From Pelagibius marinus (GTDB lineage: Bacteria; Pseudomonadota; Alphaproteobacteria; Kiloniellales; Kiloniellaceae): a DNA stretch of 64,000 nt. Both the position numbers and the translations under genes were made by a program. Shown here piece after piece: positions 1-64,000 of the stretch. The notes under the pieces were generated by a model. It did no database searches and was not told the DNA's origin. It worked only from the letters and a program-made list of their open reading frames with translations. Positions within the stretch are counted from its first letter, which is position 1. Every line of letters starts with the position of its first letter. The stretch spans positions 124,001-188,000 of the forward strand of contig NZ_JACSDK010000016.1 in the NCBI RefSeq assembly GCF_014925385.1. Direction: 5' to 3'.

Positions 1-288
1 AAGAATGCCCTGGTGAAGCAGTACGAGCGCCTCTTCGAGATGGAAGACGTCCGCCTGGAGTTCACCGAGGACGCCTTGCGCGCGATTTCGGGCAAGGCCA
101 TTGCGCGTAAGACGGGGGCCCGTGGCCTGCGCTCCATCATGGAGAGCATCCTGCTGGATCCCATGTATGACCTGCCTGGTTTGGAGAATGTCGAGGAGAT
201 CGTCATCAACCGCGAGGTCGTCGATGGGCGCGCCAAACCGCTGTACATCTATACCGATCGCCGCGAAGACTTGGGAACGAGCGCTTAA
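1..288 (+). CDS. clpX: ATP-dependent Clp protease ATP-binding subunit ClpX, C-terminal part
   Basis: The open frame enters from the left edge in frame 1 and ends at TAA 286-288, so only about 95 C-terminal residues are present. The stretch [15 protein letters not shown] followed by [10 protein letters not shown] is the typical end of the ClpX AAA+ small domain (sensor-2 region). ClpX unfolds tagged substrates and feeds them to the ClpP protease in the cytoplasm. The next gene on the same strand is lon, 171 bases downstream, which is the usual alphaproteobacterial clpP-clpX-lon-hup order. The start lies outside the window. No terminator is obvious between clpX and lon, so some read-through is possible. 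Confidence 0.93.
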
Positions 289-331
289 TCGCTTGTTTTA
301 CAATCACAGATTGCAGGGTCCGTCAGGGGGC

Positions 332-360
332 CTTGAAGTCCGTGCGAGAATCTACAATTT
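332..360 (+). promoter_or_regulatory. candidate heat-shock (RpoH-type) promoter of lon
   Basis: CTTGAA at 332-337 is followed 14 bases later by CTACAATTT at 352-360. The first element matches the -35 box of RpoH promoters, and lon is a classical heat-shock gene. The second box is only a partial match, and the spacing does not suit a housekeeping promoter, so the call rests mostly on position and gene identity. Confidence 0.27.
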
Positions 361-459
361 TTAAATACGAACCCGGTATTCTGGGGCGTCCTGATCTACG
401 GGCGTCCGTCGTTTCTCGCCTGCACACGGTAAACGCCCCTCAGTTTCATACGAGGTAAT

Positions 460-2871
460 ATGTTGGAACTTGCTCGCGGTAACCTCTTCCCGGTGCTGCC
501 TCTGCGCGACATCGTGGTTTTCCCGCACATGATCGTGCCGCTCTTCGTCGGCCGCGATAAGTCGGTGCGCGCCCTCGAAGACGTGATGAAGGACGACAAG
601 CAGATCCTCCTGGTCACGCAGAAGAACGCCGCCCAGGACGATCCGACGCCGGCCGACATCTACTCCGTCGGCACCATCGGCACCGTGCTGCAGCTGCTGA
701 AGCTGCCCGACGGGACCGTGAAGGTCCTGGTCGAGGGCGGCCAGCGCGCGCGCATCAACAAGTACGCCGACACCGAGGACTTCTTCCAGGCCTACGCCGA
801 GCCGATCGAGGATGACGCCGGCGACGACCGGGAACTCGATGCCTTGGCGCGCACGGTGGTCTCGCAGTTCGAGCAGTACATCAAGCTGAACAAGAAGATC
901 CCGCCGGAGGTACTGGTCTCGATCAACCAGATCGACGACTTCTCGAAGCTGGCCGACACGGTTGCCTCGCACCTGGCGCTGAAGATTCCCGAGAAGCAGG
1001 AACTGCTGGAAAGCGAAACCGTCAGTGACCGCCTCGAGAAGGTCTACGCCTTCATGGAAGGCGAGATCGGCGTGCTGCAGGTCGAAAAGCGCATCCGCAA
1101 CCGCGTGAAGCGCCAGATGGAGAAGACCCAGCGCGAGTATTATCTGAACGAGCAGCTGAAGGCGATCCAGAAGGAGCTTGGCGAAGGCGAGGACGGCCGC
1201 GACGAACTGGCCGAGCTGGAAGAGCGCATCAAGGCAACCAAGCTGACCAAGGAAGCTTCCGAAAAGGCGCTGGCGGAGCTGAAGAAGCTGCGCTCCATGA
1301 GCCCGATGTCGGCCGAAGCCACCGTGGTGCGCAACTATCTGGACTGGATCCTCTCGATCCCCTGGAAGAAGCGCACCAAGATCAAGCGCGACATCAAGCA
1401 CGCGCAGGAGATTCTGGATGCCGACCACTATGGCCTGGAGAAGGTCAAGGAGCGCATCCTCGAATACCTCGCCGTGCAGCAGCGCATGAAGAAGGTGAAG
1501 GGCCCGATCCTCTGCCTTGTCGGACCGCCGGGCGTCGGCAAGACCTCGCTCGGCAAGTCGATCGCCAGGGCGACGGGACGCAACTTCGTGCGCATGAGCC
1601 TCGGCGGCGTGCGTGACGAAGCCGAGGTGCGCGGTCACCGCCGCACCTACATCGGCTCGATGCCCGGCAAGGTCATCCAGTCGATGAAGAAGGCCAAGTC
1701 GTCGAACCCGCTGTTCCTGCTGGACGAGATCGACAAGCTCGGCGCCGACTGGCGCGGCGATCCTTCCTCGGCGCTGCTCGAGGTGCTGGACCCGGAGCAG
1801 AACAGCAACTTCAACGACCACTACCTGGAGGTCGACTACGACCTCTCGGACGTGATGTTCGTGACCACGGCCAACACGCTGCGCATGCCCGGGCCGCTGC
1901 TCGACCGCATGGAGGTGATCCGCATCCCCGGCTATACCGAGGACGAGAAGGTGCAGATCGCCCAGCGCTACCTGATCCCGAAGCAGATGAAGGATCACGG
2001 CGTGAAGGAGAACGAGTGGTCGATCTCCGAGTCGGCGCTGCGCGACATGATCCGCCTCTACACCCGCGAGGCCGGGGTGCGTAACCTGGAACGCGAGCTG
2101 GCCAACCTGGTCCGCAAGGCGGTCAAGGAGATCGCGCTCGGCAAGTCCGAGACCGTGAAGGTGGACCGCCGCAATATCGACAAGTATGCCGGTGTCGCCC
2201 GCTATCGCTACGGCGAGGCGGAACTGGAGGACTTGGTCGGCGTTTCCACCGGCCTGGCCTGGACCGAAGTCGGCGGCGAGATCCTCTCGATCGAAGCGGT
2301 GATGCTGCCGGGCAAGGGCAAGGTGACCTCTACCGGCAAGCTGGGTGACGTCATGAAGGAGTCGATCCAGGCGGCCGAGTCCTTCGTGAAGAGCCGCGCC
2401 ATCACCTACGGGATCAAGCCGACGCTCTTCGAGCGGCGTGACATCCACGTCCACGTGCCCGAGGGGGCGACACCGAAGGACGGTCCGTCGGCCGGCATTG
2501 CCATGGTGACGGCGATCGTCTCCGTGCTGACCCAGAACCCGGTGCGCCGCGATGTGGCGATGACCGGCGAGGTGACGCTGCGCGGGCGCGTGCTGCCCAT
2601 CGGCGGACTGAAGGAAAAGCTTCTCGCGGCGCTGCGGGCCGGCATCAAGACGGTGCTGATCCCGGAGGAGAACGAGAAGGATCTCGCCGACATTCCGGAC
2701 AACGTAAAGCGCAAGATGGACATCGTTCCGGTTTCAAATTGCGACGAAGTGTTGGCGCGTGCGCTGGTCAATGAACTGACCCCGATCGAGTGGAACGAAT
2801 CGGATGAGGACGTGCAAACGACTCGGGCGCCGCAAGGTGAAGACGCACCGCCGGGTGTGCTGACCCACTAA
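460..2871 (+). CDS. lon: ATP-dependent endopeptidase Lon (La)
   Basis: An 803-residue cytoplasmic serine protease with all three Lon parts. The N-terminal substrate-binding domain starts LFPVLPLRDIVVFP. The AAA+ module has Walker A GPPGVGKT at residues 355-362 and Walker B FLLDEIDK. The protease domain has the catalytic Ser677 in PKDGPSAG and Lys720 in GGLKEKLLAA, the same spacing as the Ser/Lys dyad of the E. coli enzyme. It degrades misfolded and some regulatory proteins. ATG at 460 is supported by CGAGGT at 451-456. The last ~25 residues are a polar, acidic tail. It lies between clpX and hupB and is probably monocistronic, with a terminator just downstream. Confidence 0.98.
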   Translation: MLELARGNLFPVLPLRDIVVFPHMIVPLFVGRDKSVRALEDVMKDDKQILLVTQKNAAQDDPTPADIYSVGTIGTVLQLLKLPDGTVKVLVEGGQRARINKYADTEDFFQAYAEPIEDDAGDDRELDALARTVVSQFEQYIKLNKKIPPEVLVSINQIDDFSKLADTVASHLALKIPEKQELLESETVSDRLEKVYAFMEGEIGVLQVEKRIRNRVKRQMEKTQREYYLNEQLKAIQKELGEGEDGRDELAELEERIKATKLTKEASEKALAELKKLRSMSPMSAEATVVRNYLDWILSIPWKKRTKIKRDIKHAQEILDADHYGLEKVKERILEYLAVQQRMKKVKGPILCLVGPPGVGKTSLGKSIARATGRNFVRMSLGGVRDEAEVRGHRRTYIGSMPGKVIQSMKKAKSSNPLFLLDEIDKLGADWRGDPSSALLEVLDPEQNSNFNDHYLEVDYDLSDVMFVTTANTLRMPGPLLDRMEVIRIPGYTEDEKVQIAQRYLIPKQMKDHGVKENEWSISESALRDMIRLYTREAGVRNLERELANLVRKAVKEIALGKSETVKVDRRNIDKYAGVARYRYGEAELEDLVGVSTGLAWTEVGGEILSIEAVMLPGKGKVTSTGKLGDVMKESIQAAESFVKSRAITYGIKPTLFERRDIHVHVPEGATPKDGPSAGIAMVTAIVSVLTQNPVRRDVAMTGEVTLRGRVLPIGGLKEKLLAALRAGIKTVLIPEENEKDLADIPDNVKRKMDIVPVSNCDEVLARALVNELTPIEWNESDEDVQTTRAPQGEDAPPGVLTH

Positions 2872-2911
2872 TCGGAAACGCGTATTCTTCGATTCGTTTT
2901 GGGAATGCAGG

Positions 2912-2950
2912 GGGTCTTTAGCCTGAAAATGGCTAAAACCCTTGCTTTTC
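2912..2950 (+). terminator. Rho-independent terminator after lon
   Basis: GGGTCTTTAGCC (2912-2923) pairs with GGCTAAAACCC (2931-2941) across a 7-base loop, with one bulged base. The T-rich TTGCTTTTC follows. It lies 41 bases after the lon stop and just before the hupB promoter. Confidence 0.6.
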
Positions 2951-2963
2951 CGCCCTTCTCACG

Positions 2964-2993
2964 TTGACGCCCCTGAATAGCGCGATCTACAAT
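2964..2993 (+). promoter_or_regulatory. sigma-70 type promoter of hupB
   Basis: TTGACG at 2964-2969 and TACAAT at 2988-2993 are separated by 18 bases, a close match to housekeeping consensus. It predicts transcription from about position 3000 and a leader of about 65 bases before the hupB start. A highly expressed HU gene is expected to have a strong promoter of its own. Confidence 0.68.
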
Positions 2994-3065
2994 TCGCACC
3001 TCCTCGGAGCGGTTTCTTTATCTCTCTGCACATCCTATTCCCTACTGTTAGGAGGGGGGTTAAAC

Positions 3066-3338
3066 GTGAATAAAAATGATCTGGTAGCAGTCGTCGCAGA
3101 CAAGACCGGTCTGTCGAAAGCCGACGCCACAAAGGCCGTTGATGGCGTCTTCGACGCGATCACCGATTCTTTGAAGTCGGGCACCGAGGTTCGCCTCGTT
3201 GGTTTCGGCACCTTCAATGTCACCCGGCGCGCTGCTTCCGAAGGCCGCAATCCCCGCACGGGTGAGCGGATTCAAATCCCCGCGTCCAACCAGCCGAAGT
3301 TCAAGGCGGGCAAGGGGCTCAAAGACGCCGTCAACTGA
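3066..3338 (+). CDS. hupB: DNA-binding protein HU
   Basis: A 90-residue histone-like protein that bends and compacts DNA in the nucleoid. It starts NKNDLVAVVADKTGLSKADA, contains the HU signature VGFGTFNV, and has the DNA-gripping arm motif GRNPRTGERIQIPA with the conserved proline. I chose the GTG start at 3066 because TAGGAGG (3049-3055) lies about 10 bases upstream and because the family begins at this residue. A longer in-frame reading from TTG 2964 would start inside the promoter and add 34 non-conserved residues. It follows lon, as in most alphaproteobacteria, and is flanked by its own promoter and terminator. Confidence 0.97.
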   Translation: MNKNDLVAVVADKTGLSKADATKAVDGVFDAITDSLKSGTEVRLVGFGTFNVTRRAASEGRNPRTGERIQIPASNQPKFKAGKGLKDAVN

Positions 3339-3364
3339 CGCTCGAAGCCTTCTGCTTCTCAAAC

Positions 3365-3405
3365 CCGGCCGCCCCGTTGATTCGGAGGCGGCCGGTGCTA
3401 TTTTT
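3365..3405 (+). terminator. Rho-independent terminator after hupB
   Basis: A perfect 9-bp stem CCGGCCGCC (3365-3373) / GGCGGCCGG (3387-3395) has an inner CCG/CGG extension. It is followed by TGCTA and five T's (3401-3405). It lies 26 bases past the hupB stop. Confidence 0.8.
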
Positions 3406-3437
3406 AGAAGTCGGTATTTACCTGGTGAAGTCCCTCC

Positions 3438-3513
3438 GGGCGGTTAGCTCAGCTGGCAGAGCATCGCGTTTACACCGCGAGTGTCGGCGGTTCGATCCCG
3501 TCACCGCCCACCA
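3438..3513 (+). tRNA. tRNA-Val (anticodon TAC)
   Basis: Full cloverleaf of 76 bases. The acceptor stem GGGCGGT/ACCGCCC is perfect over 7 bp. The D arm contains TTAGCTCAGCTGGCAGAGC, and the anticodon stem TCGCG/CGCGA encloses loop TTTACAC with anticodon TAC, which reads GUA and other valine codons. The T arm GGCGGTTCGATCCCGTC is present and CCA is genome-encoded (3511-3513). No clean promoter is visible between the hupB terminator and this gene, so it may be fed by read-through. Confidence 0.97.
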
Positions 3514-3537
3514 TCCCCCTCGGGCATCCCCCTCGGG
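3512..3537 (+). repeat. 13-bp tandem duplication at the tRNA-Val 3' end
   Basis: CATCCCCCTCGGG occurs twice head to tail, at 3512-3524 and 3525-3537. The first copy begins inside the encoded CCA of tRNA-Val. It looks like a slippage or duplication event and has no evident function. Confidence 0.7.
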
Positions 3538-3750
3538 CCGGCCCGCAGCGCCGTGAGGGCAGGGGACGGCCCTCACCCCACAGCCTGGCAGCTTCGGGCG
3601 GCCGAGACCTCTCAGCGGGCGCCGCAGGCCCCTCGGGGCCGGGCGGCGGGCGGTCTTTCCTTGCCCTTAAGCATTCCATGGGATAGTGGCCCCTTGCCGG
3701 CCCAGGCGGCCCCCCTAGGCCCTCGAAAGCCGGGGCGGGGGCCCCGGCGG

Positions 3751-3768
3751 CCCGCGGGAAGCCGCGGG
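3751..3768. repeat. dispersed palindrome, copy 1
   Basis: CCCGCGGGAAGCCGCGGG forms a perfect 7-bp stem with a GAAG loop. An almost identical 18-mer, differing only at two loop bases, lies at 39960-39977 upstream of rseP. Both copies are intergenic, as for REP-like elements, but two copies are too few to define a family. Confidence 0.4.
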
Positions 3769-3812
3769 ATGCCTGGGGATAAAAAAAGCGGTCCTCCGTA
3801 CCTTGGCACCGC

Positions 3813-3841
3813 TTGACACCCTGGGGGTGGTGGAGTACATC
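3813..3841 (+). promoter_or_regulatory. promoter of tRNA-Asp
   Basis: TTGACA at 3813-3818 is a perfect -35 box. It is followed after 17 bases by TACATC at 3836-3841, and the mature tRNA starts 17 bases later, which suits a stable-RNA promoter with a very short leader. Confidence 0.78.
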
Positions 3842-3857
3842 ACCGCCTCCCGGATAC

Positions 3858-3935
<78 letters not shown>

Positions 3936-4338
3936 TTTCCCCTTCTGAAGACTTTCCTGACCCTGCTGCGTCCAGCCCCCCAAGGGGGCCTGGCCCGCTC
4001 GCCGTGCCTCTTGCGGGCGCAGTGGCCTGAATTGTGATCAGGCGGGACGACGACCGGTTCACCGCGCGGACCGGCAATCTACCCCAGCGTCAGTCGCCGG
4101 CGCGGCGGCGGGCGATTTTCCCTCTGGCGGCAAGCGTTTCAAGGGATTGGCGCTTTTCCGCGATTTCCTTCCGCTCTATATTCGGACCCGACGCGAAGCC
4201 GTTGGGTTGCCAGCGATGATTGACCTTGCAATGGCGCATCCCTTGCGGCAGTAAACGCACGCCGGATTGACGTTTCTAGACGGTCGTCCACGCCCGGCAA
4301 AACGACACGCCACGAACGGCGGGTTAGGAGAGTGACGC
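3936..4338. other. spacer between tRNA-Asp and nuoA (nuo leader region)
   Basis: About 400 bases with no protein-coding signal that I trust. A CCCCC-AA-GGGGG hairpin at about 3975-3987 could end the tRNA transcript but lacks a T tract. TATATT at 4177-4182 is a possible -10 box for the nuo operon, with only a poor -35 (TTTTCC, 4154-4159). TTGACC at 4220-4225 and TTGACG at 4267-4272 look like -35 boxes but have no good partner. The nuo promoter is therefore not placed with confidence. Confidence 0.5.
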
Positions 4339-4704
4339 ATGGATGCCTTGTTGGCGGAATATTTGCCGATCCTGATCTTCCTCGGCATCGCGATCGGACT
4401 CTCGGTGGTCATCGTAGCCGCCTCCTACATCGTCGCGCGGCAGCGCCCCGACTCGGAAAAAGTCTCGTCCTACGAGTGCGGCTTTGAAGCCTTCGACGAC
4501 GCCCGCAGCCGCTTCGACGTCCGTTTCTACCTGGTCGCCATCCTTTTCATCATCTTCGACCTGGAGGTCGCCTTCCTCTTCCCCTGGGCCGTGGCCCTGG
4601 GCGACATCGGGGTCTTCGGCTTCTGGTCGATGGTGATCTTCCTCGGGATCCTGACCGTCGGCTTCGTCTACGAATGGAAGAAGGGGGCGCTGGAATGGGA
4701 GTAG
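4339..4704 (+). CDS. nuoA: NADH-quinone oxidoreductase subunit A
   Basis: First gene of the complex I operon: 121 residues and three membrane helices (about 9-31, 62-82, 90-112). The conserved loop SSYECGFE with Cys47 sits between helices 1 and 2, and the acidic pair Asp74/Glu76 lies in helix 2 ([14 protein letters not shown]). NuoA belongs to the membrane arm beside NuoH and NuoJ, near the quinone site. TAGGAGAG about 7 bases upstream of the ATG is a good ribosome site. Its end overlaps the nuoB start by 10 bases, indicating coupled translation. Confidence 0.97.
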
Positions 4705-5243
4705 ACACCCTGCAGAACACGGGCGCGCCGCTGCCCCCGGGTGAGCAGCAGGACGCGGTGCTGAGCCGCGTGGCCACGGAGATCTCCGACAAGGGCTTCG
4801 TGATCGCGCAGATGGACAAGCTGGCGGCCTGGGCCCAGTGCGGCTCGCTGTGGCCGATGACCTTCGGCCTGGCCTGCTGCGCCGTCGAGATGATGCACAC
4901 CGCTTGCAGCCGCTACGACCTGGACCGCTTCGGCATGGTCTTCCGCCCCAGCCCGCGCCAGTCCGACGTGATGATCGTCGCCGGCACCCTGACCAACAAG
5001 ATGGCGCCGGCCCTGCGCAAGGTCTACGACCAGATGCCGGAACCGCGCTGGGTCATCTCCATGGGGTCCTGCGCCAACGGCGGCGGCTACTACCACTATT
5101 CCTATTCCGTCGTGCGCGGCTGTGACCGCATCGTGCCGGTGGACATCTACGTCCCCGGCTGCCCGCCGACGGCGGAGGCGCTGCTCTACGGCGTCATCCA
5201 GCTCCAAAAGAAGATCAAGCGGAGCGCGGCCCTTGCGCGTTGA
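4695..5243 (+). CDS. nuoB: NADH-quinone oxidoreductase subunit B
   Basis: This subunit holds iron-sulfur cluster N2, which passes electrons to quinone. The ligands are visible: Cys61-Cys62 in [10 protein letters not shown], Cys126 in GSCANGG and Cys156 in [13 protein letters not shown]. The ATG at 4695 gives 182 residues. Another in-frame ATG at 4674 would add seven residues and lie deeper inside nuoA, so I prefer the inner start with AAGGGGG upstream. It is a peripheral subunit at the junction with the membrane arm. The next gene, nuoC, follows after 39 bases. Confidence 0.97.
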
Positions 5244-5282
5244 TCGCTTGCTGCCTGTGGCACAGGGATAATCGGAAGTTCG

Positions 5283-5918
5283 ATGAACGAAGCGCTGCGA
5301 GACCTTGGCGACTTTCTCGACGCGGCAATCGGTGACGATCTGCTGGGCGTCGACATCGCCTACGACCAACTGAACCTGCACGTCAAACGGGACGCGATCA
5401 TCAAGGTCCTGACCTTGCTGCGCGACGACCAGAACTGCCAGTTCAAGCAACTGGTCGACGTGACCGCGGTGGACCACCCCGACCAGGCCGAGCGCTTCGA
5501 GGTCGTCTACAACATGCTCTCGCTGAAGCTGAACCAGCGCATCCGCGTGAAGCTCACCACCGACGAGCGCACGCCGGTCGCCTCGGCCTGCGGCGTCTTC
5601 TCTTCGGCCATCTGGCTGGAGCGCGAAGTCTGGGACATGTTCGGCATTTTCTTCTCCGACCACCCCGACCTGCGCCGCATCCTTACCGACTACGGTTTCG
5701 AGGGGCACCCGCTGCGCAAGGACTTCCCGCTGACCGGCTTCAAGGAAGTGCGCTACGACGAAGAGCAGAAGCGGGTGGTCTACGAGCCGGTGAAGCTGAC
5801 CCAGGAGTTCCGCCGCTTCGACTTCATGAGCCCCTGGGAAGGCATGCTGCGGCTGCCGGGCGACGAGAAGGCCGAGCCGGCGGCGGGTGAAGCCAAGAGC
5901 GAGGGGAGTGGCGCCTGA
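5283..5918 (+). CDS. nuoC: NADH-quinone oxidoreductase subunit C
   Basis: A 211-residue peripheral-arm subunit (30-kDa type). The family signature [20 protein letters not shown] is followed by [16 protein letters not shown]. It is a separate polypeptide from NuoD, unlike the fused NuoCD of enterobacteria, as expected in alphaproteobacteria. The C-terminal ~35 residues (after [12 protein letters not shown]) are a charged, Ala/Glu-rich tail. The stop TGA at 5916-5918 shares a base with the nuoD ATG. Confidence 0.97.
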
Positions 5919-7096
5919 TGCCCGAGGTACAGATCAAACCGCTGACCCTCAACTTCGGTCCGCAGCACCCGGCCGCCCACGGCGTGCTGCGCCTGGTGCT
6001 GGAGATGGACGGCGAGGTGATCGAGCGCGCCGACCCGCACATCGGCCTGCTGCACCGGGGCACCGAGAAGCTCATCGAGTACAAGACCTACCTGCAGGCG
6101 GTACCCTATTTCGACCGCCTGGACTACGTGGCGCCGATGAACCAGGAGCACGCCTTTGCCCTGGCCGTGGAGCGCCTGCTCGGCATCGAGGTGCCCAAGC
6201 GCGGCCAGTACATCCGCGTGCTCTACTGCGAGATCGGGCGCATCCTCAACCACCTGCTGAACATCACCACCTTCGCCATCGACGTCGGTGCCATGACGCC
6301 GATCCTCTGGGGCTTCGAAGAGCGTGAGAAACTCATGGAGTTCTACGAGCGGGCCTGCGGGGCGCGGCTGCACGCCGCCTACTTCCGCCCGGGCGGGGTG
6401 CACCAGGACCTGCCGGCCGGCCTGCTGGAGGACATCGCGACCTTCTGCGAGACCTTTCCGAAGGTCATCGACGATATGGAAGGACTGCTGACCGAGAACC
6501 GCATCTTCCGCCAACGCACCGTCGACATCGGCGTGGTGAGCAAGGAGGAGGCCAACGACTGGGGCTTCTCGGGTCCGATGCTGCGCGGCTCGGGCGTTCC
6601 CTGGGACCTGCGCAAGTCGCAGCCCTACGACTGCTACGAGGAGCTGGAGTTCGACATTCCCGTCGGTAAGAACGGCGACTGCTTCGACCGCTACCTCGTG
6701 CGCATCGAAGAGATGCGCCAGAGCCTGCACATCATGAAGCAGTGCATCGAAAAGATGCCGGGCGGAGCGGTACAGGTCGCCGATCACAAGATCACGCCGC
6801 CCAAGCGCGGCGACATGAAGCGCTCGATGGAAGCCCTGATCCACCACTTCAAGCTCTATACCGAGGGCTACCACGTGCCGCCGGGCGACACCTACGCCGC
6901 GGTCGAGGCGCCCAAGGGCGAGTTCGCGGTCTACCTGGTGGCCGACGGCGGCAACCGGCCCTACCGCTGCAAGATCCGCGCACCGGGCTTCCTGCACCTG
7001 GCGGCCATGGACTACATGTGCCGCGGCCACATGCTGGCGGACAGCGTCGCCATCCTGGGCTCAATGGATATCGTCTTCGGGGAAGTGGACCGATGA
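5918..7096 (+). CDS. nuoD: NADH-quinone oxidoreductase subunit D
   Basis: 392 residues, the 49-kDa subunit that forms most of the quinone-binding pocket together with NuoB. It shows the expected N-terminal [14 protein letters not shown] with the two pocket histidines, [11 protein letters not shown], and the C-terminal DIVFGEVDR. It is related to the large subunit of NiFe hydrogenases but lacks the metal-binding cysteines. It overlaps nuoC and nuoE by ATGA junctions at both ends. Confidence 0.98.
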
Positions 7097-7713
7097 AGAT
7101 CAGCAGTTACCCCGAGCCGCAGAGCGAAGGCTTCAGCTTCACGGCGGAGAACGAGGCGCGGGCCAAGACCATCTGCGCGCGCTATCCGGAAGACCGCCGG
7201 GCCAGCGCCACCATCGCGCTGCTCGACCTGGCGCAGCGCCAGAACGACGGCTGGCTGTCGCGCGAGGCCATCGAGTTCGTCGCCCAGTACCTGGAGGTCG
7301 CCCCGATCCGCGTCTACGAGGTCGCGTCGTTCTATACGATGTTCAACCTGAAGCCGGTCGGGAAGCACTTCATACAGGTCTGTCGCACTACGCCCTGCTG
7401 GCTGCGCGGCTCCGACGGCATCACCAACGCCTGCAAGAAGAAGCTGGGCGTTGGCATCGGCGAGGTCACCGAAGACGGCATGTTCAGCATCATCGAGGTG
7501 GAATGCCTGGGCGCCTGCGCCAACGCGCCGATGGTGCAGATCAACGACCACTACTACGAAGACCTGACGCCCCAGCGCATGGAAGAGATCATCGACGAGT
7601 TGCGCGCCGGCGAAGCGGTCAAGGTCGGATCGCAGACCGGGCGCCTGGCCTCGGCGCCGGAAGGCGGCCCGCAGACGCTGCTGGAAGTCGTCAAGTCGGG
7701 GGAGGGCGACTAG
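7093..7713 (+). CDS. nuoE: NADH-quinone oxidoreductase subunit E
   Basis: 206 residues, a thioredoxin-like 24-kDa subunit carrying the [2Fe-2S] cluster N1a. Ligands are Cys97 and Cys102 (CRTTPC) plus Cys138 and Cys142 (CLGAC). The ATG at 7093 overlaps the nuoD stop (ATGA); a longer in-frame reading into nuoD has no support from the family length. After the conserved core (about 160 residues) there is a polar C-terminal extension, common in alphaproteobacteria. The nuoF ATG follows the stop directly. Confidence 0.97.
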
Positions 7714-9000
7714 ATGCTGCAGGACAAGGACCGCATCTTCACCAACCTCTACGGCCAGGACGACTGGGCCCTGGCCGGCGCCAAGCGGCGCGGAGTCTGG
7801 GACAACACCAAGGCCCTCTTGGAACTGGGCCGCGAGAACATCGTCGAGCAGATCAAGGAATCGGGCCTGCGCGGGCGCGGCGGCGCCGGCTTTCCGACCG
7901 GCCTCAAGTGGTCCTTCATGCCCAAGGACCGCGGCGACCGCCCAGCCTACCTGGTGGTCAACGCCGACGAGTCCGAGCCGGGCTCCTGCAAGGACCGGGA
8001 GATCCTGCGCAACGATCCGCACCGCCTGCTGGAAGGCTGCCTGGTGGCGGGTTTCGCCATGGGCGCTTCGGCCTGCTACATCTACATCCGCGGCGAGTAC
8101 TATCACGAGAGTTCGCAGATCCAGAAGGCGATCGACGAGGCCTATGACGCGGGGCTCATCGGTAAGAACGCCTGCGGCAGCGGTTACGACTATGAGATCT
8201 ACCTGCGCCGTGGCGCCGGCGCCTATATCTGTGGCGAGGAAACCGCGCTGCTGGAGAGCCTGGAAGGCAAGAAGGGCCAGCCGCGCCTGAAGCCGCCCTT
8301 CCCGGCGGCCTGCGGCCTTTACGGCTGCCCGACCACCATCAACAACGTCGAGACCATCGCCGTCACGCCGGAAATCCTGCGCCGCGGCGTTTCCTGGTGG
8401 AGCGGCTTCGGCCGGCCCAACAACACCGGCACCAAGATCTTCTCGATCTCCGGTCACGTGAACAAGCCGCTGAACGTGGAAGAGGAGATGAGCATCCCCT
8501 TGAAGGAACTCATCGAAAAGCACGCCGGCGGCGTCATCGGCGGCTGGGACAACCTGCTGGCGGTGATCCCGGGCGGCTCCTCGGTGCCCTGCCTGCCGGC
8601 CTCGACCTGCTCGAACATCCTCATGGACTTCGACTCGCTGCGCGAGGCGCAGTCGGGCCTCGGCACCGCGGCGGTCATCGTCATGGACAAGTCCACGGAT
8701 ATCGTCGAGGCCATCGCCCGGCTGTCGCATTTCTACATGCACGAGAGCTGCGGCCAGTGCACGCCCTGCCGCGAAGGCACGGGTTGGATGTACCGGGTGA
8801 TGACCCGCCTGGTGCGCGGCGAGGCGGAGCTGGAAGAGATTGATACGCTGCTGGATGTGACCTATCAGGTCGAGGGCCACACCATCTGCGCGCTCGGCGA
8901 TGCGGCGGCCTGGCCGATCCAGGGCCTGCTGCGCCACTTCCGCCCGGAGGTGGAGCGCCGCATCAAGGAGCGCAGGCAGTCCATGGCGGCGGCGGAGTAG
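7714..9000 (+). CDS. nuoF: NADH-quinone oxidoreductase subunit F
   Basis: 428 residues, the 51-kDa subunit that oxidises NADH. It has the nucleotide-binding glycine stretch [16 protein letters not shown], the FMN motif [15 protein letters not shown], and four cysteines for cluster N3: Cys346, Cys349, Cys352 (ESCGQCTPC) and Cys392. It works as a pair with NuoE at the tip of the peripheral arm. It starts directly at the nuoE stop and ends 11 bases before nuoG. Confidence 0.98.
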
Positions 9001-9011
9001 GGGGTTTAGCG

Positions 9012-11090
9012 ATGCCGAAGCTGACAATCGACGGCAAGGAGATCGAAGTCGCGGACGGCCTGTCCGTCCTGCAGGCCTGCGAACTCGCCGGGGTCGAGAT
9101 CCCGCGTTTTTGCTACCACGACCGCCTTTCTGTGGCCGGCAACTGCCGCATGTGCCTGGTTGAGATGGAGCGCGCGCCCAAGCCGATCGCCTCCTGCGCC
9201 ATGCCGGTGGGCGAGGGCATGGTCATCAAGACCGACACCGACAAGGTGAAGAAGGCGCGCAACGGCGTCATGGAGTTCCTGCTGATCAACCATCCGCTCG
9301 ACTGTCCGATCTGCGATCAGGGCGGCGAGTGCGACCTGCAGGACCAGGCCATGGCCTATGGCTTCGACCGCAGCCGCTACGATGAGAACAAGCGCGCGGT
9401 CTCCGAGAAGTACATGGGCCCCCTGATCAAGACGATCATGACCCGCTGCATCCAGTGCACCCGCTGTGTGCGCTTCGCCACCGAGATCGCCGGCGTCGAG
9501 GAGATCGGCCTGGTGAACCGCGGCGAGCACGCCGAGATCACCACCCTGGAACAGGCCATCGACTCCGAGCTCTCGGGCAACCTCGTCGACGTCTGCCCGG
9601 TGGGTGCGCTGACCTCCAAGCCCTACGCCTTCACGGCCCGGCCCTGGGAGCTGCGCAAGACCGATTCAATCGACGTGCTGGACGCCGTGGGTTCCAACAT
9701 CCGCGTCGACACCCGCGGGCGCGAAGTGATGCGCGTGCTGCCGCGCCTGCACGAGGAGATCAACGAGGAATGGATCAACGACAAGACCCGCCACGCCTGT
9801 GACGGGCTGTCGCGCCAGCGCCTCGACCGGCCCTACCTGCGCAACCAGTCCGGCCGCCTGGAGGCCGTTTCCTGGGACGTTGCCTTCAAGGCCATCGCCA
9901 AGCGCCTGAGCGGGCTCTCCGGCGACAAGATCGCCGCCCTCGCCGGGGACCTCTGCGACGCCGAGTCCATGCTGGCATTGAAGGACCTTATGGCCGGGCT
10001 GGGTTCGCCCAACCTGGACTGCCGCCAGGACGGGGCCAAGATCGACGCCTCCTGCCGCGCCGGCTACATCTTCAACAGCTCCATCGCCGGCATCGAGTCC
10101 GCCGATGCGATCCTCATTGTCGGCTCCAACCCGCGTTGGGAAGCGGCCATGGTCAACGCCCGCCTGCGCAAGCGTGTCCTGCAGGGCGGCGTCAAGCTGG
10201 GTCTCATCGGCCAGCAAGTCGACCTGACCTATTCCTACGACTACCTGGGCGCCGGACCGGAGAGCCTGAGCGAGATCGCCGAGGGCAAGGGTGCCTTCGC
10301 CAAAGTGCTGGAAAAGGCCGAGCGGCCGATGATCATCCTCGGCATGGGGGCGCTCGCCCGCGCCGACGGCGCCGCGGTGCTGGCCGCCGCGCGCAAGATC
10401 GCCGAGCGCAGCGGCATGGTTTCCGACACCTGGAACGGCTTCAACGTCCTGCACACCGCGGCAGCGCGGGTCGGCGGCCTGGACCTCGGCTTCCTGCCGG
10501 GCGAGGGCGGGCGCGACACCGACGCCATCCTCGCGGGCTGCGAGGACGGCGCTATCGAGGCGCTTTTCCTGCTGGGCGCCGACGAGCTCGACATGGGCCG
10601 CCTGGGCGAAGCGGGCAAGGGGCCCTTCGTCATCTACCAGGGCCACCACGGCGATGCCGGCGCGCACCGCGCCGATGTGATCCTGCCGGGCGCGGCCTAC
10701 ACGGAAAAGAACGCCACCTACGTGAACACCGAGGGACGGGTGCAGCTCGCCCGCCTGGCGGCCTTCCCGCCGGGTGAGGCGCGCGAGGACTGGACCATCC
10801 TCAGGGCGCTGTCCGAGGTGATCGGCAAACGGCTGCCCTATGACAGCCTGGGTGAACTCCGCCAGCGGCTGATCGAGACCAATCCGGTCTTTGCCGCCGT
10901 GGACCAGGTCGGGGCGGCCGCCTGGGGGAGCTTCGGTACGGAAGGCCAGATGGAGGCCTCGCCCTTCGTCTCGCCGGTAGGGGTGTTCTACATGACCGAC
11001 CCGATCAGCCGCGCCTCCGAAACCATGGCGCAGTGCGTCGAGGCCTTCGCCCTCGGCGTCAGGAAGGGGGCGACCGGCACTCATGGCTGA
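9012..11090 (+). CDS. nuoG: NADH-quinone oxidoreductase subunit G
   Basis: 692 residues, the 75-kDa subunit. The N-terminal ferredoxin domain binds three clusters. N1b uses Cys34, Cys45, Cys48 and Cys62. N5 uses His94, Cys98, Cys101 and Cys107. N4 uses Cys146, Cys149, Cys152 and Cys195. The remainder is a molybdopterin-oxidoreductase-like fold that no longer binds the cofactor. The extra N7 cluster motif found in E. coli is not visible. It overlaps the nuoH start by 8 bases. Confidence 0.97.
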
Positions 11091-12135
11091 TATGTTCGAT
11101 CTCGCCTACGACTGGCTCAACACCGATCCTTTGGGTCAGGCGGCCTACATCCTGATCAAGATCGTAGCGATCCTGATCCCGCTGCTGCTCTCGGTGGCCT
11201 ACCTGACCTACGCCGAGCGCAAGGTCATCGCCGCCATGCAGCTGCGCAAGGGTCCCAACGTGGTCGGGCCCTTCGGCCTGCTGCAGCCCATCGCCGACGC
11301 GGTGAAGCTGCTGTTCAAGGAAACCATCCTGCCTTCCGGCGCCAACCGCATCGTCTTCCTCATGGCGCCGATGCTGACCTTCATCCTGGCGATGATCGGC
11401 TGGGCGGTGATCCCCTTCGACGCGGGGCTGGTGCTGGCCGACATCAACGTCGGCATTCTCTACCTCTTCGCCATCTCCTCGCTGGGCGTCTACGGCGTCA
11501 TCATGGCGGGCTGGGCCTCCAACTCGAAGTATCCCTTCCTGGGGGCCCTGCGCTCGGCCGCGCAGATGGTGTCCTACGAAGTCTCCATGGGCTTCGTCAT
11601 CATCACCGTGCTGCTGCTGGTGGGCTCGCTGAACCTTTCCGACATCGTCATGGCGCAGCAGGGCGACTACGGCATCTTCAGCTGGTTCTGGCTGCCCATG
11701 CTGCCGATGTTCGTCATCTTCTTCATCTCGGTGCTGGCGGAGACCAACCGCTCCCCCTTCGATCTGCCGGAAGGCGAGTCGGAGCTGGTGGCCGGTTTCT
11801 TCGTCGAGTACTCCTCGATGACCTTCGCCCTGTTCTTCCTGGGCGAGTACGCGAACATGATCCTGATGAGCGCGATGACTTCGATCCTGTTCCTCGGCGG
11901 CTGGCTGCCGCCGGTGGACATCGCGCCCTTCACCTGGATCCCGGGACCGTTCTGGCTGATCGCTAAGATCTGCGTGGTCCTGTTCTTCTTCCTCTGGGTC
12001 CGGGCAACCTTCCCGCGCTACCGCTACGACCAGCTGATGCGTCTCGGCTGGAAGGTGTTCCTCCCGTTCTCGCTGTTCTGGGTGGTGCTGACCGCAGGCG
12101 TGCTGGTCGCCTTCGACTGGGTGCCGCACACATGA
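11083..12135 (+). CDS. nuoH: NADH-quinone oxidoreductase subunit H
   Basis: 350 residues with about eight membrane helices. It contains the conserved quinone-tunnel segments [20 protein letters not shown] and [20 protein letters not shown], which hold essential acidic residues. NuoH joins the peripheral arm to the membrane arm and lines the quinone channel. Its start overlaps the end of nuoG, and nuoI follows after 16 bases. Confidence 0.98.
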
Positions 12136-12151
12136 CGGCAGGAGACTAGAT

Positions 12152-12640
12152 ATGGGCATGATCGACCGTGGCCTGCGCAGCCTGCTGCTCAGCGAGCTCA
12201 TCTCGGGCATGTCGCTGACGCTGCGCTATTTCTTCAAGCCGAAGGTTACGCTGAACTACCCCTATGAAAAGGGGCCGCTGAGCCCGCGCTTCCGCGGCGA
12301 GCACGCCTTGCGGCGCTACCCCAACGGGGAAGAGCGCTGCATCGCCTGCAAGCTCTGCGAGGCCATCTGCCCGGCCCAGGCCATCACCATCGAGGCCGAG
12401 CCGCGCGACGACGGCAGCCGGCGCACCACGCGCTACGACATCGACATGACGAAGTGCATCTACTGCGGCTTCTGCCAGGAAGCCTGTCCGGTGGACGCCA
12501 TCGTCGAGGGGCCGAATTTCGAGTTCGCCACCGAGACCCGCGAAGAGCTGTTCTACAACAAGGAAAAGCTGCTCGCGAACGGCGACCGCTGGGAATTTGA
12601 AATCGCCCAGAACCTGGAGCTTGATGCGCCCTATCGCTGA
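12152..12640 (+). CDS. nuoI: NADH-quinone oxidoreductase subunit I
   Basis: 162 residues with two classical 4Fe-4S ferredoxin motifs. These are Cys63-x2-Cys66-x2-Cys69-x3-Cys73 ([12 protein letters not shown]) and Cys102-x2-Cys105-x2-Cys108-x3-Cys112 ([12 protein letters not shown]). They carry clusters N6a and N6b on the way to N2. The amphipathic N-terminus ([18 protein letters not shown]) contacts the membrane arm. The 114-base gap to nuoJ is the largest inside the nuo operon. Confidence 0.98.
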
Positions 12641-12692
12641 GGCGGAAAGCCTTGAGCGGCAGCGGGGCAACGACCTGATTGGGGGAGCAACC

Positions 12693-12758
12693 GTGCGAGT
12701 GAAAGAAGAGGCCGGCGTGTCAGCCGGCCGAGAGAAGGCGGGGAGGCTGGAGGCATGA
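12693..12758 (+). CDS. possible 21-residue leader ORF coupled to nuoJ
   Basis: GTG at 12693 is preceded by GGGGGAG (12681-12687). It opens a 21-codon frame rich in Arg, Glu and Ala that ends in TGA at 12756-12758, overlapping the nuoJ ATG at 12755 as ATGA. A perfect 7-bp hairpin, GGCCGGC (12710-12716) / GCCGGCC (12723-12729), lies inside it. I do not recognise the peptide. It could be a translational-coupling leader for nuoJ, a small protein, or chance in GC-rich DNA; the ribosome site and exact overlap favour a role. Confidence 0.33.
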   Translation: MRVKEEAGVSAGREKAGRLEA

Positions 12759-13369
12759 TCATTCAGGCCCTGGCGTTCTATCTCTTTGCCGCGGTCACCG
12801 TCGCCGCCGGCGTCATGGTGGTCAGCGCCCGCAATCCGGTGCATTCCGTGCTGTTCCTGATCCTCGCCTTCTTCAACTCGGCGGGCCTCTTCGTGCTGAT
12901 GGGCGCGGAGTTCCTGGCCATGATCCTGGTGGTGGTCTACGTCGGCGCGGTGGCCGTGCTGTTCCTCTTCGTGGTCATGATGCTGGACATCAACTTCGTG
13001 CGCATGCGCGAGGGCTTCCTGCAATACCTGCCGCTGGGCGGCATGATCGGCCTGATCCTGCTGGTCGAACTGGTCATGGTGGGCGGCGCCTGGATCGTCT
13101 CTCCGGCGGCCGAGACGGCGGCGCTGCATCCGGCGGCCCCGGCCGGCGAGCTGCACAACACCCGTGCGCTCGGCGGCGTCATCTACACCGACTACATTTA
13201 CCTCTTCCAGGCGGCGGGCCTGATCCTGCTGGTGGCGATGATCGGCGCCATCGTGCTGACCCTGCGCCAGCGCGAAGGGGTGCGCCGCCAGTCGATCTCC
13301 AGGCAGACCTCGCGCACCCGCGCCGAATCGGTCGAAATCAAGCAGGTTCCCAGCCGGAGCGGGGTATAG
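12755..13369 (+). CDS. nuoJ: NADH-quinone oxidoreductase subunit J
   Basis: 204 residues with five predicted membrane helices, for example [20 protein letters not shown] and [25 protein letters not shown]. The second of these contains the conserved [16 protein letters not shown] helix involved in proton-path coupling. The last ~35 residues are a cytoplasmic basic tail. Its ATG overlaps the stop of the small upstream frame. nuoK starts 4 bases after its stop. Confidence 0.97.
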
Positions 13370-13373
13370 CGCT

Positions 13374-13685
13374 ATGTTCGAAATCGGCCTTGGGCACTAC
13401 CTGACGGTTGCCGCGATCCTCTTCACCCTGGGGATCTTCGGCATCTTCCTGAACCGCAAGAATGTCATCATCATCCTCATGTCCATCGAGCTGATGCTGC
13501 TGGCGGTGAACATCAACTTCGTGGCCTTTTCGACCCACCTGCAGGACCTGGTCGGGCAGATCTTCGCGCTCTTCGTTCTCACCGTGGCGGCCGCCGAGGC
13601 GGCCATCGGCCTGGCGATCCTGGTGGTCTTCTTCCGCAACCGCGGCTCCATCGAGGTCGAAGACATCAACATGATGAAGGGTTAG
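13374..13685 (+). CDS. nuoK: NADH-quinone oxidoreductase subunit K
   Basis: 103 residues and three membrane helices, the usual size. The sequence [42 protein letters not shown] carries the conserved membrane glutamate of MSIELML. The second glutamate is in [11 protein letters not shown], and both are used in proton translocation. It is a Mrp-antiporter-related subunit placed between NuoJ and NuoN in the membrane arm. Confidence 0.98.
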
Positions 13686-13695
13686 GGCAGGGGTC

Positions 13696-15642
13696 ATGGA
13701 TCAACTTATCGTCCTGCTGCCGCTGCTTGGCGCCATCATCGCGGGCTTCTTCGGGCGCCTGATCGGCGACCGCGGCGCCATGTACGTCAGCAGCGGCCTG
13801 CTGCTGATTTCGATGGTGCTGTCCTGCATCGTGTTCTACGACGTGGCCTTCGCCCACAACGCCCGGGTGACCGAGGTCTTCACCTGGATCGATTCAGGCA
13901 GCTTCGAGGTGAGTTGGGCGCTGAAGGTCGACACCCTGACCGCGGTCATGCTGATCGTGGTGACCGGCGTATCCTCCATGGTGCACGTCTATTCCATCGG
14001 CTACATGAGCCACGACCCCTACAAGCCGCGCTTCTTTGCCTACCTCAGCCTCTTCACCTTCTTCATGCTGATGCTGGTGACCGCGGACAACTTCGTGCAG
14101 ATGTTCTTCGGTTGGGAGGGCGTCGGCCTGGCCTCCTATCTGCTGATCGGCTTCTGGTATGAAAGGCCGAGCGCCTGTGCCGCCGCCATCAAGGCTTTCC
14201 TGGTGAACCGCGTGGGCGACATCGGCTTCGCGCTCGGCATCTGCGGTGCCTTCGTGCTGTTCGGAACTGCCGGCTTCGATCAGGTCTTCGCTTCCGTGCC
14301 GGGCATGGCAGATGCCCAGTTCGAGGCCTTCGGCATCTCCGGACATGCGCTGACCATTATCTGCATTCTGCTGTTCATCGGCGCCATGGGTAAGTCGGCG
14401 CAGCTGGGCCTGCACACCTGGCTACCGGACGCCATGGAGGGCCCGACCCCCGTCTCCGCCCTGATCCACGCCGCGACCATGGTGACCGCCGGCGTCTTCA
14501 TGGTGGCGCGTCTCTCGCCGATGTTCGAGTACGCCCCCACGGCCCTGGAACTGGTGACCTACGTCGGCGCGCTGACGGCCTTCTTCGCGGCCTCCGTAGG
14601 CCTGACCCAGAATGACATCAAGCGGGTCATCGCCTATTCGACCTGTTCGCAGCTCGGCTACATGTTCTTCGCCCTCGGTGTCTCCGCCTACTCGGCGGGC
14701 ATCTTCCACCTGATGACCCACGCTTTCTTCAAGGCACTGCTGTTCCTCGGCGCCGGCTCGGTCATCCACGCCATGTCCGACGAGCAAGACATGCGCAAGA
14801 TGGGCGGCATCTACAAGATGATCCCGGGGACCTATCTCCTCATGTGGATCGGCACCATTGCGCTGCTTGGCGTCGGCATCCCGGGCGTCTTCGGCTTCGC
14901 CGGCTTCTATTCCAAGGACATCGTGGTCGAGGCGGCCTACGCCTCGCACTCCACGCACGGCACCTTCGCCTTCGTCATGGGCGTGGTGGCGGCCTTCATG
15001 ACCGCCTTCTACTCCTGCCGCCTGATGTTCATGACATTCCACGGCACGCCGCGCGCCTCCAAGGAGGTCATGTCACACGTGCACGAGTCGCCGCAGGTCA
15101 TGCTGGTGCCGCTCTACGTGCTGGCCTTCGGCGCGGTTTTCGCGGGCCTGGCCGCTTACGAGTACTTCGTCGGCCAACACATGGAGGAGTTCTGGGGCGA
15201 GGCCCTGAAGGTTCTGCCGGAGAACAACTCGGTCGAGGCGGCCCACCATGTGCCGCTGTGGGTAAAGCTGTCGCCGCTGGTCGCGGGCCTGGGCGGCATC
15301 GGCCTGGCCTATGTCTTCTACATCGCCTCGCCGGCTCTGCCGGCCAAGACCGCCAAGGCGCTGCGTCCGCTCTACCTCTTCTCGCTCAACAAGTGGTACT
15401 TCGACGAGCTTTACGACCGCGTCTTCGTGCGCCCGGCGCGCGTCCTCGGCTTCGGCCTGTGGAAAGGCGGGGACGGGGCCGTCATCGACCGCCTCGGCCC
15501 CGACGGTATCGCGGCGACCACCCAGAACGCCTCGCGCCGCACCTCGCTGCTGCAGAGCGGCTACGTCTATCACTATGCTTTCGCCATGCTGATCGGGGTC
15601 TTCGTCCTGGTCACCTGGTATTTCCTGAGCCAATTGGGGTGA
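13696..15642 (+). CDS. nuoL: NADH-quinone oxidoreductase subunit L
   Basis: 648 residues, about 16 membrane helices, the most distal antiporter-like proton-pumping subunit. It contains [19 protein letters not shown] with the key glutamate, the broken-helix region [32 protein letters not shown], and the long C-terminal lateral-helix region. The length and helix pattern match the family. nuoM follows after 7 bases. Confidence 0.98.
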
Positions 15643-15649
15643 TCCAGAA

Positions 15650-17212
15650 ATGACCAGCTGGCCAATTCTTTCGACGATCACCTTCCTGCCGCTCGCCGGC
15701 GCGCTGTGGATCCTGTTCTTCGTGCGTCACGAGGACGAGGCCTTGGCGGCCAAGAACGCCCGCTCCATGGCGCTCTGGGCCTCGCTGGTGACCTTCGTGG
15801 TCTCGCTTTTCGTGTGGTTCAACTTCGACCGTTCCAGCGCCGACTTCCAGTTCGTCGAGCGTGTTGATTGGATCCCGGCCTTCAACATCAGCTACCACAT
15901 GGGCGTGGACGGCATCTCGATGATGTTTGTGCTGCTCTCGACCCTGCTGACCCCGCTCTGCGTGCTGGCGAGCTGGGACGCGGTGAAGGTGCGGGTCAAG
16001 GAGTACATGGTCGCCTTCCTGGTGCTCGAGACGCTGATGGTCGGCATGTTCTGCGCCCTGGACCTGGTGATCTTCTACGTCTTCTTCGAAGGCGTGCTGA
16101 TCCCGATGTTCCTCATCATCGGCATCTGGGGCGGCGGCCGCCGGGTCTACGCGGCCTTCAAGTTCTTCCTCTATACACTTGCCGGCTCGGTGCTGATGCT
16201 GCTGGCGATCCTGGCCATGTACTACGACGCCGGGACCACCGACATTCCGACGCTGCTGGCGCACGGCTTTCCGGCCTCCATGCAGACCTGGCTGTGGCTG
16301 GCCTTCTTCGCTTCCTTCGCGGTGAAGGTGCCGATGTGGCCGGTGCACACCTGGCTGCCGGACGCCCACGTCGAGGCGCCGACGGCGGGCTCGGTCATCC
16401 TGGCCGGCGTGCTGCTGAAGATGGGCGGCTACGGCTTCTTGCGGTTCTCGCTGCCGATGATGCCGGAAGCCTCGGCTTTCTTCGCGCCGCTCGTGTTCTC
16501 GCTCTCGATCGTCGCGGTGATCTACACCTCCCTGGTGGCGCTGGCCCAGGAGGACATGAAGAAGCTGATCGCCTATTCCTCGGTGGCTCACATGGGCTTC
16601 GTGACCATCGGCATCTTCGTCGTCAACCAGCAGGGCATAGAGGGGGCCATCTTCCAGATGCTGTCCCACGGCGTGGTCTCGGCGGCGCTCTTCCTCTGCG
16701 TCGGAGTGATCTACGACCGTATGCACACGCGCCTGATCGAACGCTATGACGGACTGGTCGGCCGCATGCCCGGCTATGCCCTGGTCTTCATGATCTTCAT
16801 GCTCGCCTCAGTCGGCCTCCCGGGTACCAGCGGCTTCGTCGGCGAGTTCCTGGTCCTGGTCGGTGCCTTCCAGGCCAACACCTGGGTGGCCCTGCTGGCG
16901 GCCAGCGGCATGGTGCTGGGCGCCGCCTACATGCTCTACCTCTACCGGCGGATCATCTTCGGCAAGATGACCAAGGAGGATCTCATGGCGATCCTCGACC
17001 TCAACTGGCGGGAGAAGGTGGTCTTCGCGCCGCTCATCGCGCTGGTGTTTTGGATGGGAATCTACCCGGCGTCCTTCATCGACGTCATGTCACCTTCGGT
17101 CGAGCGGTTGATCGACGGCTACGAGGCGGCCCTGGCGCGCGCCGAGGGTCCGACGACCCTGGCCGAACTTTGGAACGGCGTTAGGGTCGGGGCGCTGGGA
17201 GAGGCAAGATGA
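15650..17212 (+). CDS. nuoM: NADH-quinone oxidoreductase subunit M
   Basis: 520 residues with about 14 membrane helices, the second antiporter-like proton-pumping subunit. It shows [21 protein letters not shown] with the conserved glutamate and [31 protein letters not shown] with the channel lysine. Its stop overlaps the nuoN start (ATGA). Confidence 0.98.
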
Positions 17213-18654
17213 TGTCCGAGCTGAACCTCACCGCCGCGCTGCCCGAAGTCTTCCTGGCCGCCGCCGGCATGATCCTTCTGATGCTGGGCGTGTTCCGGGG
17301 CAACAAGGGCACCCGCCTGGTGCTGTCCCTGACCGTCGCCTGCTTCGCCCTGGCCTTCATCATCGTCTCCGTCTCCATGGGGCGCAGCGAAGTCGCTTTG
17401 GGCGGCCTCTTCATCGCCGACGCCTTCGGCGACTTCATGAAGCTGCTGGTTCTGGCCGGGTCGGCGGTCACGCTGATCATGGCCATGCGCTACATAGAGC
17501 GCGAAGACATGGCGCGCTTCGAGTATCCCGTGCTGGTGCTCTTCGCGACGCTCGGCATGCTGCTGATGATCTCGGCCAACGACATGTTGGCCCTTTACCT
17601 GGGCCTGGAGCTGCAGAGCCTCTCGCTCTACGTGGTCGCCGCCTTCCGGCGCGATCACTTGCGCTCCAGCGAGGCGGGCCTCAAGTACTTCGTCCTGGGG
17701 GCGCTGTCTTCGGGCATGCTGCTCTACGGCATGTCGATGATCTACGGTTTCGCCGGCACCACCTCTTTCGCCGGCCTGGCGGCTCAGTTCTCCGCCGGGC
17801 AGCCGGCCTCCCTGGGCCTCATCGTCGGCATCGTCTTCCTCTCCGCCGGCCTGGCCTTCAAGATCTCCGCCGTGCCCTTCCACATGTGGACGCCGGACGT
17901 TTACGAAGGCGCGCCGACGCCGGTCACCGCCTTCTTCGCCACGGCGCCGAAGGTGGCGGCCATGGCGTTGATCGTGCGGGTGATGGTGGGGCCCTTCGGC
18001 GAACTGGTGGAACAGTGGCAGCAGATCATCTGGTTCGTTTCCGTCGCCTCCATGATCCTGGGCGCCCTGGCGGCCATCAGCCAGACCAACATCAAGCGTC
18101 TGATGGCCTACAGCTCCATCGGCCACGTCGGCTATGCCCTCATTGGTCTGGCCGCCGGCACCCAGGAGGGCGTGAACGGCATCCTGCTGTACCTGACGAT
18201 CTACATCGTCATGAACCTCGGTACCTTCGCCTGCATCCTCTGCATGCGCCAGAAAGAGGTCATGGTTGAGCGGATCGAGGACCTGAAGGGGCTCAGCAAG
18301 ACCAACCCGCCCATGGCTCTGGCCTTGGCGATCTTCATGTTCTCCATGGCGGGCATCCCGCCGCTGGTCGGCTTCTTCGGGAAGTTCTACATCTTTCTGG
18401 CGGCCATCGAGGCGGAGCTCTACGTGCTGGCGGTGATCGGCGTGCTGACCTCGGTGATCGGCGCCTTCTACTACGTGCGCATCATCAAGCTGATGTATTT
18501 CGACGATCCCATCGAGGCTTTCGACCGTCCCATCGGCCGCGAGATGTCGGCCATCCTCGTCGCGACCAGCCTGACGATCGTACTGCTGTCGGTAGGTATC
18601 GCCTATCTGCTGGACGGGACGGCGATGGCGGCGGCGTCGTTGTTCCCAGGATGA
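17209..18654 (+). CDS. nuoN: NADH-quinone oxidoreductase subunit N
   Basis: 481 residues with about 14 membrane helices, the antiporter-like subunit nearest the peripheral arm. Recognisable segments are [47 protein letters not shown] and [19 protein letters not shown] at 17209 overlaps the nuoM stop; a second ATG at 17212 would change only one residue. It closes the complete nuoA-N set, and its stop overlaps the birA start. Confidence 0.98.
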
Positions 18655-19436
18655 TCCCGGAGCCGGACCGGAACCGCGCACCCCACCTGCCGCCGGCCTA
18701 TCGGCTGGTGGCCCTGGAGGAAGTCGACAGCACCAACAGCGTAGCCAAGCGCCTGGCCGCCGAGGGCGCCGAGGACGGCACCTTGGTCTGGGCGCGCAGG
18801 CAGACCGGCGGCTACGGCCGCCAGGGCCGTGACTGGGCCAGCGCCTCCGGTAATCTCTTCCTCTCCCTCATCGTGCGTCCCGACTGTCCGCTGTCGGCCG
18901 CGGCGCAGTTCAGCTTCATCGCCGCCGTGGCCCTGGGGGACGCGATCGGCAGCGTTGCCCCGCCGTTGATCGAGGTCACCTTCAAGTGGCCCAACGACGT
19001 GCTGCTGAACGGCCGTAAGGCGGCGGGCATCCTGCTGGAGTCCAAAGGCGACGCCGGGCAGAACCTGGAATGGCTGGTGATCGGCGTTGGCGCCAATATC
19101 AGTTCCTATCCGTCGGAAACCCGCCTGCCGGCCACCAGCCTGCACTTCGAGGGCGCGCCGCCCAGCGTCTCGGCGGTCGACCTGCTGGAGGCCTTCGGCC
19201 GGCATATGCTCTCCTGGATCAACATCTGGCTGGACGACGGCTTCGGGCCGGTGCGCCACGCCTGGCTGCGCCATGCCCAGGGCCTGAAGGAGCAGATCGA
19301 GGTGCGCCTGCCGAACGAGACCCTGCAGGGTACTTTCACCGACCTGGAGGGCGACGGGACGCTGCTGCTGACCCTGGCGGACGGGAGCACGCGCCGCATC
19401 GCCGCCGGCGACGTCTACCTGCCGGGCGAAGGCTGA
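18651..19436 (+). CDS. birA: biotin--[acetyl-CoA-carboxylase] ligase
   Basis: 261 residues, a group I biotin protein ligase without the N-terminal winged-helix repressor domain. It should attach biotin but not control the bio genes. Motifs are [12 protein letters not shown], the biotinyl-AMP loop [20 protein letters not shown] and [21 protein letters not shown], plus a small SH3-like C-terminal domain. It overlaps nuoN by ATGA. The nuoN-birA-coaX-rnj order is a frequent alphaproteobacterial arrangement. Confidence 0.95.
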
Positions 19437-19462
19437 AGGGCCGGAAAGGGAAGGGGAGCGCC

Positions 19463-20248
19463 ATGCTCGTCACCATCGACGCCGGCAATACCAACGTGGT
19501 CTTCGCGCTCTTCGAGGGCGACACCATGAAGGCCAAGTGGCGTGCCTCCAGCGACGCCAAGCGCACGGCCGACGAGTACGCGGTCTGGCTGACCCAGCTC
19601 ATGTCGCTGCAGAACCTGAAGGCCGCCGACGTGAACGGCGCCATCATCGCCAACGTGGTGCCGGCGGCCAGCTTTACTCTCACCACCCTCTGTTCGGAGT
19701 TCTTCAAGGTCACGCCGATGGTCATCGGCGACCCCAAGGTCGACCTGGGTATCGAGGTCCACATGGACCACCGGGAGAACGTCGGCGCCGACCGCCTGGT
19801 GAACGCCCTGGCGGCACACCGCGCCTATGGCGGTCCGCTGATCGTCATCGACTTCGGTACCGCCACCACCTTCGATATCGTCGGCCCCGACGGCGCCTAC
19901 GAGGGCGGTGTCATCGCGCCCTCGGCGCAGCACTCGGTCGAGGCGCTCTACCGGGCCGCGGCCCAGCTGCCCCGGGTCAAGATCGAGCGACCCGACAAAG
20001 TCATCGGCAAGGACACCGTTCCGGCCATGAAATCCGGCATCTACTGGGGCTACGTCGGCCTCATCGAGGGGCTGACGACCCGCATCAAGGAGGAATACGG
20101 CAGCTCCATGAAAGTCATAGCCACCGGCGGCCTGGCGACCCTCTATTCGGAGGCCACGCCGGCGATCGAAGTGGTCGATTCCGATCTCACCCTTCGCGGA
20201 CTGCGCCTTGTCCACGAAGCCAACAGCCAGGCGTGGGTCGGGGGCTGA
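19463..20248 (+). CDS. coaX: type III pantothenate kinase
   Basis: 261 residues, the first enzyme of coenzyme A synthesis (pantothenate plus ATP to 4'-phosphopantothenate). It has the ASKHA phosphate motifs DAGNTNVVFALF and DFGTATTFDIV, and GADRLVNALAAH between them. The start at ATG 19463 has AAGGGGAG about 6 bases upstream and begins exactly at the conserved MLVTIDAGNTN; the longer in-frame reading upstream is birA sequence. It is cytoplasmic and cotranscribed with birA and rnj. Confidence 0.96.
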   Translation: MLVTIDAGNTNVVFALFEGDTMKAKWRASSDAKRTADEYAVWLTQLMSLQNLKAADVNGAIIANVVPAASFTLTTLCSEFFKVTPMVIGDPKVDLGIEVHMDHRENVGADRLVNALAAHRAYGGPLIVIDFGTATTFDIVGPDGAYEGGVIAPSAQHSVEALYRAAAQLPRVKIERPDKVIGKDTVPAMKSGIYWGYVGLIEGLTTRIKEEYGSSMKVIATGGLATLYSEATPAIEVVDSDLTLRGLRLVHEANSQAWVGG

Positions 20249-20252
20249 CCCT

Positions 20253-21932
20253 TTGAGCAAGAGCTACAGCGGCAAGGACCTCGGCGCCGAGGATCTCTAC
20301 TTCGTGCCCCTGGGCGGCACAGGCGAGATCGGCATGAACCTCAATCTCTACGGCCACAAGGGCGCCTGGCTGATGGTCGACCTGGGCATCACCTTCGGCG
20401 ACCCGCGCCTGCCGGGCATCGACGTGGAAATGCCGGATCCCACCTTCATCGTCGATCGACGCGACGACCTGGCCGGCTTGGTGCTGACCCATGCCCACGA
20501 GGACCATATCGGCGCCGTGCCCTATCTCTGGGAAGAGCTGCGCTGCCCCGTCTACGCCACCAAGTTCACCGCCGCGCTTCTGCGCCGCAAGCTGGCGGAG
20601 GTCGGCCTGCTGGACGAAGTGCCGCTGACCGAGGTGCCTCTTTCCGGCACCTTCTCGGTCGGTCCCTTCGAGATCGAACTGATCACGCTCACCCACTCGA
20701 TCCCGGAGCCCAACGCGGTCGTGATCCGTACCGCCGCCGGTACGGTGCTGCACACCGGCGACTGGAAGCTGGATCCCGATCCCCTGGTGGGGGACAACTA
20801 TGACGAACAGCGCCTGAAGGCCCTGGCCGACGAAAACATCCTGGCCATGGTCGGCGATTCCACCAACGCCATGGTCTGGGGGGAGGCCGGCTCAGAGGCG
20901 GAGGTGCGTGAGCACCTGCTGTCGGTGGTGAAGGGCCTGAAGCAGCGCGTCGCCGTGGCCTGCTTCGCCAGCAACGTGGCACGCCTGGAGACGGTGATCC
21001 GCGTCGCCGAGGAATGCGGGCGGCGGGTCTGCCTGCTCGGCCGTTCCATGCACCGCATCGTCGACTGCGCGCGTGAGGCCGGCTATCTGACCGGGCACCA
21101 GCCCTTCCTCTCGGAGGAGGAGATCGACTACCTGCCGCGTGGGGAGGTGCTGCTGCTGTGCACCGGCAGCCAGGGCGAACCGCGGGCCGCACTGTGGCGC
21201 ATCGCCCGAGGCGATCATCCCCACGTCGGCCTCTCGGCGGGGGATTCCGTGGTTTTCTCCTCGCGGGTCATCCCCGGCAACGACACCGCCATTTTCGAGC
21301 TGCAGAACTCCCTGGCCCGCGCCGGGATCGAGGTCATCACCGACCACGACCACGACATTCACGTTTCCGGTCATCCCGGCCGCGACGAGCTGATCCAAAT
21401 GTACCAGTGGGTGCGCCCGCAGGTCGCGGTGCCGGTGCACGGCGAAGCCCGCCACCTCATGGCCCATGCGGAGATCGCCAAGGAGTGCCAGATCCCGCAG
21501 CAGGTCGTGGGCCACAACGGCGCCGTCATTCGCCTGGCGCCGGGCGAGGCGGGGATCGTCGACGAGGTGTCCAACGGGCGGCTGATCTATGACGGCGGGC
21601 GCCTGCTGTCGCAGGACAGCCCGGTCATCAAGGGTCGCCAGAAACTGATGTTCAACGGCGCCGTGGCCGTGACCCTGGTGATGGACGAGCGCGGCCAACT
21701 GGACGGCGAGCCGGACATCTCCACCGTCGGCCTCTTCGAGGAGCACGAGGAGGAGGAAGACCTTGGTGCCGTGGCGATCGCAATCCGGGATGCGGTCCAG
21801 CGCCTCGGCCGGCGCGAGCGCAAGGACGACGCGGCGGTGGAGGAGGCGGCCCGCCTGGCCGTGCGCCGCACCGTCAACCGGCTGCTCGGCAAGAAGCCCA
21901 TGACCATGGTCCATGTCATTCGCTTCGAATAG
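20253..21932 (+). CDS. rnj: ribonuclease J
   Basis: 559 residues, a metallo-beta-lactamase/beta-CASP ribonuclease with 5'-3' exo- and endonuclease activity in RNA processing. The zinc-binding motif HAHEDH is at residues 80-85. Later family motifs are MVGDSTNA, LCTGSQGEPRAAL and the beta-CASP histidine in VSGHPGRDEL, followed by PVHGEARHLMAH. I chose TTG at 20253, five bases after coaX, since it gives the expected N-terminus. An earlier TTG at 20208 would bury 40 bases in coaX. RNase J beside coaX is common in alphaproteobacteria. Confidence 0.93.
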   Translation: MSKSYSGKDLGAEDLYFVPLGGTGEIGMNLNLYGHKGAWLMVDLGITFGDPRLPGIDVEMPDPTFIVDRRDDLAGLVLTHAHEDHIGAVPYLWEELRCPVYATKFTAALLRRKLAEVGLLDEVPLTEVPLSGTFSVGPFEIELITLTHSIPEPNAVVIRTAAGTVLHTGDWKLDPDPLVGDNYDEQRLKALADENILAMVGDSTNAMVWGEAGSEAEVREHLLSVVKGLKQRVAVACFASNVARLETVIRVAEECGRRVCLLGRSMHRIVDCAREAGYLTGHQPFLSEEEIDYLPRGEVLLLCTGSQGEPRAALWRIARGDHPHVGLSAGDSVVFSSRVIPGNDTAIFELQNSLARAGIEVITDHDHDIHVSGHPGRDELIQMYQWVRPQVAVPVHGEARHLMAHAEIAKECQIPQQVVGHNGAVIRLAPGEAGIVDEVSNGRLIYDGGRLLSQDSPVIKGRQKLMFNGAVAVTLVMDERGQLDGEPDISTVGLFEEHEEEEDLGAVAIAIRDAVQRLGRRERKDDAAVEEAARLAVRRTVNRLLGKKPMTMVHVIRFE

Positions 21933-22035
21933 CTGCTGACCGGGGCTGTCAGGAGTTATCTGCCCGCAGGCGTCCAGGGCCTTGCGCCGGGCGGCCCGGG
22001 GCCACAAATTACGGAAAACACGGAGGAGGAACGGA

Positions 22036-22440
22036 ATGATCGGCAGGTTGAATCACGTGGCCATTGCGGTGCCGGACCTGGAGGCGGCGGCCGGGGTCTA
22101 CCGCAGCATGCTGGGGGCGGAAGTCTCCGAGGCTGTACCGCAGCCCAAGCATGGAGTGACGGTGATCTTCGTCAACCTGCCCAACACCAAGATCGAGCTG
22201 CTCCAACCGCTGGGCGACAGCTCGCCGATCGCCAGCTTTCTGGAGCGCAACCCGGCCGGCGGCATCCACCATGTCTGCTACGAGGTCGACGACATCATCG
22301 CCGCCCGCGACCACCTGAAGGCCGAAGGCGCCCGGGTGCTGGGTGACGGCGAGCCGAAGACCGGCGCCCACGACAAGCCGGTACTGTTCCTGCACCCCAA
22401 GGACTTCTGCGGCACCCTGGTCGAGCTCGAGCAGGCCTAG
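22036..22440 (+). CDS. mce: methylmalonyl-CoA epimerase
   Basis: 134 residues, a VOC-fold metalloenzyme that interconverts the R and S forms of methylmalonyl-CoA in propionate metabolism. Family features are GRLNHVAIAVPDLEAA with the first metal histidine, GGIHHVCYEVDDI with the second, and the terminal FCGTLVELEQA with the glutamate ligand. ATG 22036 is preceded by GGAGGAGGA at 22022-22030, which decides against a longer reading. The DUF1467 gene follows after 7 bases. Confidence 0.95.
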   Translation: MIGRLNHVAIAVPDLEAAAGVYRSMLGAEVSEAVPQPKHGVTVIFVNLPNTKIELLQPLGDSSPIASFLERNPAGGIHHVCYEVDDIIAARDHLKAEGARVLGDGEPKTGAHDKPVLFLHPKDFCGTLVELEQA

Positions 22441-22447
22441 TGCGCCC

Positions 22448-22711
22448 ATGACCTGGTTCACCGGCCTTCTCGTCTACGGGATGATCTGGATGGTGGTGCT
22501 GCTCACCGTGCTGCCCTGGGGCGTGCAGCGGAGCGAGGAGCCGGAGCCGGGTCACGAGCCCGGGGCCCCGGAAAAGCCGATGATGTGGCGCAAGGTGCTG
22601 GCCACCACCCTCATCTCGGCGGTGATCTGGGCCGGCGTCTACATGGTCATCGACCAGGGCTGGATCACTTTCCGCGAGTACACGCCCCTGGGCACCAGCG
22701 CCCCGAAATGA
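22448..22711 (+). CDS. DUF1467 family small membrane protein
   Basis: 87 residues with two membrane helices (about 4-22 and 50-70). They flank a short loop carrying LPWGVQRSEEPEPGHEPGAPEKP, the typical DUF1467 pattern of a first helix, LPxGVR and GAPxxP. The function is unknown; the family is nearly restricted to alphaproteobacteria and is often encoded directly after methylmalonyl-CoA epimerase, as here. The ATG at 22448 is the conserved start MTWFTGLLVYG. tag begins 11 bases later. Confidence 0.88.
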   Translation: MTWFTGLLVYGMIWMVVLLTVLPWGVQRSEEPEPGHEPGAPEKPMMWRKVLATTLISAVIWAGVYMVIDQGWITFREYTPLGTSAPK

Positions 22712-22722
22712 GCCGTTTCTGA

Positions 22723-23292
22723 ATGAGCAGCTACTGCGACTACGCCCCCGGCAACCCCATCCATGCTCACTACCATGACCGGGAATACGGCTTTCCGGTG
22801 GACGACGAGGCCGTGCTCTTCGAGCGCATGATCCTGGAGATCAACCAGGCGGGGCTGTCCTGGGAGCTGATGCTGAAGAAGCGGGAGGGCTTCCGCGCCG
22901 CCTACGACGGCTTCGACGTCGACAGGGTGGCTGCCTACGGCGAGCGCGAGCGGACCCGGCTGCTGAACGACGCCGGCATCATCCGCAACCGCCTGAAGGT
23001 CAATGCCGCCATCGTCAACGCCCAGCGCATCGTCGAACTGCGCCGGGACTATGGCTCCTTCAAAGGCTGGATCGACGCGCACCATCCCCTCGACAAGGCG
23101 GCGTGGGTGAAGCTGTTCCGCAAGACCTTCAAGTTCACCGGCGGCGAAATCGTCGGTGAGTTTCTTATGAGCACCGGCTATTTGCCCGGCGCCCATCGTG
23201 AAAGTTGCCCCATCTATCAGGAGATTGCCCGGCTTTCTCCACCCTGGATGTCAGAGGGGTGGCAGAAATCCGCGAAAAAGACAAAAAAATAG
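22723..23292 (+). CDS. tag: DNA-3-methyladenine glycosylase I family protein
   Basis: 189 residues, an alkyl-base excision repair enzyme of the helix-hairpin-helix superfamily. The Tag zinc-ligand pattern is present: Cys5, His18 in HYHDREYG, and His/Cys in AHRESCP near the C-terminus. The core NQAGLSWELMLKKREGFRAAYDGFD matches the substrate pocket region. The C-terminus is unusually lysine-rich (KSAKKTKK), giving an A-rich end whose antisense supplies the T tract of a minus-strand terminator. It is the last gene of the run that begins with nuoA. Confidence 0.93.
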   Translation: MSSYCDYAPGNPIHAHYHDREYGFPVDDEAVLFERMILEINQAGLSWELMLKKREGFRAAYDGFDVDRVAAYGERERTRLLNDAGIIRNRLKVNAAIVNAQRIVELRRDYGSFKGWIDAHHPLDKAAWVKLFRKTFKFTGGEIVGEFLMSTGYLPGAHRESCPIYQEIARLSPPWMSEGWQKSAKKTKK

Positions 23293-23309
23293 GCAAGCTG
23301 CAGCTTGCC
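23275..23309 (-). terminator. Rho-independent terminator on the minus strand
   Basis: The 18-base perfect palindrome GGCAAGCTGCAGCTTGCC (23292-23309) forms a 7-bp stem with a TGCA loop. On the minus strand it is followed by TATTTTTTTGTCTTTTT. On the plus strand the following bases are CCCTCGCC, so it terminates leftward transcription much better than the tag transcript. Confidence 0.62.
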
Positions 23310-23390
23310 CTCGCCAGTTCCCTGTTCAGCTTTTAGACCTGATTATTCAGGCTCTCTTGGTATTGGACGGCCCCGAAGGACCGTCTGACG
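23275..23390 (-). ncRNA. candidate small RNA with three hairpins and a terminator
   Basis: Read on the minus strand, three hairpins come in order. The first is an 8-bp stem GACGGTCC/GGGCCGTC closed by a TTCG tetraloop (23385 to 23366). The second is CCTGA-ATAA-TCAGG (23351 to 23338). The third is the terminator stem GGCAAGC-TGCA-GCTTGCC with a long T tract (23309 to about 23275). The first stem has a G-U pair on this strand but a C-A mismatch on the other, so it favours minus-strand RNA. The 5' end and promoter are not located. It matches no RNA family I know. Confidence 0.38.
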
Positions 23391-23642
23391 GCGTGTCCAC
23401 CCTAAACCTGGGCCGCGCTGCGCTGTTTCGCGCAGTTCTTACTGGCACGAGTAATATCCCATTCGGGCTCCGCCGTCACCCATTTTCTAACAATGTTATG
23501 CAGATACCCCATGTTGCATTGCAACAATTGCGCGGAGGTAGAACTCTGGGAAGAAGACGCGTCTGCGCTCTCTATCTGAGAGAGAATCACCCATCCGGTT
23601 TGTTTATTGCTTTGTTAAGTGCGCAACCCCTAGGCTCGGCCC
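23310..23642. other. AT-richer, palindrome-rich gap between tag and the next gene
   Basis: This gap is clearly less GC-rich than its surroundings. Besides the minus-strand hairpins it holds GTTGCA-T-TGCAAC (23513-23525), AGACGCGTCT (23555-23564) and CTCTCT-ATCTG-AGAGAG (23568-23584). A 62-codon minus-strand frame starting with GTG (23590 to 23402) has no recognisable protein sequence and no strong ribosome site, so I do not call it a gene. The 3' part must contain the promoter of the following plus-strand gene, which I could not place. Confidence 0.5.
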
Positions 23643-24104
23643 ATGAGATCCTCGACCACCCTCGGGCGCTTCCTGCCCGGCGTTATCCTGTGTCTTCTGA
23701 CCGCCCTCGGGTCGGCGCAGCCGGCCGCTGCCGAGGACGGCTACCTCACCATCACCAAGGCCGACTGCGCTCGTCTCGCCCTCCACTATCCGGCGCCGGA
23801 CGTGGCCTATCAGCCCGGCCGCGACGTGCGCGGGAAGAAGGTGGTGCCGGCGGACCTGGACGGCGGCAACGGCCTGGTGCTGCCCGAGGAGGTGGTGATT
23901 CCCATCGAGGTGGACCTCTTCGACCGCTACGGCATTCCGGCCAACGGGATCAACTACAAGGGCGATATCTTTATCGGAGAGGTGGTGGTGGACGTCGCCA
24001 CGGGGCGGGCCATCTTCAACGGCCAGCCGCTGCAGAGCGAGGCCGAGGCGGAGCTTGCCGCCCGCTGCCAGCGCATCGTGCGGGACCGCGCCGAGGGGCA
24101 GTAG
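23643..24104 (+). CDS. secreted protein of unknown function
   Basis: 153 residues starting with a typical Sec signal peptide (a basic start, then FLPGVILCLLTALGSA, cleavage probably after QPAAA). The mature part (~120 residues) has two cysteines, in ITKADCARL and LAARCQRIV, which could form a disulfide in the periplasm. In between are acidic, beta-strand-like segments (VVIPIEVDLFDRYG, FIGEVVVDV). I do not recognise a family. No strong ribosome site precedes the ATG. It stands alone between the palindrome-rich gap and proS, with its own 190-base spacer. Confidence 0.8.
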   Translation: MRSSTTLGRFLPGVILCLLTALGSAQPAAAEDGYLTITKADCARLALHYPAPDVAYQPGRDVRGKKVVPADLDGGNGLVLPEEVVIPIEVDLFDRYGIPANGINYKGDIFIGEVVVDVATGRAIFNGQPLQSEAEAELAARCQRIVRDRAEGQ

Positions 24105-24145
24105 GCCCGCCGCCCCGCAAGCGGTTGTCCCCTGGCCAAGGCCCG

Positions 24146-24174
24146 TGGACAAGGCCCCGGGGCTCCCCTATACA
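24146..24174 (+). promoter_or_regulatory. sigma-70 type promoter of proS
   Basis: TGGACA (24146-24151) and TATACA (24169-24174) are separated by 17 bases. Transcription would start near 24181, about 118 bases before the proS ATG. No other good match lies in the spacer. Confidence 0.6.
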
Positions 24175-24298
24175 AACTGCACGCATTCCCCCGAGCCATC
24201 CAGGGCCTCGCAGGCCTTGCGAAGCGGCTGTTTCCCGGTCATTTTCGGGGCCGGCAGGCGTCTCGCCAGCCGCTCAGTAGCAAGGACAAGAGTTTCGT

Positions 24299-25627
24299 AT
24301 GCGCCTCTCGCAGTATTTCATGCCGACCCTGAAGGAAACCCCGAAGGAGGCGGAGATCGTCTCCCATCGGCTCATGCTGCGCGCCGGGATGGTCCGCCAG
24401 GCCAGCGCCGGGATCTACTCCTGGCTGCCGCTCGGCTACCGGGTGCTGCGCAAGATCGAGCAGATCGTGCGCGAGGAGCAGGATGCGGCCGGCTGGCAGG
24501 AGTTGCTGATGCCGACCATCCAGTCAGCCGACCTGTGGAAGCAGTCGGGGCGCTACGAAGACTACGGCAAGGAGATGCTGCGCATCACCGACCGCCACGA
24601 GCGCGAGATGCTCTACGGCCCGACCAACGAGGAACTTATCACCGAGATCTTCCGCAACGGCGCCAAGAGCTACCGTGACCTGCCCCAGGGCCTCTATCAC
24701 ATCCAGTGGAAGTTCCGCGACGAGGTGCGTCCGCGCTTCGGCGTCATGCGCGGCCGCGAGTTCCTGATGAAGGATGCCTATTCCTTCGACATCGACTACG
24801 AGGCCGGACGGCGCGCCTACCAGAAGCAGTTCGTCGCTTACCTGCGCACCTTTGCGCGCATGGGTCTCAAGGCCATCCCCATGGAAGCCGACACCGGCCC
24901 CATCGGCGGGGACCTCAGCCACGAGTTCATCGTGCTGGCCGAGACCGGCGAGTCCGAAGTGTTCTGCGACCGCGAGTTTCTCGATCACGACGTCCTGGGC
25001 GCGGACGTGGACTACGACGACAGCGCCAGCGTGGAGAAGGTGGTCGACTACTACACTAACCTCTACGCGCGCACCGACGAGAAGCACGACCAGGCGCTCT
25101 TCGAGAAAGAGGTGCCGAGCGAACGCCGCTACACCGGCCGCGGCATCGAGGTCGGGCACATCTTCTTTTTCGGCACCAAGTATTCCGAGCCCCTGGGCGC
25201 CTATGTGACCACACCGGACGATGACAGTGTGCCGGTGCAGATGGGCTCCTACGGCGTCGGCGTGTCGCGCCTGGTCGGCGGCATCATCGAGGCCAGCCAC
25301 GACGACAACGGCATCATCTGGCCGGAGGCCGTGGCGCCCTTCAAGGTCGGCCTCATCAACCTGCGCGTCGCAGACGCGGACTGCACCGCCGCCTGCGACA
25401 AGCTCTATGGGCAGCTCTCGGAAGCGGGGATCGAGGTGGCCTACGACGACCGCGACGAGTCCGCCGGCGCCAAGTTCGCCAACATGGACCTGATCGGCCT
25501 GCCCTGGCAGCTGGTGGTCGGTCCGCGCGGGCTCAAGAACGGCGTCGTCGAGCTGAAGCAGCGCGGCGGCAACGGCGAGCGCGAGGAGCTGTCGCCCGAG
25601 GCCGCCGTCGCCAAGCTGGTCGGCTAG
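24299..25627 (+). CDS. proS: proline--tRNA ligase, short alphaproteobacterial type
   Basis: 442 residues, a class II aminoacyl-tRNA synthetase that charges tRNA-Pro. It starts [34 protein letters not shown] and contains class II motif 2, [31 protein letters not shown]. Motif 3 is [25 protein letters not shown], and the anticodon-binding domain is at the end. It lacks the ~180-residue YbaK-like editing insert of longer bacterial ProRS, as is normal in alphaproteobacteria. lolC follows after 12 bases, a frequent arrangement in this class. Confidence 0.97.
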
Positions 25628-25639
25628 GGCAGGGAGCGG

Positions 25640-26879
25640 ATGATCTTCAACGCTTTCGAGCGCTTGGTGGCCTCGCGCTACCTGCGTGCCCGCCGCGAGG
25701 AGGGTTTCGTCTCGGTCATCGCCGTCTTCTCCTTCCTCGGCATCATGCTGGGCGTGGCGGTACTCATCATCGTCATGGCGGTGATGAACGGCTTCCGCCA
25801 GGAACTGCTGTCCCGCATCCTGGGCGTCAACGGCCACCTGACGGTCTTCTCCAGCGGCCCGGCAATCCAGGACTTCGACGACGTTGCCAAGCGCCTCATG
25901 GGAGTTGACGGCGTGGTCTCGGTGACCCCGCAGGTGCAGGGCCAGGTCATGGTGACGGTCCAGGGTTCGGCCACCGGGGCCCTGGTGCGCGGCATGCGGC
26001 CGCAAGACGTGGCGGCGCGACCGATCCTGGCCGACAACATCGTTGCCGGCAGCATGGACGATTATGGCAAGGACGACGGCATCCTCATCGGCCAACGCCT
26101 GGCGCAGACGCTGGGCGTCTGGGTCGGCGACAAGATCACGCTGGTCTCGCCTTCCGGAAACACGACTGTCATCGGCACGGTACCGCGCCTCAAGAGCTAC
26201 CGCATCGCCGCGCTCTTCGACGTCGGCATGTACGAGTATGACAACGGCTTCATCTACATGCCCCTGGAGGCGGCGCAGCTCTTCTACCGCCTGCCCAAGG
26301 CAGTCAATGCGATCGAGGTCTTCGTCGACGATCCCGACCACACCAGGGCGACCCTGAACGCCATGCAGGCCTCTCTGGGCGCCGACTACCGCACGGTGGA
26401 CTGGCAGCGCTCCAACGCCGCCTTCTTCGGCGCCATCCAGACCGAGCGCAACGTGATGTTCCTCATCCTGTCGCTGATCATCGTGGTGGCCGCCTTCAAC
26501 GTACTCTCGGGCCAGACCATGCTGGTGAAGGACAAGGGCCGGGACATCGCCATCCTGCGCACCATGGGCGCGACCCGCGGTATGGTCATGCGCATCTTCT
26601 TCCTCAGCGGCGCCAGCATTGGCGTGGTGGGCACGGCCTTTGGCTTCGTCCTGGGCTTTCTCTTTGCCGACAACATCCAGACCATCCGGGAGTTCTTGCA
26701 GAACCTGACGGGCATCGGACTTTTCCCGGCGGAGATCTATTTCCTTTCCCGGCTTCCGGCGGTGGTCGATGTCGGCGAGGTGGTCCTGATCGTCGGCCTG
26801 GCTCTGGCGCTGTCCTTCCTGGCGCCGCTCTATCCGGCCTGGCGGGCGGCGCGGCTCGATCCGGTCGAGGCTCTCCGCT

Positions 26880-26887
<8 letters not shown>
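25640..26887 (+). CDS. lolC: lipoprotein-releasing ABC transporter permease LolC/LolE
   Basis: 415 residues with the MacB/FtsX-like layout: one N-terminal helix ([30 protein letters not shown]), a large periplasmic domain (about 50-265), then three helices near the C-terminus. LolC/E with LolD extracts lipoproteins from the inner membrane and hands them to LolA. Only one permease gene is present, so the transporter is probably a homodimeric LolC/E type. Its last 8 bases overlap lolD. Confidence 0.94.
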
Positions 26888-27587
<700 letters not shown>

Positions 27588-27635
27588 GGCGTTTCACGTC
27601 CGCCCTCAGGCAGAAATAATCGGAAAGAGAGAAGT

Positions 27636-27641
27636 TATAAT
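27636..27641 (+). promoter_or_regulatory. isolated TATAAT box in the lolD-PAS gene spacer
   Basis: A perfect -10 hexamer, TATAAT, lies in AGTTATAATCG but no matching -35 box is found 16-18 bases upstream. It is the best promoter candidate for the PAS-like gene 145 bases downstream. CGCCCTC (27601-27607) and GAGGGCG (27655-27661) bracket it, and GTCGAAT/ATTCGAC (27709-27715 / 27736-27742) lie in the possible leader. Confidence 0.28.
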
Positions 27642-27785
27642 CGCCGTCCAACCAGAGGGCGCGGCGGCCAATTCATTGTTTTCATACAAGCATTTGAATG
27701 CTGTATTAGTCGAATAGCTCAGATGGTGTAATCCGATTCGACAGGGTTCCGCTTTCAGCGACCGCATAAGTAGAGGTGGATCTAG

Positions 27786-28316
27786 ATGCATTCCAGGACC
27801 GCTACGGAAGAAGTTTTTCGATCTTTTGAGGAAGACGTCAGCTCTCCACCGATGGACCTCAAGCGTCTGACGCTGGAGGAAGCGCTGGAGGCGGCTCCCG
27901 ATTTCCGCGGCATGCTGGAAGTATGGAGCAGCAAGCGCCGTGACGAGCAGATTCCGGGCTGGAGTGATTTCGACTTCCCGGATTTCGTTGGCTGGCATTC
28001 CGATCTCGTCTTGAGCATCTTCAAGACGGAGGAGCCCGATCCCTATTTCGTCCTCTCCGGCGAAACCTTCACGCGGGCTATCGACTTCAATGTGAAGGGC
28101 GTGCATTTCAGCCAGGGCTGGCCGCGGCTCTTCGACTTGCAGTTCCGGGAGCATTTCGGCGCGATCAGGGACACCGGCCTGATTGGCCTGACCGAAGGGA
28201 AGGTTGCGACCTCGAACCGGAACTTTCTCTCCATCCGGGTTCTCGAGCTGCCTGTCCGAGACGGTGGAGACGAAGTTCAGCGCATGATCCATGTGGTCAG
28301 GGTCTTGAGCGACTGA
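27786..28316 (+). CDS. PAS_5-like sensory domain protein
   Basis: 176 residues, soluble, with no signal peptide. After a 45-residue lead comes EVWSSKRRDEQIPGWSDFDFPDF. A compact alpha/beta domain follows: DPYFVLSGETFTRAIDFNVKGVHFSQGW, then FDLQFREHFGAIRDTGLIGLTEG, then strands ending MIHVVRVLSD. This is the pattern of PAS_5 (PF07310) proteins common in Rhodospirillales, though my match is by pattern only. No output domain is present, so it may be an isolated sensor or ligand-binding module. It stands alone, convergent with the SDR gene 34 bases away, in locally less GC-rich DNA. Confidence 0.72.
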   Translation: MHSRTATEEVFRSFEEDVSSPPMDLKRLTLEEALEAAPDFRGMLEVWSSKRRDEQIPGWSDFDFPDFVGWHSDLVLSIFKTEEPDPYFVLSGETFTRAIDFNVKGVHFSQGWPRLFDLQFREHFGAIRDTGLIGLTEGKVATSNRNFLSIRVLELPVRDGGDEVQRMIHVVRVLSD

Positions 28317-28350
28317 ACCCCGGGCCCGCGATACCGGGCCGCCGCGCGCT

Positions 28351-29100
28351 TCAACGCATGATCCTTCCGCCATCGATGATGATCGTCTGCCCGGTGATAA
28401 AGGCGGAGTTCTCGGATACGAGGAACTTCACCGCGGCGGTGATCTCGTCAAACTCCCCCATGCGCTGCAGCGGTGTGGCGTCCACGACCTCGGCGACCTG
28501 CGCTTCGGTGAAGTATCTCTCGACGGCCTCGCTGCGAAAGAAGCCGAGTGCCAGGCCGTTGACCCGGACATGGGGAGCGAGCTCCAGGGCGGCGCACTTG
28601 GTGACCATATTCACGCCGGCCTTCGACGCAGAGTAGTTGACGGCGTTCTTGCGGGCGTAGAACGCAGTGACCGCGGAGATGTTGACGATGTGGCCACAGC
28701 GCGCCGCGGTCATGATCCTGCCGGCGGCCTGGGTACAGAGAAAAACGCCCTTGAGGTTGACGTCGATGACGCTATCCCAATCGTCCTCGCTCAGCTCGAG
28801 GAGCGGCCGGTCGATATTGATGCCGGCGTTGTTGACCAGAATGTCGACGCCGCCGAACACCTCCAGCGTCTCCGCGAAGAGCCGTTCCACGTCTGCGGAC
28901 TTCGAGACGTCGGCGCGGCAGAGGTGGGCCTTGCCACCCTTGGCGCGGATCTCCTCGGCCACGCGGGCGGCGCCTTCCTCCGACGTCGCGTAGTTGACGA
29001 CCACGTTGGCGCCGCCGCCGCCCAGGTCCGTTGCGATATCGCGGCCGACACCGCGCCCGGCCCCCGTTATGACGACCGTCTTGCCTGCGAATTCACTCAT
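28351..29100 (-). CDS. short-chain dehydrogenase/reductase, FabG-like
   Basis: 249 residues, classical SDR fold. The cofactor motif TGAGRGVG is at 12-19, NNAG at 90-93, and the catalytic triad is Ser142, Tyr156 and Lys160 (YSASK). The C-terminal FITGQTIIIDGGRIMR is usual for the family. The substrate cannot be read from sequence: FabG-type 3-oxoacyl-ACP/CoA reductases, acetoacetyl-CoA reductases and sugar or steroid dehydrogenases all look like this. It is not in a fatty-acid cluster. GAGGTCGG lies just before the ATG on the minus strand. With the PAS gene it forms a small accessory patch between lolD and dnaE. Confidence 0.9.
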   Translation of the reverse strand: MSEFAGKTVVITGAGRGVGRDIATDLGGGGANVVVNYATSEEGAARVAEEIRAKGGKAHLCRADVSKSADVERLFAETLEVFGGVDILVNNAGINIDRPLLELSEDDWDSVIDVNLKGVFLCTQAAGRIMTAARCGHIVNISAVTAFYARKNAVNYSASKAGVNMVTKCAALELAPHVRVNGLALGFFRSEAVERYFTEAQVAEVVDATPLQRMGEFDEITAAVKFLVSENSAFITGQTIIIDGGRIMR

Positions 29101-29110
29101 CCGTCACCGA

Positions 29111-29142
29111 CCTCGATCTGAATGGGCCTCGATCTGAATGGG
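29111..29142. repeat. 16-bp tandem duplication upstream of the SDR gene
   Basis: CCTCGATCTGAATGGG is present twice without spacer, at 29111-29126 and 29127-29142, starting 10 bases before the SDR start codon (minus strand). Each unit contains the GATC core. A recent slippage duplication is the simplest explanation; a doubled regulator site is possible. Confidence 0.7.
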
Positions 29143-29146
29143 TCCC

Positions 29147-29159
29147 GGAGAATTTCTCC
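29147..29159. promoter_or_regulatory. palindrome GGAGAA-T-TTCTCC, candidate operator
   Basis: A perfect 6+1+6 inverted repeat lies four bases from the tandem duplication, in the 203-base divergent spacer between the SDR gene and dnaE. Its position, about 47 bases before the SDR start, suits a repressor site for that gene. No regulator gene lies nearby. Confidence 0.3.
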
Positions 29160-29232
29160 CGCTGCGACAATCGTAGTGCAGCCTGTTTTCGCTGTCGCCT
29201 ATGGCGGTGGCTGTCGGCCTTCGGTCCTGCGT

Positions 29233-29261
29233 TCAACTTACCCACAGTTGTTGCTATCCTG
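29233..29261 (+). promoter_or_regulatory. candidate dnaE promoter containing a DnaA-box-like site
   Basis: TTCAAC (29233-29238) and TATCCT (29256-29261) are 17 bases apart, about 43 bases before the dnaE ATG. The spacer contains TTACCCACA (29239-29247), one mismatch from the DnaA-box consensus TTATCCACA. DnaA bound there would block this promoter. Only one box is seen. Confidence 0.35.
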
Positions 29262-29303
29262 TTCTTCCTGACTCGACTCCTTCTCTGAGGGCAGACTTGC
29301 TCC

Positions 29304-32300
29304 ATGCCGCGCGCTGATTTCGTCCATCTGCGGGTCCATTCCGCCTATTCGCTCTCGGAAGGGGCGATCCCGGTCAAAGGCCTGGTGAAGCTGTGCCAGG
29401 ACCAGCAGATGCCGGCGGTGGCGGTGACCGACAGCGGCAACCTTTTCGGCGCCCTGGAGTTCGCCCAGACCGCCCAGAAGGCCGGCATCCAGCCCATCAT
29501 CGGCTGCCAGCTGCACATCACCCGGGAGACCGCCGCCCAAGAGTTTGGGGAGCCGCGCAGCGGCACCGCGCCCGCGCCCGACCAGATCGTCCTGCTGGTG
29601 CAGAACCAGAAGGGCTACGAGAACCTCATGCGGCTGGCCTCCCGGGCCTTCCTGGAGAGCGAGCCCAGCGAGGCCGCCCAGGTGAGCCTGGCGGTGCTGG
29701 AGGAGCACGCCGAGGGCCTGCTGGCGCTGACCGGCGGGGCCGGGGGCGCCGTCGGGCGCCTGCTGGGCGCCGAGCAGAAGGACGCCGCCGGGGCCATGCT
29801 GAAGCGCCTCCTGGGCATCTTTCCCGGGCGGCTCTACGTGGAACTGCAGCGCCACGGCCTGCCGGTCGAGGAGGCCATAGAGCCGGGCCTGCTGGAGCTG
29901 GCCTATGCGCACGACGTGCCCCTGGTGGCCACCAACGAGTGCTTCTTCCCCACGGCCGACGACTACGAGGCGCACGACGCGCTGCTGTGCATCGCCGAGG
30001 GCGCCTACATCTCCCAGAGCGACCGCCGCCGACTGACCCCGGACCACGCCTTCAAGAGCGCTGGCGAGATGCGCGCGCTCTTTGCCGACCTGCCGGAGGC
30101 GGTGGACAACACCTTGGTGGTGGCCGAACGCTGCGCCTACTTCCCCGAGTTCGTCAGCCCCATCCTGCCGCCCTTCACGACCGAAGGGGGGCGCAGCGAG
30201 GAAGAGGAGTTGCTGGCCCAATCGGAAGGCGGCCTGGAAGCGCGCCTGGAAAAGCAGGTGTTCACCGAGGATATGGACGCGGCGGCGCGGGAGGCCGCGG
30301 CCAGGCCCTACCGCGAGCGCCTGGCGTTCGAGCTGGGCGTCATCCAGGAGATGGGATTCGCCGGCTACTTCCTCATCGTTGCCGACTTCATCAAGTGGGC
30401 CAAGGCGCACGGCATCCCGGTGGGGCCGGGGCGCGGCTCCGGCGCCGGCTCGGTGGCCGCCTGGGCGCTGACCATCACCGACCTGGACCCGCTGCGCTTC
30501 GCCCTGCTGTTCGAGCGCTTCCTCAATCCCGAGCGCGTGTCGATGCCGGACTTCGACATTGACTTCTGCCAGGATCGCCGCGACGAGGTGATCCGCTACG
30601 TCCAGAACAAGTACGGCTACGACCACGTCGCGCAGATCATCACCTTCGGTAAGCTGCAGGCCCGCGCGGCGCTGCGCGACGTCGGGCGCGTGCTTCAGAT
30701 GCCTTATCCGCAGGTCGACCGCATCTGCAAGCTGGTGCCCAACAATCCGGCCAACCCGGTCACCTTGCAGCAGGCCCTGGACGGCGAGCCGGTGCTGCAG
30801 GAGATGCGCCGCGACGACGAGACGGTCGACAAGCTGCTCACCATCGCCCTGCGCATCGAGGGGCTGTACCGTCACGCCTCTACCCACGCCGCCGGCGTGG
30901 TCATCGGTGACCGTCCGCTGGACCAGCTGGTGCCGTTGTACCGCGACCCGCGCTCCGACATGCCGGTGACGCAGTTCAACATGAAGTTCGTCGAGCAGGC
31001 CGGTCTGGTGAAGTTCGACTTCCTGGGCCTGAAGACCCTGACGGTGCTGCAGCGGGCCTGCGAGTTGCTGGCCCGGCGCGGGGTCGAGATCGACCTCACG
31101 CTGATCCCGCTGGACGATCCGAAAACGTTCAAGATGATGAGCCGGGGCGAGACGACCGGCGTGTTCCAGTTTGAATCTTCGGGCATGCGCAGTCTGCTGC
31201 GAGAGGCGCACGTCGACACCTTCGAGGACATCATCGCCCTGGTCGCCCTCTACCGCCCGGGGCCGATGGAGAACATCCCCAAGTACGTCGCCTGCAAGCA
31301 CGGTGATGAAAAACCGGAGGTCCTGCACGAGACCATCGAGCCGGTCGTCAAGGACACCTACGGGGTCATCATCTACCAGGAACAGGTGATGCAGATCGCG
31401 CAGGTCTTCGCCGGCTACACCCTGGGCCAGGCCGACCTGCTGCGCCGCGCCATGGGCAAGAAGATCAAAGCGGAGATGGACGCCCAGCGCGACATCTTCG
31501 TGAAGGGCGCCATGGAGAAGGGCGTCACCAAGGAACGCGCCAACTACGTCTTCGACCTGGTCGACAAGTTCGCCGGCTACGGCTTCAACAAGGCGCATTC
31601 CGCCGGCTACGCCCTGGTCGCCTATCAGACCGCCTACCTGAAGGCCAACTACCCGGTCGAGTTCTTCGCCGCGTCCATGACCTACGACATGGGCAACACC
31701 GACAAGCTGAACGTCTTCCGCCAGGAGCTGCAGCGCCTCGACATTCCGCTCCTGCCGCCGGACATCAACCGCTCGGAGCCGGACTTCGACGTGGAGCTGC
31801 AGGACGACGGCCCCCCGGCGATCCGCTATGCCCTGGCGGCGCTGAAGAACGTCGGCGCCAACGCCATGGCCGCGGTCTCGGCGGAACGGCGCGAGAAGGG
31901 ACCCTTCAAGAGCCTGGCCGACTTCGCCGACCGCCTGGACGCCAAGCTGATCAACAAGCGCCAGATCGAGAACCTGGCCTGCGCCGGGGCCTTCGACAGT
32001 CTCAATCCCAACCGCGCCCAGGTCTTTCATGCGGCCGAGACCATCGTGCGCCACGCCAGCGCCGCCGCCAGCGAGCGCGACAGCGACCAGGTGAGCCTCT
32101 TCGGCGCGGCGGGCGACACGGAGCCGGCGCCCCTGCCGCTGCGCCCGCGAGAAGACTGGCCGGAGATGGAGCGCCTGAGCCACGAGTTCGGGGCCATCGG
32201 CTTCTATCTCTCGGCCCATCCGCTCGACACCTATGGCGCCACCCTGGAGAAGATGCAGGCCACGACCTACGTGCAGCTCAAGGAAAGCGGCGCCTCGGGT

Positions 32301-32777
32301 CTCTACACCCTGGCCGGGATCTTCAACAGCAAGCGGGAGATCAACAGCCGCAAGGGCAATCGCATGGCCTTCGTGCAGTTCTCCGACGCGACCGGGGTCT
32401 ACGAGGTGACGCTGTTCTCCGAGACCCTGGGCCAGTACCGGGAACTGCTGGAAAGCGGCCAGACCCTGCTGCTGCGGGTCTCCTCGGAGCCGCGCGACGG
32501 CGACGAGCCGCGCCTGACGGCCCAGTCCCTGGAGCCCCTCGACAACGCCGCCGCGCGGGCCTCCAAGGGCCTCGACATCCATCTCAACTCGCCGGCCCCC
32601 CTGGAGAGCCTCAAGGCGCTGCTGGACCGCGAGGGCCGGGGCCGGGGCAAGGTCCGCCTCATCGTCACCCTGGAAGACCAGGAGGTTGAATTCGACCTGG
32701 GCCAGACCTACCGCCTGTCCCCGGAAATCCGCCAGGCCATCAAGGCCGTCCCCGGCGTGGTCATGCAGGATCGCTAG
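29304..32777 (+). CDS. dnaE: DNA polymerase III subunit alpha
   Basis: 1157 residues, the replicative polymerase subunit. In order: the N-terminal PHP domain (HSAYSLSEGAI), the palm with the catalytic aspartates in MPDFDIDFCQDRRDEVI, and the fingers (RRAMGKKIKAEMD, YGFNKAHSAGYALVAYQTAYLKANYPVEF). The helix-hairpin-helix region and a C-terminal OB fold (GLYTLAGIFNSKREINSRKGNRMAFVQFSD) complete it. Length is close to the E. coli 1160. It does not adjoin lpxB/rnhB as in enterobacteria. The first ATG, preceded by CTGAGGG, gives the conserved start PRADFVHLRVHSAYSL. Confidence 0.98.
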   Translation: MPRADFVHLRVHSAYSLSEGAIPVKGLVKLCQDQQMPAVAVTDSGNLFGALEFAQTAQKAGIQPIIGCQLHITRETAAQEFGEPRSGTAPAPDQIVLLVQNQKGYENLMRLASRAFLESEPSEAAQVSLAVLEEHAEGLLALTGGAGGAVGRLLGAEQKDAAGAMLKRLLGIFPGRLYVELQRHGLPVEEAIEPGLLELAYAHDVPLVATNECFFPTADDYEAHDALLCIAEGAYISQSDRRRLTPDHAFKSAGEMRALFADLPEAVDNTLVVAERCAYFPEFVSPILPPFTTEGGRSEEEELLAQSEGGLEARLEKQVFTEDMDAAAREAAARPYRERLAFELGVIQEMGFAGYFLIVADFIKWAKAHGIPVGPGRGSGAGSVAAWALTITDLDPLRFALLFERFLNPERVSMPDFDIDFCQDRRDEVIRYVQNKYGYDHVAQIITFGKLQARAALRDVGRVLQMPYPQVDRICKLVPNNPANPVTLQQALDGEPVLQEMRRDDETVDKLLTIALRIEGLYRHASTHAAGVVIGDRPLDQLVPLYRDPRSDMPVTQFNMKFVEQAGLVKFDFLGLKTLTVLQRACELLARRGVEIDLTLIPLDDPKTFKMMSRGETTGVFQFESSGMRSLLREAHVDTFEDIIALVALYRPGPMENIPKYVACKHGDEKPEVLHETIEPVVKDTYGVIIYQEQVMQIAQVFAGYTLGQADLLRRAMGKKIKAEMDAQRDIFVKGAMEKGVTKERANYVFDLVDKFAGYGFNKAHSAGYALVAYQTAYLKANYPVEFFAASMTYDMGNTDKLNVFRQELQRLDIPLLPPDINRSEPDFDVELQDDGPPAIRYALAALKNVGANAMAAVSAERREKGPFKSLADFADRLDAKLINKRQIENLACAGAFDSLNPNRAQVFHAAETIVRHASAAASERDSDQVSLFGAAGDTEPAPLPLRPREDWPEMERLSHEFGAIGFYLSAHPLDTYGATLEKMQATTYVQLKESGASGLYTLAGIFNSKREINSRKGNRMAFVQFSDATGVYEVTLFSETLGQYRELLESGQTLLLRVSSEPRDGDEPRLTAQSLEPLDNAAARASKGLDIHLNSPAPLESLKALLDREGRGRGKVRLIVTLEDQEVEFDLGQTYRLSPEIRQAIKAVPGVVMQDR

Positions 32778-32780
32778 CCC

Positions 32781-32801
32781 TGGGGCTCCTTAAGGGCCCC
32801 A
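32781..32801 (+). terminator. possible terminator hairpin after dnaE
   Basis: TGGGGC (32781-32786) pairs with GCCCCA (32796-32801), and the enclosed CCTTAAGG can pair further. The following TTAACTAG is only weakly T-rich, so termination may be partial. Confidence 0.35.
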
Positions 32802-32878
32802 TTAACTAGTGCTTCGTTAACCAGACCTTCGTCCCGCAGCCCTAGACTGTGCCCTTGAGACGAACAAGGGAGGGGCCA

Positions 32879-33376
32879 ATGGCGGCTCTTGCGAGAATTT
32901 CCGCGGTCTGCGTCCTGGTTCTGGCCGGCCTGGCGCCGGCCGGGGCGACAGAGGTCCAATCCAGGAAGCTCGAGCTGATCCGCGAGCTGCTGGAGACCAG
33001 CCAGACCGAGAGCCTGCTGGAGGAGGTCCTGCCGGACGTCCTGCAGCAGCAGCGGGCGGTGCTCAGCGAGGTGCTGCCGGACGTCCCCGACGAGGTCTGG
33101 GACCTGGCCCTCAAGGAAGCCGAGGCGGCCTTTCGGGAATCCATCGACGCCTTCCTGGAGCAGACGATCCCGATCTACGACGCCTACCTGACGGAGGCGG
33201 AGGTCGCCGCGCTGCTGGAGTTCTACCGCACGCCGGAGGGGCGCAGCGTAGTCCAGAAGCTGCCGCTGCTCACCCAGGAAGCCATGGGCGCCAGCCACCA
33301 GTGGGGGCTGGCCGTGGGCGAGGAGGTCCGCCGCCGGATCGTGGGCCGCCTGAAGGCCGCGGGCTACCGGATCTAG
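32879..33376 (+). CDS. DUF2059 domain secreted protein
   Basis: 165 residues. The Sec signal peptide ISAVCVLVLAGLAPAGA (cleavage about residue 23) is followed by an all-helical domain ending with the DUF2059 hallmark FYRTPEGRSVVQKLP. Members are periplasmic and of unknown function, common in proteobacteria. ATG 32879, with AAGGGAGGGG about 4 bases upstream, is preferred over an earlier in-frame TTG, because it puts the signal peptide at the N-terminus. It lies between dnaE and rpsB as a single gene. Confidence 0.88.
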   Translation: MAALARISAVCVLVLAGLAPAGATEVQSRKLELIRELLETSQTESLLEEVLPDVLQQQRAVLSEVLPDVPDEVWDLALKEAEAAFRESIDAFLEQTIPIYDAYLTEAEVAALLEFYRTPEGRSVVQKLPLLTQEAMGASHQWGLAVGEEVRRRIVGRLKAAGYRI

Positions 33377-33447
33377 GCGGCCCGGAAAAGGGCCTGGGAA
33401 GGGGCCGGGGAGGGCCAGGAGAGCCGCGGAAATCCGTCCGTTTTTCC

Positions 33448-33476
33448 TTGATTCTTGGGGGCTCAGGGGGTATCAC
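33448..33476 (+). promoter_or_regulatory. sigma-70 type promoter of rpsB
   Basis: TTGATT (33448-33453) and TATCAC (33471-33476) are 17 bases apart. The predicted start near 33483 leaves a leader of about 148 bases before rpsB, long enough for the autoregulatory structure often found before this gene. CCGCCATTTTTGCGG (33567-33581) in the leader can form a small hairpin. Confidence 0.58.
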
Positions 33477-33630
33477 CCGCCCACTTTCAATCTCACACGC
33501 GGGCATTGCGGCCTTCGGGGAGAAATCCCGACAGTCGCTCCGGTGTCTGAAACCCTCGGTTTTCCGCCATTTTTGCGGTAATCCAGGGGCCAGATGACAG
33601 GCCCGCGGTGGACCAACCGGAGAAGATCTT

Positions 33631-34485
33631 ATGGCGCTCCCGAGCCCCTCGATGCGTCAGCTCCTCGAAGCTGGCGTTCACTTTGGACATACCACCCGTC
33701 GCTGGAACCCGCGCATGGCCCCGTACATCTTCGGGACCCGCAACGGCGTTCACATCATCGACCTGGAGCAGAGCCTGCCGCTGCTGAACCAGGCCCTGGT
33801 GACCGTGCGCGACATCGTCGCCGGCGGCGGCCGCGTGCTCTTCGTCGGCACCAAGCGCCAGGCCAGCGAGAAGGTGGCCGAGGCCGCCAAGCGTTGCGGC
33901 CAGTACTACGTCAACCACCGCTGGCTGGGCGGCATGCTCACCAACTGGAAGACCATCTCCAACTCCATCAGGCGCCTGCGCACCGTCGAGGAGCAGCTGG
34001 CCGAGGAGAACAGCGGCCTGACCAAGAAGGAGCTGCTGGTTCTGACCCGCGAGCGCGACAAGCTGGAGCGCGCACTGGGCGGCATCAAGGAGATGGGCGG
34101 CCTGCCGGACGTGCTCTTCGTCATCGACACCAACAAGGAGCACATCGCCGTCGACGAGGCGCGCAACCTCAACATCCCGGTGATCGGCGTGCTGGACTCC
34201 AACTCCAATCCGGATGGCGTGACCTTCCCGGTACCGGGCAACGACGACGCCCTGCGTGCCATCGGCCTCTACTGCGATCTGATCGCCGATGCGGTGCTGG
34301 ACGGCATCCAGGCCGAGATGACCGCCAGCGGCGGCGACGCCGGCGAGTCGGTCGAAGGTCCGGTCGAGAAGCTGCCGGAAGAGCCGGCGGCCGCGGCTGA
34401 GCAGCCGGCCGCCGAGCCGGCCCCGGCCGAGCCGGCTGCCGAGGCGCCCGCTCCGGCGGCCGAAGAAAGCACCCAGCAGGCCTGA
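33631..34485 (+). CDS. rpsB: 30S ribosomal protein S2
   Basis: 284 residues. The S2 core is clear: [28 protein letters not shown], then [16 protein letters not shown], then [20 protein letters not shown] and [19 protein letters not shown]. The family core ends near residue 238. The remaining ~45 residues are an Ala/Glu/Pro-rich tail, which many alphaproteobacterial S2 proteins carry. ATG 33631 is preceded by a purine-rich GGAGAAGA. It heads the rpsB-tsf-pyrH-frr run; tsf follows after 143 bases. Confidence 0.98.
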
Positions 34486-34512
34486 GCCGGCGTCAAGCGC
34501 AACGGGAGCCGG

Positions 34513-34539
34513 CCGGCCCAGGTGGGTTGTCCGGGCCGG
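34513..34539 (+). terminator. hairpin in the rpsB-tsf spacer, candidate attenuator
   Basis: A perfect 7-bp stem CCGGCCC (34513-34519) / GGGCCGG (34533-34539), followed by TTTCCCC, lies 28 bases after rpsB. Partial termination between rpsB and tsf is known in E. coli and would lower tsf relative to rpsB. The T tract is short, so full termination is unlikely. Confidence 0.42.
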
Positions 34540-34628
34540 TTTCCCCAAACGGCAAAGAAACCTCTGTAGAACCTTCCCGGGGGATGACCCTCAGGGGGTT
34601 CGAGACATGAAAGAAAAAGGGTTCCGTG

Positions 34629-35555
34629 ATGGCTGAAATCACAGCGGCACTGGTCAAAGAACTGCGCGAGTCCTCCGGTGCGGGGATGATGGATTGCAAG
34701 AAGGCGCTGACCGAGACGGGCGGCGATCTGGAGGCCGCGGTCGACTGGCTGCGCAAGAAGGGTCTGGCCGCCGCGGCCAAGAAGGCCGGCCGCGTGGCCG
34801 CCGAGGGTCTGGTCGGCGTCGCCGCCGAAGGCACCTCCGGTGCCGTGGTCGAGGTCAACTCCGAGACCGACTTCGTGGCCCGCAACGACTCCTTCCAGGA
34901 CTTCGTGCGCAACGTCGCGGAGGTCGCCCTGGCCGAAGGCGGCGACCTGGACAAGATCCAGGCCGCGACCTATCCGGGCGCCGGCCACAGCGTCGCCGAC
35001 GAACTCACCAGCATGATCGCCAAGATCGGTGAGAACATGGCGCTGCGCCGCACCGCCGGCATCTCCGTCGACGAGGGTGTGGTCTGCTCCTACATTCACA
35101 ACCAGACCGCGCCGGGCCTGGGCAAGATCGGCGTGCTGGTGGGCCTCGCCTCCAGCGGCGACAAGGCGAAGCTGGAGGCCCTGGGCAGGCAGCTGGCCAT
35201 GCACGTGGCCGCCGCCCAGCCGCAGGCCGTGGATCGCGACGGCGTCGACGCCTCGGCGCTGGACCGCGAGCGCGACGTGCTGAGCGAGCAGGCGCGGGCC
35301 AGCGGCAAGCCCGAGGAGATCATCGCCAAGATGGTCGAGGGGCGCCTGCGCAAGTTCTACGAGGAGGTCTGCCTCCTGGAGCAGGTCTTCGTCATCGACG
35401 GCGAGAACAAGGTCAGCAAGGTGCTGGAGGCCGCCGCCAAGGACGTCGGCGCGCCGGTTTCCATCGCCGGCTTCGTGCGCTTCCAGCTCGGCGAGGGCGT
35501 GGAGCGCGAGGAGCAGGACTTCGCCGCGGAGGTCGCCGCCACCCTGGGCGGCTGA
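34629..35555 (+). CDS. tsf: translation elongation factor Ts
   Basis: 308 residues. It exchanges GDP for GTP on EF-Tu. The N-terminal UBA-like segment [24 protein letters not shown] and the core [20 protein letters not shown], with the TDFV motif that touches EF-Tu, are clear. Two dimerisation subdomains follow. I use ATG 34629; a GTG one codon earlier would only add a Met. AAAAAGGG lies about 6 bases upstream. It follows rpsB, as in nearly all bacteria. Confidence 0.97.
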
Positions 35556-35570
35556 GCCGCAAAGCCTCGA

Positions 35571-35657
35571 CGCCGCCGCGAAATCGCCATTTTTGCCTGG
35601 CACAGAAGGGGCTTGCGCCCCCTGGGCCGTGTCAAATGGCGGTGGCTCGCGGCGGCG
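35571..35657 (+). promoter_or_regulatory. nested stem structure between tsf and pyrH, possible structured RNA element
   Basis: The outer stem is 11 perfect base pairs, CGCCGCCGCGA (35571-35581) with TCGCGGCGGCG (35647-35657). Inside it GCCATTT (35586-35592) pairs with AAATGGC (35634-35640). Next, GGCAC (35599-35603) pairs with GTGTC (35629-35633, one G-U). A terminal GGGGC-TTGC-GCCCC hairpin lies at 35608-35621. The whole fold is co-linear and begins 15 bases after the tsf stop. No T tract follows, so it is not a standard terminator; RNA processing, mRNA stability or pyrH control are possible roles. Confidence 0.5.
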
Positions 35658-35794
35658 GGATCGGCCCGCTGGCGTGAATCGGCCCGCCGCATTACCATGT
35701 GCGCTCTTTGGCCGGCCGGCGCCTTAACCGGCGGTTTCCCCCGCCGGCTCGCAGTTGCACCCTGTCCTCCTCTTGCCAGACAACAAAGGGGCTC

Positions 35795-36541
35795 ATGTCA
35801 GAATCGCAGACCCGGGTCGATAGCCCCCCCAAGTACAAGCGCGTTCTTCTGAAAATCTCGGGCGAGGCCCTGATGGGCGGGCGCGAATACGGGCTGGACG
35901 CCGATATGGTGGCCCAGATCGCCGCCGATGTCGCCAAGGTCCGCGACCTCGGCGTGGAGGTCTGCCTGGTGGTGGGCGGCGGCAACATCTTCCGTGGCGT
36001 CTCCGGCGCCGCACGGGGCATGGAGCGGGCCTCGGCCGACTACATGGGTATGCTGGCCACGGTGATTAACGCCCTGGCCCTGCAGAACGCCCTGGAGAAC
36101 GCCGGCGTCAAGACCCGCGTGCTCTCGGCCATCCCCATGGCCACCGTGGCGGAGCCCTATATCCGCCGGCGCGCCGTGCGCCACATGGAGAAGGGGCGGG
36201 TGGTCATCTTCGCCGCCGGCACCGGCAATCCCTTCTTCACCACCGACACCGCGGCGGCGCTCAGGGCCTCGGAGATGGGCTGCGACGTGCTGCTGAAAGG
36301 CACCAAGGTCGACGGCGTCTACGATGCCGACCCGGCCAAGAATCCGGACGCCACGCGTTACGACACCTTGAGCTACATGCGGGTGCTGACGGAGGACCTG
36401 GGGGTCATGGACCATGCCGCCATCTCCCTTGCCCGCGAAAACGCTATCCCTATCCTTGTGTTCTCAATATACAGGCCGGGGGCTTTCGCTGAGGTCCTGT
36501 CCGGCAAGGGCTGTTTTACACTGGTGAGAAACGAGGAATGA
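35795..36541 (+). CDS. pyrH: UMP kinase
   Basis: 248 residues, the hexameric bacterial UMP kinase that makes UDP. It has [47 protein letters not shown] and the acceptor-site segment [17 protein letters not shown]. The ATG at 35795, after AAAGGGG, gives the family length; in-frame codons further upstream lie in the structured spacer. frr starts 3 bases after its stop. Confidence 0.96.
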
Positions 36542-36544
36542 CCC

Positions 36545-37102
36545 GTGGCAGATCCTGATCTAAGCGACATCAAGCGCCGCATGGACGGCGCCATCGACGC
36601 ACTGCACAAGGAATTTGCGGGCCTGCGCACCGGCCGCGCCTCGGCGGGCCTGCTGGAGCCCATCCACGTTGACGCCTACGGCGCCTCCATGCCGTTGAAT
36701 CAGGTCGGCTCGATCAGCGTGCCGGAGCCGCGCATGGTCACCGTGCAGGTCTGGGACCGCGGCATGGTCGGCGCGGTGGAAAAGGCGATCCGCGAGTCCG
36801 GCCTGGGCCTCAACCCGGCCACCGACGGCCAGCTGATCCGGGTGCCGATCCCTGCGCTCTCCGAGGAGCGCCGCGTCGAGCTGACCAAGATCGCCGGCAA
36901 GTACGCCGAGCAGGCGCGGGTGGCGGTCCGCAACGTGCGCCGCGACGGCATGGAAATGCTCAAGAAGATGGAAAAGGACCACGAGATCTCGAAGGACGAG
37001 CATCATCTCTGGTCCGAGGAGATCCAGAGCCTGACCGACCGCCACATCAAGGGCATCGACGATGCGCTGGCGCATAAGGAAGAGGAAATCCTCCAGGTTT
37101 AG
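36545..37102 (+). CDS. frr: ribosome recycling factor
   Basis: 185 residues, the tRNA-shaped protein that with EF-G splits post-termination ribosomes. It has [33 protein letters not shown] at the N-terminus, [16 protein letters not shown]-type hinge sequence, and the helical [13 protein letters not shown]-like C-terminal part. It starts with GTG at 36545, 4 bases from the pyrH stop, so the two are probably coupled. Confidence 0.97.
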
Positions 37103-37144
37103 GGTCGCGCGGCGGCCCCTTCAGTCCCGATCGACGAAGGCCCA

Positions 37145-37894
37145 TTGACCAAGGTTATGGACGACGCACGCCTCACTCCGAACCAGGCCTCACCGCGCCA
37201 TGTTGCGATCATCATGGACGGCAACGGGCGCTGGGCCAACGCGCGCGGCCTGCCGCGCACCCTGGGACACCGTCAGGGCGCGGAGGCGGTGCGCCGCTGC
37301 GTCGCCGGGGCCCTGGAGCTGCAGATCCCATTCATCACGCTCTTTGGCTTCTCCTCGGAGAACTGGCGCCGCTCGACGCGCGAGGTCGAGGATCTCATGA
37401 GCCTGCTGCGCCGCTACCTGCAGAGCGAGATCGCGGAGTTCCACAAGAACGGCATCCGCCTGCGCGTCATCGGCGACCGCGAGCGGCTGCCCCAGGACAT
37501 CGTGCGCCTCATCGCCGACGCGGAGCAGCGCACCGCGGAGAACCAGGCCCTCGACCTGGTCATTGCCATCAGCTACGGCGGGCGCCAGGAGATCGCCGCC
37601 ACGGCCCGCCGCCTGGCCGAAGCCGTGGCCGCCGGCGAGCTGGATCCGGAGGACATCGATGAGGACAGCTTCGCCGCCGGCCTGCTGACGGCGGGCATTC
37701 CCGATCCGGACCTGGTCATCCGCACCTCCGGCGAACAGCGGCTCAGCAACTTCCTGCTCTGGCAGTCGGCCTACAGCGAGCTGTTCTTCGTCGACAAGCT
37801 GTGGCCCGACTTCGACAAGAGCGACCTGGAAGCCGCCGTGGCGGAATTCCGGCGGCGTGAGCGGCGTTACGGCGCGGCTGCAGAATCCCTCTAG
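37145..37894 (+). CDS. uppS: isoprenyl transferase (undecaprenyl diphosphate synthase)
   Basis: 249 residues, a cis-prenyltransferase making the C55 carrier lipid for cell-wall and polysaccharide synthesis. Signature segments are PRHVAIIMDGNGRWANARGLPRTLGHRQGAEAVRR (with the catalytic Asp in MDGNGRWA), FITLFGFSSENWRR and PDLVIRTSGEQRLSNFLLWQSAYSELFF. The start is uncertain: TTG at 37145 has GAAGG four bases before it, while ATG at 37157 has AAGG too close. cdsA follows after 8 bases. Confidence 0.95.
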   Translation: MTKVMDDARLTPNQASPRHVAIIMDGNGRWANARGLPRTLGHRQGAEAVRRCVAGALELQIPFITLFGFSSENWRRSTREVEDLMSLLRRYLQSEIAEFHKNGIRLRVIGDRERLPQDIVRLIADAEQRTAENQALDLVIAISYGGRQEIAATARRLAEAVAAGELDPEDIDEDSFAAGLLTAGIPDPDLVIRTSGEQRLSNFLLWQSAYSELFFVDKLWPDFDKSDLEAAVAEFRRRERRYGAAAESL

Positions 37895-37902
37895 GACCTT
37901 CC

Positions 37903-38691
37903 TTGCTGGTCACGCGGATCATCTCTGCGCTCGTTCTGGCGCCGCTGGTGTTGCTGGCCATCTGGTTCGGCAGCTGGTGGTTCGCGGGCCTGGTGGTGCT
38001 CGCCGCCGGCCTCATGGGCTGGGAACTGGTGCGGATGTGCAACGGGGGGAAGCTCGGCTGGCCGGGGGTGGTGGTGATCGCGGGGCTCGTGATCGCGGCA
38101 GCGCTGTTCAGCTTAGGCCACACGATCGCTGCTCTGTCTGCCGCTGTCGCCGCTGCGTTGATCGGCGCGGGCGGGGTGTCGGCAAGAGCCAAGCGGGGCG
38201 ATCCCCGTCTCTTCATTCTCTTGGGAACGCCTTACATCGGCATCGCCTGCCTGGCTTTTCTGTGGCTGCGCAGCGTGCCCGAACACGGGCGGGACCTGGT
38301 GTTCTGGCTCCTCGCCGTGGTCTGGGCGACGGATATCGGCGCCTATTTCGCCGGGCGCGGCATCGGCGGACCGAAGCTGGCCCCGAAAATCAGCCCCAAC
38401 AAGACCTGGGCGGGCCTGATCGGCGGCGCGCTCGCCGCCGGGCTGGTCGGCGCCCTGGCCGCCGGCTTCCTGGGGGGCGACGCCATGCTGCTGGTGGTCG
38501 GCGGTATGATCCTTGCGATTATTGCTCAAGGGGGGGACCTTCTGGAATCCTGGTGTAAGCGGCATTTCGGCGTGAAGGATTCCAGTCACATAATTCCGGG
38601 ACATGGTGGTATTCTGGATCGTGTGGACGGGCTCCTGGCGGTTTTCCCGGTCGCATTCGTGTATTTCTGGGCAGTGGGAGCTCACTTCTGA
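37903..38691 (+). CDS. cdsA: phosphatidate cytidylyltransferase
   Basis: 262 residues, about seven membrane helices. It makes CDP-diacylglycerol from phosphatidate and CTP. The CdsA signature is at the C-terminus: SWCKRHFGVKDSSHIIPGHGGILDRVDGL, with the catalytic aspartates, plus KISPNKTWAGLIGG in the middle. The TTG at 37903 is the only start that keeps the first helix (ISALVLAPLVLLAIWFG). Its stop abuts the dxr ATG. Confidence 0.95.
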   Translation: MLVTRIISALVLAPLVLLAIWFGSWWFAGLVVLAAGLMGWELVRMCNGGKLGWPGVVVIAGLVIAAALFSLGHTIAALSAAVAAALIGAGGVSARAKRGDPRLFILLGTPYIGIACLAFLWLRSVPEHGRDLVFWLLAVVWATDIGAYFAGRGIGGPKLAPKISPNKTWAGLIGGALAAGLVGALAAGFLGGDAMLLVVGGMILAIIAQGGDLLESWCKRHFGVKDSSHIIPGHGGILDRVDGLLAVFPVAFVYFWAVGAHF

Positions 38692-39894
38692 ATGTCATTG
38701 GCGTCAACATCGCCCAAGAGCGCCAACCAACCGCGGCGCCTCTCAATCCTCGGCTCCACCGGCTCGATCGGTTGCAGCACGTTGGACCTTGTCGAGCGCA
38801 ATCCCGACGCCTTCACCATTGAGGCCCTGACCGCGAACCGCTCGGTGGCGCGTCTGGCCATGCAGGCCAAGCGTTTCGGCGCCCGCCTGGCCGTGGTCGC
38901 CGACGACAGCGCCTATGCGGACCTGAAGGAGGCGCTCTCCGGCAGCGGCATCGAGGTGGCGGCGGGGGCCGAAGCCGTGGCCGAGGCGGCGGCGCGGCCG
39001 ACCGACTGGGTGATGTCCGCCATCGTCGGCGCCGCCGGCCTGGCGCCGACCCTCTCGGCGATCCGCCAGGGCACCGTGGTGGGCCTCGCCAACAAGGAAA
39101 CCCTGGTCTGCGCCGGCAGCCTGATGACCGCCGAAGTGCGGCGTTGCGGCGCCCAGCTGCTGCCGGTGGATTCGGAGCACAACGCGATTTTCCAGGTCCT
39201 CGACCTGGATCAGCCGCAGAGCGTCGACAAGCTGATCCTGACCGCTTCCGGCGGGCCGTTCCGCAGCTTCAGCCGGGCCGATATGGCGGCGGTGACGCCG
39301 GCCCAGGCGGTCGCCCATCCCAACTGGGACATGGGTGCCAAGATCTCCGTCGACTCGGCGACCATGATGAACAAGGGCCTGGAGCTGATCGAGGCGCATT
39401 TCCTCTTCGACATGCCCGAGACGCGCATCGACATCCTGGTGCATCCGGAATCGGTCATCCACTCGATGGTCTCCTATGTCGACGGCTCTGTCCTGGCCCA
39501 GCTCGGCCAGCCGGACATGCGCACCCCCATCGCCTATGCCCTGGCTTGGCCGGAGCGCATGGCGACGCCGGTCGAGCGCCTCGACCTGGCCGCCATCGGC
39601 CGGTTGACCTTCGAGCCGCCGGACGAGACCCGCTTTCCCTGCCTGCGCCTGGCGCGCGCCGCGCTCAAGGCCGGGGGCACCGCGCCGGTGACCCTCAACG
39701 CGGCCAATGAAGAGGCCGTGGCGGCTTTTCTGGCCGGCCGGCTCGGCTTCCTGGAAATCCCGGAGGTGGTCGAGCGGGCCCTGGAGGCCCATCCGGCTGT
39801 CGAGCTGACCTGCCTGGAAGAAGTCGAGGCGGTCGACAGCCGGGCCCGGCAGACCGCCAAAGCGCTGCTTGAAGCCCGGGCGACAGGCGCCTAA
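38692..39894 (+). CDS. dxr: 1-deoxy-D-xylulose 5-phosphate reductoisomerase
   Basis: 400 residues, the second enzyme of the non-mevalonate isoprenoid pathway (DXP to MEP, with NADPH). The NADPH-binding GSTGSIG is near the N-terminus. Metal and substrate motifs are [21 protein letters not shown] and [28 protein letters not shown]. The isoprenoid units it supplies feed UppS, encoded just upstream. It ends before a 186-base structured spacer, so rseP probably has its own promoter. Confidence 0.97.
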
Positions 39895-39908
39895 GTGCTC
39901 CTTAAGAC

Positions 39909-39937
39909 TTGGCCTAAATCCTTTCTTTGGTAACTAT
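39909..39937 (+). promoter_or_regulatory. candidate promoter of the rseP-bamA-lpx run
   Basis: TTGGCC (39909-39914) and AACTAT (39932-39937) are 17 bases apart; TAACTA with a 16-base spacer is an alternative. A start near 39944 gives a leader of ~137 bases, which contains the hairpins annotated next. Confidence 0.42.
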
Positions 39938-39959
39938 TTTGCGGTATCTAGCTGGGTCG

Positions 39960-40015
39960 CCCGCGGGTTGCCGCGGGGATCAGGGACCGGCGTCGTCCCG
40001 GGGTGGTGCCCCGGG
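39960..40015 (+). promoter_or_regulatory. two-hairpin leader with a mutually exclusive stem, upstream of rseP
   Basis: Hairpin 1 is CCCGCGG-GTTG-CCGCGGG (39960-39977). Hairpin 2 is CCCGGGG-TGGTG-CCCCGGG (39997-40015). Both have perfect 7-bp stems. GGGAC (39983-39987) can instead pair with GTCCC (39995-39999), using bases of the hairpin 2 stem, so two alternative folds exist. Neither is followed by a T tract. A role in envelope-gene control or mRNA stability is only inference. Confidence 0.42.
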
Positions 40016-40080
40016 TCAACCAGAACGAAGCGGGCTACCGCTCTTTCCTCACAACAATTAGTAGGACAGCGCTGTAAGTC

Positions 40081-41217
40081 ATGGATTTTTCTGGTGGTCT
40101 CTACGGCTTCGGTATCCCGTTCCTCGTCATCCTCACCGCTCTCGTCTTCGTTCACGAGCTGGGCCATTACCTGATCGCCCGCTGGAACGGCGTACGAGTG
40201 GAGGTTTTCTCCATCGGCTTCGGCCCGGAGCTGTTCGGCTGGGATGACAAAGCGGGCACCCGATGGAAGTTCAGCCTCATCCCGCTCGGCGGTTACGTGA
40301 AGATGTTCGGCGACGCCAACGCCGCAAGCATGCCCGGCGACGGTAGTGAGCAAATGAGCGCCGCCGAGCGCGCGGTGGCCTTTCCGCACAAGCGCCTGGG
40401 GCAACGCGCCGCCATCGTCGCGGCGGGACCGATTGCCAACTTCCTCTTTGCCATCGTCGTTCTGGCCGCGTTGTTCATGTTCTACGGCCAACCCTTCACG
40501 CCGGCGGTGGTGGGCGAGGTGGTCGGGGACTCCGCGGCGGATGCCGCCGGATTCCAGGTCGGTGACAGGGTGGTCGCCGTCGACGGCACCACGGTTGCCA
40601 GATTCGAGGAATTGCAACGTATTGTTGCGCTTCGGCCCGGTGAAGAACTGGAAATCACCGTGGAGCGCGGCGGCCGCGAGGTCGACCTGCTGGCGACCCC
40701 GGACCGGGTCGAGCGGCCCAACGGTCTGGGTGAAACCCAGGTGGTGGGTCTGTTGGGCCTGCGCGGCGGCGCCCCGGAATACACCCGTCACGGCCCGCTG
40801 AGCGCGGTGTGGCAGGCGACGCGCGAGACGGTCTCCATCGTCGACCAGACCATGACGGCCCTGGGCCAGATCATTCGCGGCGCCCGCGGGACCGAAGAAC
40901 TGGGCGGCCCGATCCGGATCGCTCAGATGTCGGGTCAGGCGGCGCAGCTGGGACTGCTGACGATGGTCCACTTCGCCGCGATGCTTTCCATCAACCTGGG
41001 TCTGATCAATCTCTTTCCGGTGCCCATGCTCGACGGCGGGCATTTGTTGTTCTACGCGATCGAGGCAGTGCGGGGGCGGCCTCTGGGCGAAAGGGCACAA
41101 GAATACGGTTTCCGGATCGGTCTGGCTCTGGTATTGACGTTAATGGTCTTCGTGACCTGGAACGATCTGCTTCGGATCGACAGTTTAGTGAATTTCGTCA
41201 AAGGCCTGGGCACATAA
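40081..41217 (+). CDS. rseP: RIP metalloprotease RseP
   Basis: 378 residues, an intramembrane site-2 zinc protease. The zinc motif HELGH is at residues 25-29 in the first helix. One periplasmic PDZ domain follows (about 115-210, with SAADAAGFQVGDRVVAVDG). The third ligand motif is NLFPVPMLDGGHLLFY near the C-terminus. RseP cleaves anti-sigma factors and leftover signal peptides. It starts ATG 40081 and lies just upstream of bamA, as in most proteobacteria. Confidence 0.96.
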   Translation: MDFSGGLYGFGIPFLVILTALVFVHELGHYLIARWNGVRVEVFSIGFGPELFGWDDKAGTRWKFSLIPLGGYVKMFGDANAASMPGDGSEQMSAAERAVAFPHKRLGQRAAIVAAGPIANFLFAIVVLAALFMFYGQPFTPAVVGEVVGDSAADAAGFQVGDRVVAVDGTTVARFEELQRIVALRPGEELEITVERGGREVDLLATPDRVERPNGLGETQVVGLLGLRGGAPEYTRHGPLSAVWQATRETVSIVDQTMTALGQIIRGARGTEELGGPIRIAQMSGQAAQLGLLTMVHFAAMLSINLGLINLFPVPMLDGGHLLFYAIEAVRGRPLGERAQEYGFRIGLALVLTLMVFVTWNDLLRIDSLVNFVKGLGT

Positions 41218-41250
41218 ACGCACCAGTGCCACGGGGGAAGGACAAGGGAC

Positions 41251-43551
41251 GTGTGTCGCGGACGGTTGCTCGTCGTCGTCTTGGCGTATCTGCTGTCCAG
41301 TGCAGCGTGGTTGGGGGTTCCTGATACGGGTTTTGCTCAGTCGATTCTGTCCGGCGGACGAATCGAGGCAATCCGGATTGAAGGCACGCAGCGCATTGAG
41401 GCGGCGACTGTACGCTCCTACATGCGAGTCAATCCGGGCGATCCTTTCGACCCGGTGCGCCTGGACGACTCGCTGAAGAATCTCTTTTCCACCGGTCTGT
41501 TCGCCGACGTGCGCCTGGAGCGCGAGGGCAACACCCTGATCGTCGTGGTCAGCGAGAACCCCATCGTCAACCGCATCGCTTTCGAGGGCAATCAGCGGAT
41601 CGACGACGACACTCTGGCCCAGGAAATCGAACTGAGGCCCCGCGTCGTCTTCACCCGTACCAAGGTGCAGTCGGATACCGATCGCATTCTCGAGATCTAC
41701 CGCCGCTCCGGCCGCTTTGCGGCGACCGTCGAGCCGAAGGTCATCCAGCTGGAACAAAACCGCGTCGATCTTGCTTTTGAGATCGACGAAGGCCCGCTGA
41801 CCTCGATCCGCGCAATCAACTTCATCGGCAACCGCGAGTTTTCCGATTCGACCCTGCGCGATGAGGTGACCACCTCGGAGGAGTCGTTCTGGAACTTCTT
41901 CTCCACCTCCGATACCTACGATCCGGACCGTCTCACCTTCGACCGCGAACTGCTGCGGCGCTTCTATCTGAATGAAGGCTATGCGGATTTCCGCGTTGTC
42001 TCCGTCATCGCCGAGCTGACGCCGGATCAGCAGGACTTCATCATCACCTTCACGGTGGAAGAGGGGCCGCGCTATCGCTTCGGCCGGATCGGCCTGGAGA
42101 CGGGCCTGCGCAATCTCGACCCGGAGACCCTGCGCAGCGAAGTCACTACGGAAGAGGGCGACTGGTACGACGCCGGCGAGGTCGACAAGACCATCGAAGT
42201 TCTGACCGACGCCGTCGGCGACCTCGGCTACGCCTTCGTCGACATCCGCCCGCGCGTGCAGCGCGACCGCGAGAACCTGACGATCGATATCCTCTATGAC
42301 ATTCAGGAAGGCCCGAAGGTCTTCGTCGAACGCATCGATATCGAGGGCAATTCCCGCACGCTGGACCGGGTGATCCGCCGCGAGTTCCGCCTCGTGGAGG
42401 GTGACGCCTTCAACACCTCGAAGCTGCGCCGCTCGCGCCAGCGGGTGCAGAACCTCGGTTTCTTCAAGACGGTCACGGTCGAGAACGAACCGGGCAGCGC
42501 GCCGGACCGGACGGTTGTCAAGGTCGCGGTGGAGGAACAGTCGACGGGTGACGTCACCTTCGGCGCCGGCTTCTCCTCGTCCGACGGCCCGATCGGCAAC
42601 ATCGGTATCCGCGAACGCAACCTGCTGGGCCGCGGCCAGGATCTGCGCCTCGGCTTTACCTTGGCGGGCGAGGCGACCGAACTCGATTTCAGCTTTACCG
42701 AGCCTTATTTCCTGGACCGCAATCTCGCGGCCGGTATCGACCTTTATCGCACCACGGACGACCGGACGGACGAGAGCGGCTACGAGGAGGAGCGCCTTGG
42801 CGGCTCCGTGCGTGCCGGCTTCAATATTACGGACGAGATCCGCGACGTCGTACGCTACACGCTGGAAAATCGCGACATCACTGACGTCGACAACAGTGCT
42901 TCACTGCTGGTCCGCTCCGAAAGAGGCGCCACCTTGCGCTCGGGCATCAGCAACGAGCTGACCTACGACACGCGCGATTCGCGCTTCGATCCGCGTGAAG
43001 GCGTCATCAGCAGTCTGCGTACGGAGTTCTTCGGCCTGGGCGGCGACGCAAGCTTCGTGCGCGCCTCGGCGACGGCGGGCTACTATTATACCGTCTTTGA
43101 GGACTACACACTGAGCGTCCGGGGCACGGGCGGCACGATCGTCGGCGTCGGCGAGGATACCCGCATCTCCGACCGCTTCTTCAAGGGCGGCGGTTCCCCG
43201 CGCGGCTTCGAATACGGCGGCATTGGCCCGCGCGACGGCAGAACCAATGACGCACTGGGCGGCAAGAACTTCTACACCGGTACGGTGGAGGCTTCCTTCC
43301 CGCTGAATCTGCCCTTCGATCTGGATATCCGCGGCCGTGTCTTTACCGACGTGGGCGCAGCCTGGGATATCGACGACAACAGCATTCCGGTAAATCTTCA
43401 GGACTCCAGCGATCCGCGCGTCACCGTCGGTACGGGCATCTCCTGGAACTCTCCCTTTGGCCCGGTTGTCGTGGACCTGGGTATCGCTGTGATCAAAGAG
43501 GATTTCGACGAGACCGAGCTCTTAAGCTTCAGCTTCGGAACGCAGTTTTAG
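41251..43551 (+). CDS. bamA: outer membrane protein assembly factor BamA
   Basis: 766 residues. A signal peptide (LLVVVLAYLLSSAAWLG, cleavage about TGFAQ/S) comes first. Five POTRA repeats follow (about 35-425; for example IEAIRIEGTQRIEAATVRSYM and VERIDIEGNSRTLDRVIRREF). The C-terminal Omp85 beta-barrel carries the family motif SPRGFEYGGIGPRD and ends with an aromatic residue (FGTQF), the usual outer-membrane signal. GTG 41251 has GGGGGAAGG about 12 bases upstream. It folds proteins into the outer membrane. Confidence 0.97.
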   Translation: MCRGRLLVVVLAYLLSSAAWLGVPDTGFAQSILSGGRIEAIRIEGTQRIEAATVRSYMRVNPGDPFDPVRLDDSLKNLFSTGLFADVRLEREGNTLIVVVSENPIVNRIAFEGNQRIDDDTLAQEIELRPRVVFTRTKVQSDTDRILEIYRRSGRFAATVEPKVIQLEQNRVDLAFEIDEGPLTSIRAINFIGNREFSDSTLRDEVTTSEESFWNFFSTSDTYDPDRLTFDRELLRRFYLNEGYADFRVVSVIAELTPDQQDFIITFTVEEGPRYRFGRIGLETGLRNLDPETLRSEVTTEEGDWYDAGEVDKTIEVLTDAVGDLGYAFVDIRPRVQRDRENLTIDILYDIQEGPKVFVERIDIEGNSRTLDRVIRREFRLVEGDAFNTSKLRRSRQRVQNLGFFKTVTVENEPGSAPDRTVVKVAVEEQSTGDVTFGAGFSSSDGPIGNIGIRERNLLGRGQDLRLGFTLAGEATELDFSFTEPYFLDRNLAAGIDLYRTTDDRTDESGYEEERLGGSVRAGFNITDEIRDVVRYTLENRDITDVDNSASLLVRSERGATLRSGISNELTYDTRDSRFDPREGVISSLRTEFFGLGGDASFVRASATAGYYYTVFEDYTLSVRGTGGTIVGVGEDTRISDRFFKGGGSPRGFEYGGIGPRDGRTNDALGGKNFYTGTVEASFPLNLPFDLDIRGRVFTDVGAAWDIDDNSIPVNLQDSSDPRVTVGTGISWNSPFGPVVVDLGIAVIKEDFDETELLSFSFGTQF

Positions 43552-43556
43552 GACAT

Positions 43557-44135
43557 ATGTCGAGGCTTCGCCGCAGGTCGCTGTACCTTGCCGGAACGCT
43601 CATGCTGTTGTCGGCGCTCTTCACTGCGGCCTCTTCTCCGGTAGCTTGGGCCCAGATCGAGCGGGCTCCGCTGATCGGCATCATCGACATCCAGGCCGTG
43701 CTTCGGGAATCCGAGGCCGTGCATGCCCTCTCACGAAAAATCGAGGCCCGGCGTGAAGCTGCCCAGGCCGGTATGCAGGATCGTGAAGAGGCACTGAGGG
43801 CGGCCGACCTGGACCTGGCCCAGCGGCGCAGCGCCCTGTCGGTCGAGCAGTACGCCGAGGAACGCGGCAAGCTGGAGGACGAGGGCATCGCCCTGCAGCG
43901 CGAGGCGCAGGAGCAGCGCCGCCAGTTGGATCAGATATTCAGCCGCGGCATGAGCCAGGTGCAGCAGGTCCTGGTCCAGATATCCCAGGACATTGCCCGA
44001 GAGAACAACCTTGACCTCGTGCTGGCCAAGACCACAGTTATCCTAGTCCGCTCGGAGTTCGACTTCACCGAGGAGGCCCTGCAGCGGCTCAACGCCCGCC
44101 TCGCCGACGTGACTCTGCCGGATGTACCGAATTAA
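43557..44135 (+). CDS. skp: OmpH/Skp family periplasmic chaperone
   Basis: 192 residues. The signal peptide LAGTLMLLSALFTAASSPVAWA (cleavage ~ residue 32) is followed by IGIIDIQAVLRESEAVHALSRKIE. A long charged coiled coil (about 65-145) forms the chaperone's tentacles, and a short strand region follows (LDLVLAKTTVILVRSEFDFTEEAL). It holds unfolded outer-membrane proteins for BamA, encoded 5 bases upstream. Sequence conservation is low in this family, but position and architecture agree. Confidence 0.92.
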   Translation: MSRLRRRSLYLAGTLMLLSALFTAASSPVAWAQIERAPLIGIIDIQAVLRESEAVHALSRKIEARREAAQAGMQDREEALRAADLDLAQRRSALSVEQYAEERGKLEDEGIALQREAQEQRRQLDQIFSRGMSQVQQVLVQISQDIARENNLDLVLAKTTVILVRSEFDFTEEALQRLNARLADVTLPDVPN

Positions 44136-44144
44136 AGGTGGCCC

Positions 44145-45182
44145 ATGGCTGACCCTCGTTTCTTTAACAATGCCGGGCCCTTCAAGCTGGCTGATCTGGC
44201 CGCCATCGCAGAAGCGGAACTGCTGCCCGGCGGTGAGGAGGGTACGCGCAGCTTCACCGACGTTGCGCCGCTGGACACGGCGGGACCGGATGACGTGAGC
44301 TTTCTCGACAACCGCCGCTATCTGGGCCAGTTCACCGAAAGCAAAGCCGGAGCCTGCATCGTCGATCCCGAGTTCGCCGAGCGCGCCCCCGAGGGCATGG
44401 CCCTGCTGCTCACCAAGCGCCCGTACCGCGGTTACGCCAAGATCGCCCAGGCCTTCTATCCCGTGCCGCCTCCGCACCCCGGCATCCATCCCACAGCGGT
44501 GGTCGATCCCGGCGCGCGTATCGGCGAGGGCAGCGAGATCGGCGCCGGCGTAGTGATCGGCGCCGGTGCCGAAATCGGTCGGGGCTGCCGTGTCGAGGCC
44601 AACAGCGTGGTGGGCGAGGCGGTGGCCGTCGGCGACGGCACGATCATCGGCCCCAACGTCTCCCTGGCCTACTGCCGCATCGGACGGGCCTGCCAGATTC
44701 ACGCCGGGGCGCGAATCGGGACCCGCGGCTTCGGCTTCTCCATGGATCCGGAAGGCTTCGTGGACGTGCCGCAACTGGGCCGCGTGCTCATCGAGGACGG
44801 GGTCGAAGTCGGGGCCAATTCGACGATCGACCGCGGCGCCGGACCGGACACCGTGATCGGGGCCGGGGCGAAGATTGATAATCTCGTGCAGATCGGGCAC
44901 AACGTGCGCATCGGGCGCGGTTGCGTGCTCGTCGCTCAGTCGGGGGTGGCCGGCAGCACGGTCCTGCAGGACTTTGTCGCCGTCGCCGCTCAGGCAGGCA
45001 TCTCCGGCCACCTGAAGGTGGGGGCCGGTGCCCAGATCGGCGCGAAATCCGGGGTCATGCGTGACATTCCCAGTGGGATGACGGTTCTGGGCAGCCCTGC
45101 GCGGCCAGTTCGGGAGTTTTTCCGGCTCGTTGCCCTGTGGGAGCGCCAGTTGAAGGCAAGGGGCAAGAAGAAGGATGAATAA
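44145..45182 (+). CDS. lpxD: UDP-3-O-acylglucosamine N-acyltransferase LpxD
   Basis: 345 residues, the third lipid A enzyme, adding an acyl chain to UDP-3-O-acyl-glucosamine. An N-terminal uridine-binding domain (to about residue 105) is followed by a left-handed beta-helix of hexapeptide repeats. The catalytic histidine is in the [12 protein letters not shown] stretch, and a C-terminal helix ends the chain. Its last 8 bases overlap fabZ. Confidence 0.96.
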
Positions 45183-45645
45183 AGAAACCTCAGAGCAGGA
45201 AGAGATCGGCACGCTGAACGTCCATGACATCATGGCGCTGCTGCCGCACCGCTACCCGTTCCTCATGATCGACCGGGTAGAGGATATCGTCCTCGGTGAG
45301 AGCGCGACGGGAATTAAGAACGTCACCATCAATGAGCCCTTTTTCCAGGGACATTTCCCGGAACAGGCGGTGATGCCGGGGGTCCTTCTGGTCGAGGCCA
45401 TGGCGCAGACCGCGGCGGCCCTGGTGATGTACACCCTGGGTAAGGAAGCTCACGGCAAGCTGGTCTACTTCATGACCATCGACGAAGCGCGCTTCCGCAA
45501 GCCTGTGGTGCCCGGCGACACCGTGCGCATCCAGGTCACGCGCATCCAGAACCGCCGCAGCGTCTGGAAGTTCAAGGGCGAAGCCCTTGTCGGCGATGCC
45601 CTCGTGGCCAATGCCAGCTATTCCGCCATGATCGTGGGGTACTGA
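45175..45645 (+). CDS. fabZ: 3-hydroxyacyl-ACP dehydratase FabZ
   Basis: 156 residues, hot-dog fold. It dehydrates 3-hydroxyacyl-ACP in fatty-acid elongation and draws from the same pool that LpxA and LpxD use. [14 protein letters not shown] and the active-site stretch with His60 ([11 protein letters not shown]) and Glu74 (LLVEAMAQ) are present. It overlaps lpxD at its start and lpxA at its stop (TGATG), so the three are translationally coupled. Confidence 0.97.
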
Positions 45646-46436
45646 TGTCGGAAATTCACCCGACAGCCGTTATCGACCCTGGCGCGAAAATCGCGGACGG
45701 CTGCTCCATCGGCCCCTACTGCGTGATCGGTTCCAACGTGACCCTGGGCGAGGGGGTGCGTCTGCACAGCCACGTGGTTATCGACGGGCGCACCACCGTG
45801 GGCGCGCGCACGCGCATCTATCCTTTTTCCTCCATCGGCCAGCCGCCACAGGATCTCAAGTACAAGGGCGAGCCTTCGGAGTTGCACATCGGCAATGACA
45901 ATGTGATCCGCGAGCACGTGACCATGAATCCCGGCACCGAAGGGGGTGGCATGGTCACGGAAGTGGGCGACGGCTGCCTCTTCATGCCGGGCAGTCACGT
46001 TGCCCACGACTGTCGTCTGGGCAACAACGTGATCATGGCCAACAACGCCACGCTGGCCGGCCACGTGGTGCTGGAGGACTACGTCATCATGGGTGGCCTT
46101 TCCGGCGCCCAGCAGTTCGTGCGCGTCGGGCGCAACGCCATTATCGGCGCCATGGCCGGCGCCAAGAGCGATGTCATTCCCTTCGGTATGGTCATGGGCC
46201 GCCCGGGGATACTGGCCGGGCTGAATCTGGTGGGGCTCAAACGCGCCGGCGTCGACAGCAAGGAGATCCAGGCGCTGATGAAGGCCTACGACCATCTCTT
46301 CGGCACCGAAGGCACCTTCGCCGAGCGCATCGACGCGGTGGACGATCAGTATGGCGGCCGGGGCACCATCGACGCCCTGGTCGGCTTCCTGCGCGCGGAG
46401 ACCTCGCGCCCCATCCTGCAGCCGGAAGAAGACTGA
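45645..46436 (+). CDS. lpxA: acyl-ACP--UDP-N-acetylglucosamine O-acyltransferase LpxA
   Basis: 263 residues, the first lipid A enzyme. The left-handed beta-helix begins IHPTAVIDPGAKIADGCSIGPYCVIG. The catalytic histidine lies in SHVAHDCRLGNNVIMANNATLAGHV. The C-terminal helical part includes GLNLVGLKRAGVD. Start and stop overlap fabZ and lpxI by one base each. Confidence 0.97.
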   Translation: MSEIHPTAVIDPGAKIADGCSIGPYCVIGSNVTLGEGVRLHSHVVIDGRTTVGARTRIYPFSSIGQPPQDLKYKGEPSELHIGNDNVIREHVTMNPGTEGGGMVTEVGDGCLFMPGSHVAHDCRLGNNVIMANNATLAGHVVLEDYVIMGGLSGAQQFVRVGRNAIIGAMAGAKSDVIPFGMVMGRPGILAGLNLVGLKRAGVDSKEIQALMKAYDHLFGTEGTFAERIDAVDDQYGGRGTIDALVGFLRAETSRPILQPEED

Positions 46437-47278
46437 TGTCCGGGCCGCTCGGTATCGTTGCCGGCGGCGGGTCCCTCCCACGCCGGCTGGTGGAAGTCTG
46501 TCAGGCCAACGGCCGTGGCGCTTTCGTCATCGCTATCGAGAACCATACCGACCCGGCCACCGTGGAGGGCGCGGATCACCTCTGGATCCGCATGGGTCAG
46601 AGCGAGAAGGCGGTGCAGGCCCTCAAGGGGGCCGGGGTCAAGGACCTGGTCCTGGTCGGCGCCGTCAAGCGGCCGAGCATGACCGAACTGCGCCCCGACC
46701 GGAAGACCTTCAAGTTCCTCGCCAAGATCGGCTTCAACAGCCTGGGCGACGACGGCCTGCTGGGGGCCGTGGTGAAGGGCCTGGAGGACGAGGGCTTCAC
46801 CCTGCGCGGGATCGAGGAATTCGTGCACGACCTGCTGGCCGCCGAGGGCAGCTTCGGCCGCAACCAGCCCGACGAGACCGCCTGGCGCGACATCCGGCGC
46901 GGCATCGACGTGGTGCGGGCCATGGGCGCGGCCGACGTCGGCCAGGCCACGGTCATTCAGGACGGCCTGGTCCTCGGCGTCGAGGCGCTGGAGGGAACCG
47001 ACGCCCTCCTGGCGCGCTGCGGTCCCCTGCGCCGGGCCGGCCCCGGTGGGGTCCTGGTGAAGCTCAGCAAGCCCGGACAGGAACGCCGGGCCGACCTGCC
47101 GACCATCGGCGTCAAGACGGTCGAGGGCGCGGCGGCCGCCGGACTGCGCGGCATTGCCGTTGAAGCGGGCGGCACGCTCGTGGTTGATCTGCCCGCCGTC
47201 ACCTTGGCCGCGGACCGGGCCGGCCTCTTCATTGTCGGCATCAGCCACGAAGCGGCGACCGGCGCCGCCGCCGGATGA
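46436..47278 (+). CDS. lpxI: UDP-2,3-diacylglucosamine pyrophosphatase LpxI
   Basis: 280 residues. LpxI is the alphaproteobacterial alternative to LpxH and cleaves UDP-diacylglucosamine to lipid X. Family features are the glycine-rich start LGIVAGGGSLPRRLVEVCQANG, VLVGAVKRPSM, FAEEGF-type EDEGFTLRGIEEF, and the C-terminal LPTIGVKTVEGAAAAGLRGIAVEAG. No LpxH is encoded in this cluster. The ATGA overlap with lpxB supports joint translation. Confidence 0.95.
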   Translation: MSGPLGIVAGGGSLPRRLVEVCQANGRGAFVIAIENHTDPATVEGADHLWIRMGQSEKAVQALKGAGVKDLVLVGAVKRPSMTELRPDRKTFKFLAKIGFNSLGDDGLLGAVVKGLEDEGFTLRGIEEFVHDLLAAEGSFGRNQPDETAWRDIRRGIDVVRAMGAADVGQATVIQDGLVLGVEALEGTDALLARCGPLRRAGPGGVLVKLSKPGQERRADLPTIGVKTVEGAAAAGLRGIAVEAGGTLVVDLPAVTLAADRAGLFIVGISHEAATGAAAG

Positions 47279-48447
47279 CCGCGCCCGAATTCGCGGATGT
47301 CGGGCAGGAGGAAGGTCCGCTGATCTTTCTCATTGCCGGCGAGCCCTCCGGCGACCTGCTGGGCGCCCGCCTCATGACGGCCCTGCGCGAGGAGACCGGC
47401 GGGCGCGTCCGCTTTGCCGGCATCGGCGGCGAGGCCATGACCGCGGCGGGGCTGAAGAGCCGCTTCCCGATCCACGAACTGGCGGTCATGGGGCTCATCG
47501 AGGTGCTGCCGCATCTCTTCACCATCCTCAAGCGCATGCGCGAGACCGTCGCCGCGGTGAAGGAGCTGCGCCCCGACGCCGTGGTCACCATCGACTCGCC
47601 CAGCTTCACACTGGAGATCGCCGAACGCCTGAAAGGGCAGGGCATCCCGTTGATCCACTATGTCGCCCCGCAGGTCTGGGCCTGGAAGGCGTGGCGCGCC
47701 AAATCGGTCGCCCGCTACCTGGATCACCTTCTGGCGCTGCTGCCCTTCGAGCCGCCTTATTTCGAACGCCACGACCTGCCGACCCACTTCGTCGGCCATC
47801 CGGCGGTCGAGACCCGATCCGCGGCGCAGACGGGCGCTGCCGCGCAGAGCCCCTGCCTGGCGGTGCTGCCGGGCAGCCGCAAGGGCGAGGTGGCGAAGCT
47901 GCTGCCGGTCTTTGCCGAGGTTGTGCGCGCCCTGGCGGCCAGGCACCCGGAGCTCAAGGTGGTGATCCCGACGGTGGAGACGGTCGCCGAAGTGGTGCAG
48001 GCGCAGGTGCGGGACTGGCCGCTGCCGGTCACGGTGGTGCGCGGCGCCGAAGCCAAGGAGAAGGCCTTCCGCGAGGCCACGGCGGCCTTGGCGGCCTCCG
48101 GCACCGTGGCCCTGGAACTGGGCGTTGCCGGGGTGCCCACGGTGGTGGCCTACCGCTTCGCCGGCATCGTCGGGCTGCTGCCGCCCTCGCTGCTGCGCGT
48201 GCCCTTCGTCAGCCTGGTGAATCTCATCGCCGGGCGGGAGGTGCAGCCGGAGTTCCTGCAGCGCCGTTGCCGGGCGGCGGAGATCCTGCCGGCGGTGGAG
48301 CGGCTGCTGAGCGATCCGGAGGCCCGTGCCGCCCAGCGCGAGGGCTGCCGCGGCGTGGTCGAGGCGCTGACCCCGCCCGAGGGCAATCCCAGCCGCGCCG
48401 CGGCCCGGCGCATCCTGGCCTGCCTGAAGAAGCAGCCTTCGAGCTGA
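47275..48447 (+). CDS. lpxB: lipid-A-disaccharide synthase LpxB
   Basis: 390 residues, a GT-B (family 19) glycosyltransferase joining lipid X and UDP-diacylglucosamine. It has LIFLIAGEPSGDLLGARLM at the N-terminus, INYVAPQVWAW-type IHYVAPQVWAWKAWRAKSVARY in the middle, and ASGTVALELGVAGVPTVVAYRF near the sugar-nucleotide site. It is the last gene of the lipid A run and ends in a strong terminator shared with the convergent gltA. Confidence 0.97.
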   Translation: MTAPEFADVGQEEGPLIFLIAGEPSGDLLGARLMTALREETGGRVRFAGIGGEAMTAAGLKSRFPIHELAVMGLIEVLPHLFTILKRMRETVAAVKELRPDAVVTIDSPSFTLEIAERLKGQGIPLIHYVAPQVWAWKAWRAKSVARYLDHLLALLPFEPPYFERHDLPTHFVGHPAVETRSAAQTGAAAQSPCLAVLPGSRKGEVAKLLPVFAEVVRALAARHPELKVVIPTVETVAEVVQAQVRDWPLPVTVVRGAEAKEKAFREATAALAASGTVALELGVAGVPTVVAYRFAGIVGLLPPSLLRVPFVSLVNLIAGREVQPEFLQRRCRAAEILPAVERLLSDPEARAAQREGCRGVVEALTPPEGNPSRAAARRILACLKKQPSS

Positions 48448-48454
48448 CAAAGGA

Positions 48455-48487
48455 AAAGGGCGCCGCTGCTCTCGCAGGGCGCCCTTT
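48455..48487. terminator. bidirectional terminator between lpxB and gltA
   Basis: A perfect 10-bp stem AAAGGGCGCC (48455-48464) / GGCGCCCTTT (48478-48487) has a 13-base loop. T-rich bases follow on both strands (TTTGGTTCGTT to the right, TTTTCCTTTG to the left). It sits in the 60-base gap between two convergent genes and can stop both. Confidence 0.8.
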
Positions 48488-48507
48488 GGTTCGTTCTATG
48501 CGGCCGC

Positions 48508-49821
48508 TCAGCGCTTCTCGAGCGGCACGTAGGCGCGCTCGGTGGCGCCGTGGTAGAGCTGGCGCGGCCGGCTGATGCGCTGCTTGGGATCCTCGATCAT
48601 CTCGCGCCACTGGGCGACCCAGCCGACGGTGCGGGCGACGGCGAAGAGCACCGTGAACATGGAGGTCGGGAAGCCCATGGCCTTGAGGATGATGCCGGAA
48701 TAGAAGTCGACGTTGGGGAACAGCTTCCGCTCGACGAAGTAATCGTCCTCCAGGGCGATCTTCTCCAGCTCCATGGCCATTTCAAGCATCGGGTCATTGA
48801 TGCCCAGCTCGCCCAGCACCTCGTGGCAGGACTTCTGCATCACCTTGGCGCGCGGGTCATAGTTCTTGTAGACCCGGTGGCCAAAGCCCATGAGGCGGAA
48901 GGGATCGTCCTTGTCCTTGGCCCGCTTGATGAACTCCGGAATGCGGTCTTTGGAGCCGATCTCGGAGAGCATCTGCAGCACCGCCTCGTTGGCGCCGCCG
49001 TGCGCCGGCCCCCAAAGGGAGGCGATACCGGCGGCGATGCAGGCGAAGGGGTTGGCGTTACTGGAACCGGCGATGCGCACCGTCGAGGTTGAGGCGTTCT
49101 GTTCGTGGTCGGCATGCAGGATGAAGATCCGATCCATGGCGCGGGCCAGTACCGGGCTGATCTTGTATTCCTCGCAGGGCACCGAGAACATCATGTGCAG
49201 GAAGTTCTCGGCATAGTGCAGGTCGTTGCGCGGGTACACGAAGGGCTGGCCGACGGAGTACTTGTAGGCCATGGCGGCGATGGTCGGCATCTTGGCGATC
49301 AGGCGGTGCGACGCCACCATGCGCTGATGCGGATCGTTGATGTCCGTGGAGTCATGATAGAAGGCCGACATCGCGCCCACCACGCCGACCATGACGGCCA
49401 TGGGGTGCGAATCACGCCGGAACCCCCGGAAGAAGTTGTTCATCTGCTCATGCAGCATGGTGTGATAAGTAATTGATTTCTCGAACGCCGTCTTTTCCTT
49501 CACGCTCGGGAGTTCGCCATGCAGCAGCAGATAGCAGACATCCATGAAGTCGCTGTGCTCGGCCAGATCCTCGATCAGATAGCCGCGGTGCATGAGGATG
49601 CCTACTTCGCCGTCGATGTAGGTGATGTCGGAATCGCAGCTGGCCGTGGAGGTGAAGCCGGGGTCGTAGGTGAACATCCCCGTCTCGGCGTAGAGCTTGC
49701 TGACATCGATGGCGCGGGGGCCGACGCTGCCGTCCAAGACCGGGAGTTCCAGGCTCTTCCCGGTGCTGTTGTCCGTCAGGGTCACGGTGGCCCTGTTGGC
49801 GATCGGTTTGGCGTCGTTCAT
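48508..49821 (-). CDS. gltA: citrate synthase
   Basis: 437 residues, the first TCA-cycle enzyme (type II, hexameric, NADH-sensitive kind). Active-site segments are [57 protein letters not shown] and [15 protein letters not shown] with the catalytic aspartate. I start at the ATG at 49821 ([15 protein letters not shown]), which follows a GAGGGA ribosome site. A longer in-frame reading would include the promoter region. It lies 107 bases downstream of gltX on the same strand and has its own promoter. Confidence 0.97.
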
Positions 49822-49876
49822 AGTCCCATCCCTCAACTTAAAATGCCCCGCAGGCGGGTGCCCAATGTTGGCCGCG

Positions 49877-49905
49877 AGCATAGAGAATCCGACCGATTCA
49901 ATCAA
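49877..49905 (-). promoter_or_regulatory. sigma-70 type promoter of gltA
   Basis: On the minus strand TTGATT (49905 to 49900) and TATGCT (49882 to 49877) are 17 bases apart. The leader to the gltA ATG is about 50 bases. Citrate synthase can thus be expressed independently of gltX. Confidence 0.6.
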
Positions 49906-49928
49906 TTGCCGCGGCGCAACATAGAGCG

Positions 49929-51350
49929 CTAGGAAGAAGTGCTCTGATCGGCGATCCGGGCCAGGGATTCCTCCCGCCCCAGGATGCTGGCGACCTCAAA
50001 GATGCCCGGCGAAACGTTTGATCCACTGAGTGCCGCCCGCAAGGGTTGGGCGACGTCTCCCAGCTTGCAGTCCTCGGCCTCGGCGAAGGCGCGTACCGCC
50101 GCTTCGACGGCCGCTTCGTTCCACTCCGGCAACTGGCTCAGGCTGCTGAGTAAACGGCCCAGACGGGCACGCGCTTCAGGCTTGAGGATCTTGTCCGCTT
50201 TGGGAGTCAGGCGCAGCGGCCGCTCGATGACGTAAAATACCGCATTTTCAGCGAGTTCGACAAGATTTTTCGCCCGCGCCTTGAGGCCGTCCATGCCGGC
50301 TGCGAGGCGCTTTTGGGCCAGTTCCGACAGCGGCCGTTCCAGAGTCTTTTCCAGGCGCGGCACGAGCAGTTCCAGCAGGCGCTCCGAGGCTGCCTCGCGC
50401 AGGTAATGGCCGTTGAGGCTCTCCAGCTTGACGAAGTCGAAACGCGCCGCCGACTTGCCGACGCCGTCCAGGTCGAACCATTCGACCGCCTGCTCGGTGG
50501 AGATAATCTCGTCGTCGCCGTGGCCCCAGCCGAGACGCAGCAGATAGTTGCGCAGGGCCTCCGGCAGATAGCCCATTTCCCGGTAGGCATCGACGCCCAG
50601 GGCACCGTGGCGCTTGGACAGCTTGGCGCCGTCGGGGCCGTGGATCAGCGGGATGTGAGCGAAAAGCGGCGTCTCCCAGTCCAGGGCCCGGTAGAGCTGG
50701 GTCTGGCGGAAGGCGTTGGTCAGGTGGTCGTCGCCGCGGATCACGTGGGTGACGCCCATGTCGTGGTCGTCCACCACCACCGAGAGCATGTAGGTCGGGG
50801 TGCCGTCGGCGCGCAGCAGGATCATGTCGTCCAGCTGGTTGTTGCGCACTGTAACCTCGCCCTGCACCACGTCGGCGATCACCGACTCTCCCTCCTGGGG
50901 CATTTTCAGGCGCACCACCGGGTCGATGCCGGCCGGCGCCTCGGAGGGATCGCGGTCGCGCCAGCGCCCGTCATAGCGCATCGGCCGGCCTTCGGCCCGT
51001 GCCTTGGCGCGCATCTCTTCCAGCTCTTCCGGCGAGCAGTAGCAGTGATAGGCGCGGCCCTGGGCCAGCAGGTCGCGCGCCAGCTCCGCGTGCCGCTCGG
51101 CCCGGGAGAACTGGTAGACGATTTCCCCGTCATGCTCGAGCCCCAGCCAGTCCAGGCCGTCCAGGATGGCGTCGATGGCCTCCTGGGTGGAGCGTTTGCG
51201 GTCGGTGTCCTCGATGCGCAGGCGGAACTCCCCGCCGTGGTGGCGGGCGAAGAGCCAGTTGAAGAGCGCCGTGCGGGCGCCGCCGATGTGGAGGAAGCCG
51301 GTGGGCGAGGGCGCAAAGCGCGTCACGACGGTACTGGTGTCGGTGGTCAT
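49929..51350 (-). CDS. gltX: glutamate--tRNA ligase
   Basis: 473 residues, a class I synthetase. HIGH-type motif [21 protein letters not shown], glutamate pocket [16 protein letters not shown]-type motif [11 protein letters not shown], and a C-terminal all-helical anticodon-binding domain. The ATG at 51350 is used; a GTG one codon earlier is possible. Many alphaproteobacteria carry two GltX paralogues, one acting on tRNA-Gln; sequence alone does not tell which this is. It is divergent from comEC. Confidence 0.96.
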
Positions 51351-51471
51351 CACTCAATCGCTTGCTGGAACCAGGGTCTGGGGGCCGGGGGACCGGCGCC
51401 GGTCCCCTGGAGATCAGGATGGCGGGGTTTACCACAGCCGGGGGAAGCTCGGCAAACCGCCGATGCTCCTC

Positions 51472-51500
51472 TTTTGCGCGTGTTCCACTAAATCTATAAT
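51472..51500 (+). promoter_or_regulatory. promoter of comEC
   Basis: A perfect -10 box TATAAT at 51495-51500 is preceded after 17 bases by TTTTGC at 51472-51477. It lies 39 bases before the comEC ATG. Confidence 0.6.
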
Positions 51501-51538
51501 CGTGAAAGTAAAAGGGGGATTTGACGGGGGAAACCACC

Positions 51539-53704
51539 ATGCGGGCGCTGCCTGACGGCAGGGAAAGCGGGCAGGACAAGGGCGGGCCGTCGGACCTTGT
51601 TCGACTGGCCGGGCGGGCCCGCGACGACCTGCTGGCCGAGCGCGGGCGCTGGCCGCTGTGGGTGCCGGCGCTGCTGGGGTTGGGCGTCTGCTTCTATTTT
51701 TGGGGCAAGGCGGAGCCGCCGGTCTGGCTGGGGCCTGCCGCCGCTGCGGTGCCGGGCATCGGTGCCTGGGGCCTGCGCCGCGCACCGGGCCTGAGCCTGG
51801 TTCTCCTCGCGCTGTTCACCGTAGCCGCCGGCTTCGCCCTGGCGCAGCTGCGCACCCAGCTCGTGGCCGCGCCGGTGCTGGAGCGGAACTGGGGACCGGC
51901 CGCGCTGACGGCGGAACTTCTGGACAGCGAGCCGCGGACGCTGGGCCGGCGGCTCTACCTGCGCCCGCTGGAGATGCCGGGGCTCGCGCAGGAGGATCTG
52001 CCGGCACGACTGCGGGTCACCGTGACCGCCCTGGAGACCGCGCCGGCGCCCGGCAGCCTCCTGCGCCTGCGCGCCGCCCTCCGGCCACCGAGCCCGCCCG
52101 TGCTGCCCGGTGCCTTCGATTTCGCCCGCCAGGCCTATTTCCAGCGTCTCGGCGGGATCGGTTTTGCCTACGGCACCGCCGAGGTGCTGGCGCCGCCGCA
52201 GGATGGCGGCGGGGCTACCGCCGCCTGGCAGCGCTGGTGGGCAGGGCTGCGCCAGACCATCGCCGGACGCGTCGCGGCGCAGCTCGAGGGACAGGCGGGA
52301 GCCGTCGCGGTGGCGCTCATCACCGGCCAGCGCGGCGCCATCAGCGAGGCGACCCGCGCCGACATGCGCGTCGCGGGCCTGGCCCACCTGCTGGCGATCT
52401 CGGGCCTTCACATGGGCCTGGTCGCGGGCTGCCTGTTCTTCTTCCTGCGCGCCGGCCTGGCCCTGATCCCCGGCCTGGCGCTCTATCACCCGATCAAGAA
52501 GTGGGCGGCGGTGGCCGCCGCCGCCGGCGCCTTCGTCTACCTGAACCTGGTGGGCGCCAGCATTCCGGCGCAACGCGCTTTCCTCATGATCGCCGTGGTG
52601 CTGCTGGCGGTGCTGCTGGAACGCCGCGCGCTCTCTCTGCGCCTGGTCGCCTGGGCCGCCGTGGTGATCCTCATCGCCGCGCCGGAAAGCCTCATGTCGG
52701 CCAGCTTCCAGATGTCCTTTGCCGCCGTCACAGCGCTGATCGCCGCCTACGAGGCCTGGGACGGCCGCCGCCCGCAGTACCGCGAGGCGAGGGGTATGGC
52801 AGAGCGGTTGCTGACATACTTCGCCGGCGTTGCGGCGACCTCGGTGATCGCCATTCTCGCCACCGGGCCCTTTGCTGCCTTCCACTTCCAACGCCTGGCC
52901 CTATACGGGCTCCTGGCCAATCTGGTGGCGGTGCCGCTGACCGCCTTCTGGATCATGCCCTGGGCCGTCCTGGCCCTGCTGCTCATGCCCTTCGGCGGCG
53001 AAGCCCTGGGGCTCGTGCCCATGGGTTGGGGCCTCGAGGTGCTGCTGGGGCTTGCCGGGACCGTGGCCGCCTGGCCGGCGGCCAGCCTGCAGGCGCCGCC
53101 CATGCCGGACTGGGGCCTGGGGCTGGTGGCGCTCGGCGGGCTCTGGCTCTGCCTCTGGCAGCGGCCCTGGCGCCGCCTCGGTCTCGCGCTGATCCTGGCC
53201 GGGGCGCTCTCCCCGCTGAGCTTCGAGCCGCCGAGTCTGCTGGTCAGCGGCGACGGCCGGCAGGCGGGCCTGCGTGACGTCGAAGGGCGGCTGTGGGTGG
53301 GCTGGCCGCGCGGCAGCAGCTTCGTGCTCGACAGCTGGGCGCGGCGGGCCTTCGCGTCGCAGACCTTGCCTTGGCCGGCCCTCGGAGAAGGGAGCGCTGC
53401 CGGTATGAGCTGCGATCCCCTCGGCTGCCTCTACCGGGAGAACGGCTGGACACTGGCGGTGCTGCGCGACCCGCGCGCCGCCGCCGACGACTGCCGCCTG
53501 GCCGAGGTCGTGGTCAGCTTGGAGCCGCTGCGCCGCCAACCCTGCCGTGGCCCGGCGGTGGTCATCGACCGTTTCGATCTCTGGCGCCAGGGCGCCCAGG
53601 CGGTGTGGCTGGGGCCGGAGGGGCCCGTCGTGCGCACCGTGGCCGGGCAGCAGGGCGCACGTCCCTGGTCGCCCTATCCGGCGCGGGCTTTCGGGAATGA
53701 CTAG
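51539..53704 (+). CDS. comEC: ComEC/Rec2 family competence protein
   Basis: 721 residues. An N-terminal membrane and OB-fold-like domain (DUF4131 type) is followed by the ComEC competence domain with about ten helices. Characteristic segments are ALITGQRGAISEATRADMRVAGLAHLLAISGLHMGLVAG, GASIPAQRAFLMIAVVLLAVLLERR and MSASFQMSFAAVTALI. The C-terminal metallo-beta-lactamase domain seen in Bacillus is reduced to a short strand-rich remnant without the HxHxDH motif, as usual in alphaproteobacteria. It forms the DNA-uptake channel of the inner membrane. ATG 51539 has GGGGGA about 8 bases upstream. Confidence 0.93.
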   Translation: MRALPDGRESGQDKGGPSDLVRLAGRARDDLLAERGRWPLWVPALLGLGVCFYFWGKAEPPVWLGPAAAAVPGIGAWGLRRAPGLSLVLLALFTVAAGFALAQLRTQLVAAPVLERNWGPAALTAELLDSEPRTLGRRLYLRPLEMPGLAQEDLPARLRVTVTALETAPAPGSLLRLRAALRPPSPPVLPGAFDFARQAYFQRLGGIGFAYGTAEVLAPPQDGGGATAAWQRWWAGLRQTIAGRVAAQLEGQAGAVAVALITGQRGAISEATRADMRVAGLAHLLAISGLHMGLVAGCLFFFLRAGLALIPGLALYHPIKKWAAVAAAAGAFVYLNLVGASIPAQRAFLMIAVVLLAVLLERRALSLRLVAWAAVVILIAAPESLMSASFQMSFAAVTALIAAYEAWDGRRPQYREARGMAERLLTYFAGVAATSVIAILATGPFAAFHFQRLALYGLLANLVAVPLTAFWIMPWAVLALLLMPFGGEALGLVPMGWGLEVLLGLAGTVAAWPAASLQAPPMPDWGLGLVALGGLWLCLWQRPWRRLGLALILAGALSPLSFEPPSLLVSGDGRQAGLRDVEGRLWVGWPRGSSFVLDSWARRAFASQTLPWPALGEGSAAGMSCDPLGCLYRENGWTLAVLRDPRAAADDCRLAEVVVSLEPLRRQPCRGPAVVIDRFDLWRQGAQAVWLGPEGPVVRTVAGQQGARPWSPYPARAFGND

Positions 53705-53854
53705 AGACGACCAAATGAGCAGCTTTGCTCACAGCGCGAGGCGCGTTGAGGCTGTCGCAATCTACGCGCCGGAGCGCTAAGATGATTGAATTTAATGCTC
53801 CCCGTTCCCGCTCTGCGGGAGGACAACGATGGACCAATAGATCTGGAGCACAGT

Positions 53855-54022
53855 ATGAGTGAATTCGCAGATCAGTTGATTGCTCTCAATGTCCCCAGGT
53901 CGAGTCTGGAATTTATGGGACTTGTCGCCTGGGTCATCGGCGCCGCCAGCTTTTGCGTATTGGCCGTACTTTGGGTGCTCCTGCCTTTCAACATGGCGCC
54001 TGAAGCAAAAAAAACAGGATGA
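53855..54022 (+). CDS. 55-residue single-helix membrane protein
   Basis: ATG 53855 with TGGAGC about 7 bases upstream opens a 55-residue frame. Residues 20-48 (EFMGLVAWVIGAASFCVLAVLWVLL) form one strong membrane helix, with a soluble N-terminus of about 18 residues and a short basic tail. I recognise no family. Its last codons contain a run of eight A's (54007-54014), read A-AAA-AAA-A, a classic slippery sequence. Its stop overlaps the start of a second tiny membrane ORF in the -1 frame. A longer in-frame start at 53786 would add a tail without a ribosome site. Confidence 0.55.
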   Translation: MSEFADQLIALNVPRSSLEFMGLVAWVIGAASFCVLAVLWVLLPFNMAPEAKKTG

Positions 54023-54183
54023 TGCTGCTCCCCCTGATCGTGTTTCTCCCGGGGTCTTTTTTCACGCCCAGGGGCACGACGATCCGGTCATGGCTTATAC
54101 CCGTTATTCTTTTGTTTCTCGGTGCGTGGATTGTGGGGTTCACATTGGCGATGACCCTGCAGCGAATGCCTGCTGCAAGCTAG
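54019..54183 (+). CDS. 54-residue two-helix membrane protein
   Basis: An ATGATG start at 54019/54022 overlaps the preceding stop (ATGA). The product is very hydrophobic: helix 1 LLPLIVFLPGSFF, a short polar loop TPRGTTIRS, then helix 2 WLIPVILLFLGAWIVGFTLAM. It ends QRMPAAS at TAG 54181. No homologue comes to mind. It could be translated by coupling to the upstream frame, or be the C-terminal half of one 3-helix protein reached by slippage on the A8 run. An indel error in the run is also possible. Confidence 0.5.
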   Translation: MMLLPLIVFLPGSFFTPRGTTIRSWLIPVILLFLGAWIVGFTLAMTLQRMPAAS

Positions 54184-54230
54184 CGGGCCCAAGTCTTGAG
54201 CAACGCCCCGCCGTCGTTTTGGCAGTGGGC

Positions 54231-54270
54231 CCCGGCCTCGGAGATCCGGATCGCAGCGAGGCCCGGGTTT
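54231..54270 (+). terminator. terminator after the two small membrane ORFs
   Basis: GGCCTCG (54234-54240) pairs with CGAGGCC (54257-54263) and extends outward to CCC/GGG with one mismatch. TTTAG follows. A second long-range pair, GGGCCCA (54185-54191) with TGGGCCC (54226-54232), precedes it. The T tract is short. Confidence 0.4.
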
Positions 54271-54279
54271 AGCTCCCGC

Positions 54280-54296
54280 CCAGGCTGTCCGCCTGG
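54280..54296 (-). terminator. hairpin downstream of lexA
   Basis: CCAGGC (54280-54285) / GCCTGG (54291-54296) forms a 6-bp stem with a 5-base loop, 7 bases past the lexA stop on the minus strand. No T tract follows in that direction. Confidence 0.3.
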
Positions 54297-54302
54297 TCCC
54301 GA

Positions 54303-55037
54303 CTAGTAGCGCCGCAGCAGACCCACCAGGCGGCCCTGGATGGCGACGCGCTCGGGCGGGAAGATCCGTGTCTCATAGGCCTGGTTGGCCGGCTCCAGGG
54401 CGATGGCGCCGCCCTTGCGGCGCAGACGCTTCAGGGTGGCCTCTTCGTTGTCGACCAGGGCGACCACGATGGTGCCGTTCTCGGCGCTCTCGCAGCGCTC
54501 GATGATCACCGTATCGCCGTCCAGGATGCCGGCGTCGACCATGGAGTCGCCGTCGACCTCCAGGGCGTAGTGCTCGCCGTTGCCCATGATGGAGGAGGGC
54601 ACGTCGACGTAGTTGGAATAGTCGCGCAGGGCCTCGATCGGCGTGCCGGCGGCGATCCGGCCATAGAGCGGCAGCTGCATCGCGTCGCTGTCGTTGGCGG
54701 CCTGGGCACCGGGGATCGACGAGGAGAACCCGCCCCGGATGACCTTGGGGGCGAAGCCGCCGCGGGCGTCGCCGCCCTGCGGCGGCGTTTCCGCGCCCGT
54801 GTCCTCGACCTCGCCGGCCATGTCATTGGGCAGGCGCAGCACCTCCACGGCCCTGGCCCGGTGCGGCAGGCGGCGGATGAAGCCGCGCTCCTCCAGGCCG
54901 GTGATCAGCCGGTGGATGCCCGACTTCGACTTCAGCGCCAGCGCATCCTTCATTTCGTCGAAGGACGGGGAGACCCCGTTCTTCTGCAGGTGGCGGTGGA
55001 TGAAGAGCAAAAGCTCGTGCTGCTTTTTGGTGAGCAT
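54303..55037 (-). CDS. lexA: SOS response repressor LexA
   Basis: 244 residues. An N-terminal winged helix ([17 protein letters not shown], with [25 protein letters not shown] as the recognition part) is followed by a ~50-residue linker. The S24 peptidase domain has the cleavage site Ala130-Gly131 (RIAAGTP) and the catalytic Ser165 (GDSMVDAG) and Lys203 (ATLKRL). RecA filaments trigger self-cleavage and derepress SOS genes. The ATG at 55037 gives the family start; upstream in-frame codons lie in the promoter. An SOS box overlaps its promoter, so it represses itself. Confidence 0.97.
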
Positions 55038-55116
55038 GGATCGATTAACCCCAGGGTGTCGTCCTTCGTCATGGAAGCGACACAAAATATGGAACAAAAC
55101 AAAAACCTGGGCACAT

Positions 55117-55145
55117 GTTCTAGTTTAGTTCTCATTTGCCGTCAA
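55117..55145 (-). promoter_or_regulatory. lexA promoter overlapped by an SOS box
   Basis: On the minus strand TTGACG (55145 to 55140) and TAGAAC (55122 to 55117) are 17 bases apart. GTTC-N7-GTTC occupies 55117-55131, the exact alphaproteobacterial LexA box (equivalent to GAAC-N7-GAAC), covering the -10 box. A near-miss second box, GAAC-N7-AAAC, lies at 55092-55106. Confidence 0.82.
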
Positions 55146-55316
55146 GGGCTATGTCAGGAGGCGGCAGCGGCCCTCGGGGCAGGTCGGCCGAAAAGGGGAA
55201 CAGGTTCTCCCCGGCCGAAGCGGGGTAGGGAGAATGGCCCGCGCTCCGCGAGGGTTTCGATAGTCGGTCCCTTCCTGGTCGATTATCCTTGCCGCACACT
55301 TCCGCCGGAGGGCGCT

Positions 55317-57815
55317 GTGGAGCCAAAGAGTCCGGTCCAGACACTTATGCGGACGCCGGGTGACATGCCGGCCGATGTCGGGGCTGCGGTCATAGACGAA
55401 GAAGCTCCGGCGGCTCGGTTTGGGATCAAGGCCAGGCTCTACGCGGCGCTGATGATCCTGGCGGCGCTGACGGTGCTGACGGGCGTGGTCGCCTGGTCGA
55501 TCTTCCACCACATGCACCGGTCCCTGACGCAGGTCGCCCACGAGCATATACTCGTCATGGTGGCCGCTGTGGACCTGTCGGATCTCGGAAGCGAGATCTC
55601 CAGTTCCGCGGCAGCCCTCATCGCGAGTTCCACCGGCGAGGAGCGGGCCCGCGAGAGAGCGACATTGCGACAGCTGGAACAGACCTTCGCCGCCCATGTC
55701 GCCGCTTTGCAGGAGCACGCCGTCGCCAATACGGCTGCCGCCGGGATCGCCGCCATCGGCACCCGCTTCTCGGAACATTTCACCGAAATAGAAGCGATCA
55801 CCGATCGGCGTCTGGAGCTCCAGGTAGACCGCAACGAGGCGGCGGCACGGCTGACCGATTTGCATGACGATCTGCTGCATGCGTCAGACCGGCATCTTGA
55901 AGAAGTGACGCGCCACGCGACAGCGGCAGGCGAGGGGCCGGCGGGTCTGATCGACCTGCTCGAGCTCCAAAGCGAGGCCGAACACGCGGTCGGTCTGCTC
56001 AACGAGGCTTTGGCGGCTCTCGATGCCGAACGACTGAATGCCTTGCGCGCCGAATTCGACGCCGCCATCTCTGCCGCTCATGCGGCTGCAACCCGGCACG
56101 CAGAGGCGACTGGGGAGGCCGGCCTGTTCTCGGCAACGACGACGATCACCGGCTTGGACGCTGAGCGCGAAGGGTTTTTTGCCCTCAGGCAAAGCGAACT
56201 CGCTGCTAGAGCCGAAACACTGGCACTCTTCGATTCCATTCGCGCGCAGGAAGCCGAGCTCAACATGGCGGTTGCCAATCTCGTCGCCGGAGTCCATGAG
56301 ACGAGCGATGAGGTCGCTGAGCGCGCCGAGTTGATGATCGGTTGGGGCGAGAAAGTAACGGCCTCCCTGACGATCGCCAGCGCCCTCTTCGCCCTGGCCG
56401 TGATGTTTGTCTATGTGCGCCGGCACATCCTGCACCCGATCGGGGAAATCACGGGCGCGATGACCCGGCTCGCCGGCGGCGACACCACGGTCGACATTCC
56501 GTTTCGCACACGTCGCGATGAACTGGGCCACATGGCCAAGGCGCTGGGCGTATTCCGCGACACCGCCATCGAGGTGCAGGAGTCCAACTTGCGCGAAATC
56601 CGCACCGCGCGGCGCCGCCTCTCGGACGCCATCGAGAGCATCTCGGAGGCCTTCTCGCTCTACGACGCCGAGGACCGGCTGGTCATCTGCAACGAGAAGT
56701 ACCGCACCCTGCTGTATCCCGGCATGGCGGATGAGATCGTGACCGGCACCGACTTCGGCGCCATCATCCGCCGGGCGGTCGAGCGTGGCATGATCCGCGA
56801 CGCCGCGAACTGCGAGGAGGAGTGGATTGCCGACCGCCTCGCGCGCCACCGCGATCCCGGCGAGCCGCACATGCAGCAGCGCGGCGACGGGCGCTGGATC
56901 ATGGTCAGTGAGCGCCGCACCCAGGAGGGCGGCATCGTGGCGGTCTACTCCGACATCACCGACCTCAAGGAACGCGAGCAGGCCCTGGCCGACAAGTCGG
57001 CGGCGCTTGAGCGACTCTCGGCTCAGCTCTCCAAGTACCTCTCGCCGCAGGTCTACGAGTCCATCTTCACCGGCCGCCAGGAGGTGCGGATCGCCAGCCA
57101 GCGCAAAAAGCTGACGGTTTTTCTCTCCGACATTGCGGACTTCACCGAGACCTGCGACCGCATGGAATCGGAAGAACTCACGGCACTCCTCAACCACTAC
57201 CTGACGGAGATGTCGCGGATTGCGATGGACCATGGCGCCACCGTCGACAAGTACATCGGCGATGCCATCCTGGCCTTCTTCGGCGATCCGGAGAGCCGGG
57301 GCACTCGTGAGGACGCCCTGGCCTGCGTGCGCATGGCGCAGGCGATGCAAGCGCGCATGGACGAGCTTCGTGAACTGTGGCGCGGCTCCGGCATCGGCCG
57401 GCCGCTGCGCACGCGCATGGGCATCAGCACGGGTTATTGCACGGTGGGCAACTTCGGCAGCGACGACCGCCTCGACTACACGATCATCGGCGGTCCCGTG
57501 AACCTCGCAAGCCGGCTGGAGAGCGCAGCGGAGCCCGGCGACATCCTCCTCGCTTACGAAACCTATGCCCTGGTGCAGGACACGATCCCCTGCGAAGAGC
57601 TGCCCTCCGTGACGGTCAAAGGACTCGCCTATCCGGTCACACCTTACCGGGTGCTTCGTGATGACGGCCGGTACCGCGCCGGCACCGGCCGGATTGCGGA
57701 AACGACCGAGAGCATGAGCCTCGACCTCGACCCCGATTCAATGTCCGAGGAGGAGAGAGCCCGCGCGGCAGCCCTGCTCAAGGCGGCGCTGGAGCGGGTT
57801 CAGCGCCGCAGCTAG
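55317..57815 (+). CDS. membrane-bound class III adenylate cyclase with HAMP and PAS domains
   Basis: 832 residues from GTG 55317, chosen for the GGAGGG ribosome site at 55307-55312; ATG 55347 has none. Membrane helices at about 41-63 and 347-368 enclose a ~280-residue helical periplasmic sensor domain. Next come HAMP (369-421), PAS (about 430-555) and a cyclase domain. Metal-binding Asp605 (FLSDIADFT) and Asp649, and Lys645 (DKYIGDA) with DYTIIGGPVNLASR, point to ATP as substrate. It should make cAMP in response to a periplasmic signal. Its stop overlaps the convergent moeA stop in CTAG. Confidence 0.9.
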   Translation: MEPKSPVQTLMRTPGDMPADVGAAVIDEEAPAARFGIKARLYAALMILAALTVLTGVVAWSIFHHMHRSLTQVAHEHILVMVAAVDLSDLGSEISSSAAALIASSTGEERARERATLRQLEQTFAAHVAALQEHAVANTAAAGIAAIGTRFSEHFTEIEAITDRRLELQVDRNEAAARLTDLHDDLLHASDRHLEEVTRHATAAGEGPAGLIDLLELQSEAEHAVGLLNEALAALDAERLNALRAEFDAAISAAHAAATRHAEATGEAGLFSATTTITGLDAEREGFFALRQSELAARAETLALFDSIRAQEAELNMAVANLVAGVHETSDEVAERAELMIGWGEKVTASLTIASALFALAVMFVYVRRHILHPIGEITGAMTRLAGGDTTVDIPFRTRRDELGHMAKALGVFRDTAIEVQESNLREIRTARRRLSDAIESISEAFSLYDAEDRLVICNEKYRTLLYPGMADEIVTGTDFGAIIRRAVERGMIRDAANCEEEWIADRLARHRDPGEPHMQQRGDGRWIMVSERRTQEGGIVAVYSDITDLKEREQALADKSAALERLSAQLSKYLSPQVYESIFTGRQEVRIASQRKKLTVFLSDIADFTETCDRMESEELTALLNHYLTEMSRIAMDHGATVDKYIGDAILAFFGDPESRGTREDALACVRMAQAMQARMDELRELWRGSGIGRPLRTRMGISTGYCTVGNFGSDDRLDYTIIGGPVNLASRLESAAEPGDILLAYETYALVQDTIPCEELPSVTVKGLAYPVTPYRVLRDDGRYRAGTGRIAETTESMSLDLDPDSMSEEERARAAALLKAALERVQRRS

Positions 57816-59026
57816 AGGCCGGGCAGGAGGTCCGGGAAGGACAGCACCTCGACGAGCTCGCCCTCGGCGGCGGCGGGGGCGTGGGGGGCGCGCACGATGA
57901 GGCCGTCGGCGGCGGCCAGCAGCGCCAGCATGGAGGAGTCCTGGCGGCCGTAGGGCGTTACCGTGCGGCGGCCGTCGCCGTTCTCGGCGATGGTGGCGCG
58001 CAGGTAGTCCTGGCGCTGGTCGTTGGGCCCGAGGTCGCCCCCCAGCACCATCTGCTGCAGCGGATGGGGCGGCAGGTCGAGGCCCAGCAGCGCGTTCAGC
58101 GCCGGGCGGGCGTAGAGCAGGGAGCAGACCACGGCGGAGACCGGGTTGCCGGGCAGCCCGATCATCGGCGTGCCGCCCAGCTGGCCGAACATCAGCGGCT
58201 TGCCCGGACGCATGGCGATGCGCCAGAAGTCGAGCTCCAGGCCCTGCTTGCCCAGCACCTTCTGCACCAGGTCGTGCTCGCCCACCGAGGCGCCGCCGGC
58301 GGTCAGCAGCAGGTCGGCCCCCTTGGCGCCGGCGGCCAGGGCGGCCAGCTGTTCTTCCTTGTCCGGGGCGATACCGAGCTGGACCGGCTCGCCGCCGCAG
58401 GCCCGCACGAAGGCGGCCAGGGCAAAGCCGTTGGAGCTGACGATCTGGCTCGGGCCCATCGGCTCGCCGGGCATCACCACCTCGTCGCCGGTGGCCAGGA
58501 TGGCGACGCGCGGGCGGCGGCGCACCTGCACCCAGGGAAGATTCATGGCGGCGATGAGGCCGACGTCTCGCACACCGAGGAGGCGTCCGGCGCGCGGGCC
58601 CGGATCGCCCTCGGCGAAGTCGAGCCCGGCGGGACGGACGTAGTTGCCGGGCTTGCAGGACTCCTGCACCGTGACCTCACCGTTGCCGGCCTCGGTATCC
58701 TCCTGGATGATGATGGAATCGGCGCCCGTGGGCAGGGGCGCGCCGGTGAAGATGCGCACCGCCTCGCCGGCGCCCATCTCGCCCTCGAAGAGCCCGCCGG
58801 CCGGGACGGCGCCTATGACCTTCAGCGTCACCGGCACGCTGGCCACGTCGGCGGCGCGCACCGCGTAGCCGTCCATGGCCGAGACCGCGTGCGGCGGCTG
58901 CGTCACCCGGGAGCGCACGTCGGCGGCCAGCACCCGGCCGAAGGCTTCCGCGATGCTCACCGTCTCGGCGGGCAGGGGGGCGAAGTTCTTGAGGATACGG
59001 TCCAGCGCCTCGGCGACGGAGATCAT
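57812..59026 (-). CDS. moeA: molybdopterin molybdenumtransferase MoeA
   Basis: 404 residues, which inserts molybdate into molybdopterin. All four MoeA domains are recognisable: SRVTQPPHAVSAMDGYAVRA at the N-terminus, IIIQEDTEAGNGEVTV, RPRVAILATGDEVVMPGEPMGPSQIVSSNGFAL with the GGASVGEHD active site, and a C-terminal barrel. It starts directly after moaC. It belongs to the moaC-moeA pair at the end of the trpGDC run. Confidence 0.95.
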   Translation of the reverse strand: MISVAEALDRILKNFAPLPAETVSIAEAFGRVLAADVRSRVTQPPHAVSAMDGYAVRAADVASVPVTLKVIGAVPAGGLFEGEMGAGEAVRIFTGAPLPTGADSIIIQEDTEAGNGEVTVQESCKPGNYVRPAGLDFAEGDPGPRAGRLLGVRDVGLIAAMNLPWVQVRRRPRVAILATGDEVVMPGEPMGPSQIVSSNGFALAAFVRACGGEPVQLGIAPDKEEQLAALAAGAKGADLLLTAGGASVGEHDLVQKVLGKQGLELDFWRIAMRPGKPLMFGQLGGTPMIGLPGNPVSAVVCSLLYARPALNALLGLDLPPHPLQQMVLGGDLGPNDQRQDYLRATIAENGDGRRTVTPYGRQDSSMLALLAAADGLIVRAPHAPAAAEGELVEVLSFPDLLPGL

Positions 59027-59503
59027 CTAGGAAGCCTCATAGGTACCGGACTTGCCGCCGGCCTTGTGGATCAGGCGCACCTCGGTGATGCGCATGCCGC
59101 GGTCGACCGCCTTGCACATGTCGTAGACCGTGAGCGCCGCGACGCTGACGGCGGTGAGCGCTTCCATTTCGACGCCGGTGCGGCCCTTCAGCTTGCAGGT
59201 GGCGGTGATGTCGACGGCATTGCGCGCCTCGTCCAGCGTGAGGTCGACCTTCACCGAGGTCAGCGCCAGCGGATGACAGAGCGGGATCAGATCCGGCGTG
59301 CGCTTGGCGCCCATGATGCCGGCCAGCCGCGCCACCGACAGCACGTCGCCCTTCTTCACGCCGCCCTCGCGGATCATCGCCAGGGTTTCCGGCTGCATGA
59401 TCACCGATCCCCGGGCGGTGGCGCTGCGCTCGGTCACGTCCTTGTCGGAGACATCGACCATGACGGCCTTGCCCTCGGCATCGAAGTGGGTGAAGTCGGC
59501 CAT
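59027..59503 (-). CDS. moaC: cyclic pyranopterin monophosphate synthase MoaC
   Basis: 158 residues, the second enzyme step in molybdenum cofactor synthesis. Family motifs are [46 protein letters not shown] with the catalytic histidine, and [31 protein letters not shown]. It lies between trpC (9 bases upstream) and moeA (0 bases), so the Moco genes are expressed with the trp genes. Confidence 0.97.
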
Positions 59504-59512
59504 CGCGCGTTC

Positions 59513-60334
59513 CTAAGCCGCCCCGTGGATGCTTTGGGGCGCTTCGCCCTGCACCAGCTCGGCGGTAGCGGCGGCAACGTCGTCCTGGCGCATGAGGGAT
59601 TCGCCGATCAGGAAGGCGCGCGCGCCGACGTTGGTCATGCGCGCCAGGTCGGCCGGCTCGTAGAGCCCGCTCTCGGCGACCAGCAGGCGGTCCTTCGGTA
59701 CCCGCGGCGCCAGCTCCTCGGTGGTCTTCAGGTCGACCGCCAGGGTTTTGAGGTTGCGGTTGTTGATGCCGACCAGCGGCGACTTCAGTTTCAGCGCACG
59801 GTCCAGTTCTTCGCCGTCGTGGACCTCGACCAGCACGTCCATGCCGAGCTCGAGCGCCAGGGCCTCCAGTTCCGCCGCCTGGGAGTCCTCCAGGGCGGCC
59901 ATGATCAGCAGGATGCAGTCGGCGCCCAGGGCGCGGGATTCGACGATCTGGTAGGGATCGAGCATGAAGTCCTTGCGCAGGCAGGGCAGGGGCACGGCGT
60001 CGCGCGCCATGACCAGAAAGCCGTCGGCGCCCTGGAAATAGGGCTCGTCGGTCAGCACCGAGAGGCAGGCGGCGCCGCCCGCCAGATAGGCCTCGGCCAG
60101 GCGCGGCGGATCGAAGTCGGCGCGGATCAGGCCCTTGCTGGGCGAGGCCTTCTTGATCTCGCAGATGAGGGCATTGGCACCACTCGCGGCCTTGGCTTCC
60201 AGGGCGGCGCGGAAGCCGCGCGGGGCCGAAGCGGCGGCGGCGCGCTCTTCCAGCACCTCCAGCGGCGTCACGGCCTTGCGCGCGGCGATCCAGTCGCGCT
60301 TGTCGGTGCAAATCTTCTGCAAGACGTCGCTCAT
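59513..60334 (-). CDS. trpC: indole-3-glycerol phosphate synthase
   Basis: 273 residues, a TIM barrel catalysing the fourth step of tryptophan synthesis. Active-site segments are [49 protein letters not shown] and [17 protein letters not shown]. It is a single-function enzyme, not fused to TrpF. The ATG overlaps the trpD stop (ATGA). Confidence 0.97.
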
Positions 60335-61368
60335 GCCGGCACCGTCTCGTTGGTGATGCGCACCAGGCGGTTCAGGGTTTCCAGGGCGCGGCCGGAATCG
60401 ATGGCCTCGGCGGCCATGTCGGCGCCCGCCTTCAGGTCGCCGACTTTGCCCGCAACGATCAGCGCCGCGGCGCTGCCCAACAGCACGATGTCGCGGTAGG
60501 CACTCGGCTTGCCCTCCAACAGATCGCGCAGGGCCGCCGCGTTGTGCTCCCGGTCGCCGCCGACGATATCTTCCAGCTTCGCTGTCGGCAGGCCGGCATC
60601 GGCCGGCGTGATCTCGAAGGTGGCGATCTTGCCGTCCTTCAGTTCGGCAACCTGGGTCGGGCCCAGGGTCGAGACCTCGTCCATGCCGCCGGCGCCGTGC
60701 ACCACCCAGGCGCGCTCGTGGCCCAGGTCGCGCAGCACTTCGGCCAGCGGTTCGATCCAGGCGCCGTCGAACACGCCGATCAGCTGGCGCTTCACCTTGG
60801 CCGGGTTGGAGAGGGGGCCCAGCAGGTTGAAGATCGTCCGCGTGCCCAGTTCGACGCGCGCCGGGCCGACGTGGCGCATGGCGCTGTGATGGCGCTGCGC
60901 CATAAGGAAGCAGGTGCCGGCCTCGACCAGGGCGCGCTCGACCAGAGCGAAGTCGGCCTCGATGTTGACGCCCAGCGCCTCCAGCACGTCGCTGGCGCCG
61001 CTCTTGGAAGAGGCGGCGCGGTTGCCGTGCTTGGCGACCGGCACGCCACAGGCGGCGACCACGAACTGGCTGGCGGTGGAGATGTTGTAGCTGCCGGTCT
61101 TGTCGCCGCCGGTGCCGCAGATGTCGATGGCACCTTCCGGACGCTTCACGGTGGTCATCTTGGAGCGCATCACCGTGGCGGCGCCGGTGATCTCCTCGAC
61201 CGTCTCGCCACGCACGCGCAGCGCCATGAGGAAGCCGCCCATCTGCGCCGGGGTGGCGTTGCCGGACATCATGATGTCGAAGGCCTGCTCGGCTTCGTCA
61301 CGGGCCAGGCTGGCGCCGGTCGCGACCTTGCCGATCAGGCCCTTAAGATCGGGCATGTCGCCGCTCAT
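60331..61368 (-). CDS. trpD: anthranilate phosphoribosyltransferase
   Basis: 345 residues, the second step of tryptophan synthesis (anthranilate plus PRPP). It has the PRPP-binding glycine-rich loop [40 protein letters not shown] and [20 protein letters not shown] use ATG 61368, with GGAG nine bases upstream; ATG 61356 is possible. It is separated from trpG by 17 bases. Confidence 0.96.
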
Positions 61369-61385
61369 CTGCCGGATCTCCGCGT

Positions 61386-61973
61386 TTAAGCCGCCGCGGC
61401 CGGGTCGGCGAGAGTGAGGAAGTTGCGCAGCAGGGCGTGGCCGTGCTCGGAGGCGATGCTCTCCGGATGGAACTGCACGCCGTAGATCGGCAGCGTCCTG
61501 TGCTGCAGGCCCATGATGACGCCGTCGTCGGCGGTGGCCGTGATCTCCAGCTGGTCGCTGGGGAAGCTCGCCGGATCGATGGTCAGGGAGTGATAGCGCG
61601 TGGCCGTCAGCGGAGAGGGCAGCCCGGCGAAGACGCCTTTGCCCTCGTGGGTCACCTGGCTCAGCTTGCCGTGCATCGGCTCTGGCGCGCGCACCACCTT
61701 GCCGCCGAAGTGCTGGCCGATGGCCTGATGACCCAGGCAAACGCCGAACAGCGGCACCTTGCCGGCAGCGGCCGCGATCAGTTCCAGGCAGACGCCCGCC
61801 TTGTCGGGATCGCAGGGACCCGGCGAGATGACGATACCCTGCGGCTGCAGGGCCAGGGCCTCCGCCGCGTCGATCTTGTCGTTGCGGCGCACCTCGACCT
61901 TCGCCCCCAATTCCCCCAGGAAGTGGAAGAGGTTGTAGGTGAAGCTGTCGTAGTTATCGATTAGCAGAAACAT
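61386..61973 (-). CDS. trpG: anthranilate synthase component II (glutamine amidotransferase)
   Basis: 195 residues, class I amidotransferase giving ammonia to TrpE. Triad region: Cys79 in [14 protein letters not shown] and the His/Glu pair in [15 protein letters not shown]. It starts [18 protein letters not shown]. In many bacteria the same subunit serves PabB. trpE is not in this window. The true start ATG 61973 is the family start; a longer in-frame reading is not conserved. It is the first gene of a five-gene minus-strand run ending in moeA. Confidence 0.97.
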
Positions 61974-62096
61974 TTCAGATGCTTGCGCCGCGCTTTTCAG
62001 TCTTGATTTCGCCTCTTGGTTTCCTCTTATAACAGGCCGGCGGGCGCTACGGAAAGCGGGCAAATCGCCGCTGACGGCCCTGGTCAAGGACTTGGC

Positions 62097-62127
62097 TTGA
62101 CCTTACAGTTACTAGAAGGTTGAATCT
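62097..62127 (+). promoter_or_regulatory. CueR-type metal-responsive promoter and operator
   Basis: TTGACC (62097-62102) and GAATCT (62122-62127) have the long 19-base spacer that marks MerR-family promoters. Inside is an imperfect dyad with outer arms ACCTT (62100-62104) and AAGGT (62116-62120). The TTGACC...AAGGTT framework equals that of E. coli PcopA. It lies 33 bases before the regulator's own ATG, so it predicts autoregulation. Confidence 0.72.
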
Positions 62128-62159
62128 CCACCAAATCGCCTCAGCCAGGGAGCAGATTC

Positions 62160-62555
62160 ATGAACATCGGCACCGCCGCAGCACATTCCGGGGTCCCGGC
62201 CAAGACCATCCGCTACTACGAGTCCGTGGGCCTGATCCAGCCCGCCGACCGTACGGCTTCGGGCTATCGGGTCTACGGCGAGCAGGACGTGGAGACCCTG
62301 CGCTTCGTGCAGCGGGCGCGCAGCCTCGGGTTCTCGGTGGAGGATGTGGGCAGCCTGCTGGCCCTGTGGCGCGACCGCAGCCGCACCAGCGCCGAAGTGA
62401 AGGCCCTGGCCCGGCACCGGGTCGAGGACATCGACCGCAAGATCACCGAGCTGACCGAGATGCGCGAGACCTTGCTGCACCTGATGGAACGCTGCAAAGG
62501 CGACGAACGTCCGGAGTGCCCGATCCTCCAGGGTCTCGCCGGCAAGACGGCCTGA
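62160..62555 (+). CDS. cueR: MerR-family copper-responsive regulator, CueR/HmrR type
   Basis: 131 residues. An N-terminal MerR winged helix (MNIGTAAAHSGVPAKTIRYYESVGLI) is followed by a long dimerisation helix. The metal loop has Cys112 and Cys120 (CKGDERPEC), the same numbering as E. coli CueR, with Ser77, which marks sensors of monovalent Cu/Ag/Au. It should activate copper-efflux genes by untwisting a 19-base-spacer promoter. No copA or oxidase gene is next to it, so its main target lies elsewhere. Confidence 0.9.
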   Translation: MNIGTAAAHSGVPAKTIRYYESVGLIQPADRTASGYRVYGEQDVETLRFVQRARSLGFSVEDVGSLLALWRDRSRTSAEVKALARHRVEDIDRKITELTEMRETLLHLMERCKGDERPECPILQGLAGKTA

Positions 62556-62671
62556 GCGGCCGGCCACCCGGCACCGCCTCGAGCAGCAGGGTGCGGTCTC
62601 CACCGCAAGGCTCTAATGGCCAGGTTTCCGCCTCAGCTTCGTTAACCAACGCGTGCTAGGCTCCGCCCGCC

Positions 62672-63844
62672 ATGAAGAAGGGCGATTCGCATAAGAAGCG
62701 GCGGCGGCGCAAGCCGAGCGGCGAGACGCTGTGGAACACGGCCGCCGTGGCCGGGCTGCTGCTCATCGGCCTGCTGCTGGGCGGGATCCTAGGTATCTTC
62801 CTCGATCGCCAGGGCCTTCTGGGCATGCCGCCGGCGCCGCAGAGCGCCCTGCGTGAAGTCCCGGCACCCCCGGCGCCCAAGCCGCCGCATCCCGACCCCC
62901 GCGTCGTGACCGCCGCGCCCGAAATCGACCGTGAGGCCCTGGAAGCCCAGTACCACGAGGTGCTGCGCGCCGAGCGGGAGGGCAGGACGCCGGAAGCGGT
63001 GGGCAATACTCCCAGCGGCTGGCAGGGCGATGCCGCGCAGCGGCAGGCGGCCTTGCCGCCGATCCCCGTGCCCGACCGCGGCCTGGCCGGCCCCCCCCTG
63101 TGGCAGCAGCATGCCGTGGCCGTGGCGCCGGCGCAGGGCCGGCCGATGATCGCCATCGTCCTTGACGACGTGGGGGTCAACCGGCGCGGCGCTCAGAAAG
63201 CTGTCGCCCTGCCGGGGCCGCTGACCCTCTCTTTCATGACCTACGCCCGCGACCTGCCGCAGATGACGGCCAAGGCGCGGGAGGCCGGTCATGAACTGAT
63301 GCTGCACGTTCCCATGGAGCCGCGCAGCACCGAGATGGACCCGGGGCCCAACGTGCTGCGCGAGGATATCCCGCGCGCCGAGCTGCTGCAGCGTCTCACC
63401 TGGGGCCTGGCGCGCTTCGACGGCTACGTCGGCATCAACAACCACATGGGCAGCCGTTTCACCGCCTCGCCAGAGGGCATGGCCCTGGTCATGGGCGAGT
63501 TGAAGGCGCGCGGCCTGCTGTTCCTCGACTCCGTGACCGCCGCCAATTCAATCGCCGGGCAAGTGGCGGCAAAGGCCGAGGTGCCCTATGCGGTGCGCGA
63601 CGTCTTCCTGGACAACGAGCCCGACGACCTCGCGGCGATCCACCGCCAGCTTGCGATCCTGGAACAGCAGGCGCGGGAGCGAGGCTATGCTGTCGGCATC
63701 GGCCATCCCCACGACGGCACTGTGGCGGCGCTTCAGGAGTGGATTCCGCAGATGCAGGAGCGCGGCTTCGCCCTGGTGCCGATCTCGGCCATCGTGCGCC
63801 ACCGCCAACGGCTGGCGGCGCGGCAGACCGCCGGCGCCGGCTAG
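62672..63844 (+). CDS. divergent polysaccharide deacetylase family protein
   Basis: 390 residues. A basic N-terminus, a single membrane helix (about 23-43), a Pro/Ala-rich linker (45-135) and a periplasmic Polysacc_deac_2 (PF04748) domain from about 155. That domain has IAIVLDDVGVN (Asp165/Asp166), ELMLHVPMEP, NNHMGSRFT and GIGHPHDGTV, so the usual acidic and histidine metal positions are kept. It may act in envelope or septal peptidoglycan metabolism, as family members often sit near envC and ctp genes. Its stop overlaps the next convergent stop in CTAG. Confidence 0.9.
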   Translation: MKKGDSHKKRRRRKPSGETLWNTAAVAGLLLIGLLLGGILGIFLDRQGLLGMPPAPQSALREVPAPPAPKPPHPDPRVVTAAPEIDREALEAQYHEVLRAEREGRTPEAVGNTPSGWQGDAAQRQAALPPIPVPDRGLAGPPLWQQHAVAVAPAQGRPMIAIVLDDVGVNRRGAQKAVALPGPLTLSFMTYARDLPQMTAKAREAGHELMLHVPMEPRSTEMDPGPNVLREDIPRAELLQRLTWGLARFDGYVGINNHMGSRFTASPEGMALVMGELKARGLLFLDSVTAANSIAGQVAAKAEVPYAVRDVFLDNEPDDLAAIHRQLAILEQQARERGYAVGIGHPHDGTVAALQEWIPQMQERGFALVPISAIVRHRQRLAARQTAGAG

Positions 63845-64000
63845 AGCCCTTCCAGTTCTTCCTGAAACGTCTCGGGCGCCGGGTCTTCGTGTCCGAGCCA
63901 CGCCAGCGCCTCCGGCAGATCGCGAAAGCACCTGACGTAGATGATCGCATCTTCCAATTCCATAATGGCCCGGAACAATTTCATGATTCCTTCGTTCGGC
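63841..64000 (-). CDS. C-terminal end of an unidentified protein
   Basis: A minus-strand frame is open from the right edge to TAG at 63843-63841. It gives about 52 residues, including MKLFRAIMELEDAIIYVRCF and LPEALAWLGHEDPAPETFQ. The composition (acidic, amphipathic, well-formed codons) looks like the end of a small soluble protein. The run ELEDAIIYVRCFRDLPEALAWLG resembles the ends of some STAS/SpoIIAA-like proteins, but I cannot assign it. An internal Met at 63984 is probably not the start. Confidence 0.55.
   Translation of the reverse strand, partial: PNEGIMKLFRAIMELEDAIIYVRCFRDLPEALAWLGHEDPAPETFQEELEGL

Follow-up and report, generated by a model that had tools for sequence, protein, structure and literature searches.

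A small membrane protein gene probably gained between comEC and lexA of Pelagibius marinus and probably frame-broken near a run of eight A's

The 64,000-nucleotide stretch of DNA analyzed here (the window) carries, between two convergent genes that we take by recognition to be comEC and lexA, a pair of short open reading frames (ORFs) on the plus strand. With moderate confidence, we read them as a single gene of about 110 residues, encoding a membrane protein with probably two helices, that was gained at this site as a single-gene insert and was later broken in frame near a run of eight A's (A8). ORF1 runs from an ATG at 53855 to a TGA at 54020-54022 (55 residues) and ORF2 from an ATG at 54019 to a TAG at 54181-54183 (54 residues), which are the sizes given in the initial annotation; the A run also lies where it had been described, at 54007-54014. 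A Shine-Dalgarno-like GGAG (53845..53848, plus strand) is found 6 nt upstream of the ORF1 start.

A homologue search with both halves, which the initial annotation had called for, found each of them conserved as part of one continuous ORF. Each half was used separately as a query against 58 genomes, and adjoining matches of ORF1 and ORF2 were obtained in two genomes of the same genus, G006 and G003, with ORF2 alone matched in a third, G001 (G000 designates the window's own genome and G001 to G007 the other genomes of the genus). In all three, one uninterrupted ORF of 105-106 residues spans both halves. A profile of these three proteins retrieved further, more distant intact members in G000 (a paralogue at C3:37734) and G004, and an HMM was built from the five relatives. 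ORF1 (53855..54022), the N-terminal half with the first hydrophobic region and a PFN..P motif, scored 25.6 bits over model positions 2-51, and the highest value among 1996 scored shuffles was 12.6. The ORF2 frame read from 54004 (54004..54183, plus strand), the C-terminal half with a TP motif and the second hydrophobic region, scored 25.8 bits over positions 54-101, or 24.6 bits from its own ATG (best of 2000 shuffles, 11.8). The window copy is colinear with the family profile, its halves in consecutive register and one base short, and the genome search gave the same register. Because the same profile is matched in this way, we conclude from the alignments that ORF1 and ORF2 are halves of one gene and not two genes. 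The uninterrupted frame, kept by all five relatives and lost in the window copy, further shows that the fused register is ancestral.

These relatives make it highly improbable that the locus encodes two separate, translationally coupled mini-proteins, one of the options first put forward, since each of the five is a single ORF. The ATGA overlap at the junction and the one strong hydrophobic stretch in each half would suit such a pair; however, a one-base change near the TGA would readily produce such an overlap, and ORF2 lacks a well-placed ribosome site, having merely AGG directly against its ATG. ORF2 does lie in the -1 frame, as had been emphasized, but this carries no extra weight, because an ATGA overlap with the ORF1 stop always imposes -1. 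The three-helix fusion proposed at the same time fared less well. Only one hydrophobic stretch of ORF2 is strong; the first exceeds the threshold in just two windows of 17 residues. Hydropathy plots of two intact relatives (the G006 protein and the G000 paralogue) show two hydrophobic regions each. Given this marginal first stretch and these two plots, a full-length product with two helices appears likelier than one with three.

The last codons of ORF1 are GCA AAA AAA ACA GGA TGA, and the A8 run falls within the interval of the frame change, which alignment cannot fix to one base; this junction also contains the Trp that is invariant in the family. The 5.44-Mb genome contains 33 distinct A or T runs of at least 8, giving 1.8e-4 expected per 30-nt interval, which is not a clean probability because we chose the 30-nt width and the place had been picked for its run in the first instance. 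The coincidence of the run with the frame-change interval is probably more than chance. We propose that one copy of a small, genus-restricted membrane protein family was inserted between comEC and lexA as a single gene and that, after this gain, a one-base change of frame occurred near A8, for which replication slippage in the homopolymer is the likeliest cause. Most transcripts would now yield only an N-terminal half of 55 residues; translation may to some extent restart at ORF2, or slippage may occur. The frame change itself would be real and later than the gain.

The gene could instead still be in use, some full-length protein being made by slippage of RNA polymerase on A8 or by a -1 slip of ribosomes on A_AAA_AAA, a scenario that we consider unlikely though credible. 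The run sits in the junction, with the low, post hoc expectation given above, and the A_AAA_AAA within it is a slippery heptamer in the phase used by a -1 ribosomal slip. Furthermore, PMC1088944 describes disrupted genes as restorable by slippage and suggests that slippage on eight A's is productive in IS elements from two organisms, and PMC3017870 presents eight Blochmannia vafer genes whose homopolymer frameshifts may be corrected by slippage. Yet a homopolymer is also the likeliest place for a plain indel, and the coincidence is what a replication slip would leave. None of the five relatives has a frame change or an A run above 4 (longest, 2-4), so the slippery site is not conserved and a conserved programmed shift finds no support in these sequences. 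The predicted RNA fold of 54003-54100 is no better than that of shuffled sequences (z 0.14; 105 of 200 shuffles as good; pseudoknots lie outside this test), and no strong Shine-Dalgarno-like element is apparent by eye 5' of the run. Between the frameshift-made protein and the homopolymer-broken gene that had both been suggested, we therefore favor the broken gene, owing to the five relatives without an A run and to the absence of structure beyond chance; the position of the run keeps slippage open. In PMC3711429, a singleton split is treated as a likely indel or error, orphan genes being exempted from this rule, and orphan genes with programmed frameshifts appear among the unclustered cases. 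The window split is a singleton among the relatives found.

The conservation of the window copy bears on both readings. Its protein is 37% identical to that of G006, which equals the 37-38% of the distant intact members (the G000 paralogue and G004), and this similarity fits continued use. In contrast, its identity to these two members is just 18% and 21%, against the 31% that they share with each other, as relaxed constraint would give. The window copy keeps 9 of the 14 scorable residues that are invariant in the five relatives, the fifteenth being the Trp in the unscored junction. When the G000 paralogue or G004 was left out of the reference set, the window copy kept 12/24 and 11/23 of the residues invariant in the remaining four, while the omitted intact members themselves kept 15/25 and 15/26. 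Its retention therefore appears somewhat lower than that of intact distant members, not strikingly so. Moreover, no second lesion is present in either half, and with the identity to G006 and the 9 retained residues this means that decay is not plain. A six-member tree gave no supported fork, and nothing is drawn from it.

Homopolymers are typical sites of assembly and sequencing errors, and both halves are otherwise uninterrupted, so the gene might be intact in the cell. We judge this explanation quite unlikely. The window has five other homopolymers of 7-8, and no broken gene was recognized among the window genes aligned with G004. There, 51 G004 ORFs matched the window (longest-ORF picks that include shadow ORFs, so that the real genes compared were fewer), and the 5 with an apparent frame change were all shadow or intergenic ORFs by reading of the ORF lists.

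The gene occupies a lower-GC insert of 598 nt (53705..54302) that constitutes the whole gap between comEC and lexA. The corresponding gap measures -7 to 47 nt in all seven other genomes of the genus and 0 to 309 nt in 15 other family-rank genomes, these values being approximate in nine, where the lexA match stops before the stop codon. The GC content of the middle of the insert is 0.535-0.555, compared with about 0.7 around it. We infer that the insert was gained in the window genome and not lost elsewhere. No second copy of it was found in the eight genus genomes, where matches in the DNA search were at most 42 bases long with E values of 0.018 or worse. By eye, a 6-base direct repeat, GACTAG, is seen at the insert edges (53699-53704 and 54301-54306); it may be due to chance or to duplication of a target site, and we do not claim the latter. 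No terminal inverted repeat was seen at the insert, no promoter- or terminator-like sites were found in 53650-54330, and no Rfam family matched within 53600-54400 up to an E value of 1.

The initial annotation knew of no family for either ORF, and as far as our searches reached this holds. ORF1, ORF2, and the three closer relatives have no Pfam match at the curated cut-off and no NCBIfam match, and the two distant relatives, searched against Pfam, have no match there either. Five proteins gave no PADLOC match at an E value of 0.1, and no PDB chain was matched up to an E value of 1. Matches to PHROG were weak, the best at 0.016 (the paralogue). A PHROG holin family was matched at 0.08 (ORF2) and a Pfam holin at 0.15; we regard the holin resemblance as chance hydrophobicity. 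A pattern scan of genome contigs gave 50 matches, of which 3 encode relatives, namely, those of G006, G001, and G003, while in viral contigs none of 32 pattern matches was confirmed as a relative. With the G006 protein as sole query, no relative was found on plasmids and phages at an E value of 0.01. Outside the genus, a search of 61 genomes from the order found no family member at an E value of 0.001, and among 385 sampled genomes of the class and 398 of the phylum (up to 12 candidates scored per genome) no match at this value fell beyond the window's own genome. At a loose E value of 3, 16 of 23 family-rank genomes gave matches, and those beyond the members named here were read as chance. 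In G000, a short hydrophobic peptide at C1:1013779-1013886 weakly matches the second half of the profile (E value, 0.009); it was not counted as a member. NCBI taxonomy places Pelagibius under Rhodovibrionaceae. Our best reading is a membrane protein family that is limited, as found here, to one Pelagibius-like genus and that appears patchy and fast-evolving. Between G006 and G001, the dN/dS of the family gene is 0.51 (dS, 0.26) and that of a neighbour 0.07, a comparison of short sequences from one pair.

The family occupies three different genomic sites, of which the other two behave like that between comEC and lexA. At the second, between a metallo-beta-lactamase-fold gene (Pfam Lactamase_B_2) and what is presumably a substrate-binding protein gene, the family gene is present in G001, G003, and G006. 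The aligned end of the neighbour lies at a distance of 25 nt in G002 and 3 nt in G007; G000 and G004 have other ORFs and no family member, and G005 gave no neighbour match. The G000 gap between the metallo-hydrolase and substrate-binding genes (C16, near 267 kb) holds a minus-strand ORF of about 145 residues with a start that looks signal-peptide-like by eye; this ORF was not seen in the shorter gap of G004. At the third site, flanked by genes that we take to be EamA-like and aldehyde-dehydrogenase-like, G000 and G004 carry the family gene, the gap in G002 and G007 is merely about 60 nt, and the EamA match is absent in G001, G003, and G006 at an E value of 1e-70; G005, whose locus was truncated, is left out of this gap comparison. 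Between G000 (C3:37.7 kb) and G004 (C1:1475 kb), the flanks of this third site are 87.5% and 94.5% identical at the DNA level. Across the gene, identity in 60-nt steps falls to about 0.3-0.6, a single stretch of 81 nt reaching 72%, and protein identity is 31%. It is as if the gene had been swapped, or were diverging very quickly, between the two genomes. The G004 copy also has a 15-residue loop insertion.

The contrast at this site between proteins that are 31% identical and flanks that are 87.5-94.5% identical suggests that something may drive rapid turnover of the family. One could go further and picture a hypervariable, site-hopping family of two-helix proteins, exchanged at fixed sites in the manner of variable immunity or exclusion genes, with A8 acting as an on/off or low-dose switch through replication or transcription slippage. 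We offer this as speculation, improbable as a whole; if true, the A run would be an unusual case of a switch in a GC-rich genome. For the broken gene that we favor, the locus is a further example of a gene split in frame at a homopolymer and serves mainly as a warning that mini-ORFs overlapping by ATGA need not be two genes. The family is more notable than the frameshift, with no Pfam or NCBIfam match where these were searched, three sites, and rapid divergence.

Programmed -1 frameshifting at A_AAA_AAG/A operates in dnaX and in IS transposases, and the window shares with these systems an in-phase, A-rich slippery sequence. Unlike them, however, the window site is not conserved in relatives and has no stimulatory structure that we could find, and the ancestral gene needs no shift. 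IS elements with slippery A runs are also treated in PMC1088944, together with the "pseudo pseudogenes"; these, like the Blochmannia genes of PMC3017870, are genes split at a poly(A) run that have intact relatives, which is the arrangement seen in the window. The search reported in PMC1088944 addressed runs of nine, whereas the window run is A8, and the Blochmannia vafer genome is given in PMC3017870 as extremely AT-biased, whereas the DNA around the window copy is about 70% GC. Finally, while the members of the genus family at the other two sites (G001, G003, and G006 at one, G000 and G004 at the other) are, unlike the window copy, single uninterrupted ORFs without an A run, both halves of the window copy align colinearly with them.
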